Shown: in pieces, positions 1-64,000 of the stretch
How the letters are laid out: each line of letters starts with the position of its first letter
Numbering within the stretch: position 1 is the first letter of the stretch
DNA from: Streptomyces sp. NBC_00376
GTDB lineage: Bacteria; Actinomycetota; Actinomycetes; Streptomycetales; Streptomycetaceae
NCBI RefSeq assembly: GCF_036077095.1
Contig: NZ_CP107961.1
Location: forward strand, 558,001-622,000
Direction: 5' to 3'
Length of the DNA: 64,000 nt
Translations under genes and position numbers: made by a program
The notes under the pieces: generated by a model
Seen by the model: only the letters and a program-made list of their open reading frames with translations
The model's database searches: none
Told to the model about the DNA's origin: nothing

Positions 1-1088
1 TGAGTGTCGTGGCCGTGGGCGGTACCAAGCTGGGGCCGGGAACCGTCCTCGAAGGCCTCACCATCAGCTACTGCCTCAGATCCTCATCCACCTACGACAC
101 GCTGAGCCAGTTCACCCTGTCGCTCGCACGTCGCACCGCCTACGCGGACTTGTGCCGCCTCTACGCCAGCCGCGAGGTCCTGGAGGCCCAGGAGCTTCTG
201 ACGGCGATGCTCGACGACCAGCGCCAGGAGATAGGAGGGATGGCCGAGCTCGGCATTTCTCCCCGGGACGTGGCACTGCAACTGCATCCCGCCCGCGTCT
301 TGCGGAGTGCTTCCGCGGACGACGACCTGCCGTCGGCGGGGGCGGAGCCGCAGAACCTGTCGGGTACGTCATGGGAGACACTGCGCTTCACACTCGCGCC
401 GGAGGCACTTGACGAAAACCTGCGGGAGCTGGAGCGCTTCGTCCAGCACATTGGGGAACCCCGTGCGGCCCAGAAAGCCCACGCCGACGGGAACCTCGTG
501 TGGAGTGACGTGCGGCCCGAGACGGTTCTGGAACGGTTCCTCGATGTCTACCGGCCAGCCTCCCTCCGGCTGACCGAGCGCATGGACCGGCTCCGCGCCT
601 ACATCCGCCGATGTGTGGCCCGGGGCGAGCTGAGGCAGTGGACCGTCCAGTTGGTGAGCCCGTCGAGGGCAACCAGTTTGACCGAGGTGGCCAGCCATCG
701 CATCGGACTGGTCGTCCGCAGGCCCGTCGAACCCTTCACTGGGGAATCGTTCGCGGTCCGACGACTGTCCAACCCGAGAAACGAACTTGTGGACCTCGAC
801 GAGGACCAGTACGCCGCCGCGCTCGACGCGACCCGCGCCGCCGTGATCGGCGAGGAGCCGGGAGCGGGCGCGGCCCGCGTGCCCATGTTGCCCTCCCGTC
901 CGGCGGTGAATGCCGTACGGCGTCCCGATCAGGCTTTGCTGTCCATCTACCTGGTCCGCCATCCGTTCCAGGACCATGCGAAGGAGGCCGGCAGCCCCCT
1001 GGTAGGGATCGCCGTCGCTCTTCCGGTGTCGCCGACGTCCACCGAGCCAGGGGCCGGTGTGCGTCCCGAGAAGCCTGGCGGCAGCTGA
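1..1088 (+). CDS. Z1-domain protein, C-terminal part (5' end outside window)
   Basis: The frame is open to the left edge, so the gene starts outside the window; the GTG at 9 is internal. Seen: an opening block VGGTKLGPGTVLEGLTISY followed by a YDTL segment, ADLCRLY and, much later, YLVRHPF and PLVGIAVALP. Known: this string of motifs is the hallmark of the Z1 domain, found in proteins that accompany DNA methyltransferases, Vsr-type nucleases and GHKL/MutL-like ATPases in restriction-like defence loci. Inferred: this is the C-terminal part of such a protein, possibly the last gene of a defence operon to the left. In family members the segment after YDTL usually reads QMGRWFGYRPGY; here it is diverged (QFTLSLARRTAY), so activity is uncertain. 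No partner gene follows; an IS3 element lies 360 bases downstream. Confidence 0.72.
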   Translation, partial: SVVAVGGTKLGPGTVLEGLTISYCLRSSSTYDTLSQFTLSLARRTAYADLCRLYASREVLEAQELLTAMLDDQRQEIGGMAELGISPRDVALQLHPARVLRSASADDDLPSAGAEPQNLSGTSWETLRFTLAPEALDENLRELERFVQHIGEPRAAQKAHADGNLVWSDVRPETVLERFLDVYRPASLRLTERMDRLRAYIRRCVARGELRQWTVQLVSPSRATSLTEVASHRIGLVVRRPVEPFTGESFAVRRLSNPRNELVDLDEDQYAAALDATRAAVIGEEPGAGAARVPMLPSRPAVNAVRRPDQALLSIYLVRHPFQDHAKEAGSPLVGIAVALPVSPTSTEPGAGVRPEKPGGS

Positions 1089-1262
1089 CCGGGCATACGG
1101 ATGGATATGGGGCGCGGGCCGATTTTGCGCATAAATGGCGGGTTCTGTCGCAGTTTTAGGTCGACGGGGCCCACGGCTCCCCGGGCTGCATATCCGAAGG
1201 TCAGCGGTGGCAGAGGCGTTCTGCAGCGGCTCCGCCGGGCACTGCACAGGAACGCGAGGCGC

Positions 1263-1447
1263 TCAGGCCGCGGCTTTGCCGACGTCCTCTTCCTCCGAGG
1301 CGTCGTCCAGGTACATCCATCGGCGAACCACGGTGTAACCGGACGGGAGTTCGTTGCCCGTCAGCTCTCTGTACCTCGCCTTTGCTGCATCGCTGGACCG
1401 ATGCCCAGGAAGGAGCCTCCGCAGGAAGGGGGGTCTGATGCAGGGTT
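1263..1447 (-). pseudogene. C-terminal fragment of an unknown protein cut by IS3
   Basis: An open minus-strand frame runs from the IS3 end to a stop at 1263 and reads ...AAKARYRELTGNELPSG...WMYLDDASEEEDVGKAAA, with an acidic tail typical of a genuine C terminus. No start codon lies on this side of the IS, so the 5' part is missing or lies beyond the insertion. I do not recognise the family. The rest of 1089-1446 holds no convincing gene. Confidence 0.3.
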
Positions 1448-1462
1448 GGGTGACAGGTTTGG

Positions 1463-2341
1463 TCACGCGGCCAGGAGGGCCGGTGTGGTCATGACGGTTT
1501 CGTATTCGACGGGGGTCAGCCGACCGAGTGAGGCTTGTCTGCGGCGTCGGTGGTAGGTCCGCTCGATCCAGGTCACGATCGCGATCCGTAGTTCCTGGCG
1601 GTTGGCCCACTTCCGTCGGTCGAGGACATTCTTCTGCAGCAGGCTGAAGAAGGACTCCATGGCCGCGTTGTCGCCTGCCGCCCCGACCCTCCCTATCGAG
1701 CCGGCGATCTGGTGCCGGCCGAGCGCTTGGACGAACTTCCGGGACCGAAACTGCGACCCGCGATCGCTGTGCAGAACACAGCCGGCGACGTTCTCACGTC
1801 GGGCAACAGCGTTGTCCAGGGCCGCGACGGCCAGACGGGACTTCATCGGCGAGTCGATGGAGTAGCCCACGATCCGCTTGCTGAAGACGTCCTTGACCGC
1901 ACAGAGATACAGCTTCCCTTCTCCCGTGACGTGTTCGGTGATGTCGATGAGCCACAGCCGGTTCGGTGCGCCGGCGGTGAAGTCCCGGCGGACGAGGTCG
2001 TCGTGCACCGGCGGGCCAGCTTTCTTGATCCTGCCGCGCTTCTTGCCGAACACGCTCCACCAGCTGTTGTCCCGGCAGATCCGCCACGCGGTCCGGTCGG
2101 CCATGCCGGCTCCCACGCTGCGGGCTTCGTCGGCCAGGAAGCGGTAGCCGAACTCCGGGTCCTCGCGGTGGGCGTCGAACAACGCGTTCGCGCGAGCGGC
2201 CTGCTCGAACTCGGCATCGGTCACCGGCCGTTCGAGCCAGCGGTAGTAGGGCTGGCGGGCGAGCTTGAGGACCCGGCACGTGACCGTGACGGAGATTCCG
2301 TCCGTGGCCAGCTCTTTCACGAGCGGGTAGATCCTTTTCCC
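1463..2341 (-). CDS. IS3 transposase OrfB (DDE integrase domain, made by frameshift)
   Basis: The orfB frame enters at the slippery site and reads GKRIYPLVKELATDG onward. It has the HTH_21-like region then an rve catalytic core with the DDE triad: D in WLIDITEH, D in VLHSDRGSQF, E in DNAAMESFFSLLQ. Intact to the stop at 1463 (VMTTPALLAA). Expressed as an OrfAB fusion, it would cut and join the element's ends. There is no sensible independent start in this frame, supporting frameshift-only expression. Confidence 0.85.
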   Translation of the reverse strand, partial: GKRIYPLVKELATDGISVTVTCRVLKLARQPYYRWLERPVTDAEFEQAARANALFDAHREDPEFGYRFLADEARSVGAGMADRTAWRICRDNSWWSVFGKKRGRIKKAGPPVHDDLVRRDFTAGAPNRLWLIDITEHVTGEGKLYLCAVKDVFSKRIVGYSIDSPMKSRLAVAALDNAVARRENVAGCVLHSDRGSQFRSRKFVQALGRHQIAGSIGRVGAAGDNAAMESFFSLLQKNVLDRRKWANRQELRIAIVTWIERTYHRRRRQASLGRLTPVEYETVMTTPALLAA

Positions 2342-2625
2342 GGCAGGTTCGCCTGGGACAGGTAGGCCGCGGCCCGGCGCAGGACCTCGTTCTCCTGCTC
2401 CAGCAGCTTGATCCGTCGACGCGCTTCCCGTAGCTCCGTGCTCTCCTGACTGGTCGTTCCGGGCTTTGTGCCGTCGTCGATGTCCGCCCGGCGCATCCAC
2501 TTCCACAGCGTCATCGCGTGGACTCCGAAGTCGGCGGCCACCTGCTCGATCGTCACGCCCGGGCCGCGGTTCCTCGCGACCCGTACGACATCCTCGCGGA
2601 ACTCTTGGGGATAAGGCTTGGGCAC
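2317..2625 (-). CDS. IS3 transposase OrfA (HTH protein)
   Basis: About 102 residues. The N-terminal half is a helix-turn-helix (YPQEFREDVVRVARN, then VTIEQVAADFGVHAMTLWKW), the C-terminal half a leucine-zipper-like coil (LREARRRIKLLEQENEVLRR), the normal OrfA layout for DNA-end binding and multimerisation. The GTG at 2625 is preferred because GGGAAGG lies about 9 bases upstream; an in-frame ATG at 2658 has no such site. The frame runs into orfB through a slippery heptamer. Confidence 0.82.
   Translation of the reverse strand: MPKPYPQEFREDVVRVARNRGPGVTIEQVAADFGVHAMTLWKWMRRADIDDGTKPGTTSQESTELREARRRIKLLEQENEVLRRAAAYLSQANLPGKGSTRS
2335..2341 (-). other. Programmed -1 frameshift site G_GGA_AAA
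   Basis: On the minus strand the orfA codons GGA AAA are preceded by G, giving GGGAAAA, a canonical X_XXY_YYZ heptamer. Slipping back one base moves the ribosome exactly into the orfB frame (GGG AAA AGG). This is the usual way IS3 elements make the OrfAB transposase. Confidence 0.7.
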
Positions 2626-2778
2626 AGCGACATCCTTCCCACCCGCCCCACAGGGCAAGCCAGATCAGATGTCACCCGATCGTGCGGCAGACCCGTGTTC
2701 GGTCGCACGTTGTGGCCGACTGGAAGGTGGGCGTGCTGGTTTCTCGCGACGCTGGTGGCGGCGTGCCGCAGGAGTGGC

Positions 2779-3273
2779 ATGCTCCTCGCTATGTATGAAG
2801 CTCCGCATGACAAGACAACGCTGGGGTTGTGGGGGCGCATAGCGTGTGCCTGGGCGGTTGCTTTCGCCGTGCTCCATTTTTACTGGGCGCTGGGCGGCAG
2901 TTGGGGCCTCAGTGTCTCGGCGGGGCCCTTGGCCGAGGAACGCCCTGGGTGGTTCGTGGTGGTGGGCTTGTGGGGCGTGGGATTGCTGTGCCTTGTCGGC
3001 GGTGTGCTGGGATGGCTTCTCGCTAGGCCGCGGCCTCGTGGTCTGGCAGGACAGGTGGTCAAGGCCCTGGGATGGTGTGCCTGCGCTGTGCTGCTAATAC
3101 GTGGCATCGCCGTCGAGGTGCTGCTGCTGACCGACGCTGCGGGCTCGGAAATAAACGTAAGCCCGGAACAGCGGCTGTGGACGCTGCTGCTGTGGAATCC
3201 CTGGTTTCTGGTCGGTGGTCTCGTCTTTGGTTTGGCCGCACGGAGGTCCCGGACGCACCGAGAGCCCGAGTAG
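2779..3273 (+). CDS. DUF3995-type membrane protein
   Basis: A 164-residue integral membrane protein with four hydrophobic segments (around AWAVAFAVLHFYWALGG, WFVVVGLWGVGLLCLVGGV, LGWCACAVLLIRGIAVEVLL and LLWNPWFLVGGLVFGL). The LHFYWALGGSWGL motif in the first segment is characteristic of the DUF3995 family, small Streptomyces membrane proteins of unknown function. The ATG at 2779 is taken because AGGAG sits 4 bases upstream; ATG 2791 is an alternative. The frame is open far upstream into the IS3 end, but those residues look non-native. No partner genes nearby. Confidence 0.75.
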   Translation: MLLAMYEAPHDKTTLGLWGRIACAWAVAFAVLHFYWALGGSWGLSVSAGPLAEERPGWFVVVGLWGVGLLCLVGGVLGWLLARPRPRGLAGQVVKALGWCACAVLLIRGIAVEVLLLTDAAGSEINVSPEQRLWTLLLWNPWFLVGGLVFGLAARRSRTHREPE

Positions 3274-3328
3274 CGGCGTCGCCTGACGGCGCGTTGGGAA
3301 ATGCGAACAGGGTGTCCAAGATCGTGGC

Positions 3329-3472
3329 GTGAACGACGAACTGGACACCCTGCTGACCGCGCTGTACGTAAAGATCGACGACGAACTGGAGTACGGGGCG
3401 GGCGGCCGGGCCGACTACGCGGAGCGCCCCGGCGATCCGGACCGGTGGGACTGGCAAGGCGATGTCCCGTAG
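3329..3472 (+). pseudogene. N-terminal relic of an IS982-type transposase
   Basis: A 47-residue frame starting GTG and reading VNDELDTLLTALYVKIDDEL matches the conserved start of Streptomyces transposases of the IS982/IS1647 type, then departs into unrelated sequence and stops. Only the first 20 or so residues are family-like, so this is a remnant. Confidence 0.6.
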
Positions 3473-3555
3473 CGCGGCCTCGGCCCGTCACTTCGGGCTG
3501 GTCGGCCGGGGTTGCGCCGCTTACCCCCGGCTGCGCCATCATGCGGCCCGGCGAC

Positions 3556-4059
3556 GCGCGCTTTCTTGGCCGCGTAGTCCGGATCACGGGAGGTCTTCCA
3601 GGTCTTCAGGCGTTGAAAGGAGACTCCCTCCTCGCGGAGCAGGATGCGCAGGCCCTCGTGGCTGATGTCGTCGACCACCCCCTCGGCGACCAGGAAGTCC
3701 GCCAGCTTGGACAGGCTCCAGGTCGAGAACGGCAGGTCGTGCTCGGTGGGCTTGGACTTCGCGATCTTCTTGATCTCACGGCGCTCCGGCAGCGTGAACG
3801 TCTTCGGCCGACCACCGGCGTACTTCGGATACAGAGAGTCGAAGCCGTCGGCGTTGAAGTTGTGGATCACGTCCCGGACCCGGTCGTCGCTGGTGAACGA
3901 CACCTCGGCGATCTTCGCCACCGGCATGCCCTGCGCGGAGAGCAGCACCATCTGGGCCCGCCGCCAGGTCACCACCGACCCGGTGCCTCTGCGGATAATC
4001 CGCAGCAGCCGCCGCCCGTCATCGTCATCGATCTCTCGGACACGCACTCGTTCTGCCAC
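3556..4059 (-). pseudogene. N-terminal half of an IS630-family transposase
   Basis: The minus-strand frame from a GTG at 4059 reads VAERVRVREIDDDDGRRLL, an HTH (TWRRAQMVLLSAQGMPVAKIAEV), the helix-rich SKLADFLVAEGVVDDISHE and DPDYAAKKARV, then leaves the family. The DDE catalytic half (normally following with a CMDEFGP-like motif) is absent. The upstream end of the relic (GGCACTA at 4144-4150) abuts IS701 copy 1. Confidence 0.72.
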
Positions 4060-4216
4060 CCGGACAGAATGACGCCCACGCTCCGTCCACCACAGCACCC
4101 GGACGGCGCGTCACATCACAACAGGGCAAACGTTGCCGGTCACGGCACTAGTAGTGCTTGGTCATGTGCGGTCTGCGATGGCGTGTCTTCTTGATGGGTC
4201 GTGTCGTTGACAGGAC

Positions 4217-5482
4217 GTGCTGAGTGGGGAGTTGGCTGCGGTCCGGTGTGATCTGGAGGACTTCGCGGCGGAGATGTTCGAGCCGTTCGCGCGAGCGGAT
4301 CAGCGTCGGTGGGGTGGGGTCTATCTGCGGGGCCTGCTGCTGGACGGCGGGCGCAAGTCGGTGGAACCGATGGCCGCCCGCCTGGGCGAAGACGGGAACC
4401 GGCAGGCGCTGGCCCACTTCATCACCTCCAGCCCGTGGGATGCGGCGCATGTGCGGGCCCGTCTGGCCTGGCGTATGCAGCCGGTCGTCAAGCCCACCGC
4501 GTCGATCATCGATGACACCGGGTTCCTCAAGGACGGGGATGCGTCGGCGTGTGTGACCCGGCAGTACACCGGCACTGCGGGCAAGGTCACCAACTGCCAG
4601 GCCGGGGTGTCGCTGCACCTGGCTTCCAACGGCGCCTCGGCGGCGGTGAACTGGCGTCTGTTCCTGCCCGGGAGCTGGGATCCCGCCTCGCCGAAGGCCG
4701 ATCAGGCCAAAGTGGCCCGCCGTGGCAAGTGCGCCATCCCTGCCCAGGTGGGCCATGTCGAGAAGTGGCAGCTGGCCCTCGACATGATCGACGAGACGCG
4801 GTCCTGGGGCATCGAGGTGCCCCAGGTCATCGCCGACGGCGGCTATGGTGACACCGCCGCCTTCCGGCTCGGCCTGGAAGAACGCGGTCTCGATTACGTG
4901 GTGGGCATCTCGACCCCGACCACCGCACAGCCCGAGGACGCACAGCCGTCTGCCCCGGCCTGCACAGGCCGGGGCAGACGGCCGGTTCCTGCCTACCCCG
5001 AGCCGGCCCGGAGGGTGAAGAGCCTGGTCATCGCGGCCGGAAAGTCTTCCGCGCGGCCGGTGCAGTGGAGGGAGGGATCACGGCCGGGCAGTGGCCGCAG
5101 CGGGCACAAACGCATGTACTCGCGCTTCGTGGCCCTGCGGATCCGGCCCGCCGGACGCGAGATCCGCAAGGCCACGGCCGCCACCGAGCTTCCGGTCCGC
5201 TGGTTGCTGGCCGAATGGCCCGCCGACCAGGACGAGCCCGTGCAGTTCTGGCTCTCCAACCTGCCCGCAACCACCCCGTTGCCCGTCCTCGTGCGCACCG
5301 CGAAGCTCCGCTGGCGCATCGAGAACGACTACCGCGAGATGAAACAGGCCCTGGGCCTGGCCCACTTCGAAGGCCGAACCTGGCCAGGCTGGCACCACCA
5401 CGTCACCCTCGTCTCGGTCGCCCACGCCTTCTGCACCCTGCAGCGACTGAGCCGATCCCCAAAAGAGACGGCGTCGGCCTGA
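4217..5482 (+). CDS. IS701-family transposase (copy 1)
   Basis: 421 residues, a DDE transposase: D in IIDDTGFLKDG (strand 1), D in VIADGGYGDTAAFR (strand 4), E in WRIENDYREMKQALGLAHFEGR (C-terminal helix). The N-terminal DFAAEMFEPFARADQR is family-typical. It differs from copy 2 by very few residues (S in KPTASIIDD against L). The GTG start is poorly supported by a ribosome site. Full length, so probably active. Confidence 0.9.
   Translation: MLSGELAAVRCDLEDFAAEMFEPFARADQRRWGGVYLRGLLLDGGRKSVEPMAARLGEDGNRQALAHFITSSPWDAAHVRARLAWRMQPVVKPTASIIDDTGFLKDGDASACVTRQYTGTAGKVTNCQAGVSLHLASNGASAAVNWRLFLPGSWDPASPKADQAKVARRGKCAIPAQVGHVEKWQLALDMIDETRSWGIEVPQVIADGGYGDTAAFRLGLEERGLDYVVGISTPTTAQPEDAQPSAPACTGRGRRPVPAYPEPARRVKSLVIAAGKSSARPVQWREGSRPGSGRSGHKRMYSRFVALRIRPAGREIRKATAATELPVRWLLAEWPADQDEPVQFWLSNLPATTPLPVLVRTAKLRWRIENDYREMKQALGLAHFEGRTWPGWHHHVTLVSVAHAFCTLQRLSRSPKETASA
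4945..4982. repeat. 38-nt near-perfect palindrome inside the IS701 transposase gene
   Basis: Two 18-base arms (GCCGTCTGCCCCGGCCTG and its inverse) around a CA centre, in frame within the transposase gene and encoding a Pro/Ala/Gly/Arg linker. The same palindrome is in copy 2 (28168-28205). It would form a very stable hairpin in mRNA or extruded DNA. Confidence 0.8.
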
Positions 5483-5593
5483 GCCTCTACCGAGTCGTCC
5501 ACGAGCTGCAGATACTCCTCGCGATCTGGACCGGCGCCTGCCCCACCTGTCACCGCAACATGCCAGACCCCGCACCAACATGACCAAGCACTA

Positions 5594-5992
5594 CTAGGCG
5601 GCCGAGCCCGCCCCGACCACGACCACAGACCCGACCACGGGCCGACGTAGACCGACCACAGCCCCGACCACCGCAGGCCAGGGCCAACAACCCTTCTGCT
5701 GCCGCCCACCCGTACGATGACCGGCGTGACCGCCCGCCGCACCCTTGGCTCCGGCCCCCAGGCTCCCGCGCCCAGCATCCGCGCCGCCCAGGCCGACCTG
5801 CTCGACGCTCTCCCCGGAGAGTGCCTGTCCGACCTCGATGAACTGCGAGCCCGAGGCGTGCTCGGATCCAGCCCGGCTGCGCCCCCGTCCCCGCGGCGGA
5901 CCCTTGGGACCGGTGGCCGAGCCGACGAGGAACTGCCGCCCGCGCCGAGCACCGTGTGCAGCTCGACGTCCTCGGCGGTGCCGGCCTAGGCC
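5594..5992. other. Region between IS701 copy 1 and IS4 copy 1
   Basis: About 400 bases. A plus-strand frame from GTG 5735 to a stop at 5989 (TARRTLGSGPQAPAPSIRAAQ...ECLSDLDELRARGVL) has some coding look in its first 50 residues, then becomes low complexity. I do not recognise it; it may be a gene remnant. No promoter or RNA gene is evident. Confidence 0.3.
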
Positions 5993-7461
5993 CAATACCG
6001 GTGACTTTGTTGGTGGTGGGTCGTTGGGTGTGGTGTGCCAAGGCCTGGACAGGTGAAGTCGTCGGGTGAGCGGTTGTCGGACCGGATCGCTCTGGGTGTG
6101 CTGACGCGGGTGTTTGCGCCCGAGTTGGTGGATGAGGTGGTTGTTGGGTGTGGGCGTCTGGAACAGCGGTCGCGGCTGTTGCCGGCCCGGGTGGTGGTCT
6201 ATTTCGTGCTCGCGATGTGTCTGTTCTCCGGGCAGGGCTATGAGGAGGTGGCCCGACTGCTGACGCAGGGGCTGGAGCGGGTGCGGCGGTGGGAGAAACC
6301 GTGGCAGGTGCCCACGACAGCGGCGATCGGCCGGGCCCGCCGGCGATTGGGGCCGGAGCCGTTGAAGGTGCTGTTCGCGCGAGTGTGCCGGCCGGTGGCC
6401 GCCCCGGACACTGCTGGTGCCTGGTATCGGCAGTGGCGTCTGGTTGCGGTGGACGGCACGGTCTTCGATGTGCCGGACACCGGGGCGAACAGCGATTTCT
6501 TCGGCCGGCCCGGCTCGGGCCGGGGACAGCAGCGCAGTGCCTACCCGCGGGTGAGGGTCGCTGCGCTGGTGGAGTGCGGGACACACGCGGTGTTCGCCGC
6601 GGCGACCGGCCCGCTGTCGGTTCATGAACAGCAGTTGATTCCCGGCCTGCTGGGCCGGCTCGAGCCGGGAATGCTGCTGATGGCCGACCGCGGCATCACC
6701 GGCTTCGAGCTGTGGCGGGCCGCCTCGGACACGGGCGCGGACCTGTTGTGGCGCGTCCGGAAGAACATCGTGCTCCCGGTCCTCGAAGCCTTCGACGACG
6801 GCTCCTACCTGTCCGAGATCGTTGCGGCAGGCGACCGCAAGCACCGGGACCCGGTCCGGGTCCGCGTCATCGAGTACACCCTCGGCCGCGAGGACGCCGA
6901 CACGGTCTACCGGCTGATCACGACCATCTGCAACCCGCAGGAGGCCCCTGCGGCCGACCTGGCGGGCCTCTACCATCAACGCTGGGAGATCGAGAACACC
7001 CTGGACGAGATCAAGACCCATCAGGGCGGACACCGCCTCGTCCTCCGCTCCCAGTACCCCGATGGCGTCGAGCAGGAAATCTACGGTTTCCTTCTTGTCC
7101 ACCACGCACTCCGGGACGTCATGCACCACACCGCTCACCAGGCCGGCCTCGACCCCGACAGACTGTCCTTCACCCGCACCCTTCGCATCGCTCGCCGCCA
7201 CGTCACCGACCAGGCGGCACTTTCCCCCCTCACGACTCAGTCGAGCCCTGACCCACGCCATCCGTGAGCTGCTGGAACGACTCCTGCCACCCCGCAGGCA
7301 ACGCTCCAACCCCCGTGTCATCAAACGCAAGATGGCCAACTGGCACCTCAAACACACCCACCACCGCAACCCACCCCGACCACCCGCAGCAGCAATCACA
7401 CTCATCCCGCCCACCAAACCCGCCAGCAGACGCCAGAAGAGCACCTAAATCACCGGTATTG
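5993..7461 (+). mobile_element. IS4-family element, copy 1
   Basis: 1469 bp. The ends are inverted (CAATACCGGTGA at the left, TCACCGGTATTG at the right). A perfect 10-bp duplication GGCCTAGGCC flanks it (5983-5992 and 7462-7471); 10-12 bp is usual for IS4. Copy 2, in the same orientation, interrupts the polyketide synthase at 58504-59972. Confidence 0.92.
6035..7267 (+). CDS. IS4-family transposase (copy 1)
   Basis: 410 residues: an N-terminal IS4-type DNA-binding region (SDRIALGVLTRVFAPELVDEVV), then a DDE core with D in VAVDGTVFDVPD, D in LLMADRGITGFE and the E-containing signature YHQRWEIENTLDEIKTHQ (a YREK-like motif). Copy 2 differs at only a few residues (A/P at LTRVF-PELV, A/T, R/Q). 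A downstream stretch inside the element (to 7448) is also open but is not needed for the transposase. Confidence 0.9.
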   Translation: MPRPGQVKSSGERLSDRIALGVLTRVFAPELVDEVVVGCGRLEQRSRLLPARVVVYFVLAMCLFSGQGYEEVARLLTQGLERVRRWEKPWQVPTTAAIGRARRRLGPEPLKVLFARVCRPVAAPDTAGAWYRQWRLVAVDGTVFDVPDTGANSDFFGRPGSGRGQQRSAYPRVRVAALVECGTHAVFAAATGPLSVHEQQLIPGLLGRLEPGMLLMADRGITGFELWRAASDTGADLLWRVRKNIVLPVLEAFDDGSYLSEIVAAGDRKHRDPVRVRVIEYTLGREDADTVYRLITTICNPQEAPAADLAGLYHQRWEIENTLDEIKTHQGGHRLVLRSQYPDGVEQEIYGFLLVHHALRDVMHHTAHQAGLDPDRLSFTRTLRIARRHVTDQAALSPLTTQSSPDPRHP

Positions 7462-7555
7462 GGCCTAGGCCCCCCCGGCCGGAGGCCCGAGTTGCTGCGT
7501 GCCCTGGACCGTGTCTCCCGCCTTGTCCCGCTGTAGGGCCTACTGGAATGCCCCG

Positions 7556-7589
7556 CCCGGACCCGCCCGCAGGGACGGGCGGGTCCGGG
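7556..7589 (-). terminator. Hairpin, probable terminator of the secreted-protein gene
   Basis: Perfect 14-bp stem (CCCGGACCCGCCCG and inverse) with a 6-base loop, 66 bases beyond the stop of the minus-strand gene at 7655. No T-run, as is common in Streptomyces terminators. Confidence 0.55.
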
Positions 7590-7654
7590 CTGGGGGTATT
7601 GGCCCCGGTGACTCGCCCTGTTGCAGCGGGGCGAACGCCTTGTTGTGCTGTGGG

Positions 7655-8845
7655 TCAGCAGGACATGGGGTTGGTGAACTGCAGGGTCTCGGGGCCCTTG
7701 CTGGTGCAGGTGGACTGCTGTCCGCTGCGGAGGTCCCCGATCTCGGTCTGGTCGCGGAAGCCTATGATCCTGGTTTCAGGTGCGCCCTGAACGAAGTGGG
7801 GGTACCGGAGGAACTCCCACGCAGGGAACTTGTCGGCGGTGAGAGACGCGGTGAAGGTGTCCTTGCCCGGCGAAAGGGTCAACCGTGCGTTGATCCGGCC
7901 GAAACCGGGCCCGACACACGTTTCGCCGACGCAGGTGCGTTCCCAGGAGTTCATGGCGGAGACGCCTATGGACAGACCCCTGGAGCTGGTGCGCGAGACG
8001 CTGATCAGATTGCGTGGATCCTTTGATGTGTCGCCCACGGAGGCGGCATCGGAGACGAACGCGAGGGGGAGGGCGTCACGGCACGGGGGAGTTTCCACGG
8101 AGCCGGCAGGGGCGGTGATGCCGACGGGGCATGATTTGTGGGCGTATGCGGCGACTTCGCCGGTGCTGGTGTTCCATGCGACGGTGATCTTCGCGGAGGC
8201 GGCCGGGTTCGCGGTCCAGCTGCGGTGGTCACCGATGGCGTCGGTGAAAAGGGTCTTGTTCCGGATGTAGGCGCGGGCCAGCACGATCCCGCGGTCCTTG
8301 CCAGGGGCGACGCGGGTGGTGGCGACCCGGTCGCCGGAGCTGGGGGCGGCGGTGAAGAACCGCTGGGCGGCCGCGGAGTGGTCGCGGTTGGGCATCGAGA
8401 CCAACACCCGCTTGCCGAATGGGGGCAGAACGCCCTGCTGGCCGTCGCGCATCGCGGCGACCGCGTAGTTGACGCAGGTGGCCTTGATGTTCTGGTGGGT
8501 CCACTCGGTCGTCTTCCCGAGATGGTCTTTGACGAGCTGGGAGCTGCTGGCGCTGTTGGGCACGGTGTCGCAGGAGTAGTCGGCGTAGACGCGGTAGTCG
8601 TCGGCGCCGGCGACCTTCTTCCAGTCCAGCTTCACCGAACGGTCGCCCAGGGTGAACTTCAGCCCCTTCACGGCAGGCAGCTTGCCAGGTTCGGCCGCCG
8701 CCGCGTTGGCGATGGTGTCGGTGGCGGTGTCCGTGGATTCAGCCGTGGTGGAGACGCCGCCGGCGGCGATCCCGCCGGCCAGCAGCCCCACGGCGACGGC
8801 GGCGAGGGCCAGCGCGCGGTTCTTTCTCTTGTGTGTGCTGTGCAT
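7655..8845 (-). CDS. Secreted protein with N-terminal FN3-like domain, unknown function
   Basis: 396 residues. A Sec signal peptide is clear: basic MHSTHKRKNRALALAA, hydrophobic core, then a small-residue region (ANAAAAEPGK). The mature N terminus (VKGLKFTLGDRSVKLDWKK...DYRVYADYS) looks like a fibronectin type III beta sandwich; the rest is beta-rich with several cysteines (CRDALP, TCVGETCVG, final SC). The start at 8845 is fixed by CAGGAG 7 bases upstream. I do not recognise the family. It is divergent from the NlpC/P60 gene, sharing a 430-bp promoter region with GGACNGTCC motifs. Confidence 0.75.
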   Translation of the reverse strand: MHSTHKRKNRALALAAVAVGLLAGGIAAGGVSTTAESTDTATDTIANAAAAEPGKLPAVKGLKFTLGDRSVKLDWKKVAGADDYRVYADYSCDTVPNSASSSQLVKDHLGKTTEWTHQNIKATCVNYAVAAMRDGQQGVLPPFGKRVLVSMPNRDHSAAAQRFFTAAPSSGDRVATTRVAPGKDRGIVLARAYIRNKTLFTDAIGDHRSWTANPAASAKITVAWNTSTGEVAAYAHKSCPVGITAPAGSVETPPCRDALPLAFVSDAASVGDTSKDPRNLISVSRTSSRGLSIGVSAMNSWERTCVGETCVGPGFGRINARLTLSPGKDTFTASLTADKFPAWEFLRYPHFVQGAPETRIIGFRDQTEIGDLRSGQQSTCTSKGPETLQFTNPMSC

Positions 8846-9075
8846 GCTGATGCTCCTGGGTTGAAGGAATGGATGGGAGCGGGGGATCTTCGACCGGGTT
8901 CGAGCGGCCAGGTGATCCCCCCTTTTTTGCCTGCGGCTGTCCAGCCGACGGCGGCAAGGCGAGCCCGGCATCCGCGAGACGACACACCTTCGACGGCGAC
9001 GTCGCCGGGCGGTGCGGGGCGGTGGAAGAAGCGTTACGGGCCGGTGCGGGACGGGGCAACGGTTTGCGGTGGCTC

Positions 9076-9188
9076 GGACAGTCCGGGCTCGTCCGTGCTG
9101 GTCAAGGGGGGTGTCCGTGGATTGCGGCCGCGGGATCCGAGGGGTGTTGTCCGGAGCTCGGACGGGCTCGGACGGGCCCGGACTGTCC
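9076..9188. promoter_or_regulatory. GGACNGTCC palindromes in the 8846-9274 intergenic region
   Basis: GGACAGTCC at 9076-9084 and GGACTGTCC at 9180-9188, with several GGACGGGCTC/GGACGGGCCC half-site-like repeats between. They lie between two divergent genes for exported proteins. The same 9-mer recurs at 31526-31647, in the second case also followed by CGGCCGCC. The rest of this 430-base gap holds no gene. Confidence 0.4.
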
Positions 9189-9274
9189 CGGCCGCCACAC
9201 GATCTGGCGGGACACCGTTGAGCCGGAACAGCCTTCTTCCGGGCCGCTGATCCGTCGGCCCCTCGAAGGAGGTC

Positions 9275-10279
9275 GTGGTGGAACAGCAGACATTGCCCAG
9301 GCCCTCCCGGCACGTGCCGGAGCACTCGTCCGCAGCGCGTCACCGGAAGCCGCGGGCTGCGAGGACCGGCGGGAGCATCAGCGGGCAGTGGAGACGGACA
9401 GCGGGAGTGCTGCTCGTGCTGTTCGCGCTCTCATGGCTGGCGGGAGTACTCCTTGCCGCGCATGGTCCGGCAAGTTCCTCGTCCCCGGCCGCCCGGTCGG
9501 CGGTCACTCTGGCGCCGCAAGGTCCGACCGTGCCCGAGCCTTCCCGCGTCGAGCCGACGCAGCCCGTGCCCGAGCCTTCCCAAGTCGAGCCGACGCGGCC
9601 CGCGCCGGAGCCTGCCCACGCTGAGCCGACGCGGCCCGCGCAGAAGCCTGCCCATCCTGCCGAAGCAGCCGCTTCCGGCACGGGAGCGGCGAAGCGCGTG
9701 GAGGCCGGGAAGGTCGTCCTGCGGCCCGGTGACACGCTCTACGCGCTGGCCGGCCGGCACGACACCACCGTCAAGGCCCTGCAGCGGCTCAATGCTCTGG
9801 GCACGTCGACACTGATCTACGCAGGAGACACCTTCCGTGTCCCCGCAGGAACGGGACCCGTGGGCGAGACGAGGAAGGACCGGCCGACGGATGGGGCGCC
9901 GTCGGCATCGGCGAAGTCTCCTGCACGGTCCGCTCCGCAGCGCGTTGTCGCCTTCGCCCAGGCGCAGTTGGGCAAGCCCTACATATGGGGTGGGACCGGC
10001 CCGCGCGGTTACGACTGCTCAGGTCTGGTGACGCGGGCATGGAAGGCGGCCGGAGTGAGCCTCCCGCGCACCACGTGGGGTCTGCTCCGGGCAGGCACGG
10101 CCACGACCCGCGCCCAGCTCGTCCCCGGCGACCTGGTGATCGCGAACAGCGGCGGGCACGTCCAGCTCTACATCGGGCACGGCAAGGTCATCCACGCCCC
10201 ACGCCCTGGCAGTACGGTCACCGTCGCCCCACTCGCCGCCGCATCCGATGTCGTCAGCTACCGCCACATCACACCGTGA
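9275..10279 (+). CDS. LysM and NlpC/P60 cell-wall hydrolase, membrane-anchored or exported
   Basis: 334 residues. Basic N terminus, one hydrophobic segment (residues 48-66, GVLLVLFALSWLAGVLLAA), a Pro/Glu-rich repeat region (PEPSxVEPTxP units), a LysM domain (VVLRPGDTLYALAGRHDTTVKALQRLN, binds glycan) and a C-terminal NlpC/P60 peptidase with catalytic Cys in YDCSGLVTRAWK and His in GGHVQLYIG, plus a third polar residue near HAPRP. Such enzymes cut D-Glu-meso-DAP-type bonds in peptidoglycan stems. AAGGAGG lies 2 bases before GTG 9275 and 5 before GTG 9278, so 9278 is equally possible. Stands alone; divergent from the secreted protein gene. Confidence 0.88.
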   Translation: MVEQQTLPRPSRHVPEHSSAARHRKPRAARTGGSISGQWRRTAGVLLVLFALSWLAGVLLAAHGPASSSSPAARSAVTLAPQGPTVPEPSRVEPTQPVPEPSQVEPTRPAPEPAHAEPTRPAQKPAHPAEAAASGTGAAKRVEAGKVVLRPGDTLYALAGRHDTTVKALQRLNALGTSTLIYAGDTFRVPAGTGPVGETRKDRPTDGAPSASAKSPARSAPQRVVAFAQAQLGKPYIWGGTGPRGYDCSGLVTRAWKAAGVSLPRTTWGLLRAGTATTRAQLVPGDLVIANSGGHVQLYIGHGKVIHAPRPGSTVTVAPLAAASDVVSYRHITP

Positions 10280-10294
10280 CGGGACACGGTGTCG

Positions 10295-10337
10295 GCGTAC
10301 GGGCCAACGTGCACCGCCGCGTACGGTCGAACGTGCA
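10295..10337 (+). repeat. 19-bp direct repeat pair
   Basis: GCGTACGGNCNAACGTGCA occurs at 10295-10313 and 10319-10337, 24 bases apart (about two helical turns), 17 of 19 bases identical. It lies just downstream of the NlpC/P60 gene in a 344-base gap (10280-10623) otherwise without a recognisable gene; a 35-codon frame starting ATG near 10348 is not convincing. Confidence 0.55.
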
Positions 10338-10623
10338 TAGCGTCTTGTATGGAGCAGCGACTTGTAAGCGACGTCGATGCTCCCGCGTCCTCTCGGTTGA
10401 CGGACTGGCAGACACGGGAAACCGGGGCGTCGCTCGTCATAATCGGTAGCTGACAGCAGCCCACCCTTGACGAGCCAGGCATCCGCGTCTGACGAGGAAC
10501 ATGGCTCCATCAAGTACAGACGCCAACGCTGCCAACGCCGGGCCGGCCCACAGGCAGGCGCCTGCGGACGAGGCTGCATTATGGTGAGCCGATCTTCGGA
10601 CACGTACGCATGGAGGCGCAGCA

Positions 10624-11136
10624 GTGACGACCGACGTGACGCCCGAACTGGCCGAGGCGATCCAGCGTGGCTACGACCAGCGCGACCGGGCGAACATGGC
10701 GCCGACGATCGCCTACTTCCAGGCACTGCTTGCCGAACACCCTGGTCACCCAGTCCTCATATACGAGGTGGGTGGCGCCTACGACACCGCGGGTCAGGAG
10801 GAGACCGCCCGCAGCTACTACGAGCGGGCGCTTGCCCTCGACCTCGACGGTGACGTCCTGCGCCGGTGCCTGTGCCAGTACGCCAGCACCCTGAGGTGGC
10901 TGGGCGAGCTGGACAAGTCGCTAGCGGTGCTCGACCGCGCCCGCAGGGAGTTCCCCGACTCGGACTCCGTACGCGTCTTCCGCGCCATGACCCTCAACGA
11001 CGCCCAGCGGCCAGACGAGGCGGTGGCCGAGTTGCTCACCGTCGTCACCGGGCACGCCGAGGTCACCGACCTCGGGCGGTGGGCGGTCGGACTGCGTGGC
11101 CTCGCCCAGTGGCTCGCCGACGGCCGCCCCGAATAG
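10624..11136 (+). CDS. Tetratricopeptide-repeat protein
   Basis: 170 residues, soluble, with about three TPR-like helix pairs: ANMAPTIAYFQALLAEHPGHP, AYDTAGQEETARSYYERALAL, RWLGELDKSLAVLDRARREFP and AQRPDEAVAELLTVV. Known: short TPR proteins of this type are widespread in Streptomyces and act as protein-binding scaffolds, but no specific partner can be named. GTG start with GGAGG about 8 bases upstream. Followed by 250 bases without a gene, then IS3. Confidence 0.8.
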   Translation: MTTDVTPELAEAIQRGYDQRDRANMAPTIAYFQALLAEHPGHPVLIYEVGGAYDTAGQEETARSYYERALALDLDGDVLRRCLCQYASTLRWLGELDKSLAVLDRARREFPDSDSVRVFRAMTLNDAQRPDEAVAELLTVVTGHAEVTDLGRWAVGLRGLAQWLADGRPE

Positions 11137-11433
11137 GAAGTACCTACCCTGCACAAGGCCAGCGCAGGAGGGCCTTGGCCGGTGGGTGTGTCCGCGACAG
11201 GCATGAACACGGCAGTGTTCGACGGGAGATCGGCTTTCTGCTGCGATGAGCGTGGCTGTGGGTGCGGAAGCCTCTTTCTCACTCTAAGTAATGGTCGATC
11301 GGCTCGACGACTTCGCACACCCGAGGTGCCACGCCGATCGTGGAAGTGGGCCGGCCTGTGATTCCACTTGATGGGGGCAGGCTTCGAGGGGCCCTGACCC
11401 CGGTTTTTGGACACCGGAGAGACTTGGATCTTG

Positions 11434-11769
11434 ATGGTCCAGGAGAACGGAGTCCCTGTGGGGATGAAGCACTGCCCCGCCGAGTTCAAGGCGGACGCGG
11501 TCGCGCTGTATCGGTCCCGTCCGGGAGCGACGATCAAGTCGGTCGCCACCGACCTCGGAGTGAACACCGAGACGCTGCGGAACTGGATCCGGGCCGCTGA
11601 CGGACGCCGGTCCGGCGCTCACTCCACAGCTGCGGCGGCGCCGCGGCCTGATGGTGACGGGATCCAGGCGGAGCTGGCCGCCGCGAGGAAGAGGATCCGC
11701 GAGCTGGAGGAGGAGCGGGACATCCTCCGCAAGGCGGCCCGGTATTTCGCGGGAGAGACGCGCTGGTGA
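11434..11769 (+). CDS. IS3 transposase OrfA (second IS3)
   Basis: HTH domain (CPAEFKADAVALYRSRPGATIKSVATDLGVNTETLRNWIR) and a C-terminal coiled coil (ELAAARKRIRELEEERDILRKAARYF). The frame is open from 11407; ATG 11434 or ATG 11464 could be the start. It overlaps orfB by 4 bases (ATGG..TGA region at 11766), so orfB may be translated by coupling. Confidence 0.82.
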   Translation: MVQENGVPVGMKHCPAEFKADAVALYRSRPGATIKSVATDLGVNTETLRNWIRAADGRRSGAHSTAAAAPRPDGDGIQAELAAARKRIRELEEERDILRKAARYFAGETRW

Positions 11770-12371
11770 ACCGCTGCCAGTTCGTCGAGGATCACCAGCG
11801 CCGGTTCGGCGTCACGCGGTTGTGCTCGTTGCTGGGAATCGCCCGCTCGAGCTTCTACTACTGGCGCCGCACCGCGGCTGCACGGACGGCCCGGCAGGCC
11901 GCCGAGGCCGAACTCGCGGCCCGGATACGCAAGGTTCACCAGGACTCCGACGGCACCTACGGCGCCCCGAGGATCACCGCGGAGCCCCGCGAGGACGGCG
12001 GCCTGGTGGTCAATCACAAGCGGGTCGCGAGGATCATGCGGACCGTCGGCCTGGAAGGCGTCCGTCTGCGGCGCCGGCACCGCACCACCGTCGCGGACCC
12101 GGCCGCGGCGAAGGCGCCGGACCTGGTCGGACGCGACTTCACCGCGGCCGCGGTGAACGCGAAGTACGTCGGCGACATCACATACTTGCCGGTCAGCGGC
12201 GCGAAACCGCTCTATCTCGCGACCGTGATCGACCTGTGTTCACGCCGTCTGGCCGGGTGGGCGATCGCCGATCACATGCGCACCGAGCTCGTCATCGATG
12301 CCCTCCAGGCTGCCGAACGGACCCGCGGGAGCCTTGCCGGGGCGGTGATGCACACCGATCACGGCTCGCAA

Positions 12372-13823
12372 GACGGATTCAACTGATCGTCGCAACACCT
12401 TGATCGGGAGGTGGAGCGATGGGCTCTGTGGAGCGGCACAAGCAGGTTCGTGCGTATCGGGGGTTGGTGCCGTCGCCGGGCAGGCCGTCGGTGGCCTGGC
12501 GTGAGGACAGGGTCAGGTTCTGGACGGTGATCGCTCGGGGTGCCAAGACCGAGGATGCGTGCAGTGCTGCCGGGGTGTCCGGGCCGGTGGGATTCCGCTG
12601 GTTCCGGCACGCTGGCGGCGTGAATCCGTGTCTTCCTGATGATGTGTCCGGGCGCTACCTGTCGTTTCCCGAGCGGGAGGACATCGCCGTCTGGCATGCC
12701 CAGGGCGCCGGCGTCCGCGAGATCGCCCGCAGGCTCGGACGGGCGCCGTCGACGGTCTCCCGTGAGCTGCGGCGCAATGCCTCTACCCGGACCTACAAGC
12801 TGGACTACCGGGCCTCGACCGCGCAGTGGCACGCTGAACGCCGGGCCCGGCGCCCGAAGACGGCCAAGCTCGTGGACAATCCGAGGCTGCGAGCCTATAT
12901 CCAGGCCCGGCTGTCGAGGGACGTCACCGACGCCGGAGGCAACCGTCTGGGCCCGGAGGGCCCGGCCTGGAAGGGGCGCAACAAGCCGCACCGCGGCGAC
13001 AGAGGCTGGGTGACAGCATGGAGCCCGGAGCAGATCGCGCGACGCCTGCCGGTCGAGTTCCCCGACGATGAGGACATGCGCATCAGTCACGAGGCGATCT
13101 ACCAGGCGCTCTACGTCGAGGGACGTGGTGCGCTGAAACGCGAGCTGGTGGCCTGCCTGCGCACCGGACGGGCGCTGCGTGTTCCCCGGGCACGCAGCCG
13201 GCAGAAGGCGTGGGCCCACGTCACCGACAAGGTCCTCCTCGGCGAGCGTCCCGCCGAGGCCGAGGACCGCGCCGTTCCCGGGCACTGGGAGGGCGACCTC
13301 ATCATCGGGCTGAAGCGCTCGGCGATCGGGACTCTCGTCGAGCGCACCACCAGGTTCACCATGCTGGTCCACCTGCCGCGCGAGGAGGGCTACGGTGTGG
13401 TCCCGCGCACGAAGAACGGACCCGCTCTGGCCGGATACGGTGCCAGCACGATGAAGAACGCCCTGGCCAGGACGATGACCACACTGCCTGAGCAACTCCG
13501 GCGGTCTCTCACCTGGGACCGCGGCAAGGAGTTGTCCGCGCACGCCGCCTTCACGGTCGAGACCGGCATCCCTGTCTACTTCGCTGACCCCCACAGCCCC
13601 TGGCAACGCGGGACCAACGAGAACACCAACGGCCTACTGCGTCAGTACTTCCCCAAGGGCACCGACTTGTCCCGCTGGAACAGCGAAGAGCTCCAGGCCG
13701 TCGCGGCGGTCTTCAACAACCGGCCCCGGAAAACACTCGGGTGGCGAACCCCGGCTGAAGTATTCACCAAGCAGCTACGATCGCTCCCACCAGCCAGCGT
13801 TGCGACGACCGATTGAATCCGTC
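12372..13823 (+). mobile_element. IS30-family element nested in IS3
   Basis: 1452 bp; terminal inverted repeats begin GACGGATTCAA and end TTGAATCCGTC. It is flanked by a 3-bp duplication CAA (12369-12371, 13824-13826), as expected for IS30. One transposase gene. Confidence 0.92.
12419..13816 (+). CDS. IS30-family transposase
   Basis: 465 residues. The HTH_38 domain is clear (EREDIAVWHAQGAGVREIA then GRAPSTVSRELRRNA), followed by an rve-type DDE core: D in HWEGDLIIG, D in LTWDRGKEL, E in GTNENTNGLLRQYFPKG. The start is ATG 12419, with GGGAGG about 6 bases upstream. Full length and probably functional. Confidence 0.92.
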   Translation: MGSVERHKQVRAYRGLVPSPGRPSVAWREDRVRFWTVIARGAKTEDACSAAGVSGPVGFRWFRHAGGVNPCLPDDVSGRYLSFPEREDIAVWHAQGAGVREIARRLGRAPSTVSRELRRNASTRTYKLDYRASTAQWHAERRARRPKTAKLVDNPRLRAYIQARLSRDVTDAGGNRLGPEGPAWKGRNKPHRGDRGWVTAWSPEQIARRLPVEFPDDEDMRISHEAIYQALYVEGRGALKRELVACLRTGRALRVPRARSRQKAWAHVTDKVLLGERPAEAEDRAVPGHWEGDLIIGLKRSAIGTLVERTTRFTMLVHLPREEGYGVVPRTKNGPALAGYGASTMKNALARTMTTLPEQLRRSLTWDRGKELSAHAAFTVETGIPVYFADPHSPWQRGTNENTNGLLRQYFPKGTDLSRWNSEELQAVAAVFNNRPRKTLGWRTPAEVFTKQLRSLPPASVATTD

Positions 13824-14181
13824 CAATATACGAGTCGAATCTTCGCTGAAGTCTGCAGGTCGGCTGGGGTGCGGCAGAGTATGGGCGCGGTCGGGTCCAG
13901 CGCGGACAACGCCGCCGCCGAATCGTTCAACGCCAGCTTCAAAAGGGAGACGGTGAAAGGCCGAAAGGGCTGGTCGAGCGAGCGTGAGGCCCGACTCGAC
14001 GCCTTCCGCTGGCTGACCCGATACAACACCCGACGCCGGCACTCCCGCCTCGGACAACGCTCCCCGATCGCTTACGAGAACACCTTCCAAACAACATCAA
14101 CTACCTTGACCCGAGCCGCATAGACGTGTTCAAGATCCGGGGTCAAGGCCCAACACCTACCCCTGGCTCCGGACTCCGGCG

Positions 14182-15084
14182 ATGGTCGACGAGTGGCTCG
14201 GTGACCTGCGTTCGCTACGGGATCTGAAGCGCTCCACGATCCGCTCGTACTCCGAAGCTGTGCGGGCTTTCTGCCACTTCATCACTGATCCGCTCTACGA
14301 GTGGACGGTCACCTGCGAAGAACGGTTCGGCACCCACCCGGTACAGGTCGTGCACGAGTGGAACACCGCGGTGCACGTCCAGGACAACGAGGCGGACGCC
14401 AAGAAACGCGCCTTCGCCAAGACCGAGTTGCATGCCTTCTTCGCACACTGCGACGACGAGGTCGCCCGCATCCGGGCCTTCGGCCGCAAGGGCTGGCTGC
14501 CCGCCTTCCGCGACGCAACCTTGTTCAAGACCGCCTACGCCTACGGGCTGCGGCGCAACGAGACGCGGATGCTGGACGCTGCCGACTTCGGCCGCAACCC
14601 GCACGGCGGCGAGTTCGGCGAGTACGGCCGGTGTCAGGTACGGTTCGGCAAGGCCAAGAAGGGCTCGCCGCCCAAGCGCCGCGGGGTGCTGACCGTGTTC
14701 GACTGGACCCCGGACGTCCTGGACGAGTGGTTCACCGAGGTCCGCCCGCTGTTCGGCACTGACAACAACCCGGCGGCCTGGCCCTCCGAACGGGGCCTGC
14801 GGATCGGCTGCCAGCGGCTCAACTCCCGCTTTATCGCCTACCGCAAGGCCCTTGGCCTCGATGATGGACTGGACTTCCACTCCTTGCGCAGGTCCTACGT
14901 CACCCACCTGATCGAGGACGGCTGGGACCCGCGCTTCGTTCAAGAGCAGGTCGGTCACGAACACGCCAGCACCACCTCCCTCTACACCTGCGTGTCCTCG
15001 GACTTCCGCACCCGCACCCTGCGGCGGCATCTGGACGACACCGTCGCCGCGGCCCTTGAGACCCAGACCGGGAGGCAAGCATGA
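14182..15084 (+). CDS. Tyrosine recombinase, 5'-truncated by IS3
   Basis: 300 residues to the stop. Catalytic residues are visible: first Arg in YGLRRNETRML, HSLRRSYVTHL (His-x-x-Arg), GHEHASTTSLYT (His and Tyr nucleophile). The frame stays open upstream of ATG 14182 (NTYPWLRTPA) to the IS3 end at 14145 with no start, so the N-terminal arm-binding part and promoter were probably removed by the insertion. Its stop overlaps the next gene's ATG (ATGA), first of a coupled trio. Confidence 0.82.
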   Translation: MVDEWLGDLRSLRDLKRSTIRSYSEAVRAFCHFITDPLYEWTVTCEERFGTHPVQVVHEWNTAVHVQDNEADAKKRAFAKTELHAFFAHCDDEVARIRAFGRKGWLPAFRDATLFKTAYAYGLRRNETRMLDAADFGRNPHGGEFGEYGRCQVRFGKAKKGSPPKRRGVLTVFDWTPDVLDEWFTEVRPLFGTDNNPAAWPSERGLRIGCQRLNSRFIAYRKALGLDDGLDFHSLRRSYVTHLIEDGWDPRFVQEQVGHEHASTTSLYTCVSSDFRTRTLRRHLDDTVAAALETQTGRQA

Positions 15085-15416
15085 AACGCAAGGTCGGATA
15101 CACCTGGCGGCTGCGCGAGGTCATGGCCCAGCAGCAGATCTTCACGGCCACCGAACTGGTGCCGCTGCTGCGCGAGCGGGGCATCGATCTGTCCGCCTCC
15201 CAGGTCCACCGCTTGGTCTCCGGCACCTCGGAACGTCTGTCGTTGCAGGTCATGGCCGCGCTCTGCGACATCTTGTCCTGCACCCCGGCCGACCTGGTGG
15301 CCACCACCGCCGAGAACGCCGGCGTCCGCAAGACCGCCACCGGCGACCTGCCCGCCCCGCCCGCGGACGTCGCGAAACTCCGCCCTCGAGCCGCCCGCAT
15401 CCTGCCCGACTCATGA
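15081..15416 (+). CDS. Small XRE-type HTH protein, middle gene of recombinase trio
   Basis: 111 residues. A Cro/CI-like HTH: YTWRLREVMAQQQI, then LSASQVHRLVSGTSERLSLQVMAALCDILSC, then a Pro/Ala-rich tail. Overlaps the genes on both sides by ATGA, so it is made in step with them. Inferred role: regulator of the operon or DNA-binding partner of the recombinases. Confidence 0.82.
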   Translation: MKRKVGYTWRLREVMAQQQIFTATELVPLLRERGIDLSASQVHRLVSGTSERLSLQVMAALCDILSCTPADLVATTAENAGVRKTATGDLPAPPADVAKLRPRAARILPDS

Positions 15417-16942
15417 CCCGCACCTACGCCACCGGCGAACAGTACGAACGCTGGTACATGGCCGAGTGCGGCCGCCGCAGGCACAAGGCCGGCACCTGGC
15501 CGGATGGATACGTCTGCCGAACCTGCTCGGACCGCGCCGTCCGCACACGGGGCACCTGTCCGGGATGCGGCCAGGACCGTGCCCTCCCCGGACTCCGCCC
15601 CGGTGACGGGGCCGCGGTCTGCACCACCTGCGCCGGCTTCTCCCAGACCTTCGACTGCTCGCGGTGCGGATTCGAGGGCAAGCTCCTGGGCGGACGGCTG
15701 TGTGAACGCTGCACCCTCACCGACCGCCTCACCGAGTTCTTGGACGACGGCACTGGCCGCATCCGTCCCGCGCTGGTCCCGCTGTTCGACCTGCTGGTGG
15801 CGATGGACAAGCCCAGGAGCGGGCTGGCCTGGCTGGAGATGCGCCGCGGCCAGCCGGGAAACGCCTCACAGTTGCTGCGGCGGCTCGGCCTCGGCGAGAT
15901 CCCGCTGACCCACGACGCGTTCCACGAGCTCCAGCCCTGGCGGGCCGCCGCTCATCTGGAAGAACTCCTGATGACGTGCGGAGTCCTGCCCGCGGTCGAC
16001 AAGTATCTCTGTTCCTTCCAGCGCTGGCTTCCCGGGCATCTGGCCGACATCGCCGATCCCGAGCACGTCAAGACGATCAGGCTTTTCGCGACCTGGCGCG
16101 TCCTTCCTCGGCTGCGGGCCCGCGCCGAGCGGAGCCACATCACACCGAGCGTCCGGCGGTTCGCCGCCGAGCAGATCAAGTACGCGACCGTCTTCCTGCA
16201 ATGGCTCGGTGAGCGCAACAGCACCCTCGTGTCCTGCGGCCAGATCGACATCGACGCCTGGTACGCCGAGAACACCGAACACGGCCGCACCTGCCTGCGA
16301 GCCTTCCTCAACTGGGCCGTGCAGGGCCGCCACTGCCGACGCTCTCTTTCCATCCCTGCTATGAAGGTCTCCCGGCGGGCCGCACTGAGCGAGGATGAGC
16401 GCCTCGATGCCCTCGGCCGACTGCTGACCGACGCGGAGATTCCGATGCGTCTGCGTGTCGCAGGAGTCATCGTGCTCCTCTACGCACAGCCCGTGAGCCG
16501 CATCGTCCGACTCAGCGTCGATGACGTGATCCGCGTCGGCGAGACCGTGCTGCCGAGGCTCGGGGATCCAGCCTCGCCCGTTCCCGCACCGGTCGCTGAC
16601 CTGCTGCTGGAGCACATCGCGAACCGCGACAACATGAACACCGTCACCAACCCGGCGTCCCCCTGGCTCTTCCCAGGCCGCCGAGCCGGCCAGCCGTCCC
16701 GCCCGGATCATCTGTCCGCGCTCCTGAACGAGGTCGGGGTCCCGGCCGCCGCTGCCCGCGGCGCCGCCATCCGCCAGCAGCTCCTCGAACTGCCCGCCCC
16801 TGTCGTCGCGGACGCCCTCGGCTACCACGACAAAACCACCAGCCGCCTGATCAGAGAGGCCGGCGGGACATGGAGCCGATACGCCGCCGGCGATCACACG
16901 GACGACCATGCACACGCCCAGACCCGTGCCCGCGGAACGTGA
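15413..16942 (+). CDS. Zinc-ribbon, tyrosine-recombinase-like protein, third of trio
   Basis: 509 residues from ATG 15413 (ATGA overlap with the HTH gene). The N terminus has five CxxC knuckles (CRTC, CPGC, CTTC, CSRC, CERC), so probably zinc-binding. The C-terminal half resembles the XerD/phage-integrase fold (helical arm, LLYAQPVSRIVRLSVDDV, GYHDKTTSRLIREAGGTWSRYA), but HxxR is not obvious (RGAAIRQQLL) and catalytic residues look degenerate. Known: similar genes often follow a tyrosine recombinase and HTH gene in Streptomyces. Inferred: an accessory or DNA-targeting subunit, not a stand-alone recombinase. Confidence 0.72.
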   Translation: MTRTYATGEQYERWYMAECGRRRHKAGTWPDGYVCRTCSDRAVRTRGTCPGCGQDRALPGLRPGDGAAVCTTCAGFSQTFDCSRCGFEGKLLGGRLCERCTLTDRLTEFLDDGTGRIRPALVPLFDLLVAMDKPRSGLAWLEMRRGQPGNASQLLRRLGLGEIPLTHDAFHELQPWRAAAHLEELLMTCGVLPAVDKYLCSFQRWLPGHLADIADPEHVKTIRLFATWRVLPRLRARAERSHITPSVRRFAAEQIKYATVFLQWLGERNSTLVSCGQIDIDAWYAENTEHGRTCLRAFLNWAVQGRHCRRSLSIPAMKVSRRAALSEDERLDALGRLLTDAEIPMRLRVAGVIVLLYAQPVSRIVRLSVDDVIRVGETVLPRLGDPASPVPAPVADLLLEHIANRDNMNTVTNPASPWLFPGRRAGQPSRPDHLSALLNEVGVPAAAARGAAIRQQLLELPAPVVADALGYHDKTTSRLIREAGGTWSRYAAGDHTDDHAHAQTRARGT

Positions 16943-16987
16943 AGGCAGGCTGGTGCACTCACCTGCTAAGATCTCCGTCAGTAGTGA

Positions 16988-17031
16988 GCCTTCCTGGCCC
17001 GGATACAACATCCACCCAGGGAGGCTTTTTT
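16988..17031 (+). terminator. Rho-independent terminator after the recombinase trio
   Basis: A 10-bp stem (GCCTTCCTGG with CCAGGGAGGC, one G-U pair), an 18-base loop and a run of six T (17026-17031). It lies 45 bases beyond the trio's stop, upstream of the GNAT gene. Confidence 0.7.
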
Positions 17032-17156
17032 CATGCCCTGGCGCCGCTTGTCCGGGGACCAGCGCTCATCAAACAGGCGTCAGCCCCAAGCCTCGGTATC
17101 ACCCGATCCGGGCATGCGGGGCGCGCGCCGGTTGGCCACCTCTGCAAAGGAGTCAC

Positions 17157-17666
17157 GTGCCAGACGTATCCATTCGCCTCGCAGGCATCGCCGACCGCCC
17201 CGTAGTGGAGCGGCTATGGCTGATGTTCCGCCATGACATGTCGGAGTTCGACAGTCTGCTGCCCAACACTGACGGAACCTTCCGCAGCGACCGGCTCCAC
17301 ATGGCCTTCTCTGAGCCCGACTGGGCGCCATACCTCCTCACAAGTGGTGACAGCCCCGCTGGGTTCGCGTTCGTCCGCAGTCTGACCGCCCCGACACGGG
17401 TGCTGAACAGCTTTTTCGTGGTGCGCGGTGCACGGCGGACAAGGACCGGGCTGCACGCTGTTCAGGAGATCGCGGCCAGACACCCAGGCTCGTGGGAAGT
17501 CGCGTTTCAGGATGCCAACATCGCCGCGGTGCACTTCTGGCGTCGCGTCGCCACGGAGATCGCCGACGACGCATGGACAGAGGAACGCAGACCGATACCA
17601 GGTCGGCCCGACCTGCCTCCTGACGTCTGGATCTCGTTCAACACCCCTGCGGAGACACACGACTGA
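17157..17666 (+). CDS. GNAT-family N-acetyltransferase
   Basis: 169 residues. GNAT fold: N-terminal beta-alpha (VSIRLAGIADRPVVERLWLMFRHDM), central strand with GFAFVRS, RVLNSFFVVRGARRTRTGLHAVQEI (acetyl-CoA pyrophosphate-loop region, here RRTRTG) and the conserved DANIAAVHFWRRV. The substrate cannot be predicted. GTG 17157 is chosen because AAAGGAG lies 5 bases upstream; the open frame further upstream crosses the trio's terminator. Confidence 0.85.
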   Translation: MPDVSIRLAGIADRPVVERLWLMFRHDMSEFDSLLPNTDGTFRSDRLHMAFSEPDWAPYLLTSGDSPAGFAFVRSLTAPTRVLNSFFVVRGARRTRTGLHAVQEIAARHPGSWEVAFQDANIAAVHFWRRVATEIADDAWTEERRPIPGRPDLPPDVWISFNTPAETHD

Positions 17667-17679
17667 GTATCAAAGCGGG

Positions 17680-17707
17680 GGTGCCGCCGAGCACACTCGG
17701 CGGCACC
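17680..17707 (+). terminator. Hairpin terminator after the GNAT gene
   Basis: Perfect 12-bp stem (GGTGCCGCCGAG and inverse) with a CACA loop, 14 bases after the stop codon. No T-run. Confidence 0.65.
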
Positions 17708-17880
17708 GCCCACGCTGGCTGGGCAAGGCAATGGGGTCACCGAGCTGCTTTGGCCCTGTTCTCGTATAGCTACGGCCAACGGACATGTAGCGCTGTGTGA
17801 CTGCTGTGGTCGTCGTTTCCCTTTGCCGGGCGTCTCGTTGAGCTGAACGAGTGATCTCGGGCGGGGCGGAGGAGTACGGG

Positions 17881-20800
17881 GTGCGGCAGGACTGGGAGCC
17901 GGAGGACCTGATCGAGGTCTGGACGCTGCTGGAAGACGACATGAAGCGGGTGCGGAACAAGTCGGGGGCGACTCGGCTCGGGTTCGCACTGTTGCTGAAG
18001 TTCTTCGAGGTGGAGGCCCGGTTCCCAGAGTCGGTCAAGGAGGTGCCTGCCGCCGCGGTGGAGTACGTGGCCCAGCAGGTCAAGGTGCCTGCGGAGGCAT
18101 GGGCGGACTACGACTGGCAGAGCAAGGCGATCCAGCGGCACCGGGGCGAGATCCGAGCGGTGTACGGGTTCCGGGCGAACACCGAGGAGGACCAGGACCG
18201 GCTGGCCGCGTGGCTGGCCACTGAGCTGTGCCCGGTGGAGCTGTCGCGGGACCGGCTCGCGGCTGCCGTCGTGGCCCGGTGCCGCAACGACCACATCGAG
18301 CCGCCGGCACCCGGGCAGGTGCGGCGGCTGGTCGGCAAGGCGGTCAAGGACTTCGAGAAGCGGTTCTGCCTCAGCACGCTGGACCGGCTCAACCACACGA
18401 CTCGATCGCGGCTGGAAGATCTGATCGCGGGCGACGACACCGAGCACGGCACGGACGGCGACAACGCCGTGGCCGGGGGCGGGCGATCGCACTTCACCGA
18501 GCTGAAGACGGACCCTGGCGCCCCGGGCCTGGAGAGCCTGCTTGCGGAGGTCAACAAGCTGGAGCGGGTGCGGCGGCTGGAGCTGCCCGCGGACCTGTTC
18601 GCGGACGTGTCGGAGAAGCTGGTGGACGCCTGGCGGGCCCGGGCATCGAAGGAGTACCCGGCAAACCTGGAGCGGATGAAACCGCCTCGGCGGCTGACCC
18701 TGCTGGCCACGCTGTGCCACGTCCGGCAGACGGAGATCACCGACTCGCTGGTGGACCTGTTCATCCAGCTCGTGCTGAAGATCAACACACGCGCGGAGCG
18801 GAAGGTCGAGAAGGAACTGGGGGCGGAGCTGAAGAAGGTCCGCGGCAAGGAGGCGATGCTGCTGCGGGGCGCGGAGGCGGCGCTGTCGGAGCCGTCCGGC
18901 ACGGTGCGGCGGGTGATCTTCCCGGTGGTCGGCGGGGAGAAGACACTCAAGGCGCTGGCGGCGGAGGCCGCGGCGAACGAGGCCCGCTACAAGGCCCAGG
19001 TCCGCACGGTGCTGCGGTCGTCGTACTCGGCGCACTGGCGGCGGATGCTGTCGCCGCTGCTGCGGGCGCTAGAGCTGAAGTGCAACAACACCGCCTACCG
19101 ACCGGTGATGGACGCGATCGACCTGCTGGTGCGGTACCTGGAGCAGCCGCTGAAGGAGGGCGCCTTCTTCGACCCGGCCGAGGCGGTTCCGCTGGACGGG
19201 GTGGTTCCCGAGCAGTGGCGGGCGGCGGTCGTCGACGATAAGGGCCGCGTCGAGCGCATTCCGTACGAGCTGTGCGTGCTCGTCAGCTTGCGGGACGCGA
19301 TGCGGCGGCGGGAGATCTGGGTCGTGGGCGCCAACCGGTGGCGCAATCCGGAGGACGATCTGCCCGCCGACTTCGAGAACAACCGGGACGTCCACTACGC
19401 CGCTCTGGGCCAGCCGCAGGACGCCGGCGAGTTCATCACCGCCCTCCAGAGCAAGCTGCGGGCGTCGCTGGACTGCTTCGAGCAGGCTCTGGCCGAGGGC
19501 GCAACGGGCGGGGTCGCGGTCGTCAAGAAGCACGGCGAGCCGTGGATCAGGGTCTCCCCGCGCGGCAAGCAGGGCGAGCCTGAGTCGCTGGTGGCAATCA
19601 AGGCGGAGATCGAACGGCGCTGGGGCACCATTGACCTGCTGGACATCCTGAAGTACGCCGAGTTCGACACGGACTTCATCGCCGAGTTCACCTCGGTCGC
19701 CACCCGCGAGAACCTGTCCAAGGACGTGTTGCGGCGCCGGCTGCTGCTGGTGCTGTTCGGGCTCGGCACGAACATGGGGATCAAGCGGGTCGCGGTGACC
19801 GGCAAGCACGGCGAGTCGGAGGCGACGCTGCGCCGGGTGCGGCACCTGTTCGTCAACCGCGCCAACATGCGCGCGGCTTTGCGGAAGCTGGTCAACGCCA
19901 CCTTCGCCGCCCGCGACGAGATGTGGTGGGGCACAGGCACCGCGTGCGCCTCCGACAGCCGCAAGTTCGGCGCCTGGTCCTCGAACCTGATGACCGAGTG
20001 GCACCAACGCTACCGGGGCCCTGGCGTGATGATCTACTGGCACGTCGAGCGGAAGTCGGTGTGCATCTACTCCCAGCTCAAGTCCTGCTCGGCCTCCGAG
20101 GTCGCCTCGATGATCGAGGGCGTGCTGCGGCACTGCACCGACATGGAAGTGGACCGGCAGTACACCGACACCCACGGTGCGTCCATCGTCGGCTTCGCCT
20201 TCGCGCACATGCTCGACTTCAAGCTGATGCCGCGACTGAAGAACATCGGCTCCGCCAGGCTGTACCGGCCGGCCGCCGGGGAGGACGACAACTGGCCGAA
20301 CCTCGCCCCGGTGCTCTCCACCAAGACGATCAACTGGGACCTGATCCGCCAGCAGTACGACCAGATCGTGAAGTACACCACCGCTCTGCGGCTGGGCACC
20401 GCCGAGGCCGAGCAAGTCCTGCGCCGCTTCACCCGCGGCGGCCCCAAGCACCCCACCTACCAGGCGATCGAGGAACTCGGGCGGGCGGTACGTACGGCGT
20501 TCGTGTGCGACTACCTCGCCGACGTCGAGCTGCGGCAGGAGATCCACGAGGGCTTGCAGGTCGTGGAGAACTGGAACAGCGCGAACAAGGACCTCTTCTA
20601 CGGCAAGGACGGCGACCTGGCAGGTGCGGACAAGGAGTCCCAGGAGGTGTCCATGCTCGCCCTTCACCTGCTCCAGTCCGCTCTCGTGCACGTCAACACG
20701 CTGCTGATGCAGCAGGTCCTTGCCGACCCGAAGTGGGCCGACATGCTCACCGACGCCGACCGGCGGGCCCTGTCCCCGCTGTTCTGGACGCACGTGAACC

Positions 20801-20919
20801 CCTACGGCAGGTTCGAGCTGGACATGAACAGCCGCCTGGAGCTGGACCTGGCCACCACGGCCAAGGCGGTTCCCGGCCCGCGCCGCCCCGAGAGTGAGAG
20901 CGCGACGGCCCCCGCGTGA
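17881..20919 (+). CDS. tnpA: Tn3-family transposase TnpA
   Basis: 1012 residues. The start [20 protein letters not shown] with [17 protein letters not shown] is the conserved Tn3 N terminus; GTG 17881 is chosen because CGGAGGAG lies 7 bases upstream (the open frame begins at 17851). The catalytic part has [19 protein letters not shown] (first Asp), the KNIGSARLY region and [27 protein letters not shown], followed by [16 protein letters not shown]. Full length for the family, so likely active. It catalyses replicative transposition to a cointegrate, which the recombinase would then resolve. Confidence 0.94.
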
Positions 20920-21031
20920 GCGGGCCGGGCTGGTGTGCCGCTCCAGGAAGCGGACGGACGAGTGCCGGGACCGCGCGAGCAGTGAAGTGCGCGAATTAGG
21001 GGCGTGGGATCTTGGGGCATAGGTTGACGCC

Positions 21032-22714
21032 ATGGTGGAGGGGGCGAACTCCGCGGCGCAGACCATGCCGCAGGAGCAGCAGACAAGGGGGCGGCATGCC
21101 GCCCGGCGGAAGAAGGACAAGGGCGGGCTGGCTCGTTCGTCGTTGTTGATGGCTGTTGGCACGGTGGTGTCGCGGGCGACGGGGCTGATCCGTCAGGTGC
21201 TGCAGGCCGCGGCTCTGGGAACGGGCCTGCTGGCCAGTACGTACAACACGGCGAACACCGTGCCGACGAGCCTGTACACGCTGCTGATCGGCGGCGCGCT
21301 CAATGCCGTGCTGGTACCGCAGCTGGTGCGGGCCCGGACCACGGACCCCGACGGCGGGCGGGCCTACGAGCAGCGGCTGGTCACGCTCGTGGTGTGCGTG
21401 TTGGGCGTAGGGACGGCGCTGGCGGTATGGGCAGCGCCGCAGATCGTGAGCCTGTACATGCGGGACACCCCGGACAGTCACGAGGCGTTCGAGCTGACGG
21501 TGACGTTCGCGCGGTTCCTACTGCCGCAGATCTTCTTCTATGGCCTGTTCAGCATCTACGGGCAGGTGCTGAACGCGCGTGAGAAGTTCGGCGCGATGAT
21601 GTGGACCCCGGTGCTGAACAACGTCGTACTGGTCGGCATGTTCGCCGCCTATCTGGGGCTGATGACGGTGCCCGACCGGGTGGAGGACATCACCGCCGCC
21701 CAGGTGCAGTTGCTGGGGATCGGGACGACGGCAGGAATCGCTCTGCAGGCCGTGGCCCTGATTCCGTTCGCGCGGGCAGCCGGCTTCCGGTTCCGGCCGC
21801 GGTTCGACTGGCGGGGCACCGGTCTGGGCAAGAGCGTGCACGCAGCGAAGTGGACGCTGCTGTTCGTCCTGGCCAACCAGGTCTCCCTGACGGTGGTCAC
21901 GAACTACGCCAACGCCGCCGACCAAGAGCTGCCGCAGGCCGGCGCAGGCTACTCCGCCTACACCTACGCACAGACCATCTGGATGCTGCCGCAATCGATC
22001 GTGACCGTGTCCCTGGTGACGGCGCTACTGCCGCGCATGAGCCGGGCCGTCGCCGAGGGGCGCATTCCGGACCTGCGCGCGGACCTGTCCCGGGCGCTGC
22101 GGATCAGCGGCGTGGTCATTGTGCCCGCCGCCTTCCTCTTCCTCGCCCTGGGGCCCCAGATCTCTTCGCTGCTGTTCGCCCACGGAGCAGCCGACGCTGC
22201 TTCAGCCCGGCCACTGGGCCACATGCTGCAGGCGTTCGGGCTTGGGCTCATCCCGTTCTCCGCTCAGTACCTGCTGCTGCGAGGCTTCTACGCCTTCGAG
22301 GACACCCGCACCCCGTTCTTCATGGCGTCCTGGATCGCAGGCGTGAACATCGCCCTGGCCACGGCCTGCCATCTGCTGCTGCCCGCCCGCTGGTCGGTGG
22401 TCGGCATGGCCGGGGCCTACACCCTCTCCTACGTGGCCGGTCTCGCACTCACCGCCTACCTGCTGCGCAAGAAGATGGGGAGCCGGATCGACGACGGAGG
22501 TCTGCGCCGCACCTACGTGAAGCTGCTGTGCGCCGCGTGCCCGGCTGCTGGGCTGGGCTGGGCAGCAGCGCGTGCGTGTGCTGGCCTGGGAGACGGAACG
22601 TGGCCCACTGCTGCCGCATTGGGTGCCGGGGCGCTCGCGACAGCCCTGGCCTACCTCCTTCTTGCCCGGTTGCTGAAAGTCAACGAGCTCCGTCGCCTGC
22701 CCGGGATGCGTTGA
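21032..22714 (+). CDS. murJ: MurJ/MviN-type lipid II flippase as transposon cargo
   Basis: 560 residues, about 14 membrane segments. Characteristic MurJ motifs: LLMAVGTVVSRATGLIRQVLQAAALG, TYNTANTVPTSLYTLLIGGALNAVLVPQL, FARFLLPQIFFYGLFSIYGQVLNAREKFGAMMWTP (shown here in parts), LLRGFYAFEDTRTPF. MurJ flips the peptidoglycan precursor lipid II across the cytoplasmic membrane. The length suits a flippase without the extra kinase-like domain of some actinobacterial MviN. It lies inside the Tn3 repeats, 112 bases after tnpA, same strand. Unusual cargo; could be a moron protecting the host against lipid II-targeting agents, which is inference only. Confidence 0.9.
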   Translation: MVEGANSAAQTMPQEQQTRGRHAARRKKDKGGLARSSLLMAVGTVVSRATGLIRQVLQAAALGTGLLASTYNTANTVPTSLYTLLIGGALNAVLVPQLVRARTTDPDGGRAYEQRLVTLVVCVLGVGTALAVWAAPQIVSLYMRDTPDSHEAFELTVTFARFLLPQIFFYGLFSIYGQVLNAREKFGAMMWTPVLNNVVLVGMFAAYLGLMTVPDRVEDITAAQVQLLGIGTTAGIALQAVALIPFARAAGFRFRPRFDWRGTGLGKSVHAAKWTLLFVLANQVSLTVVTNYANAADQELPQAGAGYSAYTYAQTIWMLPQSIVTVSLVTALLPRMSRAVAEGRIPDLRADLSRALRISGVVIVPAAFLFLALGPQISSLLFAHGAADAASARPLGHMLQAFGLGLIPFSAQYLLLRGFYAFEDTRTPFFMASWIAGVNIALATACHLLLPARWSVVGMAGAYTLSYVAGLALTAYLLRKKMGSRIDDGGLRRTYVKLLCAACPAAGLGWAAARACAGLGDGTWPTAAALGAGALATALAYLLLARLLKVNELRRLPGMR

Positions 22715-22774
22715 GTCCAGGCGAACGATGGAAGGGGCGGGTAAGAACGCCGCCACCGGCCGCCAACATGGGTG

Positions 22775-23842
22775 TCACATCCGGCGACGTGCGGCGGGGT
22801 CGCGCTCGGCGACGTGTCGGGCGACCGCGTCGACGCCGGGGCGGGCGTATCGCTCCAGGGAGCGTACGGAGGCGTGGCGGGAGCGGGCCAGCAACATCGG
22901 GGTGGACGTACCGTCCTCGGCGTCGTGTGTGAGGGCACTGTGGCGGAGCCGGTGGAGCGGCCAGCCGTCCAGGTCCTCGATGTCGTCGGGTGAGGCCAGC
23001 GGATTGGCCAGCAGCCGGGTGTTCTCCTCGAAGATCTCCTCGGCCCGGCGGTAGGAGAGCCGAGCCCGGCCGGTCTCCGGGCACACGTCGAGCGTCGGTG
23101 TCCCGGCCGGGGCCTTGCGGTCGGTGAGGAACAGCGGGCCGCGGGTGCGGCGGGCGATGAGGCGAGGCAGAAGCTGTGCGGTGCCGGACTGCCAGTGGAT
23201 CCACTCGGTTGCCCCGCCCTTGGCGGTGATCTTCCCGCGTTTGTCCTGCGGGTAGAGGTTTTCCACGTTCAGGCACAGCACCTCGTCGGCCCGGGCTGCC
23301 GATTCGTAGAGCATCTTCCAGAACGTCTTCTCCCGCAGGGCGACGTCCAGGCGCCGCAGGGCGGTGATCTGGTTCTTAGCCAGTGCCTTGGTGCGGTCCG
23401 GCGGGGCCGGCCGCCGCTCGATCCCGATCGTCGGGTCACTGATGATCCAGCCCTGGCGCTGCCACCAGCCGATCGCCTTGCGCACGATGGACAGTTCCCG
23501 GTTCACGGTGTCGGCGTCCATCTCGTCCGCCCGAGCCGCCGCCAGCTCGGCCAGCACCTCGGGCAGTGCGCAATCGTCGATCGCGGTAACGGGGAAGGTT
23601 GGCGGCTTCGCGCCTCGGCGGGCGGGTCCGGTCGGCGCGGGTTCGCCGGCGAGCATCCACCCCCACGTCGTCAGTGAGATCCGGTAGATCCGCGCGGAAG
23701 ACTTCGCGATGCCCACGCCGGTGAGGTAGCGCTCGACCGCCGCGGTGTACGACGCGGGCGGGGCGGACAGCGGCACGACCCGGGCGCGCGGCAACCGAAC
23801 CGCGCTCCCGCTCCCGAGTTCGGTCACCGGTTCGATCGCCAC
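22775..23842 (-). CDS. Tyrosine recombinase, probable TnpI-type resolvase of the Tn3 element
   Basis: 355 residues. Core-binding domain (YTAAVERYLTGVGIAKSSARIYR), then catalytic domain with Arg in ESAARADEVLCL, Lys in TAKGGATEW, HRLRHSALTH and SRHASVRSLERY (His, Tyr). Known: some Tn3 elements (Tn4430, Tn5401) use a tyrosine recombinase TnpI in place of a serine resolvase. Its position inside the repeats, convergent with murJ and reading away from a repeat-rich site at 23864-23973, supports the same role here. Confidence 0.85.
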   Translation of the reverse strand: MAIEPVTELGSGSAVRLPRARVVPLSAPPASYTAAVERYLTGVGIAKSSARIYRISLTTWGWMLAGEPAPTGPARRGAKPPTFPVTAIDDCALPEVLAELAAARADEMDADTVNRELSIVRKAIGWWQRQGWIISDPTIGIERRPAPPDRTKALAKNQITALRRLDVALREKTFWKMLYESAARADEVLCLNVENLYPQDKRGKITAKGGATEWIHWQSGTAQLLPRLIARRTRGPLFLTDRKAPAGTPTLDVCPETGRARLSYRRAEEIFEENTRLLANPLASPDDIEDLDGWPLHRLRHSALTHDAEDGTSTPMLLARSRHASVRSLERYARPGVDAVARHVAERDPAARRRM

Positions 23843-23863
23843 GCCCGCCCTACCCTTCCGGCA

Positions 23864-23973
23864 CTGCCGCAGTAAATGCGTACACCTCGCCTGTGGCAGC
23901 CGGAGAGCCCGTCGCAGGTCACGATGATCACGGTAGAGGGCCTGCCGCAGTAAATCCGGTATTTACTGCGGCA
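23864..23973. repeat. Probable internal resolution site of the Tn3 element
   Basis: A 13-bp inverted repeat (TGCCGCAGTAAAT, 23943-23955, and its inverse at 23961-23973) around a 5-base spacer CCGGT forms a typical tyrosine-recombinase core. A direct copy, CTGCCGCAGTAAAT, lies at 23864-23877, 78 bases away and 22 bases beyond the recombinase start. A core plus accessory direct repeat next to the gene is the layout of Tn4430-type IRS sites. It may also control the recombinase promoter. Confidence 0.75.
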
Positions 23974-24442
23974 CCGCCCTGACGCACCACCAGGCGCCGA
24001 AAGTCCGATAAGTGGACCTCGAAACAAAACTGCCGCTACCGCCAATCGCTGCACCGCCGGCCCGCGCGCCCTGTCTGGCCCCGAGCATTACTCAGCGCTA
24101 CATGTCCGCTCGCCGTAGCTATACGAGAACAGGGCCGCTTTCGCTACACACCGTCAGCATCGTCCTGGCTGCACCCAAGAACTGGCGACAGTTGAATACG
24201 CGAGCCCACCAGTACCGAGGCCGAGATAGCCGGACACCCGAGCCAGCGCAGGGCGGGATGTCCCTGAGCGGCCCTGTGCGGCTCTCGGGGCATGATCGGC
24301 ACTCCCCGACACCGACGCGGAGATCGGCGCTCCTGACCCCCTTCACGCCCCGCCTCGGGCCCGTTCCGCATGATCACCCGGCCCGGGGGGTGCGGGTATC
24401 CGTCCAGGTCAGGGCACTCTTTTACCTAGATACATATGTGTT

Positions 24443-24457
24443 GTTCACTGAGTGAAC
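24443..24457 (+). promoter_or_regulatory. TetR-type operator-like palindrome, orphaned
   Basis: GTTCACT G AGTGAAC, a perfect 15-bp palindrome of the shape bound by TetR-family repressors, preceded by an AT-rich patch (TACCTAGATACATATG). No intact gene follows on the plus strand; the beta-lactamase operon converges on it. The 24137-24562 gap otherwise holds no recognisable gene. Confidence 0.4.
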
Positions 24458-24562
24458 GCCACCGCACGCCGCCCGGCTGAAGTCGCTGCGTCTTCATCCT
24501 CGACTCCTACGGCGCCGAGCTGCCCCGTTGAGCCGTCAGGAGTGGTGGGAGCATCCACCCGT

Positions 24563-25468
24563 TCAGGCCATCCGCAACTGGTCGCGGAGCGTCCGGGCGA
24601 CCTGTGCCATCAGTGCTTCCGTCTCGGGCTGCAGCACGGCCGGTACGCGGGATTCGGTGAGGGCGGCGACGGCGAACGTCTGCCCGTCGGCGTGCTCGAC
24701 GACCCCGGCCTCGTGTCGGAGGTTGAGCAACGTACCGGTCTTCGACGACCACCGGGACGCGTCGGAGCTGAAGTCGGGAGCCAGTCGCTGCCGGATCACG
24801 TTGTTCGTCATCAGCTCGCGGACCCGCACCGCGGTGGCGGGCTGGATCGTCGTCGGCCGCCACAATCCCTCCAGCAGGTCGACGAAGGTCCGGGCCGACC
24901 CGACGTTCGCGCGACTGATGTCGAGCTGGGCCACGGGATGCCCCTGTCCCGCTGTCGCCGCGCCGATGGCGAGGGCGTGGGCAAGGTGCACCTCGGTCGG
25001 CGCGAACCGTTCGGCCGGCGTCTGGGTGAGGTCCCCCATGAGGTGGCGTACCACGATGCCGTCGTAGCCGAGCCGCCGCAGCTCCGCGGTGACCGCGGCG
25101 GGCGGGGTGAGGGCGAACAGCGCGTCGGCCGCGGTGCCGTCGCTGATCGCCGTGCTGAGATACAGCAGGTCCTCGAGCGCGACCGTGGCCGGGTGCCGGA
25201 ACTTGGTCAGGCCGGTCGGTCCCGGCACGGTGACGCGGCCGGGCTGCACCACGATCGTTGCGGCCAGGTCGAGTTCGCCGCGTCCGACACGTTCCAGTGT
25301 GGCGATCGCGAGCGGCACCTTGACCAGGGAAGCGATCGGATACTCCACCTCGGCGTCGATCGCGAGTTCATCGCCGGTGTCCAGGTCACGCACCAGGAAC
25401 GAGCCGCGCAGGCCGCCGTCGTGCAGGGCCTCCCGCGCATCGCGCAGGACCTTGGTCGTCCCCACCAC
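24563..25468 (-). CDS. blaB: BlaB-like penicillin-recognising protein (class A fold)
   Basis: 301 residues with serine beta-lactamase motifs: S47-L-V-K50 (SxxK), S109-D-G, K243-T-G. There is no signal peptide, so it should stay in the cytoplasm. Known: in Streptomyces cacaoi, blaB encodes such a protein, lacks useful beta-lactamase activity and is needed with the LysR protein BlaA for induction of blaL. Its GTG start shares one base with the stop of the LysR gene (TAGTG), so the two are translationally coupled. Gene order and strand match the S. cacaoi locus. Confidence 0.82.
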   Translation of the reverse strand: MVGTTKVLRDAREALHDGGLRGSFLVRDLDTGDELAIDAEVEYPIASLVKVPLAIATLERVGRGELDLAATIVVQPGRVTVPGPTGLTKFRHPATVALEDLLYLSTAISDGTAADALFALTPPAAVTAELRRLGYDGIVVRHLMGDLTQTPAERFAPTEVHLAHALAIGAATAGQGHPVAQLDISRANVGSARTFVDLLEGLWRPTTIQPATAVRVRELMTNNVIRQRLAPDFSSDASRWSSKTGTLLNLRHEAGVVEHADGQTFAVAALTESRVPAVLQPETEALMAQVARTLRDQLRMA

Positions 25469-26385
25469 TACGCCTCACCGTCGCCCGGCACGTCGCCGCT
25501 CCGGCTACCGTGGTCCGACATGCCGAGGCAGCGCCCGATCGTGGCGAGCGGGAGGGTCCGGATCCGCTGGGCGTCCTCGCGCAGTCCGGCCTCGACGTCG
25601 TAACCCCGTACCAGCTCCAACTCGCCGATCGGCCGCCAGTACAGCCCCAGTTCGTCGGCCTGGACGGCGGAGCAGAGCAACAGGTCGGCCGAGCCGAGCA
25701 CCTCGGCCGCGGCGTCGACGAGTGAGGCCGAGACCACGACCTGGGCGGGTTGGAGGCCGACCCCGTCCCGTAAGCGGATCACCCGGTCGCGTACGTGAGG
25801 CACGTCGTCCTCCGGCTGGATCCAGACGCGTCGTCGGCGTGCGTTACGTCCGGCCCGGCCCGCGCGCAGGTTTTCCACGTATATCGTCTGCCCCGCCGGC
25901 TCGGCGCTGCCGGCCAGCCCCAACGGTATCCGCCATGGCGCTCCGTCCGCGGGTACGGACACGATCGCCGCCCGGACCTCCAACGTCCGGGCGAGCGCCG
26001 CGCGTTCACCCGGCCCGGCTGTGTGCAGCGCGAGATTCAGGTCGTGCCGACGCGCCTCGGCAACGAGCCCGGCGAGCCGGCGTGGGGCGGAGACCGCCGG
26101 TATGGCCAGCCGGAACCGGCGTCGCTTGGCACACTCGGCGTCGTGCTCCATCGCCTCGACGAGTTCGACCAGCCGCCGGGCCGAGGACAGCATGTCCCGG
26201 CCGAACAGGGTCAGAGTGACGTTTCGTGACGACCGGTCGAACAACTTGGCGCCGAAGTGCTCCTCCAGGGCGGCGATCCGCCGGCTGACGACCGACTGCG
26301 GCATGCCTGCCGCAGCGGCACCGACGGTGAAGCTGCCATGCCCACTCACCGCCACGAACGCCTCGCAGGCCCTGACCATGTCCAC
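25468..26385 (-). CDS. blaA: LysR-family regulator, BlaA-like
   Basis: 305 residues. N-terminal LysR HTH (FVAVSGHGSFTVGAAAAGMPQSVVSRRIAALEEHFGAKLF, in parts), then a periplasmic-binding-fold effector domain with the segment FRLAIPAVSAPRRLAGLV. Divergent from the beta-lactamase gene with a 240-base shared promoter region, and coupled to the blaB-like gene: the classic beta-lactamase activator arrangement. GTG 26385 or ATG 26379 may be the start. Confidence 0.85.
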   Translation of the reverse strand: MDMVRACEAFVAVSGHGSFTVGAAAAGMPQSVVSRRIAALEEHFGAKLFDRSSRNVTLTLFGRDMLSSARRLVELVEAMEHDAECAKRRRFRLAIPAVSAPRRLAGLVAEARRHDLNLALHTAGPGERAALARTLEVRAAIVSVPADGAPWRIPLGLAGSAEPAGQTIYVENLRAGRAGRNARRRRVWIQPEDDVPHVRDRVIRLRDGVGLQPAQVVVSASLVDAAAEVLGSADLLLCSAVQADELGLYWRPIGELELVRGYDVEAGLREDAQRIRTLPLATIGRCLGMSDHGSRSGDVPGDGEA

Positions 26386-26429
26386 GGCCGGAGCTTATAG
26401 CTATGCCGGATCAGCATGGGTCTGCGCAT

Positions 26430-26446
26430 TTCTGTCTTGGACAGAA
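26430..26446. promoter_or_regulatory. Candidate BlaA operator
   Basis: Perfect inverted repeat TTCTGTC-TTG-GACAGAA between the divergent LysR and beta-lactamase genes, containing a T-N11-A element of LysR type. It is 45 bases from the LysR start and 180 bases from the beta-lactamase start. Confidence 0.55.
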
Positions 26447-26624
26447 TGTACTGCCGAATGCCAGATTGCCTTCTGCCCGACCTGGGTCATCTCTCGAAGT
26501 AGATACCGGTTTGTCGGTAATGAGCTTCCGGAGGGGAAATGTTGCCCGGCGGACACCCCATCTGCGGCAAGCGAACTCGAGCCCGCTTGCCGTAGTCGTA
26601 ACTCGCCCCGGTGAAGGGAAGACC

Positions 26625-27554
26625 ATGACGTCACAACAACCGGCCATCACGCGCCGCGCGCTTCTAGGGGTGGCGGCACTCCTGCCGTTGGCCGGATGCG
26701 CGGAGGGCAAGAGGACAGCGACGCGACCGTCAGCGGGCGAGCCCTCATCCCCCTCCGCCACGGCGAGCGCTCGCCACAGTCAACTGGCCGCATTGGAAAG
26801 GAAGTTCGAAGCACGCTTAGGGGTGTACGCCCTCGCCACCGGCACCGGGGCCACCATCACCCACCGGGCGGACGAACGGTTCGCGTTCTGCTCGACGTTC
26901 AAGGGGCTGGCGGCAGCGGCGGTCCTGCACCGCAATCCGCTGTCGCACCTGGATACGGTCATCAGGTACACCGAAGGCGACCTGATGAAGAGCTCGGCCA
27001 TCACCAGACGGCATGTGGCCACCGGAATGACGATCCGACAACTGTGTGATGCCGCGGTCCGCTACAGCGACGGAACGGCCGGCAATCTCCTGCTCCGCGA
27101 TCTCGGCGGGCCGGCCCGGTTCACGGCGTACGTGCGCAGCCTCGGCGACACGGTCACCAGGATGGACCGGATCGAGCCGACGATCGCGCAAGCCACCCCG
27201 GGAGACCCCCGCGACACCACCTCGCCCCGGGCGTTCGGTACCAACTACCGGAAGATCCTGCTGGGGGACGCCCTGCCGACGGACAAGCGCACCTTCCTCC
27301 GCCACCTGCTGGAACGCAACGCCACCGCTGCCGGCGCGCAACGTATCCGGGCCGGCATACCGCGGGGATGGAACGTGGCGGACAAGACCGGGACCGGTGA
27401 CTACGGCACCCTCAACGACATAGCTGTGGTGTGGCCCCCGAATGCCGCGCCACTCGTCATCGCGATCATGTCCAGCAAGGCCACCAAGGACGCCGAGTAC
27501 GATCAGGCCCTCCTCGCCGAGGCCGCCGCGTACGTGGTGGCCACTCTCACCTAG
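26625..27554 (+). CDS. blaL: Class A beta-lactamase, lipoprotein/Tat-type signal
   Basis: 309 residues. Signal: MTSQQPAITRRALLGVAALLPLAGC, with twin arginines and a lipobox ending at Cys, so probably an exported lipoprotein. Catalytic motifs are complete: S90-T-F-K93, S148-D-G (SDN position), E184 in RIEPTIAQ (omega loop), K254-T-G. It hydrolyses beta-lactams outside the membrane. ATG 26625 follows GAAGGGA. Expression is expected to depend on the divergent LysR/BlaB pair. Its TAG stop (27552-27554) lies inside the CTAG target of IS701 copy 2, which therefore begins at the next base. Confidence 0.93.
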   Translation: MTSQQPAITRRALLGVAALLPLAGCAEGKRTATRPSAGEPSSPSATASARHSQLAALERKFEARLGVYALATGTGATITHRADERFAFCSTFKGLAAAAVLHRNPLSHLDTVIRYTEGDLMKSSAITRRHVATGMTIRQLCDAAVRYSDGTAGNLLLRDLGGPARFTAYVRSLGDTVTRMDRIEPTIAQATPGDPRDTTSPRAFGTNYRKILLGDALPTDKRTFLRHLLERNATAAGAQRIRAGIPRGWNVADKTGTGDYGTLNDIAVVWPPNAAPLVIAIMSSKATKDAEYDQALLAEAAAYVVATLT

Positions 27555-28996
27555 TAGTGCTTGGTCATGTTGGTGCGGGGTCTGGCATGTTGCGGTGACA
27601 GGTGGGGCAGGCGCCGGTCCAGATCGCGAGGAGTATCTGCAGCTCGTGGACGACTCGGTAGAGGCTCAGGCCGACGCCGTCTCTTTTGGGGATCGGCTCA
27701 GTCGCTGCAGGGTGCAGAAGGCGTGGGCGACCGAGACGAGGGTGACGTGGTGGTGCCAGCCTGGCCAGGTTCGGCCTTCGAAGTGGGCCAGGCCCAGGGC
27801 CTGTTTCATCTCGCGGTAGTCGTTCTCGATGCGCCAGCGGAGCTTCGCGGTGCGCACGAGGACGGGCAACGGGGTGGTTGCGGGCAGGTTGGAGAGCCAG
27901 AACTGCACGGGCTCGTCCTGGTCGGCGGGCCATTCGGCCAGCAACCAGCGGACCGGAAGCTCGGTGGCGGCCGTGGCCTTGCGGATCTCGCGTCCGGCGG
28001 GCCGGATCCGCAGGGCCACGAAGCGCGAGTACATGCGTTTGTGCCCGCTGCGGCCACTGCCCGGCCGTGATCCCTCCCTCCACTGCACCGGCCGCGCGGA
28101 AGACTTTCCGGCCGCGATGACCAGGCTCTTCACCCTCCGGGCCGGCTCGGGGTAGGCAGGAACCGGCCGTCTGCCCCGGCCTGTGCAGGCCGGGGCAGAC
28201 GGCTGTGCGTCCTCGGGCTGTGCGGTGGTCGGGGTCGAGATGCCCACCACGTAATCGAGACCGCGTTCTTCCAGGCCGAGCCGGAAGGCGGCGGTGTCAC
28301 CGTAGCCGCCGTCGGCGATGACCTGGGGCACCTCGATGCCCCAGGACCGCGTCTCGTCGATCATGTCGAGGGCCAGCTGCCACTTCTCGACATGGCCCAC
28401 CTGGGCAGGGATGGCGCACTTGCCACGGCGGGCCACTTTGGCCTGATCGGCCTTCGGCGAGGCGGGATCCCAGCTCCCGGGCAGGAACAGACGCCAGTTC
28501 ACCGCCGCCGAGGCGCCGTTGGAAGCCAGGTGCAGCGACACCCCGGCCTGGCAGTTGGTGACCTTGCCCGCAGTGCCGGTGTACTGCCGGGTCACACACG
28601 CCGACGCATCCCCGTCCTTGAGGAACCCGGTGTCATCGATGATCAACGCGGTGGGCTTGACGACCGGCTGCATACGCCAGGCCAGACGGGCCCGCACATG
28701 CGCCGCATCCCACGGGCTGGAGGTGATGAAGTGGGCCAGCGCCTGCCGGTTCCCGTCTTCGCCCAGGCGGGCGGCCATCGGTTCCACCGACTTGCGCCCG
28801 CCGTCCAGCAGCAGGCCCCGCAGATAGACCCCACCCCACCGACGCTGATCCGCTCGCGCGAACGGCTCGAACATCTCCGCCGCGAAGTCCTCCAGATCAC
28901 ACCGGACCGCAGCCAACTCCCCACTCAGCACGTCCTGTCAACGACACGACCCATCAAGAAGACACGCCATCGCAGACCGCACATGACCAAGCACTA
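27555..28996 (-). mobile_element. IS701-family element, copy 2
   Basis: 1442 bp, inverted relative to copy 1, same 15-bp ends, flanked by CTAG (27551-27554, 28997-29000). Only a handful of base differences from copy 1 could be seen, so the two are recent and can recombine. Confidence 0.93.
27666..28931 (-). CDS. IS701-family transposase (copy 2)
   Basis: 421 residues, same DDE motifs as copy 1 (IIDDTGF, ADGGYG, WRIENDYREMKQ); differs at KPTALIIDD. It carries the internal 38-nt palindrome too. Intact. It points toward the end of blaL. Confidence 0.9.
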   Translation of the reverse strand: MLSGELAAVRCDLEDFAAEMFEPFARADQRRWGGVYLRGLLLDGGRKSVEPMAARLGEDGNRQALAHFITSSPWDAAHVRARLAWRMQPVVKPTALIIDDTGFLKDGDASACVTRQYTGTAGKVTNCQAGVSLHLASNGASAAVNWRLFLPGSWDPASPKADQAKVARRGKCAIPAQVGHVEKWQLALDMIDETRSWGIEVPQVIADGGYGDTAAFRLGLEERGLDYVVGISTPTTAQPEDAQPSAPACTGRGRRPVPAYPEPARRVKSLVIAAGKSSARPVQWREGSRPGSGRSGHKRMYSRFVALRIRPAGREIRKATAATELPVRWLLAEWPADQDEPVQFWLSNLPATTPLPVLVRTAKLRWRIENDYREMKQALGLAHFEGRTWPGWHHHVTLVSVAHAFCTLQRLSRSPKETASA

Positions 28997-29125
28997 CTAG
29001 TGCCGCATCAGGCAATTCTGGGCCCGCCGCCAGGTCACCACCGAGCCGGTGCACCTGCGGATGATCCGCAGCAGGCGCTTGCCCTCGTCGTCATCGATCT
29101 CGCGGACGCGTACTCGTTCTGCCAC
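28997..29125 (-). pseudogene. N-terminal relic of a second IS630 transposase
   Basis: From GTG 29125 the minus frame reads VAERVRVREIDDDEGKRLL and TGSVVTWRRAQ, matching the start of the 3556-4059 relic, then NCLMRH and a stop supplied by the CTAG duplication of IS701 copy 2. Only 42 codons survive. Confidence 0.7.
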
Positions 29126-29179
29126 CCGGACAGCCTGGCGGGACGGCGCTTCACCGGACCAGGAGGTGACTTCGGTTGG

Positions 29180-29560
29180 TCAGCCTGCTGTCGGGCTCTG
29201 CAGGACCTGCGCTCGCATGAACCCGTGGCTCCGCTCCACTTTCGCCACATGCAGCGTGTAGCTCTGGTACCACTCGGCTTGCCCGCGCTTTTGCGCCGCG
29301 CGGTGCTCGGCGTTGCTCCGCCACTCCGTGAGGGCGTTGGCGTCGCGGAAGTACCCGACGGTGATGCCCAGCCCGCCGGGAGTCTGCGCGTGGTCCATCC
29401 CCAGGAACCCAGGGACGCCTTTCACCAGGTCTTCCATGCGTGCGTTGGTCTCGCTGTAGCCGCTCTGATCCTGGGCTCGCACCGTAGTGAAGACAGCCAC
29501 GTAGTAGGGGGGTTCATAGGCTTCGACGGGCGCGACAGGCGCTTCCGAGTGATCGCTCAT
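29180..29560 (-). CDS. Antibiotic-biosynthesis-monooxygenase-fold (ABM) protein
   Basis: 126 residues from MSDHSEAPV. Core: YYVAVFTTVRAQDQSGYSETNARMEDLVKGVPGFLGMDHAQTPGG (seen in parts), then ITVGYFRDANALTEWRSNAEHRAAQKRG and YTLHVAKVERSHGF, the dimeric alpha/beta barrel ABM pattern. Known family members oxidise quinones or degrade heme; many are of unknown substrate. An upstream ATG at 29620 is less likely. Alone, between an IS630 relic and a gene-poor stretch. Confidence 0.8.
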   Translation of the reverse strand: MSDHSEAPVAPVEAYEPPYYVAVFTTVRAQDQSGYSETNARMEDLVKGVPGFLGMDHAQTPGGLGITVGYFRDANALTEWRSNAEHRAAQKRGQAEWYQSYTLHVAKVERSHGFMRAQVLQSPTAG

Positions 29561-30158
29561 GGCGCCACCGTAAGGCGGGATGCGCCTAACGATCCAGCGT
29601 CTTTCCTGAACGGGATACATGAGGGATCGGGTCGATGACCGAAGCCGTCTGAGCGAAACGGCCGGGCACCAGGCCCGGCCCGCGCGCGGCCCCGCCGACG
29701 CACGAGAAGGGACTGGCCGGCCGCCGATCCCCGAAGCGCTCCCGCCCGCCCCGCCCCCACCCTCTCCATTTCGGCAGTTCGGGCGCCAGGGGGGTACGCA
29801 GAGGGGATGTCAGCACCCCGACCACACCTATACAGGCATGGCGACCTGCATAAACGCCCGACGCCGTGGAGAGAGGGTCCAACAGATACCGCAGGAGATG
29901 CTGCACGAGATCGTGCAAAGGATGACGCAGGAGATCCCAGGCCCGAGGATCCCGCCGGCCCTTTCGCGCGGGCAGCTGCTCGGCGTCAGCAGTGCCCAGG
30001 AGCGCATCGTGCTCGATCCGCTCGGCGGGCAGCAGCCGCGGGCGCGGTGCCGACTCCGCGCTCCGGTAGATTCTCTTCCCAGGTGCGGGGCCCTCGGCGA
30101 GGGCGTGGCCGATGATCTGGGCGGCGCGGCCGCCGGAGCCGGATGGCACGCATCCGGG
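29561..30158. other. 600-base stretch without a convincing gene
   Basis: Open frames exist on both strands. The minus frame ending at 29586 contains HPLHDLVQHLLRYLLDPLS and PRLLPAERIEHDALLG, which look faintly coding and could be decayed gene sequence, but start, family and codon pattern are all unclear. A palindrome-poor GC-rich region otherwise. Confidence 0.3.
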
Positions 30159-31319
30159 TCATCGGAGGAAGCGGAAAACCGTGCCGCTCTCATTGCATGC
30201 GAGCTGGAAGACGTTGGCCCATTCCGTGTGGTCTCCGTCCGGTGCGCCGATACACAGGTCTTGTCGCTGGTCTGCCGGTACGAAGCGGAGGTGGTCGGCT
30301 CGGAGACGGAATCCTCCTCCGTGGTCGCTGGTCTTCTCCAGGCGGAACTTTTCGGCCTCATCGAGTTCTCGAGTGCCGCAGTAATCGATGGTCACGGCCC
30401 CGCCGTCCTGGAGCGATGCGCCCAAGACGCCTAAACACCGGGGACTTTCTTCCTTCGTGCTGGGGAAAATGAGCTGGTAGGTTCCGTTGCCGGTTTCCTC
30501 CAGGGTGACCCGGTCGCTCTCCCTCGTGGTACACGATATGAGGAACAGGCCCGGCTCTTCGGTCTCTGGGGTTCCGTCACGGCGCTCCGCGACACACCGG
30601 CCGTCGGCGGCAGCGCGCATTCGGTATGTGCCCGGTGCGAGAACGGGTCTCGGTGATTTCGACGGTTTCGGTGAGTGCGATGAGGCCGGGGTGTTGCCGG
30701 ACCGGGAGGCCGAAGGCTGCGCAGCGTCTTGGGGGAGGTCGTTCGGCCAGAACGCCAAAGTGCCCAGGACAAGGGCCGTGAGGGCGGTTGCCGTTCCTGC
30801 TGCCAGGGCTGCCCGTTTACGTATCACCCTGCCCGGCGTTCGTCGGGATGCCTTAGCGGTTGCCACGAATGCGGGTAATTCTTCCTGCCCTGGGATGGCG
30901 GAAGTCTCGGCTCGGTCATCTGTTTCGCTGGTGGTGGCTTCGGCGCACTCGGGCTGCTCGTCCAAGTCGGGTATGCCACCTGCTGCCTCTTGGTCGTCCG
31001 TTTGCCGTTCGGTGGTGGGGGCTGGGGTGGGCAGCGGTTCGGAGGCAACGGCCAGACGTCTGCGTGTGGACACCCAGATCTCGACAATGTCCGGGTCCAT
31101 GCCGCAGGCGCGGACGTATGCGGAGACGAACTCTTCGCGTGGCAGCTCCGTACGGTTGAGTGCCCCGGAGACTGTCGCGCGAGGCAGAGCCCCGCCGGTG
31201 CTGGCGGCTCTCCGTTCCAGATCTCGCAGACTCAGGCCGGCCCAACTGCGGAGCTGGCGCAGCATCGCGACGAACTCGGCTGACGTCGTTACCGACTGCG
31301 GCTGGGGTGCTGGCTCCAT
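30159..31319 (-). CDS. HTH - transmembrane - ricin-like ectodomain protein
   Basis: 386 residues. N-terminal XRE-type HTH (AEFVAMLRQLRSWAGLSLRDLERRA..LPRATVSGALNR), an acidic/Pro linker, one membrane span around AAGTATALTALVLGTLAFW, a Ser/Pro/Lys-rich outer linker (SKSPRPV) and a beta-trefoil-like C terminus (GTYRMRAAADGRCVAER, CLGVLGASL, DLCIGAPDG) resembling ricin B lectins. Inferred topology: DNA-binding domain inside, sugar-binding domain outside, a possible one-protein wall sensor. The start at ATG 31319 is favoured by AGGAG 5 bases upstream. Same architecture, different sensor, as the next gene. Confidence 0.8.
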   Translation of the reverse strand: MEPAPQPQSVTTSAEFVAMLRQLRSWAGLSLRDLERRAASTGGALPRATVSGALNRTELPREEFVSAYVRACGMDPDIVEIWVSTRRRLAVASEPLPTPAPTTERQTDDQEAAGGIPDLDEQPECAEATTSETDDRAETSAIPGQEELPAFVATAKASRRTPGRVIRKRAALAAGTATALTALVLGTLAFWPNDLPQDAAQPSASRSGNTPASSHSPKPSKSPRPVLAPGTYRMRAAADGRCVAERRDGTPETEEPGLFLISCTTRESDRVTLEETGNGTYQLIFPSTKEESPRCLGVLGASLQDGGAVTIDYCGTRELDEAEKFRLEKTSDHGGGFRLRADHLRFVPADQRQDLCIGAPDGDHTEWANVFQLACNESGTVFRFLR

Positions 31320-31525
31320 GACCACTCCTGCTCATTCTTGTGGCGGAAAAGCCCAGTCTGGCGATCTTCTGTCTCCTGGCCCACCGAATCCACCAGTTCG
31401 CCATGTGGTCAAACAACAGCATCGCCTTCGCGCTTGTTCTGTCTCGCTGAGGACCGGGTCGGCTTCAGGCACGGACTGCCGCATCAGCCGGGGTGCTCCG
31501 ACGCCAGTCTGGGCTGGCTGCCACG

Positions 31526-31647
31526 GGACAGTCCGGGACCGTCCAGCCTGTCGGTGTCCCGGCCACAGAGCACCCCCAGGCCCCCGGCCCCGGCGCGGCG
31601 CGCTCACGGGACTGCTCCTGACCAGGCCGGACAGTTCCGGACAGTCC
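31526..31647. promoter_or_regulatory. GGACNGTCC palindromes in the 31320-31825 gap
   Basis: GGACAGTCC at 31526-31534, GGACCGTCC at 31536-31544, a near match GGACAGTTCC at 31629-31638 and GGACAGTCC at 31639-31647. They lie 200-330 bases upstream of the HTH-ricin gene. No gene is seen in the rest of this 500-base gap. Confidence 0.4.
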
Positions 31648-31825
31648 CGGCCGCCCTCATGCGGTGCCCTGCGAAGCGATGCCACGCAACGCTTCTCTCA
31701 CCGCCCCACGACGACCCGGCGATGTCCCTGCGCATACGTCGCCGTCACGCCGTCGTTACAGCGTGACGGCAGCAGCGCTTTGAGCTGGTTTTTGCCCGGC
31801 GGGCGGGTTGCTGCATGTACCCGTT

Positions 31826-32971
31826 TCAGTGTCCGCAGCCGGACATGGGGGTGTCGAGGTATTTCCAGGTCTGGGGTCCGACCTGGCCGTCGGGTTTGAG
31901 GCCGCTGCAGCGCTGGACGGCACGTACGGCGACGTCGGTACTTTCTCCGAACTTGCCGTCGACGGTGAGCGTGTAGTCGTAGTTGGAGTTCAGCAGGCAC
32001 TGGATCTGCTTCACCTTCGAGCCGACCATGCCCTTGGCCATGACCTGCTTGCGGTCCCAGTTGTAGCGGCAGCTGGCGCGGCCAGCGGCGCCGGGCGAGG
32101 CGGCCGTACTGGGCGAGGCAGGAGCAGAGGGTGAGGAAGAGGTCTCGCCCTTGGCTGAACTGCTGGGGCGCGACGTCTTCGTATTCGTGTCCTCCTCGCC
32201 CGTGGAGTCCTGGTCCTTGTCCTTCTTCTCGCCGTCCGTCGGAGTCTTGGTCGGTGCGGTGCTGCTCTTCGGGGGCACGGGGGTTTCGTCGACCACTGGT
32301 TGGTCGTCTCCGGGGCGGTTGTCGCCGCCGGTCTCGGGCTGGGAGACGGCGGAGTCCTTCGTCTCGTGGACCGAGTACCAGCGTCCGACCAGCAGCAGCG
32401 CGACGAGGGCAGCGGCGATCAGCGCGAGGATTTTGATCCGGCCCCGGGGAGCAGCGGCCGGCCTTGCCGGTTCGGCCGGGCCGGGCATGGACGGTGCGGG
32501 AGCCGGGCTGGCCGCTGCGGGTTTCGGAGCTGCGGTGCCAGGAACGGTGTCCGGGACTGTAGGCGACACGGGGTCCGCGGCTGCCGGCGGTACGGGGGCC
32601 GGGGCCGTCGGCGGTACGGGGTCCGGTACGCCTGGTGCGGGGGCTGCCGGTGCGGGAACGGGCGCTGTTCCGGGCGGTGCTTCTTCCTGGGCGTCTTGGG
32701 CGCGGCGGGCTTGGTCGGCGGTGTCCCAGAGGTCGAGGAGGGTGTTCTTGTCGAGGCCGCGGCGGGTGCAGAGGCGTTCGACGGCTGCTCGGGGTGGGAA
32801 TGCGGTGCCTTTGAGGACGCGGTTCCAGGAGGAGCGGGAGTAGCCGGTGTCGTGGGTGAAGGCGTCCAGGGAGAGGTTCTTGGATGCCTTGACCTGCCGT
32901 AGTGCCTGGAGCAGTGCGGTGACTTGTGGCAGTGGCTGTGCGGGTGGGTTGTCGCCTTGGTTGGGCTGCAC
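31826..32971 (-). CDS. HTH - transmembrane - peptidoglycan-binding ectodomain protein
   Basis: 381 residues. N-terminal HTH (LLQALRQVKASKNLSLDAFTHDTGYSRSSWNRVLKG), a long Pro/Ala linker, one membrane span (KILALIAAALVALLLVG), a charged outer linker, and a PG_binding_1 domain at the C terminus (VGSKVKQIQCLLNSNYDYTLTVDGKFG...GLKPDGQVGPQTWKYL) with flanking cysteines. GTG start with GGGGGAG 5 bases upstream. Divergent from the muramidase gene (223-base shared promoter), which itself has two PG_binding_1 domains. Inferred: senses peptidoglycan and controls the muramidase. Confidence 0.85.
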   Translation of the reverse strand: MQPNQGDNPPAQPLPQVTALLQALRQVKASKNLSLDAFTHDTGYSRSSWNRVLKGTAFPPRAAVERLCTRRGLDKNTLLDLWDTADQARRAQDAQEEAPPGTAPVPAPAAPAPGVPDPVPPTAPAPVPPAAADPVSPTVPDTVPGTAAPKPAAASPAPAPSMPGPAEPARPAAAPRGRIKILALIAAALVALLLVGRWYSVHETKDSAVSQPETGGDNRPGDDQPVVDETPVPPKSSTAPTKTPTDGEKKDKDQDSTGEEDTNTKTSRPSSSAKGETSSSPSAPASPSTAASPGAAGRASCRYNWDRKQVMAKGMVGSKVKQIQCLLNSNYDYTLTVDGKFGESTDVAVRAVQRCSGLKPDGQVGPQTWKYLDTPMSGCGH

Positions 32972-33194
32972 AGATCTCCCCCTGGTTCCGATGTGATCGT
33001 CGTGTTCCAGAGCCGTTTCTTTTCGCAGGTCAGGGGCCTTGTGGAACGGCCGGGACGGCGCGGTACGGCTGGAATGGCGATCAGGCTACCGGTGGGACGG
33101 CGGTACCCCGAATCTTCATCTCGTCGACGCCGCAAAGGCGCGGCGCAAACTGCCTGCCGGGTGTGTGTCGGTGGGTCTGACGAGGGGTGAAGTC

Positions 33195-34910
33195 GTGCGG
33201 ATCATCAGCAAGAAGACGGGTCTTCAGGCGGGTGCCATGGTGGCGGTCGCGGCCGCTGGATTTGGCCTGATCAGCTTCTCCGGGAACGAGGAGGCGCAGG
33301 CGAACAGCCCGGCCGCGTACAGCGTGAAGGGCTTCGACACCAGCCACCACAACGCCCACCCGATCCAGTGGTCGGCGTCCGTGAGCGCGGGGTACTCGTT
33401 CGTGTTCCAGAAGGCGACGCAGGGCACCGGTTACCGCGACCCGCAGTTCGCCGGTGACTTCGCGGGGGCGTCGCGGGCCGGGCTGATGGTCGCGCCCTAC
33501 CACTTCTACGACTCCGGTTCCGGCGCCGCCCAGGCCGACCACTTCGTCCGTACGGCCAGGGCCGCCGGCTACGACGGCAAGCGTGCCGGGCAGCTGCCGC
33601 CGGTGGTCGACCTGGAGAAGATCCGCGGCCGGTGCCCGGCCGGGGTGAACAACACCCAGGTCGCCGCGTTCCTCTCCAAGGCGCGTCAGGCGTTCGGGGT
33701 GAACCCCATCGTCTACACCTCGAAGGACTTCGCCGACACCTGCCTGCGCGGCAACACCGGCGCCCTGGCCAACAGCCCGCTGTGGCAGCCCCGCTACGAG
33801 AGCGGAACGCGTGAGCCCGCCCCGGTCGGCGGCAGGTACTGGTCGATCTGGCAGTACACCGAGAACGGGACGGTACCCGGCCTGCGGGGCAGGGCCGACG
33901 TCAACGTCTACAAGGGCACGCTGACCCAGCTCCGCGCCCTCGCCCCCCTCGCCCCCGGCCAGACCCCCACGAGCCCCGGCACGGGTACGCCGACGCCTTC
34001 CACGGGCAACGGCACCGGCACCGGAGCCGGTACGGGGGCTGGTGGTGGTGCGTCTGCTCCGGCCGCGGCCGTGTGGCCGCTGCTGAAGAACGGGGCGCGG
34101 GGCGTGAACGTCACCACCGCCCAGCACCTGCTCGCCGCGGCCGGCCAGTCCGTCACCGCCGACGGGATCTACGGCCCGAACACCCAGAACGCCGCCGCCG
34201 CGTTCCAGCGCGCCCACGGCCTGACCGCCGACGGCATCATCGGCCCGAACACCTGGAACAAGCTCGTCCGCACCGTTGGCCAGGGCGCGAACGGAGCCGC
34301 GGTGAAGGCCGCCCAGGCGCAGCTCGCCGGGTACGGCAACCGCATCGCGGTCGACGGTGCGTTCGGCCCGGCGACCCGGAACGCGGCCATGGCGTTCCAG
34401 CGGTCCCACGGCCTGACCGCCGACGGCGTCATCGGTCCGAAGACGTGGAACAAGCTGATCAACGGCGCGAAGTCCGCCCCGACCACGCCCGCACCGACCA
34501 CGCCCGCACCCTCGAACGGCAGGCTGACCCAGCGCCAGGCGCTCACGCAGCTCGCCGCGGCCGGGATCAAGGCACCGGTCGGCCGGACCTCCCTCGCAGG
34601 TGTCCGTGCCCGGACCATCCAGGGTGTCATCGCGCTGAAGAAGGCCAGCGGCTGCACCATCACCATCACCGGTGGCACCGAGTCCGGCCACAGCGCCGGC
34701 CCCCGCTCCCACGCCAACGGTTACAAGCTCGACCTGCGCACCCGCGACGAGGGCCGCTGCGTGACCAACTGGATCAAGACCACCCAGCGCAAGGCCTCTC
34801 CCCGGGGCACCGACGCCCGCTGGCACGGCACCCTGAACGGCATCTCCGCCGAGTACGTCTACGAAATCCCCCGCAGCGGCGGCGTCCACTGGGACATCAC
34901 CTTCATCTGA
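33195..34910 (+). CDS. Secreted GH25 muramidase with two PG-binding domains and M15 peptidase domain
   Basis: 571 residues. Signal peptide (MRIISKKTGLQAGAMVAVAAAGFGL...AQA). GH25 domain with GFDTSHHN and the DxE motif in VVDLEK; a Gly/Thr/Pro linker; two PG_binding_1 repeats (each with TADGIxGPNTWN/TADGVIGPKTWN-type ends); and a C-terminal M15-like domain with SHANGYKLDLR and GGVHWD zinc-site motifs. It should cut both the glycan and the stem peptide or crosslink of peptidoglycan. GTG 33195 has GAGGGG 7 bases upstream; the longer frame lacks a ribosome site. Confidence 0.9.
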   Translation: MRIISKKTGLQAGAMVAVAAAGFGLISFSGNEEAQANSPAAYSVKGFDTSHHNAHPIQWSASVSAGYSFVFQKATQGTGYRDPQFAGDFAGASRAGLMVAPYHFYDSGSGAAQADHFVRTARAAGYDGKRAGQLPPVVDLEKIRGRCPAGVNNTQVAAFLSKARQAFGVNPIVYTSKDFADTCLRGNTGALANSPLWQPRYESGTREPAPVGGRYWSIWQYTENGTVPGLRGRADVNVYKGTLTQLRALAPLAPGQTPTSPGTGTPTPSTGNGTGTGAGTGAGGGASAPAAAVWPLLKNGARGVNVTTAQHLLAAAGQSVTADGIYGPNTQNAAAAFQRAHGLTADGIIGPNTWNKLVRTVGQGANGAAVKAAQAQLAGYGNRIAVDGAFGPATRNAAMAFQRSHGLTADGVIGPKTWNKLINGAKSAPTTPAPTTPAPSNGRLTQRQALTQLAAAGIKAPVGRTSLAGVRARTIQGVIALKKASGCTITITGGTESGHSAGPRSHANGYKLDLRTRDEGRCVTNWIKTTQRKASPRGTDARWHGTLNGISAEYVYEIPRSGGVHWDITFI

Positions 34911-34961
34911 TCCCCTCCAGGTCGGCCGGCAGTCGGCTGACATGTGCGCCACCAACGCCCG

Positions 34962-34993
34962 GTGGGCGGCACCCCGCACGGGGTGCCGCCCAC
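34962..34993 (+). terminator. Terminator hairpin after the muramidase gene
   Basis: Perfect 15-bp stem (GTGGGCGGCACCCCG and inverse) around CA, 52 bases after the stop, just before the ISL3 target site. Confidence 0.7.
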
Positions 34994-35085
34994 TGATGGG
35001 GCTCGTTGATTTTGGTTCTGTCCGCACTTTCGTGAACGATCTCCCAACACCCTCTCTGCCAGCCGGTCGGTACGATCGATGGGTG

Positions 35086-35601
35086 ATGGACGAACCTGTG
35101 ATAGAGCTGTCAGACGCTGAGAAGCGCCGCGTCTGGGACCGCTTCTACGAGAAGTTCAGCTTCCAGCCGAGCATGAGTCCGTCCAAGTGGCCGGCCATCA
35201 AAGAGCCCGGCGCATCAGTCACATGGAGTCTGGCGACGCTTCCCGACGAACCTGACTACGAGCGTCTGGACCGCCTGGTCGCCGTCGTCGAGCAAGGACT
35301 GTCCTCCTGCGTTGGCCCGTCGGGCACTCTGTTCGCCCTCGACTGGCAGCACCCGTCGTACCGCTTCGCACCGCAAGAGGTGGGCGGTCCTGGACAACCG
35401 GCCTGGCCGTTGAGCCCGTATCCCGACGGGGACTACTTCATCTTCCTTGCAGAGGACTTCCGCTTCGGCAGCTTCGGACACCCCTGGGAAGAGTCTCTCT
35501 GCCTGTTCGGTGAGGAACTTCTCGACGTCGCGGCCACGGAGGTCGACAACGTTCTTGGCCCGCCGATCCGGAGGTCAGGCAAGGCGGTAGGCCCGGCCTG
35601 A
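35086..35601 (+). CDS. DUF2716 protein carried by ISL3
   Basis: 171 residues, soluble. LSDAEKRRVWDRFYEKFSFQPS, then TWSLATLPD, LFALDWQHPSYRFAPQ, YPDGDYFIFLAEDFRFGSFGHPWEESLCLFG match the DUF2716 family, Trp-rich Streptomyces proteins of unknown role. ATG 35086 (or GTG 35083). It lies 72 bases inside the left ISL3 end, convergent with the transposase gene and 13 bases from its stop. Passenger genes are uncommon in ISL3 elements of this size. Confidence 0.8.
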   Translation: MDEPVIELSDAEKRRVWDRFYEKFSFQPSMSPSKWPAIKEPGASVTWSLATLPDEPDYERLDRLVAVVEQGLSSCVGPSGTLFALDWQHPSYRFAPQEVGGPGQPAWPLSPYPDGDYFIFLAEDFRFGSFGHPWEESLCLFGEELLDVAATEVDNVLGPPIRRSGKAVGPA

Positions 35602-35614
35602 GCCTGGACCGGGC

Positions 35615-37201
35615 TCAGGGTCTCGCGAGAATGCGTGCCCGCAGCAGAGCGAATGTTGCGCGTCCGTACATGCTCCTCTTCAGCAGTTTCACGCGGCAGA
35701 CGTGACCTTCGACGACGCCTGAGCTGTAGGGCAGGGTCAGGCCGGCGGTCACTGCGTCGAAGTCTTGCCGCAGAAAGCTGCCGAACGATCGGATGGGACC
35801 GATCGTGGATTGCTCGGCTTCTCGGATCCACAGCCCGAGCATGGTCCCGCGGCGGTGCCGCACCAGATCGGTGAAGGCACGCGCGAGATTGCATGCCTCG
35901 GTGATGTCGGGGCATGCGATTCTGACCTCGTCGAGACGAGTGACCTCGCTGGTTGACAGACTTTCTCTGGGATGCATGATCCACGCCGTAATCGAGCGAG
36001 GGCTGGGAATCTGGGCCGGCGCTGCGACAGCCACTCCGTTACGGAGAGACAGAACGTCGCGAGACAGGGTTGAGTACCCTCCCTGGAACCCCTGCGCACA
36101 AATCTGGTCGTACAGCTCCTTCGCGCTGGTCACCCCCGATGCGAACTGAGCCTGAAGGAAAGGCTTGTATCGATCCAGGGGGACATTGCGCCGGTCACGG
36201 GCGGACGCAATCAGAACGTCGAGCTCTGTATCGCGATAGCGCCGGGCGGTCTTCCGGTCCAGGCCGACCCTGCGGGCCACCTCGCTCAGCGGGTAGCCGC
36301 CGTCGAGCATGCGGTTGATGAGTTCGTGTCGCTGTTGAACGCGCTGCACGATCAAAGTGGGAGGCAGCGCCTCCAGCAGGGGCATGCTGGGTGTCGGGGA
36401 AGGCGCCTGCTCGGCGTATTTCCGCAGGCAGGATCGGTGCTGCTGGCAGGTCTTCTCGACCGCTTGCGACAGATTCCGCAGCAGGTGCCAGCGGTCCGCA
36501 ACCTCCACTGCGTGCGGAGCCGCTTCCTTGATCGCTCGCGTGTAAGCACTGGCTCTGTCTCGGCAGACGATCTCCACTCCAGGATGGGCGACGAGCCAGG
36601 ACGCGAGCGTCTCAGACGTGCGATCGGGAAGAACATCGACGGGACAACGCTTTTCCACGTCGACGAGGATCGTTCCGTAAGTGCGTCCCCGCCTGAAGGC
36701 GAACTCATCCACGCCCAGAATGCGGGGTGCTCGTTGTGCGACGGGTGGAGCATGAAGGAGTTGCAGCAGCCGCATTCTCCCCGCTGGCACACCCATCTTC
36801 CGGCACAACCTGGATCCGGGGCGCCCTCCGAGCTCGGTCGCGATGGCATGCAACAGCTGCCGCAACCCCGTGCTGGCCTGGCGGTATCGCTCACTGATCC
36901 CGGCGATCTGCTCCACGAACGTACGCCGCACGCATCCGGTGTTGTCACAGAAGAACCGGCGAACCGTCAGCAGAATGACCGTCGACCGGCCGGCAACAGG
37001 GCGATCAGAAATCCTCCGCTCGTACCGGCTGTGGACGCGCTTCGACGGAACGCCGCAGGTGGAGCATGAGCGGAGAGGTGTCCGACTGAACGCTCGAACT
37101 TCGACGAGGCAGTCGTCGGCCGTGAAGCCTTCCATTGCAACGCCGTCGGTGCCTGGGTACAGCAGCTGTTCGATCGATCGCTCAGTAGCCCCCACCACCA
37201 A
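35615..37201 (-). CDS. ISL3-family transposase
   Basis: 528 residues. N-terminal zinc-binding pair (CSTCGVPSKRVHSRY and FFCDNTGCVRRTF), an HTH, then the DDE core: D in ILGVDEFAFRRG, D in AVEVADRWHLLRNL, E in SSGVVEGHVCRVKLLKRSMYGRA. There is a mid-protein HTH-like insert (YPLSEVARRVGLDRKTARRYR). All family landmarks are present, so probably active. Confidence 0.93.
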   Translation of the reverse strand: MVVGATERSIEQLLYPGTDGVAMEGFTADDCLVEVRAFSRTPLRSCSTCGVPSKRVHSRYERRISDRPVAGRSTVILLTVRRFFCDNTGCVRRTFVEQIAGISERYRQASTGLRQLLHAIATELGGRPGSRLCRKMGVPAGRMRLLQLLHAPPVAQRAPRILGVDEFAFRRGRTYGTILVDVEKRCPVDVLPDRTSETLASWLVAHPGVEIVCRDRASAYTRAIKEAAPHAVEVADRWHLLRNLSQAVEKTCQQHRSCLRKYAEQAPSPTPSMPLLEALPPTLIVQRVQQRHELINRMLDGGYPLSEVARRVGLDRKTARRYRDTELDVLIASARDRRNVPLDRYKPFLQAQFASGVTSAKELYDQICAQGFQGGYSTLSRDVLSLRNGVAVAAPAQIPSPRSITAWIMHPRESLSTSEVTRLDEVRIACPDITEACNLARAFTDLVRHRRGTMLGLWIREAEQSTIGPIRSFGSFLRQDFDAVTAGLTLPYSSGVVEGHVCRVKLLKRSMYGRATFALLRARILARP

Positions 37202-37375
37202 GAGCTGCCCTGGAGGAACGATCCGCCATCCAAGGCAGCCGAACCCCGTTCACGGAAGTGCGGACAGAACCTTGATTTTCCCCACCCAGTGCTCACGGTT
37301 CATCAAGCCTGCTCGCTTGATTCCCCACTCAGGGCGCGCCGGTCTGTGGATGGGCGCCACTCGGCAGGGCGGCCT

Positions 37376-38546
37376 TCTGACTTCGGCTCGTTGGGGGTGA
37401 ACCTTTTCGAAGTCCCTGACGCGTTCGCCGTGGTGGCTGTATTCCCTGTTGTGTGAGGTATGCGGATGGGGGCGGGCTGACCGCTGCGGGTCGGCTGCGT
37501 CGTGAGTCGGTGCGGATGCAGGCGGCCGAGTTGTTCGAGCAGGGAACTAAGCCGTTGGAGGTGGCACGGCGCCTGCGGGTGAGCGGGAAGTCGGCCTACC
37601 AGTGGCAGCAGTTGTGGCGGGAGGGCGGTGCGCCGGCGCTGGCCTCCCGTGGCCCGAGCGGTTCGCGGTGCCGACTGTCCCCACGCTGTCTGGAGAAACT
37701 CGCTGCGTATCTGGACCAGGGCCCGGCCGCGCATGGCTGGGTGGAGGACCAGGTGTGGACCGCGGCGAGGGTGGCCACGCTGATCGGCCGGAAGTTCCAC
37801 GTCTCCTACAGCGTCTCGGGGGCGACGAGGCTGATGCACCGGCTCGGTTTCAGCCCGCAGGTCCCTGCGCGGCGGGTGGCCGAGCGCGACGAGCAGGCCG
37901 TCACCGCATGGAAGGAGGCGACCTGGGCGGAGGTAAAAGAGCCCGGGCGGCCTGCGGGGGCTACATCTGCTTCGAGGACGAGGCAGGCTTCACCCGCCGG
38001 CCGCCCAAAGGACGCACCTGGGGCCGGCGCGGCCGCACCCCTGTCGTGACAGTCAGCGGCCGCCGCTCGGGACGTTTGTCGGTGGCAGGACTGATCGCCA
38101 TGCGGCCCGGCTCCCGCACCCGGCTGTGCCACCGCCTGCGCACCCACCCCTCCGGCAAGGGCAAGCGCCGCAGCATGGGCGAGCGCGACTTCACCGCACT
38201 GATCGACGGTGTCCACCAGCTCGTCAAGGCACCGATCGTGCTGGTCTGGGACCGCCTGAACACCCACGTCTCCCACGCCATGCGCGGGCTGATCGCCGAG
38301 CGTGCCTGGCTGACAGTGTTCCTGCTCCCCGCCTACTCGCCCGACCTCAACCCCGTGGAGTGGGTCTGGGCACACGTCAAGCGCAGCCTGGCCAACCTCG
38401 CCGTGGTCGCCCTCGACCGACTCGAGGCCCTCGTACGCAACCGGCTCAAACGACTTCAGTACCGGCCCGACACCCTCGACGGCTTCATAGCCGGCACCGG
38501 CCTGACCCTCGACACCCCAACGTCACCCTGACGAGCCGAAGTCAGA
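37376..38546 (+). mobile_element. IS630-family element
   Basis: About 1.17 kb. Ends share the inverted 16-mer TCTGACTTCGGCTCGT (37376-37391; inverse 38531-38546). TA follows at the right; no TA is seen at the left, so the usual TA duplication is not confirmed. One transposase in two overlapping frames. Confidence 0.8.
37453..38531 (+). CDS. IS630-family transposase, two frames joined by -1 shift
   Basis: The first frame (37453 to about 37935) has the HTH and winged-helix part (MQAAELFEQGTKPLEVARRLRVSGKSAYQWQQLW; FSPQVPARRVAERDEQAVTAWKEATW). The second has the DDE part: ICFEDEAGFTRRPPKG, VLVWDRLNTHVS, LLPAYSPDLNPVEWVWAHVKR. Frames meet at GTAAAAGAG near 37935-37943; a -1 slip on A_AAA passes from GTA-AAA to the second frame. 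Programmed shift or mutation cannot be told apart here, but the rest is undamaged. Confidence 0.82.
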
Positions 38547-38557
38547 TAAAGATCAAG

Positions 38558-39112
38558 TTAGCGCCGTCGTCCGCGTCCGCCCTGCCGTCTGCCCTTGTCC
38601 CTGCTGGGTCGTCTGCTCTTGGCCTTGCCCCTGCGCCTGCCCGGAGCCTGCACTGGGCGCCCCTGCCAGTCGATGCTGTCGTCCTCCGAGAGGCTCGCTG
38701 CATACGAGAGCGCATGCTGGATCAGCAGCGCCAACAGGCGCTTGGACTCCGCCGAGGGAAGCTCGCTCTGCCAGGGGCAGAGCGAGTACCAACCCTGGCC
38801 CGGATCCGTCAGGGGCGGGCAGGGCTCTGCGGGCTCCAGGGGCTCAGTCGGCGCTTCGGGAAGGCGCACCAGCAGCATGCCCATGCTCCAGGCGACGACC
38901 GCAGCGATGCCCTTGGCCGCAAGCACCGGCATCCCGAACGTCGCCAGGACGGGCCACTGGGGAGCAAGGTCCTCAAGCCTCTCGACCAGATCGGGGTGGG
39001 TATGCAGCTCCCACCCCTCGTAGACGTAGGCGCCGCGCTCCTGCGGAACGCCCTGCTGCCGCAGCAGGGCGAGCAGCGCCGTGTTCTGGGGCAGGTCCGG
39101 CAGCAGCGTCAT
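38558..39112 (-). CDS. Hypothetical protein with Arg/Gly-rich basic tail
   Basis: 184 residues from MTLLPDLPQNTALLALL. A globular N-terminal part (QQGVPQERGAYVYEGWELHTHPDLVERL, VLATFGMPVLAAKGIAAVVAW), a segment with LCPWQSELPSAESKRLLALLIQHALSYAA, and a strongly basic tail (RRRGKAKSRRPSRDKG and more). The tail suggests nucleic-acid binding. I do not recognise a family. Its stop is only 11 bases from the IS630 end, so the native C terminus may have been altered by the insertion. Confidence 0.6.
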   Translation of the reverse strand: MTLLPDLPQNTALLALLRQQGVPQERGAYVYEGWELHTHPDLVERLEDLAPQWPVLATFGMPVLAAKGIAAVVAWSMGMLLVRLPEAPTEPLEPAEPCPPLTDPGQGWYSLCPWQSELPSAESKRLLALLIQHALSYAASLSEDDSIDWQGRPVQAPGRRRGKAKSRRPSRDKGRRQGGRGRRR

Positions 39113-39293
39113 GCCTCGACACGCTACGCGCCGTTCAACAGTGGGGACAGTGGTGGCGCTCCTCTCCAGCAGGCTCACCGAACCGGCACCATTCGGCAGT
39201 ACTGGTACGGCCCGGTGGTGTCAGGCCGCTCCCGTCCTCTGCCCGCCACCGGGGCGAATCCGTAGAATGATCACGACTCGATACGCGCCCTAG

Positions 39294-40691
39294 TACTGCA
39301 ACGGTGTTTGTCGTGACGGGTGGTCAGTCGGTGGGGCGTGGCCTCGTTGTTTGTAGTGGCTGGTTCGGGCTTGGTGTTGTCGTTTTCGGCGCCAGGTCGA
39401 CCAGTGCAGGATGTGGTCGACGGGTGCGTGCCGTCGGTTGGTGAGGCGGTGGATCAGGCGTCTGATCTCGGCGAGGCTGAGGTGGATGAGCTGGGAGGAT
39501 CCGTTTCTGCTTTCCCGGTGTCGAGCTGGCGGGCCCGCAGGACGGTGAGGCAGGCGTGGGCGGCCATGGCCAGGGTGATGTGGCGGTGCCAGCCGGGGTA
39601 GCGGCGGACCTGGTAGTCGTCCAGGCCGCACTCCTGCTTTGCGGTCTGGAAGCATTCCTCGATCGCCCAGCGGCTCCCGGCGATGTGGATCAGCTCGTCC
39701 AGGGTGGCGTCGGCCGGGCCGTAGGCGATGTAGTAGGAGAGCTCTTGGGGACGGGCAACGCTGCGACGGGCGATCACCCAATGCCGGCGGTCGGGCCGGT
39801 GCCAGGGGCGGACTTCGACGCGTGCCCAGTCATAGACGCGGGGCCCGTGGGAGCCCTGGCCGCACGAGCGGCGTTTCCATTTCTGCCGGGGCAGGGCGGG
39901 AAATAGATCGCTCACGGGGTGGTCGATGGCCCAGCGGGTGACGACCGTGTCGTGGCGGGTGGTGGCCATGACGTGGAAGACGTCCGCCTGTTCCAGCTCA
40001 GAGCGCCAGCCCTTGCTGTAGCCGTAGCCGGCATCTGCGGTCACCCAGCGGAACGGGATCTTGCCGGCGATCGCGCGGCGGACCATCTCCTTGGCCATCG
40101 CCACCTTCGTCGCGAAGCCGACCTCGTCGTCAATGCCGGCCCGGCGGCACCGCTCTCGGTCGTCCGTCCAGGAGGCAGGCAGATACAGACGGCGGTCGAT
40201 CAGCGTTCGTCCGAGCGGGGCCGCATAGGCGAGGAAGACACCGACCTGGCAGTTCTCCGTGCGGCCCGCGGTGCCGGAGTACTGCCGTTGCACCCCGGCC
40301 GAACCGGTGCCCTTCTTCAGGAAGCCGGTGTCGTCCACGATCAGCACCGCACCAGGATCGCCGAGATGCTCGACCACGTAGTCACGCACATCGTCCAGAA
40401 CCTCGTCGGCGTCCCACTCGATCCGGTTCAACAGCCGGTGGATGCGGTCCGGACCTGCGTGGCCGGCTTCTTCGGCCAGCGTCCAGCCGTTCTTCCGCTG
40501 CAACGGGGCTACGAGTCCCCGCATATAGGCAAGAGCTGACTCACGAGGCTCCGATCTGCCGAATCGGTGAAGAAACCGCCCTTGCACCGCACCCAACTCA
40601 CCGGCCCACGACCTGACCTCAGCAAGATCCCCACCCATGACAACACCAACGATCGACCTGCCTACCCGTCACAGCAAACACCGTTGCAGTA
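39294..40691 (-). mobile_element. IS701-family element, distinct from copies 1 and 2
   Basis: 1398 bp with perfect 17-bp ends (TACTGCAACGGTGTTTG and inverse at 40675-40691), flanked by CTAG at the left (39290-39293) and TTAG at the right (40692-40695), i.e. a YTAG target with one changed base. Confidence 0.88.
39454..40638 (-). CDS. IS701-family transposase (second type)
   Basis: 394 residues. DDE motifs: LIVDDTGFLKKGTGSAGVQRQY, VTADAGYGYSKGW, SRWAIEECFQTAKQECGLDDY. About the same fold as the 421-residue type but clearly a different subgroup (PLQRKNGWTLAEEAGHAGPDRIHRLL at the N terminus). Intact. Confidence 0.92.
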   Translation of the reverse strand: MGGDLAEVRSWAGELGAVQGRFLHRFGRSEPRESALAYMRGLVAPLQRKNGWTLAEEAGHAGPDRIHRLLNRIEWDADEVLDDVRDYVVEHLGDPGAVLIVDDTGFLKKGTGSAGVQRQYSGTAGRTENCQVGVFLAYAAPLGRTLIDRRLYLPASWTDDRERCRRAGIDDEVGFATKVAMAKEMVRRAIAGKIPFRWVTADAGYGYSKGWRSELEQADVFHVMATTRHDTVVTRWAIDHPVSDLFPALPRQKWKRRSCGQGSHGPRVYDWARVEVRPWHRPDRRHWVIARRSVARPQELSYYIAYGPADATLDELIHIAGSRWAIEECFQTAKQECGLDDYQVRRYPGWHRHITLAMAAHACLTVLRARQLDTGKAETDPPSSSTSASPRSDA

Positions 40692-40949
40692 TTAGAGGTC
40701 GTCTCAGTTGGAGGCGAAAAATGAACAGAGCCGACATCGGGGCCAAAGCGCCCTTCTTGGATCGTTGGATCGGGTTGTGTCGAGAGCCTCGTGTGAACGA
40801 TCATCAGGCGGTGAACACGGACTACTGGGTGGTGCTCGCGGACACGGAGCGGGACTCTGCTGCGCATTTCGCTGGGGCGTGCGGGGTGACCGTTTCGGGA
40901 GCCAGCAGCTGCGAGGTGGCGGTGGGGTGTCAGGTCTCCCGGTGCCCGC
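40692..40949. other. Short region with an unrecognised frame
   Basis: A plus frame from ATG 40721 to 40990 (MNRADIGAKAPFLDRWIGL...NTDYWVVLADTERDSAAHF) has a coding look in its middle but overlaps the 3' end of the endonuclease VII-like gene on the other strand. Probably a remnant displaced by the IS701 insertion; family not recognised. Confidence 0.3.
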
Positions 40950-42293
40950 TCAAAACAGTGCTAGGCCCTCGCCGCTGGTGTCCGCGATGACTGGCCGGAA
41001 CTGGGCAGGGAGGCCGTCCAAGCGGTCAGGACCGGCCGCGGCGGCCACGGCAGGGGCCGTCTCGGCCAACCAGACACGAAACCGCTCGGCGGCTTCGCGG
41101 TAGGGGACTCGCGCCAGGACACGGTGCTCGCCGGAGGGACAGAAGTCGACGGCGACAGTGAGCAGGCAGGAGCGGGGCGCGCTCTGACTGCCCGCCCAGG
41201 ACACGCGCAGGACACCGCAGGGCTTGCGCCCGCGGGGGGCACGGTGGGTCGGACGCAGCGATCGGCAGGCTATGTGGGCGGTCCATGCGGCGAGGTGCGG
41301 CAGGGGCAGGGTGGTGCGTGCGCGGCAGCCGGGGCAGCGGTGCCAATGGCGGAGCCAGTAGTCGGCGTCGGTGTGGAAGAGGCGTGTGTAGCGGTTCGCC
41401 ACGCGGATGTCGTTGCTGTACAGGTGGTCGGGGCGTTCCTGTGTGTTGCAGGACTGGCAGACGGGGGCGCGGACGTAGCCGTGTTCGTGGCAGTGGTCGA
41501 GCACGGTGGCGGGCGCAGTGCGGCAGACGGCGCACGCCCACCCAGCCACCCTGCGGGAGGTACCGGTCTTCCTGCTGAGCACCGAGTACAGCTGGCCTTC
41601 CAGCTCTTTGTTGTACGGGCGCAGTGAGGCGGTGGGGCCCTCGGGGCTCGTCGTCTGCCGACTGCCGGCGTCTCGGGCCTGCCGGGGGTGGGAGGGCGGC
41701 TCGGTGACGGCTGCGCTTGCCTGGCGGGTCCGCGCGGCTTGCACCCACTGCGTTTCGGCGTGCTCGGCCGCGTCCAGCAGCCTGACCACAGCGCGCGGCA
41801 GCCACCACGTGCGCTGCGTCCCGTCGCGGGTCTGCTCCACGAGAATCTGTCGCCAGTCGATCCCCGCCAGATGGTACGGCCGGCCGGCTTCACGTCGTGC
41901 TGCCCGCTCGGGGCCGCCCAGCTCCTGAAGTTCCCCCATGATGCGCTGGCGCCAACGCAGCGGCGTTTCCTCGTTGCACTCCTGCCTCGGCGCCCCACGA
42001 AACGGACCGATACGGACCAGGTCCTGCCGGTCCATCCCAACCGCGTTCAATTCCGCGGCCGCCCGGCGCACCTCAACCTCCGGAACACTCCACTGACCGT
42101 TGCTCGCCCTCACCGTCGCCACCACATGGCTGCCGAGCAGGACGTACCTCACCTGGGCACGGGCAGGAGAGCAGGTGAATGCCCCAGAAGCCGTCGGCAC
42201 AGCACTGGCGGCGGTCAAGTCGACCCACAGAGTGTCCGCGGCAACCAGGGTGATCAGGCCGTCCGTGCGACCGGGCATGACACGATCTGACAT
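40950..42293 (-). CDS. Endonuclease VII-type HNH protein
   Basis: 447 residues. The middle has CAVCRTAPATVLDHCHEHGYVRAPVCQSCNTQE (seen in two parts), the zinc and His-metal motif of recombination endonuclease VII (T4 gp49-like HNH). A second Cys pair (CPGCRARTTLP) follows. The N-terminal 200 residues (with QWVQAARTRQASAA) are not recognised, so this is not a plain phage resolvase. Possible jobs: branch-cutting nuclease of a mobile element or a defence protein. A full-length frame with a clear C terminus. Not in an operon. Confidence 0.75.
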   Translation of the reverse strand: MSDRVMPGRTDGLITLVAADTLWVDLTAASAVPTASGAFTCSPARAQVRYVLLGSHVVATVRASNGQWSVPEVEVRRAAAELNAVGMDRQDLVRIGPFRGAPRQECNEETPLRWRQRIMGELQELGGPERAARREAGRPYHLAGIDWRQILVEQTRDGTQRTWWLPRAVVRLLDAAEHAETQWVQAARTRQASAAVTEPPSHPRQARDAGSRQTTSPEGPTASLRPYNKELEGQLYSVLSRKTGTSRRVAGWACAVCRTAPATVLDHCHEHGYVRAPVCQSCNTQERPDHLYSNDIRVANRYTRLFHTDADYWLRHWHRCPGCRARTTLPLPHLAAWTAHIACRSLRPTHRAPRGRKPCGVLRVSWAGSQSAPRSCLLTVAVDFCPSGEHRVLARVPYREAAERFRVWLAETAPAVAAAAGPDRLDGLPAQFRPVIADTSGEGLALF

Positions 42294-42501
42294 ACCGACA
42301 GGTTAACGGCCTGAAACGCTGCAACGGTCCCATGCGCCTCGGCCTGGCACTCGGTGAAGGCGGAGGATCCGGTCACGGTCCTGTCTCTGGAGCCCGAGCT
42401 GTACGCGTGTACTGGCGTTACTCCGCTTCACGGGAACAGAAGCAGGAACAGGACGGGATGCGTGACGTGGGAGGGTAACGGCCTGGTGCGGTCGCGGGCT
42501 G

Positions 42502-42999
42502 TCACAGCAGGGGAGCCAGCCACCCTTCCAGAGCGGCTTCCCGGCGACGTGAGCGCAGGACCTCGGTTGGTCGGTTCTCCGCCCACCACTGTGTCAGGGT
42601 CGAAGGTGAGGCGCTGCCCCGCACGAAGTGGGAGAGCAGACCGAGCGAGAGGTCGACTTCCCGCTGCGTGTACGCGGTGTCCGCGGCGGAGAGGACCAGC
42701 GTCTCGACGCGCTGGTCCTGGGCATGCACAACTACCGTCATCTGCGGCGGACTGCCCGGAACCCAGGCGTCGAGGGCCGCCGCGGCAACCGTCGTCACCC
42801 GGGTCGCCCATCGGACGGCAGCCGAGCGCACCGGTACGTCGAGGACCTGGAGATCCGTCACATCCTCCCAGCCCCAGACATGTTGTTCAGGGCCGGTGAC
42901 TGACAGCTCGGTAGGGGAGAGGAACACCCCAGAGCCCTCCTCGGCCGGAGGCGCACCCAGACACACTCTGCTCTCTTCTATCCAGAACAGGCCGATCAC
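42502..42999 (-). CDS. Conserved hypothetical Streptomyces protein
   Basis: About 165 residues. VIGLFWIEESRVCLGAPPAEEGSGVFLSPTEL, then WEDVTDLQVLDVPVRSA, PPQMTVVVHAQDQRVETLVLSAADTAYTQREVDLS (in parts) and LTQWWAENRPTEVLRSRRREAALEGWLAP. This pattern is common in Streptomyces hypothetical proteins, and the middle looks like a PH-like beta barrel; function unknown. GTG 42999 fits the family start; the frame is open to ATG 43047. Confidence 0.65.
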   Translation of the reverse strand: MIGLFWIEESRVCLGAPPAEEGSGVFLSPTELSVTGPEQHVWGWEDVTDLQVLDVPVRSAAVRWATRVTTVAAAALDAWVPGSPPQMTVVVHAQDQRVETLVLSAADTAYTQREVDLSLGLLSHFVRGSASPSTLTQWWAENRPTEVLRSRRREAALEGWLAPLL

Positions 43000-43377
43000 A
43001 CATCCCGGCCGGCCGGGACCGCCATTCTGGGGCGATGAGGTTCCCAATTTTCAGCTCCACTCCTCGATCACGAACATGGAAGCGTCCGTCCCCTGATTCC
43101 TGGACCTTGCATCTTTCGCACCCTGCTGCGATCCAGGACGCACCGGATATGCGCCCATTACCGGCAGACGACTCGAAGGTGCGATCGACTCGAAAATCAG
43201 GGTGCTTCCCGCTCTTGTTGACGGGCACCTGATCATGCCAGGGCGGACTCCGCACGGTGGCCCTTCCGGCCACGTAGGGATGTGCTTTCCGCGTCCGAAA
43301 ACTGGCCACCGTGGTCAAAGACGCGGCTGGGTCGCGGTTCGAAGCAGGCCCCGTACCTTTGCGGCCACGTTTGAGCC

Positions 43378-43491
43378 ATGGAGGCTGTGGAGCGTCTGTG
43401 TAAACGCCGCACCGAACTCCACGACGCCTTCGCCTCCCTCGCATGCTGCCTCATCTGCTGGCGACGGCTTCGGAAGCCCAAGAACGACTGA
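43378..43491 (+). pseudogene. C-terminal relic of an IS5-family transposase
   Basis: 37 codons, VERLCKRRTELHDAFASLACCLICWRRLRKPKND, matching the last helix of IS5-family (IS427-type) transposases (ERR-x-ELH..LACxIICxRRLR). An upstream stretch near 43310 (VVKDAAGSRFEAGPV) in another frame may be more of the same gene. The rest of 43000-43377 holds no recognisable gene. Confidence 0.55.
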
Positions 43492-43578
43492 CCAGTGTCA
43501 GGGCAGGCCAGGGCCCCAGCGGGGCTGCTTCACAACGTTGGTACTCTCCGCATCTACGGCGAGGCGGGGGAGATAATC

Positions 43579-43965
43579 GTGGGAACAGAGCCGTCGAGCC
43601 CTCCGAGCCGCTGGTTCAGAGAAACTGGCTTTGGTGTCCTCTTCGGTGGGCTGACCGCGGTGGTGACCATTGCTGCAATTGGGAGGGCATGGGCTGCTTG
43701 TGACATCGGCAGCAACGCAGCAGCCAACGCCATGGCTTTGCTGTTTCTTGCGCCTCTAATATGGATCGCCGCTGCGGTTCCGTGGGTGATCCTGATCAGA
43801 ACCCTCGGAAGACGTCATCGGAGGACAGCCCTGGCTGCAGGGATCATCTTCACCCTGTGGTTCACCTGGTTCCTTGTCACATGGCTCGGTATGCCGGACT
43901 CCTACCCCGCCCCGTTGTGCCCGGGCAACATCCCACCCTGGTGGCCAAGCTTCATCCCGGCATGA
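43579..43965 (+). CDS. Small membrane protein, unknown
   Basis: 128 residues, three hydrophobic segments (FGVLFGGLTAVVTIAAIG, AMALLFLAPLIWIAAAVPWVILI, LAAGIIFTLWFTWFLVTWLG). GTG 43579 is preferred (GGGGGAG 5 bases upstream) over the frame's first ATG at 43495. No family recognised; no operon partner. Confidence 0.6.
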   Translation: MGTEPSSPPSRWFRETGFGVLFGGLTAVVTIAAIGRAWAACDIGSNAAANAMALLFLAPLIWIAAAVPWVILIRTLGRRHRRTALAAGIIFTLWFTWFLVTWLGMPDSYPAPLCPGNIPPWWPSFIPA

Positions 43966-44399
43966 CTCCGGCGAAGCCTGTGAACGACCTTGGCACCGGC
44001 GGCGGCAACCTACTCAATAGCATCCCCGAGCAGCCGCTGCACGCCAGCAAGATCGGGTTATGAGTTCTATGGAGCCCTGGCGAAGGTTCTCTCAGCGGGG
44101 CGGGCGCACGACACCGAAACGATCGAGCACCTGGCGGATCCTCGTGTCCGGAGTGGGAGTTGGCTCCCGAAGGGTTCCGAGGTAGGCGAGGCGGTAGCTG
44201 AGCGGGAAGGGTCGGAGGGTGAGCGGGGACCGAGCACGCCTGCGCAGGAGCTGCTGAAGTTCAGCACGCCCCGGGGGTCCTGCGTTGCTGGCGCGGTTCG
44301 TGAAGTTGCAGGTGATCGAGCCGGAGAACACGTTCTGGCGGCGTGGTATCCAGGCATGCGTTCGGTACGTGGACGCGCGACCCCTGGCAGGTTGTGGCC

Positions 44400-44963
44400 C
44401 AGGCCGGCCAGGCCAGGATTCCGATGCGTTCCAGAGCACGGCATACGGTGGGGCGGCCCACGGAGAACACCTTCATCAGTTCGGCGATCGTGTAGTCGCC
44501 GGTGGCGTGCATGCGGACGGGTTCGGCCTGCTGGCGTGCTGACAGCTTGGGCTGGCGCCCCTTGAGTTTGCCGCGGGCGCGGGCGGCGGCCATGCCCTCG
44601 CGGGTGCGGATTCCCAGCAGGTCGGCCTCGAACTGGGCGAAGACGACCGGCATGTTGAAGAGCATCTGACATCGGGTTGGCCGGGTCGTAGACGCTGCCG
44701 CCCAGGGAGAGGCGGACGCCGCGGGCGAGCTCGGGCACGACCAGGATGTCGCCGACTCGGACGGCGGCCAGGGCCTGATCGAGGCCAGGCCGGGCGAGAC
44801 TGGTGCCGGTGAGTCCCTTGTCGAGGTAGATCCGGTCATCCGGAACACCGAGCGCGTTGAGGGTCTCGCGTTGGGCGGTGAGGTCTTGTTCGACGGTCGA
44901 GCACCTGGCGTAGCCGATGAATTCCCCCGCCGGGCGAGCGTACCGTTTGTACCCCCCCTTCAC
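44400..44963 (-). pseudogene. Serine resolvase/invertase, frameshifted and internally deleted
   Basis: The N-terminal frame from GTG 44963 has FIGYARCSTVEQDLTAQRE (catalytic Ser in YARCST), LDKGLTGTSLARPGLDQAL, VPELARGVRLSLGGSVYDPANPM. The usual DRLARSxxD segment is missing between VVPEL and ARGVRLSL (about 20 residues lost). After PANPM (about 44670) the frame shifts and continues MLFNMPVVFAQFEADLLGIRTREGMAAARARGKLKGRQPKLS and a C-terminal HTH (YTIAELMKVFSVGRPTVCRALE). Dead gene. Coordinates of the far end are approximate. Confidence 0.75.
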
Positions 44964-45098
44964 CGGACAATTGCGCGGACCACGTACACGAAACGGCAAG
45001 CGCGCAGCCCGAGCGGATCGCGAAGCTCGGCCTCGGTCGTCCCGGTGAGGGATCCGCTTACGGACACAGGAAGAGGCTGTGGTCAGTACCCTGACGCG

Positions 45099-45695
45099 GT
45101 GAACACCAGCACTGTCTTGTCCAAGGCCATGAGCAGCACCGTCGACCCGCCTCTGCTCCCTCTGACGGGCCGTGTCGCAGAGCTTCTGTCAGAGCTGGGA
45201 AGTCCGCCACGGCTGGCAGCTCACCTGCGTGCCGTCCATGACGTCGCACACCAGTTGGTCGACTGGGTGGAACAGCGCTACCCCGCTGTTGTCTTCGACC
45301 GCGAGGCAGTGCTCTTCGGGGCGGCCACGCACGACGTAGGAAAGACAGTGCACATCACCGAGCTCTCCGGGCCCGGATCGGCGCACGAGGAAGCCGGGCA
45401 GGCTCTTCTGCTCCGCCACGGCATCAGCCCGGAACTGGCGCGCTTCGCCGCGACTCACGCGTCGTGGACGGACGTACGGGTCGGCCTGGACGACCTGCTG
45501 GTCAGCCTCGCTGACAAGATCTGGAAGAACAAGCGTGCTTCCGACCTGGAGGATCTCGTCGTGGCTCGGCTGGCCGAAGCAACTGGCCGGGCGGCCTGGG
45601 AGGAGTTCATCGCGCTTGACGGGGTTCTCGCCGACATCGGCGACGCAGCAGACGAGCGCCTGGCGTTCCAGGCATCCTTCCCGATCCACCACTGA
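45099..45695 (+). CDS. HD-domain protein (putative phosphohydrolase)
   Basis: About 198 residues. HD-superfamily metal ligands are visible: LRAVHDVAHQLVDWV, LFGAATHDVGKTVHI (HD), SGPGSAHEEAG, ARFAATHASW and LLVSLADKIWKNKR (terminal Asp). Members hydrolyse phosphomonoesters or nucleotides; substrate unknown. Start is GTG 45099 or ATG 45129; neither has a strong ribosome site. Not in an operon. Confidence 0.8.
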   Translation: MNTSTVLSKAMSSTVDPPLLPLTGRVAELLSELGSPPRLAAHLRAVHDVAHQLVDWVEQRYPAVVFDREAVLFGAATHDVGKTVHITELSGPGSAHEEAGQALLLRHGISPELARFAATHASWTDVRVGLDDLLVSLADKIWKNKRASDLEDLVVARLAEATGRAAWEEFIALDGVLADIGDAADERLAFQASFPIHH

Positions 45696-46103
45696 GGGCT
45701 CGGGCCCGCTGGGCCGTTTCAGCCGGCCGACTTCCGTGGCCCGGATGACACCGGGTCAGATGTCAAGGAGGTCGGGGATCTGCGTCAGCTCGCTGTCGTC
45801 GGCTCCGTGCAGGTGGCCGCTGCCGCGGCGGCCGCGGCCCGGGCCTGGTCGGACAGCGTCGGCCCACCTGCGGCCAGTAGTCGCTCCAGGCCGCCGTCCC
45901 CAGCACGAGGGTCCCGGAGGGTGCGGTGAAGGTGCCCGAGGTCGACTTGGGCCTCAACCGTCTACTGAGCGGAGGAACGGCGTCGAGGGCCGCGTTTGTC
46001 CGCTGGTTCGGGCAGCAGTTGCGGATCTTGAGGCCCGTGAACGTTCACGAGAAATAGCAGCGCGAGCGACGGGCGGTGCGTCGCTCGTCGTGCCCGCGGG
46101 GTG
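45696..46103. other. 400-base stretch with no convincing gene
   Basis: Contains a 43-codon plus frame ending at 46058 (VKVPEVDLGLNRLLSGG...AAFVRWFGQQLRILRPVNVHEK) that could be a gene remnant. No RNA gene or hairpin recognised. Confidence 0.3.
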
Positions 46104-46249
46104 TCACTGCCCGGCGCGTGGCCGGGTGAGTCCGGCTCCGACCCTGGTCAGCATCTGGCCGAGGAGGTGGAGGGACCGTGCCCGTGTCGGCACCCCGCGC
46201 GCTGTTCCCGTCCAGCAGGCGTCAGTGAGCTTCTCTGTCACCGCAAGGA

Positions 46250-46838
46250 TCTGGTCGTCGTCCTGGGACGAACCGCACGTAGCTGGTGCGTGAAGGTCTG
46301 CAGGCGCGGTGCCAGTGCGGGCAGGGTACGGTCCGTTGGGAAGACGACGGCAAGGCCGGCGAGTGCGAGGCGAACCGCAAAACATTCGGCCGACCAGCGG
46401 GTCAGTAGATCTGGAGTGCGGACCTGGACCGCGTTGCGGGCCGGGCCTCGCTGTCGGGATCGGCATGTTGCGGGGTGGCAGGCCAGGTCTCGGCGAGGTG
46501 GCGTTCGGCGACAGTGGCAGCCCTGAACAGCAGGTCGACAGCTTGGAACCGGTTTCGGGCGAGAATCCGGTCGTCAACGGCGAGGGCCGCGACCAGGGCG
46601 AGGCCGTCAGCGGTGCGGGCCGGCAGGTGTTCTGGTGGAGGATCTCGTTATAGAAGTCGCCGAGGAAGCTCCGGTCGTCCCAGTAGGGGGCGACCTCGGC
46701 GTCGAACAGCATCGCCGCCTGGGGTGGCCTGGGGCCCTGCAGGCGGTCGGCGATGACGTCCTGGAAGAGCTGCCGGATCGGCGGACCGGAAGCGATCGCG
46801 TTGTTCCGGGTCTGTTCGGGTCCGACGTGTGTATCCAT
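46250..46838 (-). pseudogene. Decayed hypothetical gene with at least two frameshifts
   Basis: Coding-like sequence moves through three frames: MDTHVGPEQTRNNAIASGPPIRQLFQDVIADRLQGP..DRSFLGDFYNEILHQ (from 46838), then ARTADGLALVAALAVDDRILARNRFQAVDLLFRAATVAERHLAE, then DLLTRWSAECFAVRLALAGLAVVFPT..LAPRLQTFTHQLRAV. Read together they make a helical protein of about 190 residues. Family not recognised. Confidence 0.5.
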
Positions 46839-47033
46839 GGCCGGAGCAGCCTACTGGAGCATCTCGGACCGACGGCCGTCGCCTGGGCGGGAGTTGACAG
46901 TCGTCGGCCCGGAGTCCGCGGCGGTCAGCCGGCCTTGGCAGGCGCTTCGGTCCGCGCGCGGTGCGCCTGGCCGACTCCCGGGAGTGCTGCTCCTGGCGCG
47001 ATTCGGTGAGGCGCCGGCCGAGGCCATGCGAGC

Positions 47034-48494
47034 TCAGCCACTCCAGCGCCAGTAGAGTTCGGGCCGGGGCTGCGTGCCGCAGTCGGAGAGCTCGAGCTCG
47101 GGGTTCTGCCGGTCGCGGTCGTTCCAGCGGGCGGGGAGTTCGCGGTCGTCCTGGAACAGACAGCGGTGGTCACTGCTGACGATCCGCCAGGCGTGACGTT
47201 TCCAGGTCGAGCTCTGCCACGGCTCACGGGTCCATCGCTGGCTCCCGCGACCGTCCTCGCACCGCTCAAGTCCGACGGCCGATGAGTTCGCGGCCAGACA
47301 CGAGTCGCGGTCGAGCCGTGGCCTGATCGTCCCGTCCTTCCTCATGTCCCACTTCTGCGCGGCTGATCCGTCACAGCCGCGGATGTCGGCCGTACCGGCG
47401 TTCGACGGCCCGGTGGTGGCGTGGAGGCACTGTGACGGTCCCCTTCCGGTGAAGTACGTCGTCCGGCCGATGTCCCCGAGGATCTCCCCGGCGCGCGGGG
47501 ACCGGGGGGTCTGCTGGTACTGCCGCTGGATCCACAGACTCCAGTCCTTCTGGAGCGGGCCTTTGTAGGCGGTGACGTTCGCGCACGTCCCGGTGGCCCG
47601 GCACTTCCGGCTGGCGAGATACCAGCGCGCCACCTCGTCCTTCTCGGCCGAGGCCCCGGGGGTCAGGTTCGGTGCGAGCGGCGACATGGTGTAGCCGAGG
47701 TAGGCCGACACGGGAACCCCGAGCGCGTAGCCCACCCTGCGGAAGTACCGGGCGCCGACGCCGTGGTCGGCGTGGTCGACACCGCCGCCGAGGCCGAAGG
47801 CGAACGAGGCGTTGTCGTGATCCATCGTCAGGATGCGCTCTGCCCGGCTCAGCCGGACCAGTGCGGACACCACCGCGAGCAGCCGGTCCTCCGTGTAACT
47901 CGCGGTGCTCTGGAACGGCTCGATGCTCTTCTTGTCCCGGTCGAACAGTCTGAGCAGGCTGTTCGCCTCCTGGCCGTGCGGCAGTCCGTCATGGAGGTCC
48001 AGGAACGTCAGCCGCACATCGGTGTCCCTGGCGTCGTCCGCGAGCTGGTAGGACCTGACCCGGACACCGTCCGCCTGCACATCCGACCGTTCCCAGCGGT
48101 TGGTCGCCTCCGCCATCTCCGCGTAGGCCGCCCGCACCCCGTACTCCCTGCGGTCCACGTACTCCAACGCCTCGACCCGGTTCTTCTTGGCATCGTCGCC
48201 GGCGGTCAGATACACCGTGTCGACCGGGCACCCGGCGCGGATGGTCTGCCTGATCTCCGGGTTCAAAAAGGCCAGGTCGTCATCAGGATGCGCCACGCCG
48301 ACCAGGGTGCGACGGCACTGCCGCGGATCCTTCGCGTGCGCGGCCGGACGGGACGCCCCGGCCGTCGTGCCCGCCCCGGGAGCCGAATCGGGCACAGCCG
48401 AGCAAGCGGGCCCCAGCAGGGCGCAACCGACCAGCGCCACCGCGGTCGTCGGCGTACGAAAGGACCAGCCAGGGTGACGCTTTCTCCAGCCCAC
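47034..48494 (-). CDS. Secreted PIG-L-type deacetylase with ricin-like domain
   Basis: 486 residues. The lipoprotein-like signal ends VALVGCALLGPACSAVPD. The PIG-L/LmbE domain has VGVAHPDDDLAFLNPEI (AHPDDD zinc motif) and GGGVDHADHGVGARYFRR (second zinc ligand). The C-terminal third is a beta-trefoil: GPSQCLHATTG, DIRGCDGSAAQKWDM, DSCLAANSSAVGLERC, CLFQDDRELP (ricin B repeats). It probably removes N-acetyl groups from a glycan outside the cell while the lectin domain anchors it. Single gene. Confidence 0.87.
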   Translation of the reverse strand: MGWRKRHPGWSFRTPTTAVALVGCALLGPACSAVPDSAPGAGTTAGASRPAAHAKDPRQCRRTLVGVAHPDDDLAFLNPEIRQTIRAGCPVDTVYLTAGDDAKKNRVEALEYVDRREYGVRAAYAEMAEATNRWERSDVQADGVRVRSYQLADDARDTDVRLTFLDLHDGLPHGQEANSLLRLFDRDKKSIEPFQSTASYTEDRLLAVVSALVRLSRAERILTMDHDNASFAFGLGGGVDHADHGVGARYFRRVGYALGVPVSAYLGYTMSPLAPNLTPGASAEKDEVARWYLASRKCRATGTCANVTAYKGPLQKDWSLWIQRQYQQTPRSPRAGEILGDIGRTTYFTGRGPSQCLHATTGPSNAGTADIRGCDGSAAQKWDMRKDGTIRPRLDRDSCLAANSSAVGLERCEDGRGSQRWTREPWQSSTWKRHAWRIVSSDHRCLFQDDRELPARWNDRDRQNPELELSDCGTQPRPELYWRWSG

Positions 48495-48930
48495 CGAGGG
48501 CTCCTCTTCCCGCTGCAGCCCCCCTCACGGAGCATCGTCCAGCGGACGAAACGGAAGCAACCGACACACCGACGAGCAGCCAGCAGAATTGCGCCGGAAC
48601 CCGGATACCGCCTTCCTCCACTGCCTTCCTGGCCTGGTGCCCCCGCAATCGGCGCCTGGCCTTTGGAGTCGGCACGACTTCTCCCTGTCGAACCTAAGGC
48701 GCTGTCCGTTCGGCTGGCACTCGATCGCCGTCCACCGCTCCGGGGCGTCCCCGACGCCGGTCAGCGCGGAGCCGAAGACCAGACCGAAGACGCCCAGACA
48801 GCTGTGCAGCTCGGCCTCGATGGGGGCCGGGGCAGCGATGGGGTGTGGATCAGGTCGTCCCAGTTCCCGCGAAGGCGGCGGCCACGATCGCGAAGGCGTG
48901 CGTGTCCTCAAGGACGGTGGCGGTCTCGCT
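48495..48930. other. 430-base stretch without a convincing gene
   Basis: The minus frame ending at 48525 reads PIEAELHSCLGVFGLVFGSALTGVGDAPERWTAIECQPNGQR..., which may be the tail of a gene cut by the adjacent IS3 left end at 48931; family not recognised. Confidence 0.3.
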
Positions 48931-48948
48931 TGAGGTGCCCCCGGTGGT

Positions 48949-49320
48949 GTGGACACTCTGACAATGGATCTTGTGGATCCGAGGAAGGGTGTCCTGGTGG
49001 GACGGCAATCTCCGTATCCGGCGGAGTTCAGGAATGACGCGGTCGCGCTGTACCGGTCGGCGGGTGGGAAGCGTACGTATGCGGCGGTCGCGGCGGATGT
49101 CGGGGTGACCGGCGAGACGCTGCGGAGCTGGGTGCGCCAGGCCGACGAGCACGCAGGCCGGGATCACGGCCGCGAGGACCAGACCGCGCAGGGCCAGGAT
49201 GAGGAGCTGGCCCGGCTTCGCGCGGAGAACGGCCGGCTGCGCAAAGCGGAGAAGGAGTGGGAGCTCGAGCGGGAGATCCTGCGCCGGGCGGCGGCCTATT
49301 TCGCGAAGGAGATGAAGTGA
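48949..49320 (+). CDS. IS3 transposase OrfA (third IS3)
   Basis: 123 residues, HTH (YPAEFRNDAVALYRSAGGKRTYAAVAADVGVTGETLRSWVR) and coiled coil (LARLRAENGRLRKAEKEWELEREILRRAAAYF). ATG 48949 or 48964. Its stop overlaps the orfB GTG (GTGA), so orfB is probably expressed by coupling. Confidence 0.85.
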   Translation: MDTLTMDLVDPRKGVLVGRQSPYPAEFRNDAVALYRSAGGKRTYAAVAADVGVTGETLRSWVRQADEHAGRDHGREDQTAQGQDEELARLRAENGRLRKAEKEWELEREILRRAAAYFAKEMK

Positions 49321-50216
49321 AGACCCGCCGCTGGGACTTCGTCTCCGCCCACGCCTCATCCTTCGGCGTCCAGCGGATATGTCGGGTTCTTCAGATCTCG
49401 CGCTCGGGCTACTACCGGTGGATCACCGGCGCGAAGGCCCGCGCGGGGCGGCAGGCTGCCGAGGACGCCCTGGTCGCGGAGATCCGCGAGGTCCACACCG
49501 CGCACAAGGGCACCTACGGGGTCCGCCGCGTCCACGCCGAACTGCGCGGCTTCGGGCACACCGTCAACCGCAAGCGTGTCGAGCGCCTGATGCGCCAGCA
49601 CCGGCTTGAGGGCCGGCACCTGCGGCGGCGCAAGCGCACCACGATCGCCGACCGGCTCGCACCACCGGCCCCGGACCTAGTCCAGCGCGACTTCTCTGCC
49701 GGGCAGTTGGACGAGAAGTGGTGCGGCGACATCACATACGTGCAGGTCGGTGGCGCGTGGATGTATCTCGCCTGTGTCCTGGACATCTGTTCACGCCGGG
49801 TGCTCGGCTACTCGATGGCCTCGCACATGCGCGCCGAGCTGGTCATCGACGCGCTGAAGATGGCGGTCACGGCGCGCGGCGGCAACGTCGCCGGAGTGAT
49901 CTTCCACGCGGACAGGGGCGCCCAGTACACGTCGGCTGCGTTCGCGCAGGTCTGCGATGGTTTCGGGATCCGCAGGAGCATGGGCCGGGTCGGTTCGAGC
50001 TACGACAACGCCCTCGCCGAGTCGTTCTGGCAGGGACTCAAGAGGGAGACGGTGCGCCAGAGGCTGTTCTCCACGATGCGTCAGGCGAGGCTGGAAGTCT
50101 TCCAGTGGCTCACCTACTACAACGCCCGCAGGCGCCACAGCGCCCTCAACTACCTCTCACCAGCCGAGTTCGAACAGCAGCATCTGCGAGCAGCTAAACT
50201 CTCAATTGCGGCATGA
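49317..50216 (+). CDS. IS3 transposase OrfB (third IS3)
   Basis: 299 residues from GTG 49317. HTH_21-like N terminus (SFGVQRICRVLQISRSGYYRW), then DDE core: D in KWCGDITYVQ, D in FHADRGAQYTS, E in DNALAESFWQGLKRE. Intact. Confidence 0.9.
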   Translation: MKTRRWDFVSAHASSFGVQRICRVLQISRSGYYRWITGAKARAGRQAAEDALVAEIREVHTAHKGTYGVRRVHAELRGFGHTVNRKRVERLMRQHRLEGRHLRRRKRTTIADRLAPPAPDLVQRDFSAGQLDEKWCGDITYVQVGGAWMYLACVLDICSRRVLGYSMASHMRAELVIDALKMAVTARGGNVAGVIFHADRGAQYTSAAFAQVCDGFGIRRSMGRVGSSYDNALAESFWQGLKRETVRQRLFSTMRQARLEVFQWLTYYNARRRHSALNYLSPAEFEQQHLRAAKLSIAA

Positions 50217-50270
50217 GCCCCTGTGTCCACACTCCGGGGGACACCTCACTCGATCCGGGCCACCTACTTC

Positions 50271-50780
50271 TCATGCACGGGGTTCCGGCGGGTGCCGCGT
50301 CAGGGAGATGGTGGCCCAGATCGTCCGGGACCCGTCGCGTTCCACGTGTGTGCCAAGTGCTCGGGTGCAGTTGGCGACGATCCCCAGGCCACGGCCGAAA
50401 CCGGAGTTGCTGTGCCAGTGTTTGACGGTCCGTTCCGTACCCTGGTCGCGCATCTGGATGCGCAGGTGACCTCTGTTCTGCTGCAGGTCGGTGGTGATGA
50501 TGCTGCTGTTGGTATGGAGAATGGCGTTCGTGGCGAGTTCCGTGGTGATCAGCAAGGTCGTGTGCCGGACGCCTTCGTCGGTCAAATGTTGCTGATCGAG
50601 CCATAAACGGGTCAGGTATCGGCAAACAGGGACGGCTCGGTCCACTGCCGGGAGGTGCAGGGTGGTGGAACGCGATCGGAGCCAGCCGGCGGCCAGTACA
50701 TTCGCCACCGGCGTATCAGGCCATCGTTCGACTTCTTGCGGGGTGAGCGCGATACACGCATATGCGCGGGTTGTCGACAT
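50271..50780 (-). CDS. ATP-binding anti-sigma/histidine-kinase-like regulatory protein
   Basis: 169 residues from MSTTRAYACIAL. HATPase_c_2 fold: TLLITTELATNAILHTNSS (N box), LRIQMRDQG (G1), GFGRGLGIVANCT (G2). Known: Streptomyces has dozens of such small proteins acting as anti-sigma factors or serine kinases. The ATG is fixed by AGGAG 5 bases upstream; the frame opens at 50834. No sigma factor or antagonist is next to it. Confidence 0.85.
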   Translation of the reverse strand: MSTTRAYACIALTPQEVERWPDTPVANVLAAGWLRSRSTTLHLPAVDRAVPVCRYLTRLWLDQQHLTDEGVRHTTLLITTELATNAILHTNSSIITTDLQQNRGHLRIQMRDQGTERTVKHWHSNSGFGRGLGIVANCTRALGTHVERDGSRTIWATISLTRHPPEPRA

Positions 50781-51994
50781 GACTCTCCTGGTGCTCGTGA
50801 GAGGCGCAGGCGGCAGAAGGTTCTGGTGTCCCAAAGCGGCGCGTGGTGGCGCCGCCAGCGTGTCGGGGGTGTCCCTTCACGCGTGTGAGAAGAAGGAGCA
50901 CGGCACTGTGCATTCATGGGGCCTGTATATAGGGGACGGCGGTGGACACGAAGACGGAAGGGCGCATACGGGGCGCCGGTTCTGTTGTCCGCACGCTCCT
51001 TTCGCTCGGCGGCGTGATGAGCCTTTGTGCAGGGGCGTCCCGGGCTCCTGGACGGATGCTCTGGCGCGGACCCGGGCCAAATACGGCGACAACCGCCGTG
51101 CCAATGCGGGACGGCGGTCTGTCGGGCTGGTCTGGGCCGGCGGCGACGTGGCCTTGCCGCGACGCGCTCGACCGGGTGCTGGATCCTGAACGTCAGCCGA
51201 CGCCGGGTGGCGCCGGCTGACGCGTCCAATACCTCTCACGGGGCGCCCATAGCGGTAACCAACCGTTCAGCGGCTGGCGCGAATCAGACACTTGATCGGT
51301 TGGATAGCCACTTCCCCGGAGAGGTCGGGCGGCCAACCGTTGGACACAACCGTTATGCGTCGGGTCTGCATATGACGGCAATAGGTGCCAGCGGGACAGT
51401 ACCCGAATGGCCTAATGCGATGCGATTAAATTTATGGATTCTGTCTAGTTTAGAAATGGACGAATGGGCGGGGTGGGTGTTTCGGCCGTCGGCCACGTGG
51501 CGGATTTCTGGCGCCTTAAGTCCCGGTTTCTCATTGCTGCCGGGTCCGCAACCGTGAACATCTGGTATCTGACAGGGTTCCTCTGGCGGGGTTGCCGCAA
51601 AGTGCCGAATCGTTATTTCGGCGGGGTTATGCGGCTTTGTTGTGGCCTGAATTCTGCGGAGGCAGGAAAGGGGGTGTGCACACTGTTACGACAGTGAATG
51701 TTGTTGCGTTTGATTTCCGCTTTGCACGGTACTCCAATCGGGTGATTGGTGGCTTCCTCTCTTGAGGTGTCACTAATTCGTCCCGCTTACTGGATTGGAA
51801 CCGGCGGGTCGCCCATCCCTTCCCGGGGACGTGGCTGCTACCCGTTCCGGTCCTCGCTCCCGTCACATTGAAGTGTGCGGCGGCCAGACGGTGTTCTTGC
51901 TCGCAGAACAGACCGTCCCTTTGGGAAGAGAAGGGCCCCGCTCAGCCGACGTCGCTGCCAATGAGCGCGTACGTCATTTGTAGGGAGTGCCAGT
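50781..51994. other. 1.2-kb gene-poor region
   Basis: Frames on the plus strand (50942-51220, 51027-51557) lack coding character. From about 51390 to 51780 base composition is clearly more AT-rich than the neighbours (e.g. TGCGATTAAATTTATGG near 51420). No RNA gene, repeat or hairpin was recognised. It may hold the promoter and leader of the 51995 gene. Confidence 0.35.
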
Positions 51995-52402
51995 ATGTTC
52001 CGTTCCCGTATTGCCACCGTCACTGTCGCCGCCGCTCTGGCGGCGGGCGCCGTAGTGGGCTTCGCCCCCCTGGCCGCAGCGGCTCCCGCCGCTGTGGCCG
52101 CTTCCGCGTGTGTCAGCGACCTGCAGGCCGCGCAGGCGTCCAACAGCGCCGCCATTGCCGCCGACCAGACCAACGACACCAAGGCCGCCTTCTCCAGCAA
52201 CCTGAGCACCTCCACCTCGCTCGTCTCCGCGCTCGGCGACTGCGCCGGGCAGCTGCCGGTGGTGGGGGCTAATGTCCTCATGGCTTCCGCGACCAACGCG
52301 GCCGCCAGCGTGTACAACCTGCTCGGGGCCGCCAGTTCGGCTCTGAGCTCCGAGCAGGCGACCGCTTCGTCGATCAGCCAGGCGCTGGCCAGCGCGACCT
52401 GA
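51995..52402 (+). CDS. Small secreted Ala/Ser-rich protein
   Basis: 135 residues. Signal peptide MFRSRIATVTVAAALAAGAVVGFAPLAAAAPA (in parts). The mature part is a helical, low-complexity Ala/Ser/Thr protein with two cysteines (ASACVSDLQAAQASN; LGDCAGQLPVVGANV), perhaps one disulfide. No family recognised; superficially like other short exported Streptomyces proteins. ATG 51995 with AGGGAG 7 bases upstream. Followed by a strong terminator. Confidence 0.75.
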   Translation: MFRSRIATVTVAAALAAGAVVGFAPLAAAAPAAVAASACVSDLQAAQASNSAAIAADQTNDTKAAFSSNLSTSTSLVSALGDCAGQLPVVGANVLMASATNAAASVYNLLGAASSALSSEQATASSISQALASAT

Positions 52403-52506
52403 CCGGCGCCCAGGCGGGCGTCTGTGACCAGGCGTTCTCATCCCGCCTCAGCTGGCCCGGCCATTGCCCGGCCTTCAGGTCCCGGCCTGGAGGCCGGTGC
52501 GCAGGC

Positions 52507-52544
52507 CGGCGGCCCACCGCCGCTCAGGCGGCGGTGGGCCGCCG
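52507..52544 (+). terminator. Strong hairpin terminator
   Basis: 17-bp perfect stem (CGGCGGCCCACCGCCGC and inverse) with a TCA loop, about 100 bases after the small secreted protein gene. It separates that gene from the biosynthetic locus. Confidence 0.7.
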
Positions 52545-52670
52545 GAGCGGCCGGCGAGAATTCGCTGGTTCTCTCCATGTGCAGCCGGAGCCCCCGCGGC
52601 CCGGACCTCTGAAGCCAGCGAACCACGAGGCGAGGCCGGCTATTTGCTTCCTCTCCGCGCTCACGGCGCG

Positions 52671-52686
52671 GGCATACATGTATGCC
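52671..52686. promoter_or_regulatory. 16-bp perfect palindrome upstream of the DUF5988/KS/PKS genes
   Basis: GGCATACATGTATGCC, a perfect dyad typical of TetR-family or similar dimer operators, in an AT-richer stretch (52640-52800) 250 bases before the DUF5988 gene. Nothing else in 52403-52933 looks like a gene. Confidence 0.5.
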
Positions 52687-52933
52687 TGAAAAGTGATGCA
52701 CTTTTTCCCACTGCATGGTCACTGTACTGGTCGCTTCCTTCTTCAATTCCCTGTGTCGCGCCTGCTGAATGGATTCCGGTTTCTGATTCTCGCCTTTTCT
52801 GTCAAGTGCTCGCGAGTGAGGGGCCGGCGATTTCGTGCCGCGTTCCAGGTGAAGCGCTCTGGGGTGTGGTGTGCATGCGCGGAGTGTGAAATGGCGTCGA
52901 TCAGTCGCCCTCTACTGCCGACCGACATTGGAG

Positions 52934-53155
52934 ATGGAATTGTCCGACCGTATTCGAGTCAAGCTTTCCGGGGGCCCGGAATGGATTCCCATTCCTGTCG
53001 TATGGTACGTCCAGTCTCTGGAGACCCAAACCAAAGTGAAGATCCTTTGCGGCAACGCCTATGAACATTTCGATTTCTCGGGAAGTTACTCCCTCTATGA
53101 AGGTGAGCAGCTGCCCGTCTATCGCTGGTGCGGTCGCACATATGTGGCCGAATAG
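52934..53155 (+). CDS. DUF5988-type small protein
   Basis: 73 residues: RIRVKLSGGPEWIPIPVVWYV, KVKILCGNAYEHFDFSG, LPVYRWCGRTYVAE. The YEHF and (Y/F)RW..RT..AE pattern is that of DUF5988, a family seen mostly in actinomycete polyketide and peptide gene clusters; role unknown. The ATG is weakly supported (GGAG directly abuts it); 52871 is an upstream alternative. It sits 66 bases before the ketosynthase gene, same strand. Confidence 0.7.
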   Translation: MELSDRIRVKLSGGPEWIPIPVVWYVQSLETQTKVKILCGNAYEHFDFSGSYSLYEGEQLPVYRWCGRTYVAE

Positions 53156-53221
53156 GGCCATCCCGTGATCCTGAAGGGAAAATTCCATGATCAATCCATC
53201 AGCATCTGCTGCAGGTGACTC

Positions 53222-54538
53222 ATGACGCGGCGGACCGGAGGCCGAGCCCGGGATGCTGTGGTCACCGGCATCGGGCTGTGCCTTCCCGGTCCAGGGTCCC
53301 CGGTGTTCACCGCGGACGATCTCTGGAACGTCGCGTCCACCGGAACGTCCTGCCTCATCAAGAACGGCGTCTACTACGGCAGCGTGGACCTGCCGGACGA
53401 AACCTTCGATGAACGCGTGCCCGGGATTCCCGAGTTCTTCTCACGCCACTACACAGATGCCCACCGCTTCGGACTGGTGTCGCTGGCGCAGGCGTGCGCG
53501 GACGCCGGCCTCGAGACCCAGCACGATCTGGAAGAAGCCGCCATCCTGGTGGGCCGCGGCGGCGTGGACGCCAACGTCGACAGCTATCTCGCCGTCCTCA
53601 GGGCCGACCCCGCGACCTACCCAGTCGCGGACGCGCTGGAGATGTTCGTCGCGGCGGAACAAGCCATCACCCCCTCGGATGTTGCACTGGTCCAGGGCGC
53701 ACTCACGCGGTCCAAGGCCACGAACTTCACCGTCTCCTGCGGCTGCGCGTCATCTGCCCTTCAGATCGGCAACGCACAGCGCCTCATCGCCGCCGGTGAG
53801 GTCGATGTCGCCGTCGTGACCGGAGTCGACGTCTTCAGCGTCACGCTCATCCGCAACATCCAGCGTCTGCTGAGCGGGGCCCAGAGGGCCTACGACACCA
53901 TGCGGTCCCAGGACATGCCCAGCCTCCTGCCGTCGTTCGACGCCCTGATGCGCCCCTACGACCGGCGCGCAGAATGCATCAACCACGGCGAGGGGTCAGC
54001 GACCATCGTCATGGAGAGCAGGGAACACGCCTTCCGCCGGGACGCCCGCCCCTACGGACAAGTCCTGTCGCAGGCAACCACCCGCGACGGGCTGGCCAAT
54101 CCACTGGCCAGCGACGAGAGCGGAAAGGCACTGGTCTCCGCAGTGCGGCGATGCCTCGGTGACACCTGGGAGATCACCCAGGTGCCCTACATCCACGGCG
54201 GCAGCGACGGCAACGTCGTCGTCACAGCATTCGAGGCGAACGCCATCAAGGAACTGTACGGTCCCACGTCGAGCGACCTGCTCATGACTTCGCAGGAAGG
54301 CTGCTTCGGTCACAACGGCGCCCCGGCCGGCTGTCTCGGCGTGGCCCTGACCCTGCTCATGATGAACCACGGCCAGGTGTGCCCCACCGCCAACTGCGAA
54401 CAGCCGGCGCAACAGCTGACCTTCGATCCGGTTCCAGGAACAGCACCCCGCCGCCTCGACTTCGACTACGCCTTCAGCTTCAACTACCAAGTCGGGGGTG
54501 TGAAAAGCGCGATCCTGCTGGGAAGCCCCGACGTCTGA
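53222..54538 (+). CDS. Stand-alone beta-ketoacyl-ACP synthase
   Basis: 438 residues, thiolase fold. Nucleophile Cys175 in TVSCGCASSALQIGNAQRL, His325 in YIHGGSDGN (usual HGT position) and His364 in CFGHNGAPAG (usual GHxxGA), so the Cys-His-His triad is present although the motifs are atypical. N terminus RDAVVTGIGLCLPGPGSP; C terminus FSFNYQVGGVKSAILL. Likely joins acyl chains as an extra condensing enzyme or loads or releases the chain of the adjacent synthase; exact role unknown. AGGTGA 4 bases before ATG. Confidence 0.88.
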   Translation: MTRRTGGRARDAVVTGIGLCLPGPGSPVFTADDLWNVASTGTSCLIKNGVYYGSVDLPDETFDERVPGIPEFFSRHYTDAHRFGLVSLAQACADAGLETQHDLEEAAILVGRGGVDANVDSYLAVLRADPATYPVADALEMFVAAEQAITPSDVALVQGALTRSKATNFTVSCGCASSALQIGNAQRLIAAGEVDVAVVTGVDVFSVTLIRNIQRLLSGAQRAYDTMRSQDMPSLLPSFDALMRPYDRRAECINHGEGSATIVMESREHAFRRDARPYGQVLSQATTRDGLANPLASDESGKALVSAVRRCLGDTWEITQVPYIHGGSDGNVVVTAFEANAIKELYGPTSSDLLMTSQEGCFGHNGAPAGCLGVALTLLMMNHGQVCPTANCEQPAQQLTFDPVPGTAPRRLDFDYAFSFNYQVGGVKSAILLGSPDV

Positions 54539-54571
54539 GCCGCTGTTCCCTCAGCCGTCTCATTGTTCACA

Positions 54572-54599
54572 GGCCGTCGCCCTAGGGGAGGCGACGGCC
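54572..54599 (+). terminator. Hairpin between the ketosynthase and PKS genes
   Basis: 10-bp stem (GGCCGTCGCC and inverse) with an 8-base loop, 34 bases after the ketosynthase stop. It suggests the PKS gene may have its own promoter in 54600-54764. Confidence 0.55.
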
Positions 54600-54764
54600 C
54601 AGCCCCCGCTCCACCGCCTCTCACACCCCCCACCGCCCCGGCCCGGACGGCCCACACGCACGCACGTACACACCGGTGCGCACTTTGCCCTCTACCGCCT
54701 GGCACACCTCCTTCGTCCCGAGCCGCATACACCGCCGCCACCCGCGAACGTCAAGGAGAACCCC

Positions 54765-57700
54765 GTGGCCCACCGCACGCACCCCCGTCACCAAGTGAAC
54801 CCGCCCATCGCCGTCATCGGCATGGGCTGCCGACTTCCCGGAGACGCCGACTCCCCGGCCGCCTTGTGGCGTCTGCTGGTCAAGGGCCGCGAAGCAGTGA
54901 GCACTCCACCACCCGGCCGCGAGATGACCAACCCCGAGGACGGGCTGCCCTCCCACGCCCAACCCGTCTTCCATCGAGGTGGTTACCTGAAGGACATCTC
55001 ACGGTTCGACGCGGACTTCTTCGGGGTTTCCGGACGCGAGGCCGACGTACTCGATCCCCAGCACCGGCTGCTGCTGGAGGTCGCCTGGGAGGCCCTCGAA
55101 CATGCCGGGCTGCCACCCGAGCGGCTCGCCGGCTCCCCGACAGGCGTCTTCACGGGGCTGAGCTACAACGACTACATGGACCAGCTGGCCGGCCAGCCCC
55201 AGGAACTCGAAGGCTCCATCCTGACAAACGGGCACTGCGTCGCCGCCGGCCGCCTCTCCTACCTCCTCGGCCTGCACGGCCCCAGTCTCGCCGTCGACAC
55301 CGCCTGCTCGTCCTCCCTGGTCGCGTTCCACCTGGCCTGCGAGTCACTGCACCGCAATGACTGCGATCTCGCCCTGGCCGCCGGCGTCACCCTCATGCTC
55401 GCCCCGCGCATCACCCGCTCCTTCGCCAGGATGGGCATGCTGTCCCCGACCGGACACTGCCACACCTTCGACGCCGCCGCAGACGGATTCGTCCGCGGCG
55501 AGGGCTGCGGCGCCGTCGTCCTCAAACGCCTGGCCGATGCCCGCAAAGACGGCGACCGTATCCTCGCCGTCGTCCGCGGATCCGCCGTAAACCAGGACGG
55601 ACGCTCCGACGGCCTCGCCGCCCCCTCCCTCACCGCCCAGCAGACCCTCTACCGCACAGCACTCGACCGGGCCGGTGTCGACCCCGCCCGCATCTCGCTG
55701 GTCGAAGCCCACGGCACGGGCACCCCCGTCGGTGACCCCGTCGAGTTCGCCAGCCTGGCCGCCGTTTACGGCAACGGCCTCTCCCCATGCGCCCTGGGCT
55801 CGGTCAAGACCATCCTCGGCCACCTGGAACCCGCCGCAGGCATCACCGGGCTGATCAAGACCGTGCTGTGCCTTCAGCACGGGACCATCCCACCCAACCT
55901 CCACTTCACCCGATGGAACCCGGCCATCGCCGCAGACACCACCCGCTTCTTCGTCCCGGTCGACTGCACCCCGTGGCCCGGCAACCAACCGGTCAGACTG
56001 GCCGCAGTCTCCTCATTCGGCTTCTCCGGCACCAACGCCCACGTCATCCTGCAGCAACCTCCAACCCCCCGCCGTCCCAGCCTGCCCGCCCCCCGCAAAC
56101 CTCGTCCCTCCCCGGCCGAGGTGATCCTCGTCGCGGCCGGATCCCACCAAGCCCTTCCGGACGCCGCCCGCCGCCTGGCCGACTGGCTGGACAACGACGG
56201 CGCCAACACCCCGCTGCGGGACACCGCCCACACCTTGGCCCTACGCCGCAGCCCCGGGCGAGGACGCCTCGCGGTCCTCGCCCGTTCCCGCACCGAAACG
56301 GTCGACGCGCTCCGACTGTTCGCCGACGGCCTGCCGCACCCAGCCCTCATCCCAGGCACAACCGACGTCACCGCCCCCCGCCAACCCGTATGGGTGTTCT
56401 CCGGACAGGGCTCCCAATGGCCCGGCATGGGCCGCGAACTCCTCGCCCACGACAAGGCCTTCGCCAAAGCCCTGAACGAAGTGGACGCACTCATCCGCAA
56501 CGAGGCAGGATTCTCCGTCCTGGGACTGATCCGGGCCGGCGAACCCATCACAGGATGTCCAAAGGTCCAACCAGTCCTCTTCGCCCTGCAGATCGCCCTC
56601 GCCGCGACATGGCAGGCACATGGCGTCCGACCCGCCGCCGTCATCGGCCACTCCATGGGGGAGGCCGCAGCCGCAGTCGTGGCCGGAGCCCTCACCCTCG
56701 CCGACGGCGTCCGCGTCATCTGCCACCGCTCGGCACTACTGGAGCGAATTGCCGGGACAGGAGCGATGGCCAGCGTCGGCCTGGCCCAGACCACCGTGGA
56801 AGCCACCCTCGCCGACGCCGGGGCCGACGCCGTCTCCGTGGCAGTTCTGGCCGCGCCCGACACCACCATCATCTCCGGCGACGCCGACCAGATCACCCAC
56901 CTGACCAGCCAATGGGACCAGCTCGGCATTCCCGCCGCTCTCATCGCCGTCGACGTCGCCTCCCACAGCCCTCACGTCGACTCCCTCCTGCCCGATCTGC
57001 ACCAGGCACTCTCCAGCCTGACCCCCCGCCCACCCCGGATCCCCTTCTACTCCACCGTGACCGAAGACCCCCGCCACACCTCCCTCCTCGACGCCGCCTA
57101 CTGGTGCGACAACCTGCGCCGCCCCGTCCGCTTCCACCCCGCCGTCGTCGCCGCCGCCCAGGACCGCCACCAGATCTACATCGAGATCTCGCCCCACCCC
57201 GTGGTCACCCAATCCCTCACCGACAGCCTGACCGAACTGGTACCCGACGCCGTGGTCCTGCCTACATTGCGCCGCGCCCAGGACGAACCCACCACCTTCC
57301 GGGCCCAGCTGGCCACCCTCCACTGCAACGGCGGCACCGTCGACTGGACCCACCTGTACGGCGAAGACAACCTGGTGGACGCCCCCACCATCACCTTCGA
57401 CCGCACCCACCACTGGGCCGTCGGCCGGACCACACCAGCCCATGTGGACGCCCTGCCCGGCCGACACACCGAGACCCCCGGCGACCAGGTCCGCCACACC
57501 TGGAGCGCCGCCGCGCCAGCCCTCCACCTTCCCTGGCTCAACGACCACCACGTCCACGGCACCCCCATCCTCCCCGGCGCCGGCTTCTGCGCCCTCCTCC
57601 ACACCACAGCCCACGCCGCACTCACCAGCGTGCCCACGGACATCGGCCTCACCGACATCACCTTCCAAGACCTCCTGCGCCTGGACGACGACACCCAGAT

Positions 57701-58580
57701 GAGCACCACCGTCACACTCACCAACGGCGAGCAGGCCGCCTGCGAGGTCCACTCCCGAAACCCGGACGGCTCCTGGCAACTGCACGCCGCAGCCATTGCC
57801 CGCCGCGGGCCCGCACCCCACGACGCCCGCCCCACATCCGTGCCCAGCCTCAGCGACAGGCACCCCGTCCCCCTCGACCCCGCCAGGCTCTACGCCGCCC
57901 TGCGTGCCTGCGGGCTCGAACACGGCCCCGCCTTCACCGGCATCACCACGTTGCACACGACGAGCCACCGGGACAGCTTCTGGGCCGACATCCAGCTACC
58001 GCCCACCGCGCGCACTCCCGAACCCGCCCTCAGCATCCACCCCGTCCTCCTCGACCTGTGCCTCCAACTACTGGTAGCGGGAATCGGCTTCGAGAGCACC
58101 CCTGCACCAATCCTGCCGCTCCAGGTCCGCGCCCTGCGGATCCTCGGAGACCCCACCCAGGCCGCCCACGCCCACGCACGGGTAACCGAAAACAACGGTA
58201 CGACGCTCGCCGGAGACGTCCGTGTCCTGAACGCCCAAGGCCAGCCCCTACTCGCCCTTGACGGCGTGCGGTTCACCCGCCGCGAACCCACCCAAGACAA
58301 CGCCGTCGACCAGTGGTTCATGCAACACGGCTGGCACCGAACACCCTCCCCCCGCACGACAACGACCCCACCCGGAAACTGGCTCATCATGGACGAAGGG
58401 GACGGCCAGGGCGAACACCTGGCCACGCTCCTACGCGCCGCCGGCGCCCAGACGGAGGTACGGGAATACCCCTCGGACGCGGAGGAACTTGCACCCCTAG
58501 CCGCAATACCGGTGACTTTGTTGGTGGTGGGTCGTTGGGTGTGGTGTGCCAAGGCCTGGACAGGTGAAGTCGTCGGGTGA
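54765..58580 (+). CDS. Type I polyketide synthase, N-terminal part (KS-AT-DH), cut by IS4
   Basis: Native sequence runs to 58503 (1246 codons); the last 25 codons are IS4 sequence. KS: Cys181 (DTACSSSL), His316 (EAHGTGT), His353 ([10 protein letters not shown]). AT from about residue 540: Ser630 in GHSMGEAAA, and VASHSPHVD (His734), close to mycocerosic acid synthase and closer to the methylmalonyl-type YASH than HAFH. DH: His928 in [11 protein letters not shown] and Asp1097 in [12 protein letters not shown] start with AAGGAG 8 bases upstream. As it stands it makes a truncated, non-productive synthase lacking ER, KR and ACP. Architecture and total length fit mycocerosic-acid-synthase-like enzymes. 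Confidence 0.92.
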
Positions 58581-59972
58581 GCGGTTGTCGGACCGGATCG
58601 CTCTGGGTGTGCTGACGCGGGTGTTTCCGCCCGAGTTGGTGGATGAGGTGGTTGTTGGGTGTGGGCGTCTGGAACAGCGGTCGCGGCTGTTGCCGGCCCG
58701 GGTGGTGGTCTATTTCGTGCTCGCGATGTGTCTGTTCTCCGGGCAGGGCTATGAGGAGGTGGCCCGACTGCTGACGCAGGGGCTGGAGCGGGTGCGGCGG
58801 TGGGAGAAACCGTGGCAGGTGCCCACGACAGCGGCGATCGGCCGGGCCCGCCGGCGATTGGGGCCGGAGCCGTTGAAGGTGCTGTTCGCGCGAGTGTGCC
58901 GGCCGGTGGCCGCCCCGGACACTACTGGTGCCTGGTATCGGCAGTGGCGTCTGGTTGCGGTGGACGGCACGGTCTTCGATGTGCCGGACACCGGGGCGAA
59001 CAGCGATTTCTTCGGCCGGCCCGGCTCGGGCCGGGGACAGCAGCGCAGTGCCTACCCGCAGGTGAGGGTCGCTGCGCTGGTGGAGTGCGGGACACACGCG
59101 GTGTTCGCCGCGGCGACCGGCCCGCTGTCGGTTCATGAACAGCAGTTGATTCCCGGCCTGCTGGGCCGGCTCGAGCCGGGAATGCTGCTGATGGCCGACC
59201 GCGGCATCACCGGCTTCGAGCTGTGGCGGGCCGCCTCGGACACGGGCGCGGACCTGTTGTGGCGCGTCCGGAAGAACATCGTGCTCCCGGTCCTCGAAGC
59301 CTTCGACGACGGCTCCTACCTGTCCGAGATCGTTGCGGCAGGCGACCGCAAGCACCGGGACCCGGTCCGGGTCCGCGTCATCGAGTACACCCTCGGCCGC
59401 GAGGACGCCGACACGGTCTACCGGCTGATCACGACCATCTGCAACCCGCAGGAGGCCCCTGCGGCCGACCTGGCGGGCCTCTACCATCAACGCTGGGAGA
59501 TCGAGAACACCCTGGACGAGATCAAGACCCATCAGGGCGGACACCGCCTCGTCCTCCGCTCCCAGTACCCCGATGGCGTCGAGCAGGAAATCTACGGTTT
59601 CCTTCTTGTCCACCACGCACTCCGGGACGTCATGCACCACACCGCTCACCAGGCCGGCCTCGACCCCGACAGACTGTCCTTCACCCGCACCCTTCGCATC
59701 GCTCGCCGCCACGTCACCGACCAGGCGGCACTTTCCCCCCTCACGACTCAGTCGAGCCCTGACCCACGCCATCCGTGAGCTGCTGGAACGACTCCTGCCA
59801 CCCCGCAGGCAACGCTCCAACCCCCGTGTCATCAAACGCAAGATGGCCAACTGGCACCTCAAACACACCCACCACCGCAACCCACCCCGACCACCCGCAG
59901 CAGCAATCACACTCATCCCGCCCACCAAACCCGCCAGCAGACGCCAGAAGAGCACCTAAATCACCGGTATTG
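58504..59972 (+). mobile_element. IS4-family element, copy 2, inside the PKS gene
   Basis: 1469 bp, same ends as copy 1 (CAATACCGGTGA...TCACCGGTATTG), flanked by a perfect 10-bp duplication CCCCTAGCCG (58494-58503, 59973-59982). Same orientation as the host gene. The intact duplication and near identity with copy 1 point to a recent insertion. Confidence 0.95.
58546..59778 (+). CDS. IS4-family transposase (copy 2)
   Basis: 410 residues, same DDE and YREK-like motifs as copy 1 (VAVDGTVFD, LLMADRGI, YHQRWEIENTLDEIKTHQ); differs at a few residues (LTRVFPPELV, APDTTGAW, SAYPQVRV). Intact. Confidence 0.9.
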   Translation: MPRPGQVKSSGERLSDRIALGVLTRVFPPELVDEVVVGCGRLEQRSRLLPARVVVYFVLAMCLFSGQGYEEVARLLTQGLERVRRWEKPWQVPTTAAIGRARRRLGPEPLKVLFARVCRPVAAPDTTGAWYRQWRLVAVDGTVFDVPDTGANSDFFGRPGSGRGQQRSAYPQVRVAALVECGTHAVFAAATGPLSVHEQQLIPGLLGRLEPGMLLMADRGITGFELWRAASDTGADLLWRVRKNIVLPVLEAFDDGSYLSEIVAAGDRKHRDPVRVRVIEYTLGREDADTVYRLITTICNPQEAPAADLAGLYHQRWEIENTLDEIKTHQGGHRLVLRSQYPDGVEQEIYGFLLVHHALRDVMHHTAHQAGLDPDRLSFTRTLRIARRHVTDQAALSPLTTQSSPDPRHP

Positions 59973-59982
59973 CCCCTAGCCG

Positions 59983-62591
59983 ACACCTTCGGCCAACACC
60001 TGACCACCCCAACAAACCCCTGGCGCGCCGTAGTCCTGCTCTTCCGCGCACCGACCGCCCCCCACACCGACCCCGTCCAAGGCGCACAGCAGCGAGCACG
60101 GCGACTGCTTGCTTTCGCCCAGGCTGCCGACGAGCACCGCGGAGCATGGCGCCTGTACGCCGTCACCCGGCACGCCTACGCCGTCACCGAAGACGAGTCC
60201 GGCCACCCGGCCCACAGCACCGTGCGCGGCGTGGCACGCGTCATGGCCGTCGAGCAGCCCCACATGCGACCGACCCTCATCGACACCGACCCCGGCGAGA
60301 ACGGGCTGCGAGCCCTTGCCGTCGAACTCCTCGCCGACGCACCCGAAGACGAGGTCGCACTACGCGGTGACACCCGACACATTGCCCGCATTAACCGCGC
60401 CCCCATCACCCCCACCGAACGCACCGCCTGCGCCACCCGAACCGTCCGATTCGGACAGGACGGGTTCCGCCTGCGCGTCGGACAGCTCGGCAATCTCGAC
60501 AGTCTCGAACTCGCCGCGACCGGCCGCCGCCAGCCCGGCGAAGGCGAAGTCGAAGTACGTGTCGACGCCACAGGCCTCAACTTCCGCGATGTCCTGACCA
60601 CCCTCGGCATGCTCGGCTCCAAGCCGGACACCCCCTACCGCATCGGCTTCGAGTGCGCAGGCGAAATCAGCGCCGTAGGACCCGGCGTGCACCACCTCCG
60701 CCCCAAAGACAACGTGCTCGCCGTCCAGCTCGAGGGCGGCGCCTTCGGCTCCTTCATCACCCTCCCCGCCGCAGCCGTCACCCCCCTGCCACCCACCCTC
60801 TCACCCACCACTGCAGCAGGACTGCCCACGGCTTACCTCACCGCCTGGTACGCGCTGCGGCACGTCGCCCAGCTCGCCCCGGGCGAACGCGTACTCATCC
60901 ACTCCGCTACCGGAGGCACCGGCCTGGCCGCAATCGCCGTCGCCCGCCTGCTGGGCGCGGACATCCTGGCGACGGCCGGCAGCGAAGAGAAACGGCACCA
61001 CCTGCGCGGCATGGGAATCCGCTGTGTCATGGACTCGCGCACCCTGGACTTCGCCGAACAGACCCGCCAAGCCACCGACGGCCAGGGAGTCGATGTCGTC
61101 CTCAACTCCCTATCAGGCCCCGCCGTCCGAGCCGGCCTTGAAAGCCTGCGCCCGTTCGGCAGGTTCATCGAACTCGGCGTACGCGACATCCTGGCTGACG
61201 CGCCCCTCAGGCTCGCCCCCCTGCGCCACAACATCACTTTCAGCACCGTCGACCTCATCGAACTACAACAGCGGCGCCCGGAGCTATTCGCCACAGTCTT
61301 CCGCGAGGCCATGGGCCAAATCGCCGCCCAGCGGCTCAAACCGCTCCTGTGTACCGAGTACCCGCTCGACCGAGCAGCAGACGCCTTCCACCTGATGGCC
61401 CGTGCCGGTCACATCGGCAAGATCGTTCTAACCGTCCCCGACCGGGGAGAGACCACGGCCGTGCTGCCCGACGGACCACCCGTCGTCCGCACCGACGGCG
61501 CCTATATCATCACCGGTGGTCTGGGAGGCCTGGGACTGGCCACCGCCCGCTGGCTGGCTGAACAAGGAGCCAGCCGCATCATTCTCAACGGCCGCCGGTG
61601 CCCCTCACTCGAAACCGCACGGGACATCAACGAACTCGCCTCCAGCACCACGGTCGTCCTCGGCGACATCTCCCGGCCCGACACCGCCCAGCGACTGGTC
61701 ACCGCCGCCACCACCGGGGGTGTGCCCCTGCGCGGAATCGTGCACTGCGCCATGGTCCTTGACGACGCGGCACTGGCCACCGTCCGGGACCACCAGCTCA
61801 AGCGGGTATGGGCCCCCAAGGTCACCGGTGCCTGGAACCTCCACCAGGCCACCGCGACCCACTCGCTGGACTGGTTTGTTCTGTACTCGTCGATGAGTTC
61901 CCTTCTGGGCAACGCCGGGCAAGGAACATACGCGGCAGCCAACGCCTGGCTCGACGCGTTCGCCACCTGGCGCACCCGCAACGGCTCGCCCACACTGGCC
62001 GTCGACTGGGGCCCCTGGGGCGAAACGGGGCAGGCTGTCGACTTCGCCGAACGCGGCTACGAGACGATCCCCACCCGCAAGGGACTAGAGGCTCTGCACT
62101 CCCTCCTTGCCCACCAGCGGGTCCAGACGGCAGTCATCCCGGGTCCGGCTCAGACCTGGATCCCCAGCGCCGCCGCGTACTCCAGCCTCTTCGAGCTCCT
62201 CGCTCCAGCTCCGTCCGAAAGCGCCGAACCCGTCACGGACGGGGACAATACCCTGAAACGCCCCCAGGGCGGCATCCGGTGCCGACTCGAGGCCCTGCCC
62301 GCTGGCATCGCCCGTCAGACTGCCCTGGAGAGCTACCTGGCTGACCACATCCGTGCCATCCTGCGTACCGGCAGCAGCACGCTTGACCCGCATACCCCCC
62401 TCAAGTCCCTCGGTTTCGACTCGCTCCTTGCCACGGAACTGCGCATCCGCCTCGATACCGACCTCGATGTCCGCCTGGCCAGCAACTTCGTCTGGCAGCA
62501 CCCCACCGTCGCCTCCCTCGCCACAGCCTTGGCCATCCACATGGGCCTGGCCCCACGGGATGAACCGCCCCATTCCGGCTCCAGCTCGTAG
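59983..62591 (+). CDS. Type I polyketide synthase, C-terminal part (ER-KR-ACP)
   Basis: In frame with the 54765 gene once IS4 and one 10-bp repeat are removed (...APLA joins DTFGQHL). In rejoined numbering: ER about 1408-1730 with NADPH motif ATGGTGLAAIAVARLLG; KR about 1750-1950 with TGGLGGLG, an LDD motif (B-type) and Tyr1896 in GTYAAANAW; ACP with Ser2060 in LGFDSLLATEL for the phosphopantetheine arm; end at 2115. No thioesterase, so release needs another enzyme. As it stands it has no native start, though the frame is open back into IS4 (59775). All catalytic residues are kept, so decay has not begun. Confidence 0.92.
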
Positions 62592-62898
62592 CGCTCAGGC
62601 AGCAGTGGTTCACCGCCCGGCGAGCTGATGCATACGTGTTCCCCTCCGGGCGCGGGCGCAGTCGAGATGGGCCCGCGTTGTCGCCGAATTCCTGTGCAAC
62701 CTGCTGCCGCGCCCGATCATGTGCTCCGGCTGGGTGGGGCCGAGGCGGTGACAGGCCGTCTACTCTCATGTGGGGCCGCTCCCGCCCGGTGGTGACCTCA
62801 CCTCGAAGCCGATGCCACCACCGGGCTCATCGCTGGCCCACGGGAAGTGCGGGATGTATCGATCCCTCAGGTGCCGGTGCTCCGGGGCAGGTTGCGGG

Positions 62899-63299
62899 GG
62901 TGTTCTCGAAGCCGCCCGCCGCTACCGCGGAGAACGCGGCCACCTGCGGCCCTCGGCCGGCACCGTCATCGAAGGCACCGACCTGACTGTATGGCTGACC
63001 CGGCAGCGCTCCGCTCACCGGCGCGGCACCCTAGCCCCGGACCGGGCCTCGGCCCTGGACGAACTCGGCATCGACTGGACCCCCGGCCGCGGCATGGCCG
63101 ACGTACGGACCGAACACGCGTGGCAGAACCGGCTCGACGACGCCCGCCAGTTCCACGCCACCTCACCCCACCCGCACCCACCGTCGTCAAAGGCCGACGC
63201 CTCGACGCCTGGCTCAGCGTGCAGCGCACCCGCCGTAACCAGGGGCGCCTCACACCCCAGCAGACCGCAGCTCTCGACGAGCTGGGGATCCGCTGGTGA
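62899..63299 (+). pseudogene. Helicase-associated (HA) repeat relic, frameshifted
   Basis: Frame one: RRYRGERGHLRPSAG...LTVWLTRQRSAHRRGTLAPDRASALDELGIDW, one HA repeat. It shifts near 63150-63190 into a second frame: APTVVKGRRLDAWLSVQRTRRNQGRLTPQQTAALDELGIRW-stop, a second repeat with a natural end. Known: HA repeats form the C-terminal tail of large Streptomyces helicases common near ends of linear chromosomes and plasmids. The helicase body is absent. 62592-62898 holds nothing recognisable. Confidence 0.7.
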
Positions 63300-63491
63300 G
63301 GAGGCCGGACGGCGAACCCGTCCGCGAGATCAACATCGCTGCGCTCGCCGGGTCCGGGGTGATCGGAGGACATCCGGGACGGGCGCTCAAGCCAAGTAGT
63401 CCGACTCGTCAGAGAACTGGTCCACAGGCGTCCCTGAATGCATTGTTTTGTGATGGTTCGGTGCGTCATTCGCATCCGATATCGAACAGGC

Positions 63492-63851
63492 GTGGCATTG
63501 GTGCGTGCTCAAGTACGACTTCCCCACGACCTGCGCGATGCCCAGCTCGCCCTTCACGAGACCCGCGCCGCCTGCGAGCAGTACGCCAAGAGCCTCCCGT
63601 GGTCGGCCGAGCCGATGCCCGGCTGGGAGAACGACAAGCAACTCCACAGCAACCACATCTCCTCGAAGCCGGACAGCCCGGGATACACCGAGGACCAGGC
63701 CGCGGAAGTCACCCGCTTCCGCGCCCGGCTCCTGGAACTCAGCACCACCGTGTCCACCCACCCCTTCTGGGACTCCGTGGAAACCGGCGACCGTGTCGGG
63801 GCCCGCATGGCGCTCAAGCACGCCCACGAGCCGGCCGAGGACGAGGCGTAG
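63492..63851 (+). CDS. Hypothetical protein
   Basis: 119 residues from GTG 63492, soluble, helical: RLPHDLRDAQLALHETRAACEQYAKSLPW, then QAAEVTRFRARLLELSTTVSTHPFWDSV and an acidic C terminus (EPAEDEA). No family recognised. Three bases before the next small gene, so likely an operon. Confidence 0.6.
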   Translation: MALVRAQVRLPHDLRDAQLALHETRAACEQYAKSLPWSAEPMPGWENDKQLHSNHISSKPDSPGYTEDQAAEVTRFRARLLELSTTVSTHPFWDSVETGDRVGARMALKHAHEPAEDEA

Positions 63852-63853
63852 CC

Positions 63854-63964
63854 GTGTCCGGCCCCGGCGGGATATCCGACCTGGACAAGAACCGGGCCTT
63901 GGTCGAGTGGCTGGAGTGGCAACTACGGAAGGCCCGGAACCGCGTGCGGGAACTTGAGGCCTAG
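63854..63964 (+). CDS. Very small hypothetical protein
   Basis: 36 codons from GTG 63854: ISDLDKNRALVEWLEWQLRKARNRVRELEA, a single amphipathic helix. It starts 3 bases after the preceding stop, which suggests coupling. AGGAG just after its stop (63964-63968) could serve another gene beyond the window. Confidence 0.45.
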   Translation: MSGPGGISDLDKNRALVEWLEWQLRKARNRVRELEA

Positions 63965-64000
63965 GAGGAGCAGGAACGGCGGCGCAAGGAGCGGGCGCGG

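Follow-up and report, generated by a model that had tools for sequence, protein, structure and literature searches.

Transposons with a tyrosine recombinase and the murJ element

For Tn4556, the published description gives the order tnpA, cargo and convergent tyrosine-type resolvase with a palindromic candidate res site by the right end, 38-bp ends, a target duplication and a cargo that includes a PF01255 putative undecaprenyl diphosphate synthase (UppS) (PMC6403206). TnpI-bearing members number three among 190 Tn3-family transposons according to PMC7157771, which describes for Tn4430 and Tn5401 a tyrosine resolvase whose gene lies beside a core site of inverted repeats and an accessory site. 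In Tn4430, tnpI and tnpA are colinear and no passenger is known (PMC7157771).

The window (the whole stretch of 64,000 nucleotides analysed here) contains at 17752-24136 a Tn3-family transposon of 6385 bp. It has the gene order of Tn4556 as given there, a target duplication and, like Tn4556 with its UppS, a cargo on the lipid-carrier theme, but its ends measure 47 rather than 38 bp and its cargo is murJ. It resembles Tn4430 and Tn5401 in resolvase type and in the candidate core site and accessory half-site beside the resolvase gene, and the solved Tn4430 transposase is a homologue of its TnpA (E 4.4e-65), whereas its tnpA and tnpI are convergent around a cargo slot and only one accessory half-site was found. 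The cargo protein resembles MurJ, the lipid II flippase of the MOP superfamily, in scoring above the TIGR01695 cut-off over its whole length; it differs by belonging to a separate Streptomyces clade, by its mobility, by a leaderless-type promoter motif and by a change at the E. coli D39 position.

Structure, insertion and recombination site

The transposition part of the element is composed as follows:

17747..17751, no strand: target-site duplication, left copy (GCTTT; from sequence, single copy in the NBC_01591 empty site)
17752..17798, plus strand: left terminal inverted repeat, 47 nt, 94% complementary to the right end
17851..20919, plus strand: tnpA, Tn3-family DDE transposase, 1022 aa (profile searches)
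20927..20981, minus strand: remnant, 3′ tail of another tnpI-like gene, between tnpA and murJ (78% to 22839-22893)
22775..23842, minus strand: tnpI-type tyrosine recombinase, 355 aa, convergent with tnpA and murJ (profile and locus comparisons)
23865..23877, plus strand: accessory TnpI-type half-site TGCCGCAGTAAAT (half-site search)
23943..23973, plus strand: candidate TnpI core recombination site, 13-bp inverted half-sites with a 5-bp spacer (palindrome)
24090..24136, minus strand: right terminal inverted repeat, 47 nt, 94% complementary to the left end
24137..24141, no strand: target-site duplication, right copy (GCTTT; from sequence)

The DDE_Tnp_Tn3 transposase of about 1000 aa, ends of at least about 38 bp and the 5-bp target duplication, by which the Tn3 family is recognized, are all present. 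The 15 other inverted pairs of at least 20 nt in the region reached 20-32 nt and 71-78%, against 47 nt and 94% for the element ends. TnpA scored 423.5 bits on Pfam DDE_Tnp_Tn3 and 822 bits on NCBIfam transpos_Tn3 (cut-off 500); by motif assignment D702, D773 and E906 are its candidate triad.

We then joined both flanks into an 800-bp query with one GCTTT kept and the junction at 400. Plasmid NZ_CP109328.1 of NBC_01591 matched this join from 1 to 473, across the junction (88.4% over 474 columns), and its natural empty site reads a single GCTTT. Similarly, the S. microflavus plasmid NZ_CP054927.1 matched from 1 to 482 (89.7% over 486 columns), with GCTAC at the target. Since the flank join matches plasmids through the junction, the transposon is a real insertion. 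These profiles and the empty site agree with the first-pass annotation, which had described a complete Tn3 element with a GCTTT duplication, tnpA, a full-length MurJ-type gene and a tyrosine recombinase; its inverted repeats were likewise found, but at 47 bp as computed and not the 45 bp it gave. Replicative transposition and cointegrate resolution presumably follow from this gene content. The contig that carries the element (C2, 674,441 bp, in a genome of three contigs and 10.04 Mb, of which C1 makes up 8.94 Mb) is a large Streptomyces replicon.

The recombinase scored 35.6 bits on Phage_integrase (cut-off 27.1). The core site together with the accessory site was found in 16 of 20 fetched tnpI loci, the core pair alone in two (L160, L169), one core half with the accessory site in L161 and none in L164; similarity of the tnpI module between loci often ends at the outer edge of the core site. 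Tn4430-type systems have two accessory repeats, DR1 and DR2; in the element one such half-site was found at up to 2 mismatches.

The tnpI-tail remnant reads LLARSRHSSVRFLERH in one frame. Solo tnpI 3′ tails occur at this tnpA-murJ joint and at C1:8836916-8837065, with weaker cases at C1:8429712 and C3:164304. They had prompted the idea that the tail is a cassette attachment site, which was dropped: 5′ and middle fragments of the gene are also common among the matches listed (392 genomes).

The murJ gene and its clade

Three features make up the cargo:

20982..22739, plus strand: captured murJ unit, common to murJ relatives elsewhere (right edge varies from 22714 to 22767 among relatives)
20996..21025, plus strand: promoter-like pair TTAGGG-N18-TAGGTT of leaderless type, with 6 nt between its -10-like hexamer and the ATG of murJ
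21032..22714, plus strand: murJ, lipid II flippase family, 560 aa (profile, structure and tree comparisons)

The product scored 372 bits on TIGR01695 (equivalog cut-off 235.55) over profile positions 2-503 of 506 and matched solved MurJ structures (E 9.3e-25); a crude hydropathy scan gave 14 peaks, two of them overlapping and none before residue 77. In E. coli MurJ the charged cavity residues R18, R24, D39, R52 and R270 are important. The transposon MurJ keeps R48 and R54 and has S69, Y82 and T315 at the three other positions. At the D39 position, those clade A rows whose alignment covers it have Ser (S69), whereas the host main MurJ keeps Asp; equivalents of R52 and R270 are missing from both proteins.

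The transposon MurJ shares 48 and 52% identity with the host's pair of chromosomal MurJs. In a quick tree it falls with clade A (14 rows, SH-aLRT 100), separate from both, and clade A relatives reach 96% identity to it. Tree and identities show its murJ to be of foreign origin, from an accessory Streptomyces clade. Values of dN/dS against 11 clade A relatives (0.07-0.14) indicate purifying selection, though they mostly reflect the time before capture. One in-frame stop each was found in the copies of G229 and G341, and that of G009 is shortened; because these copies are broken or shortened, murJ is dispensable in those strains.

The DNA common to the element and 15 clade A loci begins at 20982-20999 in 13 of them and at 21014 and 21018 in the other two, and ends at 22714-22767, which sets the capture boundaries approximately. 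The captured stretch includes the promoter-like pair: TAGRTT stands 6 nt before the ATG in 13/14 clade A rows and 48/73 MurJ3-type starts. As a control, 0/27 main MurJ and 0/5 second MurJ starts carried it, a weak comparison as starts were picked by alignment to a short protein. Several clade A relatives have a longer flank in common with each other than with the window copy. A search for terminal repeats of a free murJ unit at three loci (L200-L202) yielded no more than short, weak local matches. No neighbour gene recurred in at least three of the 15 clade A loci: one family was common to L005 and L014, another to L201 and L202 (both in G149). L200 and L201 have DNA in common to about 1.1 kb past murJ; the gene downstream of murJ there was considered as an integrase tail, with no match in Pfam. 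A syntenic chromosomal set was present at 5 of 20 fetched loci (L210, L213-L216).

Cargo of related transposons and possible roles of a mobile MurJ

The S. canus plasmid locus L009 holds a second Tn3 transposon with MurJ in the same slot (TnpA 22%, TnpI 35% and MurJ 72% to the window). It is an element of Tn4556 type, a link made through L251, whose 258-aa UppS and 345-aa methyltransferase fit the published sizes and families rather than the Tn4556 sequence; the window TnpA is of another lineage, and we relate the element to Tn4556 by gene order, not by descent. L009 may be rearranged because its target duplication copies differ (GATGC vs TATAT). Decayed relatives of the L009 arrangement lie on two further plasmids; NBC_01483 and NBC_01450 have a decayed tnpA linked to MurJ. 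Scanning 129 murJ rows (2.35 Mb, duplicates included) with a TnpA HMM at E<0.01 gave TnpA pieces in 8; in six of these, a same-strand piece ends 36-180 bp ahead of MurJ. These six rows represent 5/7 distinct loci, or 4/6 with the window, selected for its transposon, set aside; L209 and L243, where murJ and the TnpA pieces are 3.5 and 7.3 kb apart, were not counted as linked. By these matches, MurJ directly follows the end of a Tn3 tnpA in no fewer than two independent lineages, and probably in a third. Among the matches listed from the open PMC literature, no paper reported murJ carried by a transposon.

In elements of the window's own kind, the slot between tnpA and recombinase lacked MurJ in the copies examined: it was found in 0/12 paired-end copies from whole genomes and 0/3 plasmid copies (L231 being covered up to its last 1 kb). 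The cargo-bearing ones among these 15 paired-end copies carry other genes; sister elements hold very mixed cargo, such as a sulfate permease, TerC, a streptogramin lyase, a thymidylate synthase and hypothetical proteins. The first-pass reading is partly supported: it described the element and its cargo correctly, and its own test has a split outcome. Accidental capture had been tied there to same-kind elements without murJ and to a murJ equal to the host copy: the former do exist, while the latter is ruled out by the identities and tree above.

In the course of events that we propose, transposition chemistry, murJ expression, flippase activity and protective benefit are inferred. A Tn3 transposon with Tn4556 gene order has gained a single-gene, putatively self-promoted murJ of the accessory clade; TnpA would copy the element into new DNA, generating the 5-bp duplication, and TnpI would resolve the cointegrate at the palindrome. 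murJ would be expressed from its own leaderless-type promoter and, as a divergent extra MurJ, would sustain lipid II export under inhibition of the resident flippase or of the lipid II cycle. That the cargo is a mobile accessory lipid II flippase, retained for the protection that an additional or insensitive flippase gives to the lipid II cycle, has in our judgement about an even chance. MurJ in a second Tn3 lineage and other target paralogs in related transposons make this protective role more credible than a single case would. Against it count the changed D39 position and the missing equivalents of R52 and R270, the broken or shortened relatives, a dN/dS that mostly predates capture, the selection of the window for its transposon and the low share of drug targets in this slot.

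Cargo as mixed as that of the sister elements would also be expected if the tnpA-tnpI slot catches any nearby gene and murJ sits there by chance, without a selected role; the decay of MurJ-linked tnpA and the murJ copies broken in some clade A strains point the same way. Against this speak the recurrence of MurJ behind tnpA across TnpA lineages, an intact window murJ in a constrained clade and a captured stretch that includes the core promoter motif, and we consider such neutral carriage unlikely. It is quite unlikely that MurJ3-type proteins flip another lipid-linked substrate or serve development (e.g. sporulation) and are mobile for that: their identity to the main MurJ is about one half, the D39 position is changed in the wider-clade rows shown and the syntenic chromosomal set suggests an established cellular role, but the window protein still scores as a MurJ equivalog and the clade A neighbourhoods offer no operon pointing to another pathway.

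To our knowledge, no MurJ-binding lysis protein is known for Streptomyces phages, which counts against a phage-defence decoy, in which an extra MurJ would titrate or escape such proteins; we hold this for very improbable. What favours it comes from E. coli, where murJ expression suppresses the phage M and PP7 lysis proteins and foreign flippases rescue cells from that of PP7 (PMC10229422); these results are also a precedent for the protective reading.

Returning to the protective reading, similar murJ copies acquired by unrelated transposons hint at spare antibiotic targets being passed around by transposons. We propose, tentatively, that Streptomyces transposons of Tn4556 order spread divergent copies of essential targets, usually one gene per slot, as inhibitor-insensitive or dosage-raising stand-ins, in which case the mobile murJ would confer resistance to a natural inhibitor of lipid II flippases yet to be found. 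A core cell-wall gene as recurring cargo suggests that spare-target resistance is mobile in antibiotic producers; the transposon murJ would be a testable gene for the existence of natural MurJ inhibitors in soil, and reading the slot behind tnpA a rule for finding mobile target copies and hence the compounds they answer. Besides MurJ, same-order transposons carry copies of UppS, ThrRS, EF-Tu-like, ThyA/DHFR and FabV-type enoyl reductase proteins; only a minority of the cargo in this slot is a drug target. Three of the same-slot copies were compared with the host's own and all proved divergent, at 51% (UppS), 42% (ThrRS) and 47% (EF-Tu-like) identity.

Structure and insertion of the murJ transposon

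The transposon occupies 17752-24136, with 47-nt inverted repeats at both limits (94% complementary) and GCTTT at either end. The joined flanks matched NBC_01591 plasmid DNA through the junction, where GCTTT is single (88.4%, 474 columns), and also an S. microflavus plasmid (89.7%, 486 columns) with GCTAC at the junction. As the flank join is found in plasmid DNA without the element and with one GCTTT, the transposon is a genuine insertion. Its three genes are open and score in their families. Ends, empty site and family scores thus agree with the first-pass annotation of a Tn3 element with inverted repeats, GCTTT duplication, tnpA, murJ and recombinase.

Features of the transposon
17851-20919, tnpA
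21032-22714, murJ
22775-23842, convergent tyrosine recombinase (TnpI-type)
23865-23877, third half-site
23943-23973, palindrome TGCCGCAGTAAAT-CCGGT-ATTTACTGCGGCA, beyond the recombinase gene

The host genome (10.04 Mb) comprises three contigs, and the one bearing the window (C2, 674,441 bp) is probably a large plasmid, judging from its size and plasmid matches. A solo transposon end and two tnpA remnants lie elsewhere in the host (G000:C1:8108234-8108276, C1:8599106-8599828 and C3:38280-39024).

All three half-sites were present in 16 of 20 fetched tnpI loci, the core pair alone in two, one core half with the accessory site in one and none in one. DNA similarity between tnpI modules frequently stopped at the palindrome's outer edge, as expected if transposons swapped flanks by recombination there. 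We infer from these patterns that the palindrome is the resolution site of the window transposon. In some sister elements TnpI is replaced by an annotated 'recombinase family protein', by its look presumably a serine recombinase. An isolated 3′ tail of tnpI (94% identity across residues 305-354), fused to unrelated sequence, was observed at G000:C1:8836916-8837065 (L107).

Cargo of sister elements and origin of the murJ unit

Of 392 genomes of the genus, 69 contain the 24-base end motif (at most 2 mismatches) and 34 a TnpA relative (E<=1e-250), the host included in both counts. We sampled paired ends in 12 genomes besides the host (L221-L231, L163), plus three plasmid copies (L114, L119, L120). 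None of these 15 stretches gave a MurJ match (L231 covered except its last 1 kb), so that murJ does not always accompany these inverted repeats, a point left for checking by the first-pass annotation. Three of them (L227-L229) are without a whole tnpA. The slot between tnpA and recombinase varies in content:

Slot cargo of sister elements
L226, sulfate permease and MerR regulator
L222, streptogramin B lyase, Vgb family
L225, TerC
One further element, aldo/keto reductase (by annotation)
L163, one protein for which no family name was found
L157 (right half with tnpA 3′ end), thymidylate synthase and shortened DHFR

Two end pairs without tnpA, one of 911 bp around a GNAT acetyltransferase-like gene (L228, G046:C5, 517-1427) and one of 232 bp (G068:C1:5507062-5507293), are possible non-autonomous derivatives.

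The host has two chromosomal MurJs, the main one of 719 aa and another of 572 aa; the window MurJ is 48 and 52% identical to them, respectively. The proposed phylogeny against chromosomal MurJ set it apart from both: a quick tree with 107 rows (four odd-length rows, L058, L059, L206 and L207, dropped; L052 and L203 read through one stop) placed it inside a 14-row group of accessory MurJs, clade A, with support 100. Matches at E<=1e-170 were found in 60 of 392 genus genomes, the host included, the best other copy being 96% identical, and dN/dS against 11 clade A relatives was 0.07-0.14.

Clade A loci lie on plasmids and on chromosomes, and no neighbour family common to at least three of 15 loci was found; two locus pairs share one each. 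DNA common to these loci and the window starts at 20982-20999, except in two of the 15 rows (21014 and 21018), and ends at 22714-22767. Several relatives share with one another up to about 180-250 bp upstream and at least 220 bp downstream; other copies, such as that of KN37 (L004), have almost no downstream DNA in common with any. Since the window shares less flank than these relatives do among themselves, its murJ is a trimmed, single-gene unit. The left joint adjoins 55 bp (20927-20981) that remain from the 3′ tail of another tnpI. The unit retains TTAGGG-N18-TAGGTT six bases before the ATG, and TAGRTT recurs at this distance in 48 of 73 starts of the wider accessory type (MurJ3-type) and 13 of 14 in clade A, suggesting that transcription is leaderless and that its promoter travels along with the gene. 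Streptomyces sp. NBC_00637 has MurJ3-type genes on two different plasmids (L006, L007; 91 and 83% to window MurJ).

murJ and drug-target copies on other transposons

On an S. canus NBC_01002 plasmid (L009), 53-nt ends (4666-4718 and 12165-12217, 87% complementary) enclose tnpA and murJ together with two hypothetical genes and a recombinase in convergent orientation; a matching target duplication around this element was not found. Identity to the window is 22% for TnpA, 35% for the recombinase and 72% for MurJ. Plasmid MurJs of NBC_01483 and NBC_01450 (95-96% to L009 MurJ, 99% to each other) are placed behind remnants of L009-type tnpA, one also with a partial recombinase. ISL-10 (L016; G030, L208, is apparently the same strain) has a 49-residue TnpA piece that stops 36 bp before a MurJ with 83% identity to that of the window. 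When 129 murJ rows (2.35 Mb, counting duplicates and MurJs of other types) were scanned by HMM, TnpA pieces at E<0.01 were detected in eight, a few weaker matches (E 0.02-0.7) being excluded. Six of these rows (five distinct loci, window included) have a piece on the MurJ strand, 36-180 bp upstream of the gene; in the other two the distance is 3.5 and 7.3 kb. Independent murJ-Tn3 associations thus number at least two, probably three. As transposon cargo, murJ seems new in print within the open PMC literature.

On a Micromonosporaceae plasmid (L241), a TnpI-like tail (12008-12271) lies behind murJ in convergent orientation. More distant plasmid murJ genes have cell-wall genes nearby: those for FemA/FemB glycyltransferase and VanW on pFRL4 (L011), and those for a two-component system and penicillin-binding protein on pPaSha1 (L242).

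We fetched 15 genome loci of the L009 type, 12 of which have both tnpA and recombinase (L245-L247, L249-L252, L255-L259). Four of the 12 carry a copy of a drug-target function:

Drug-target cargo of L009-type loci
L251, UppS
L255, threonyl-tRNA synthetase
L259, EF-Tu-like GTPase lacking a match to domain 2
L250, trans-2-enoyl reductase of the FabV type

FabV serves as an insensitive stand-in for FabI. The other eight hold dehydrogenases, an MFS protein, a sulfate permease, a protein with a ricin-lectin domain, regulators, or cargo of no clear kind, and none of seven further plasmid examples (L260-L266) had a drug-target copy, as judged by annotation. The tally was made post hoc and is not a test. 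In the three cases checked, identity to the host's best other copy was 42% (ThrRS), 47% (EF-Tu) and 51% (UppS).

In L251, a UppS-family protein (258 aa) and a methyltransferase (345 aa) lie between L009-type tnpA (84%) and recombinase (89%). The published description of Tn4556 gives the order tnpA, methyltransferase, undecaprenyl diphosphate synthase-family gene, convergent 324-aa tyrosine resolvase, palindrome and right end (PMC6403206). Cargo sizes and families agree with that description, so that the L009 type appears Tn4556-like. The window transposon has the same order of tnpA, cargo, convergent tyrosine recombinase, palindrome and right end as described there (PMC6403206), and is a new combination within a known architecture.

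Possible role of a mobile flippase and neighbouring genes

TnpA and TnpI would move and resolve the transposon, and its MurJ would act as a second flippase made from its own promoter. Humimycin acts on MurJ. An extra or foreign flippase guards E. coli against MurJ-directed lysis proteins (PMC10229422). Any benefit of a mobile murJ may be against MurJ-directed agents, against further drugs that hit the lipid II cycle, or of another kind. Where E. coli has D39, the window MurJ carries Ser, which could alter inhibitor binding or coupling, or reflect another substrate. The earlier suggestion of a selected mobile flippase is strengthened by recurrence of murJ on other transposons and remains a guess.

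About 430 bp past the right end starts a group of three genes, so that cell-wall resistance genes adjoin the murJ transposon:

Genes beyond the right end
24563-25468, minus strand, gene for a beta-lactamase-fold protein (Pfam Beta-lactamase2, score under the NCBIfam cut-off)
25468-26385, minus strand, LysR regulator
26403-27554, plus strand, class A beta-lactamase (NF033103, 310.6 bits, cut-off 200)

The same replicon encodes an NlpC/P60 protein with LysM (9275-10279), a peptidoglycan-binding-domain protein (31826-32971) and a GH25 lysozyme-like protein (33165-34910).
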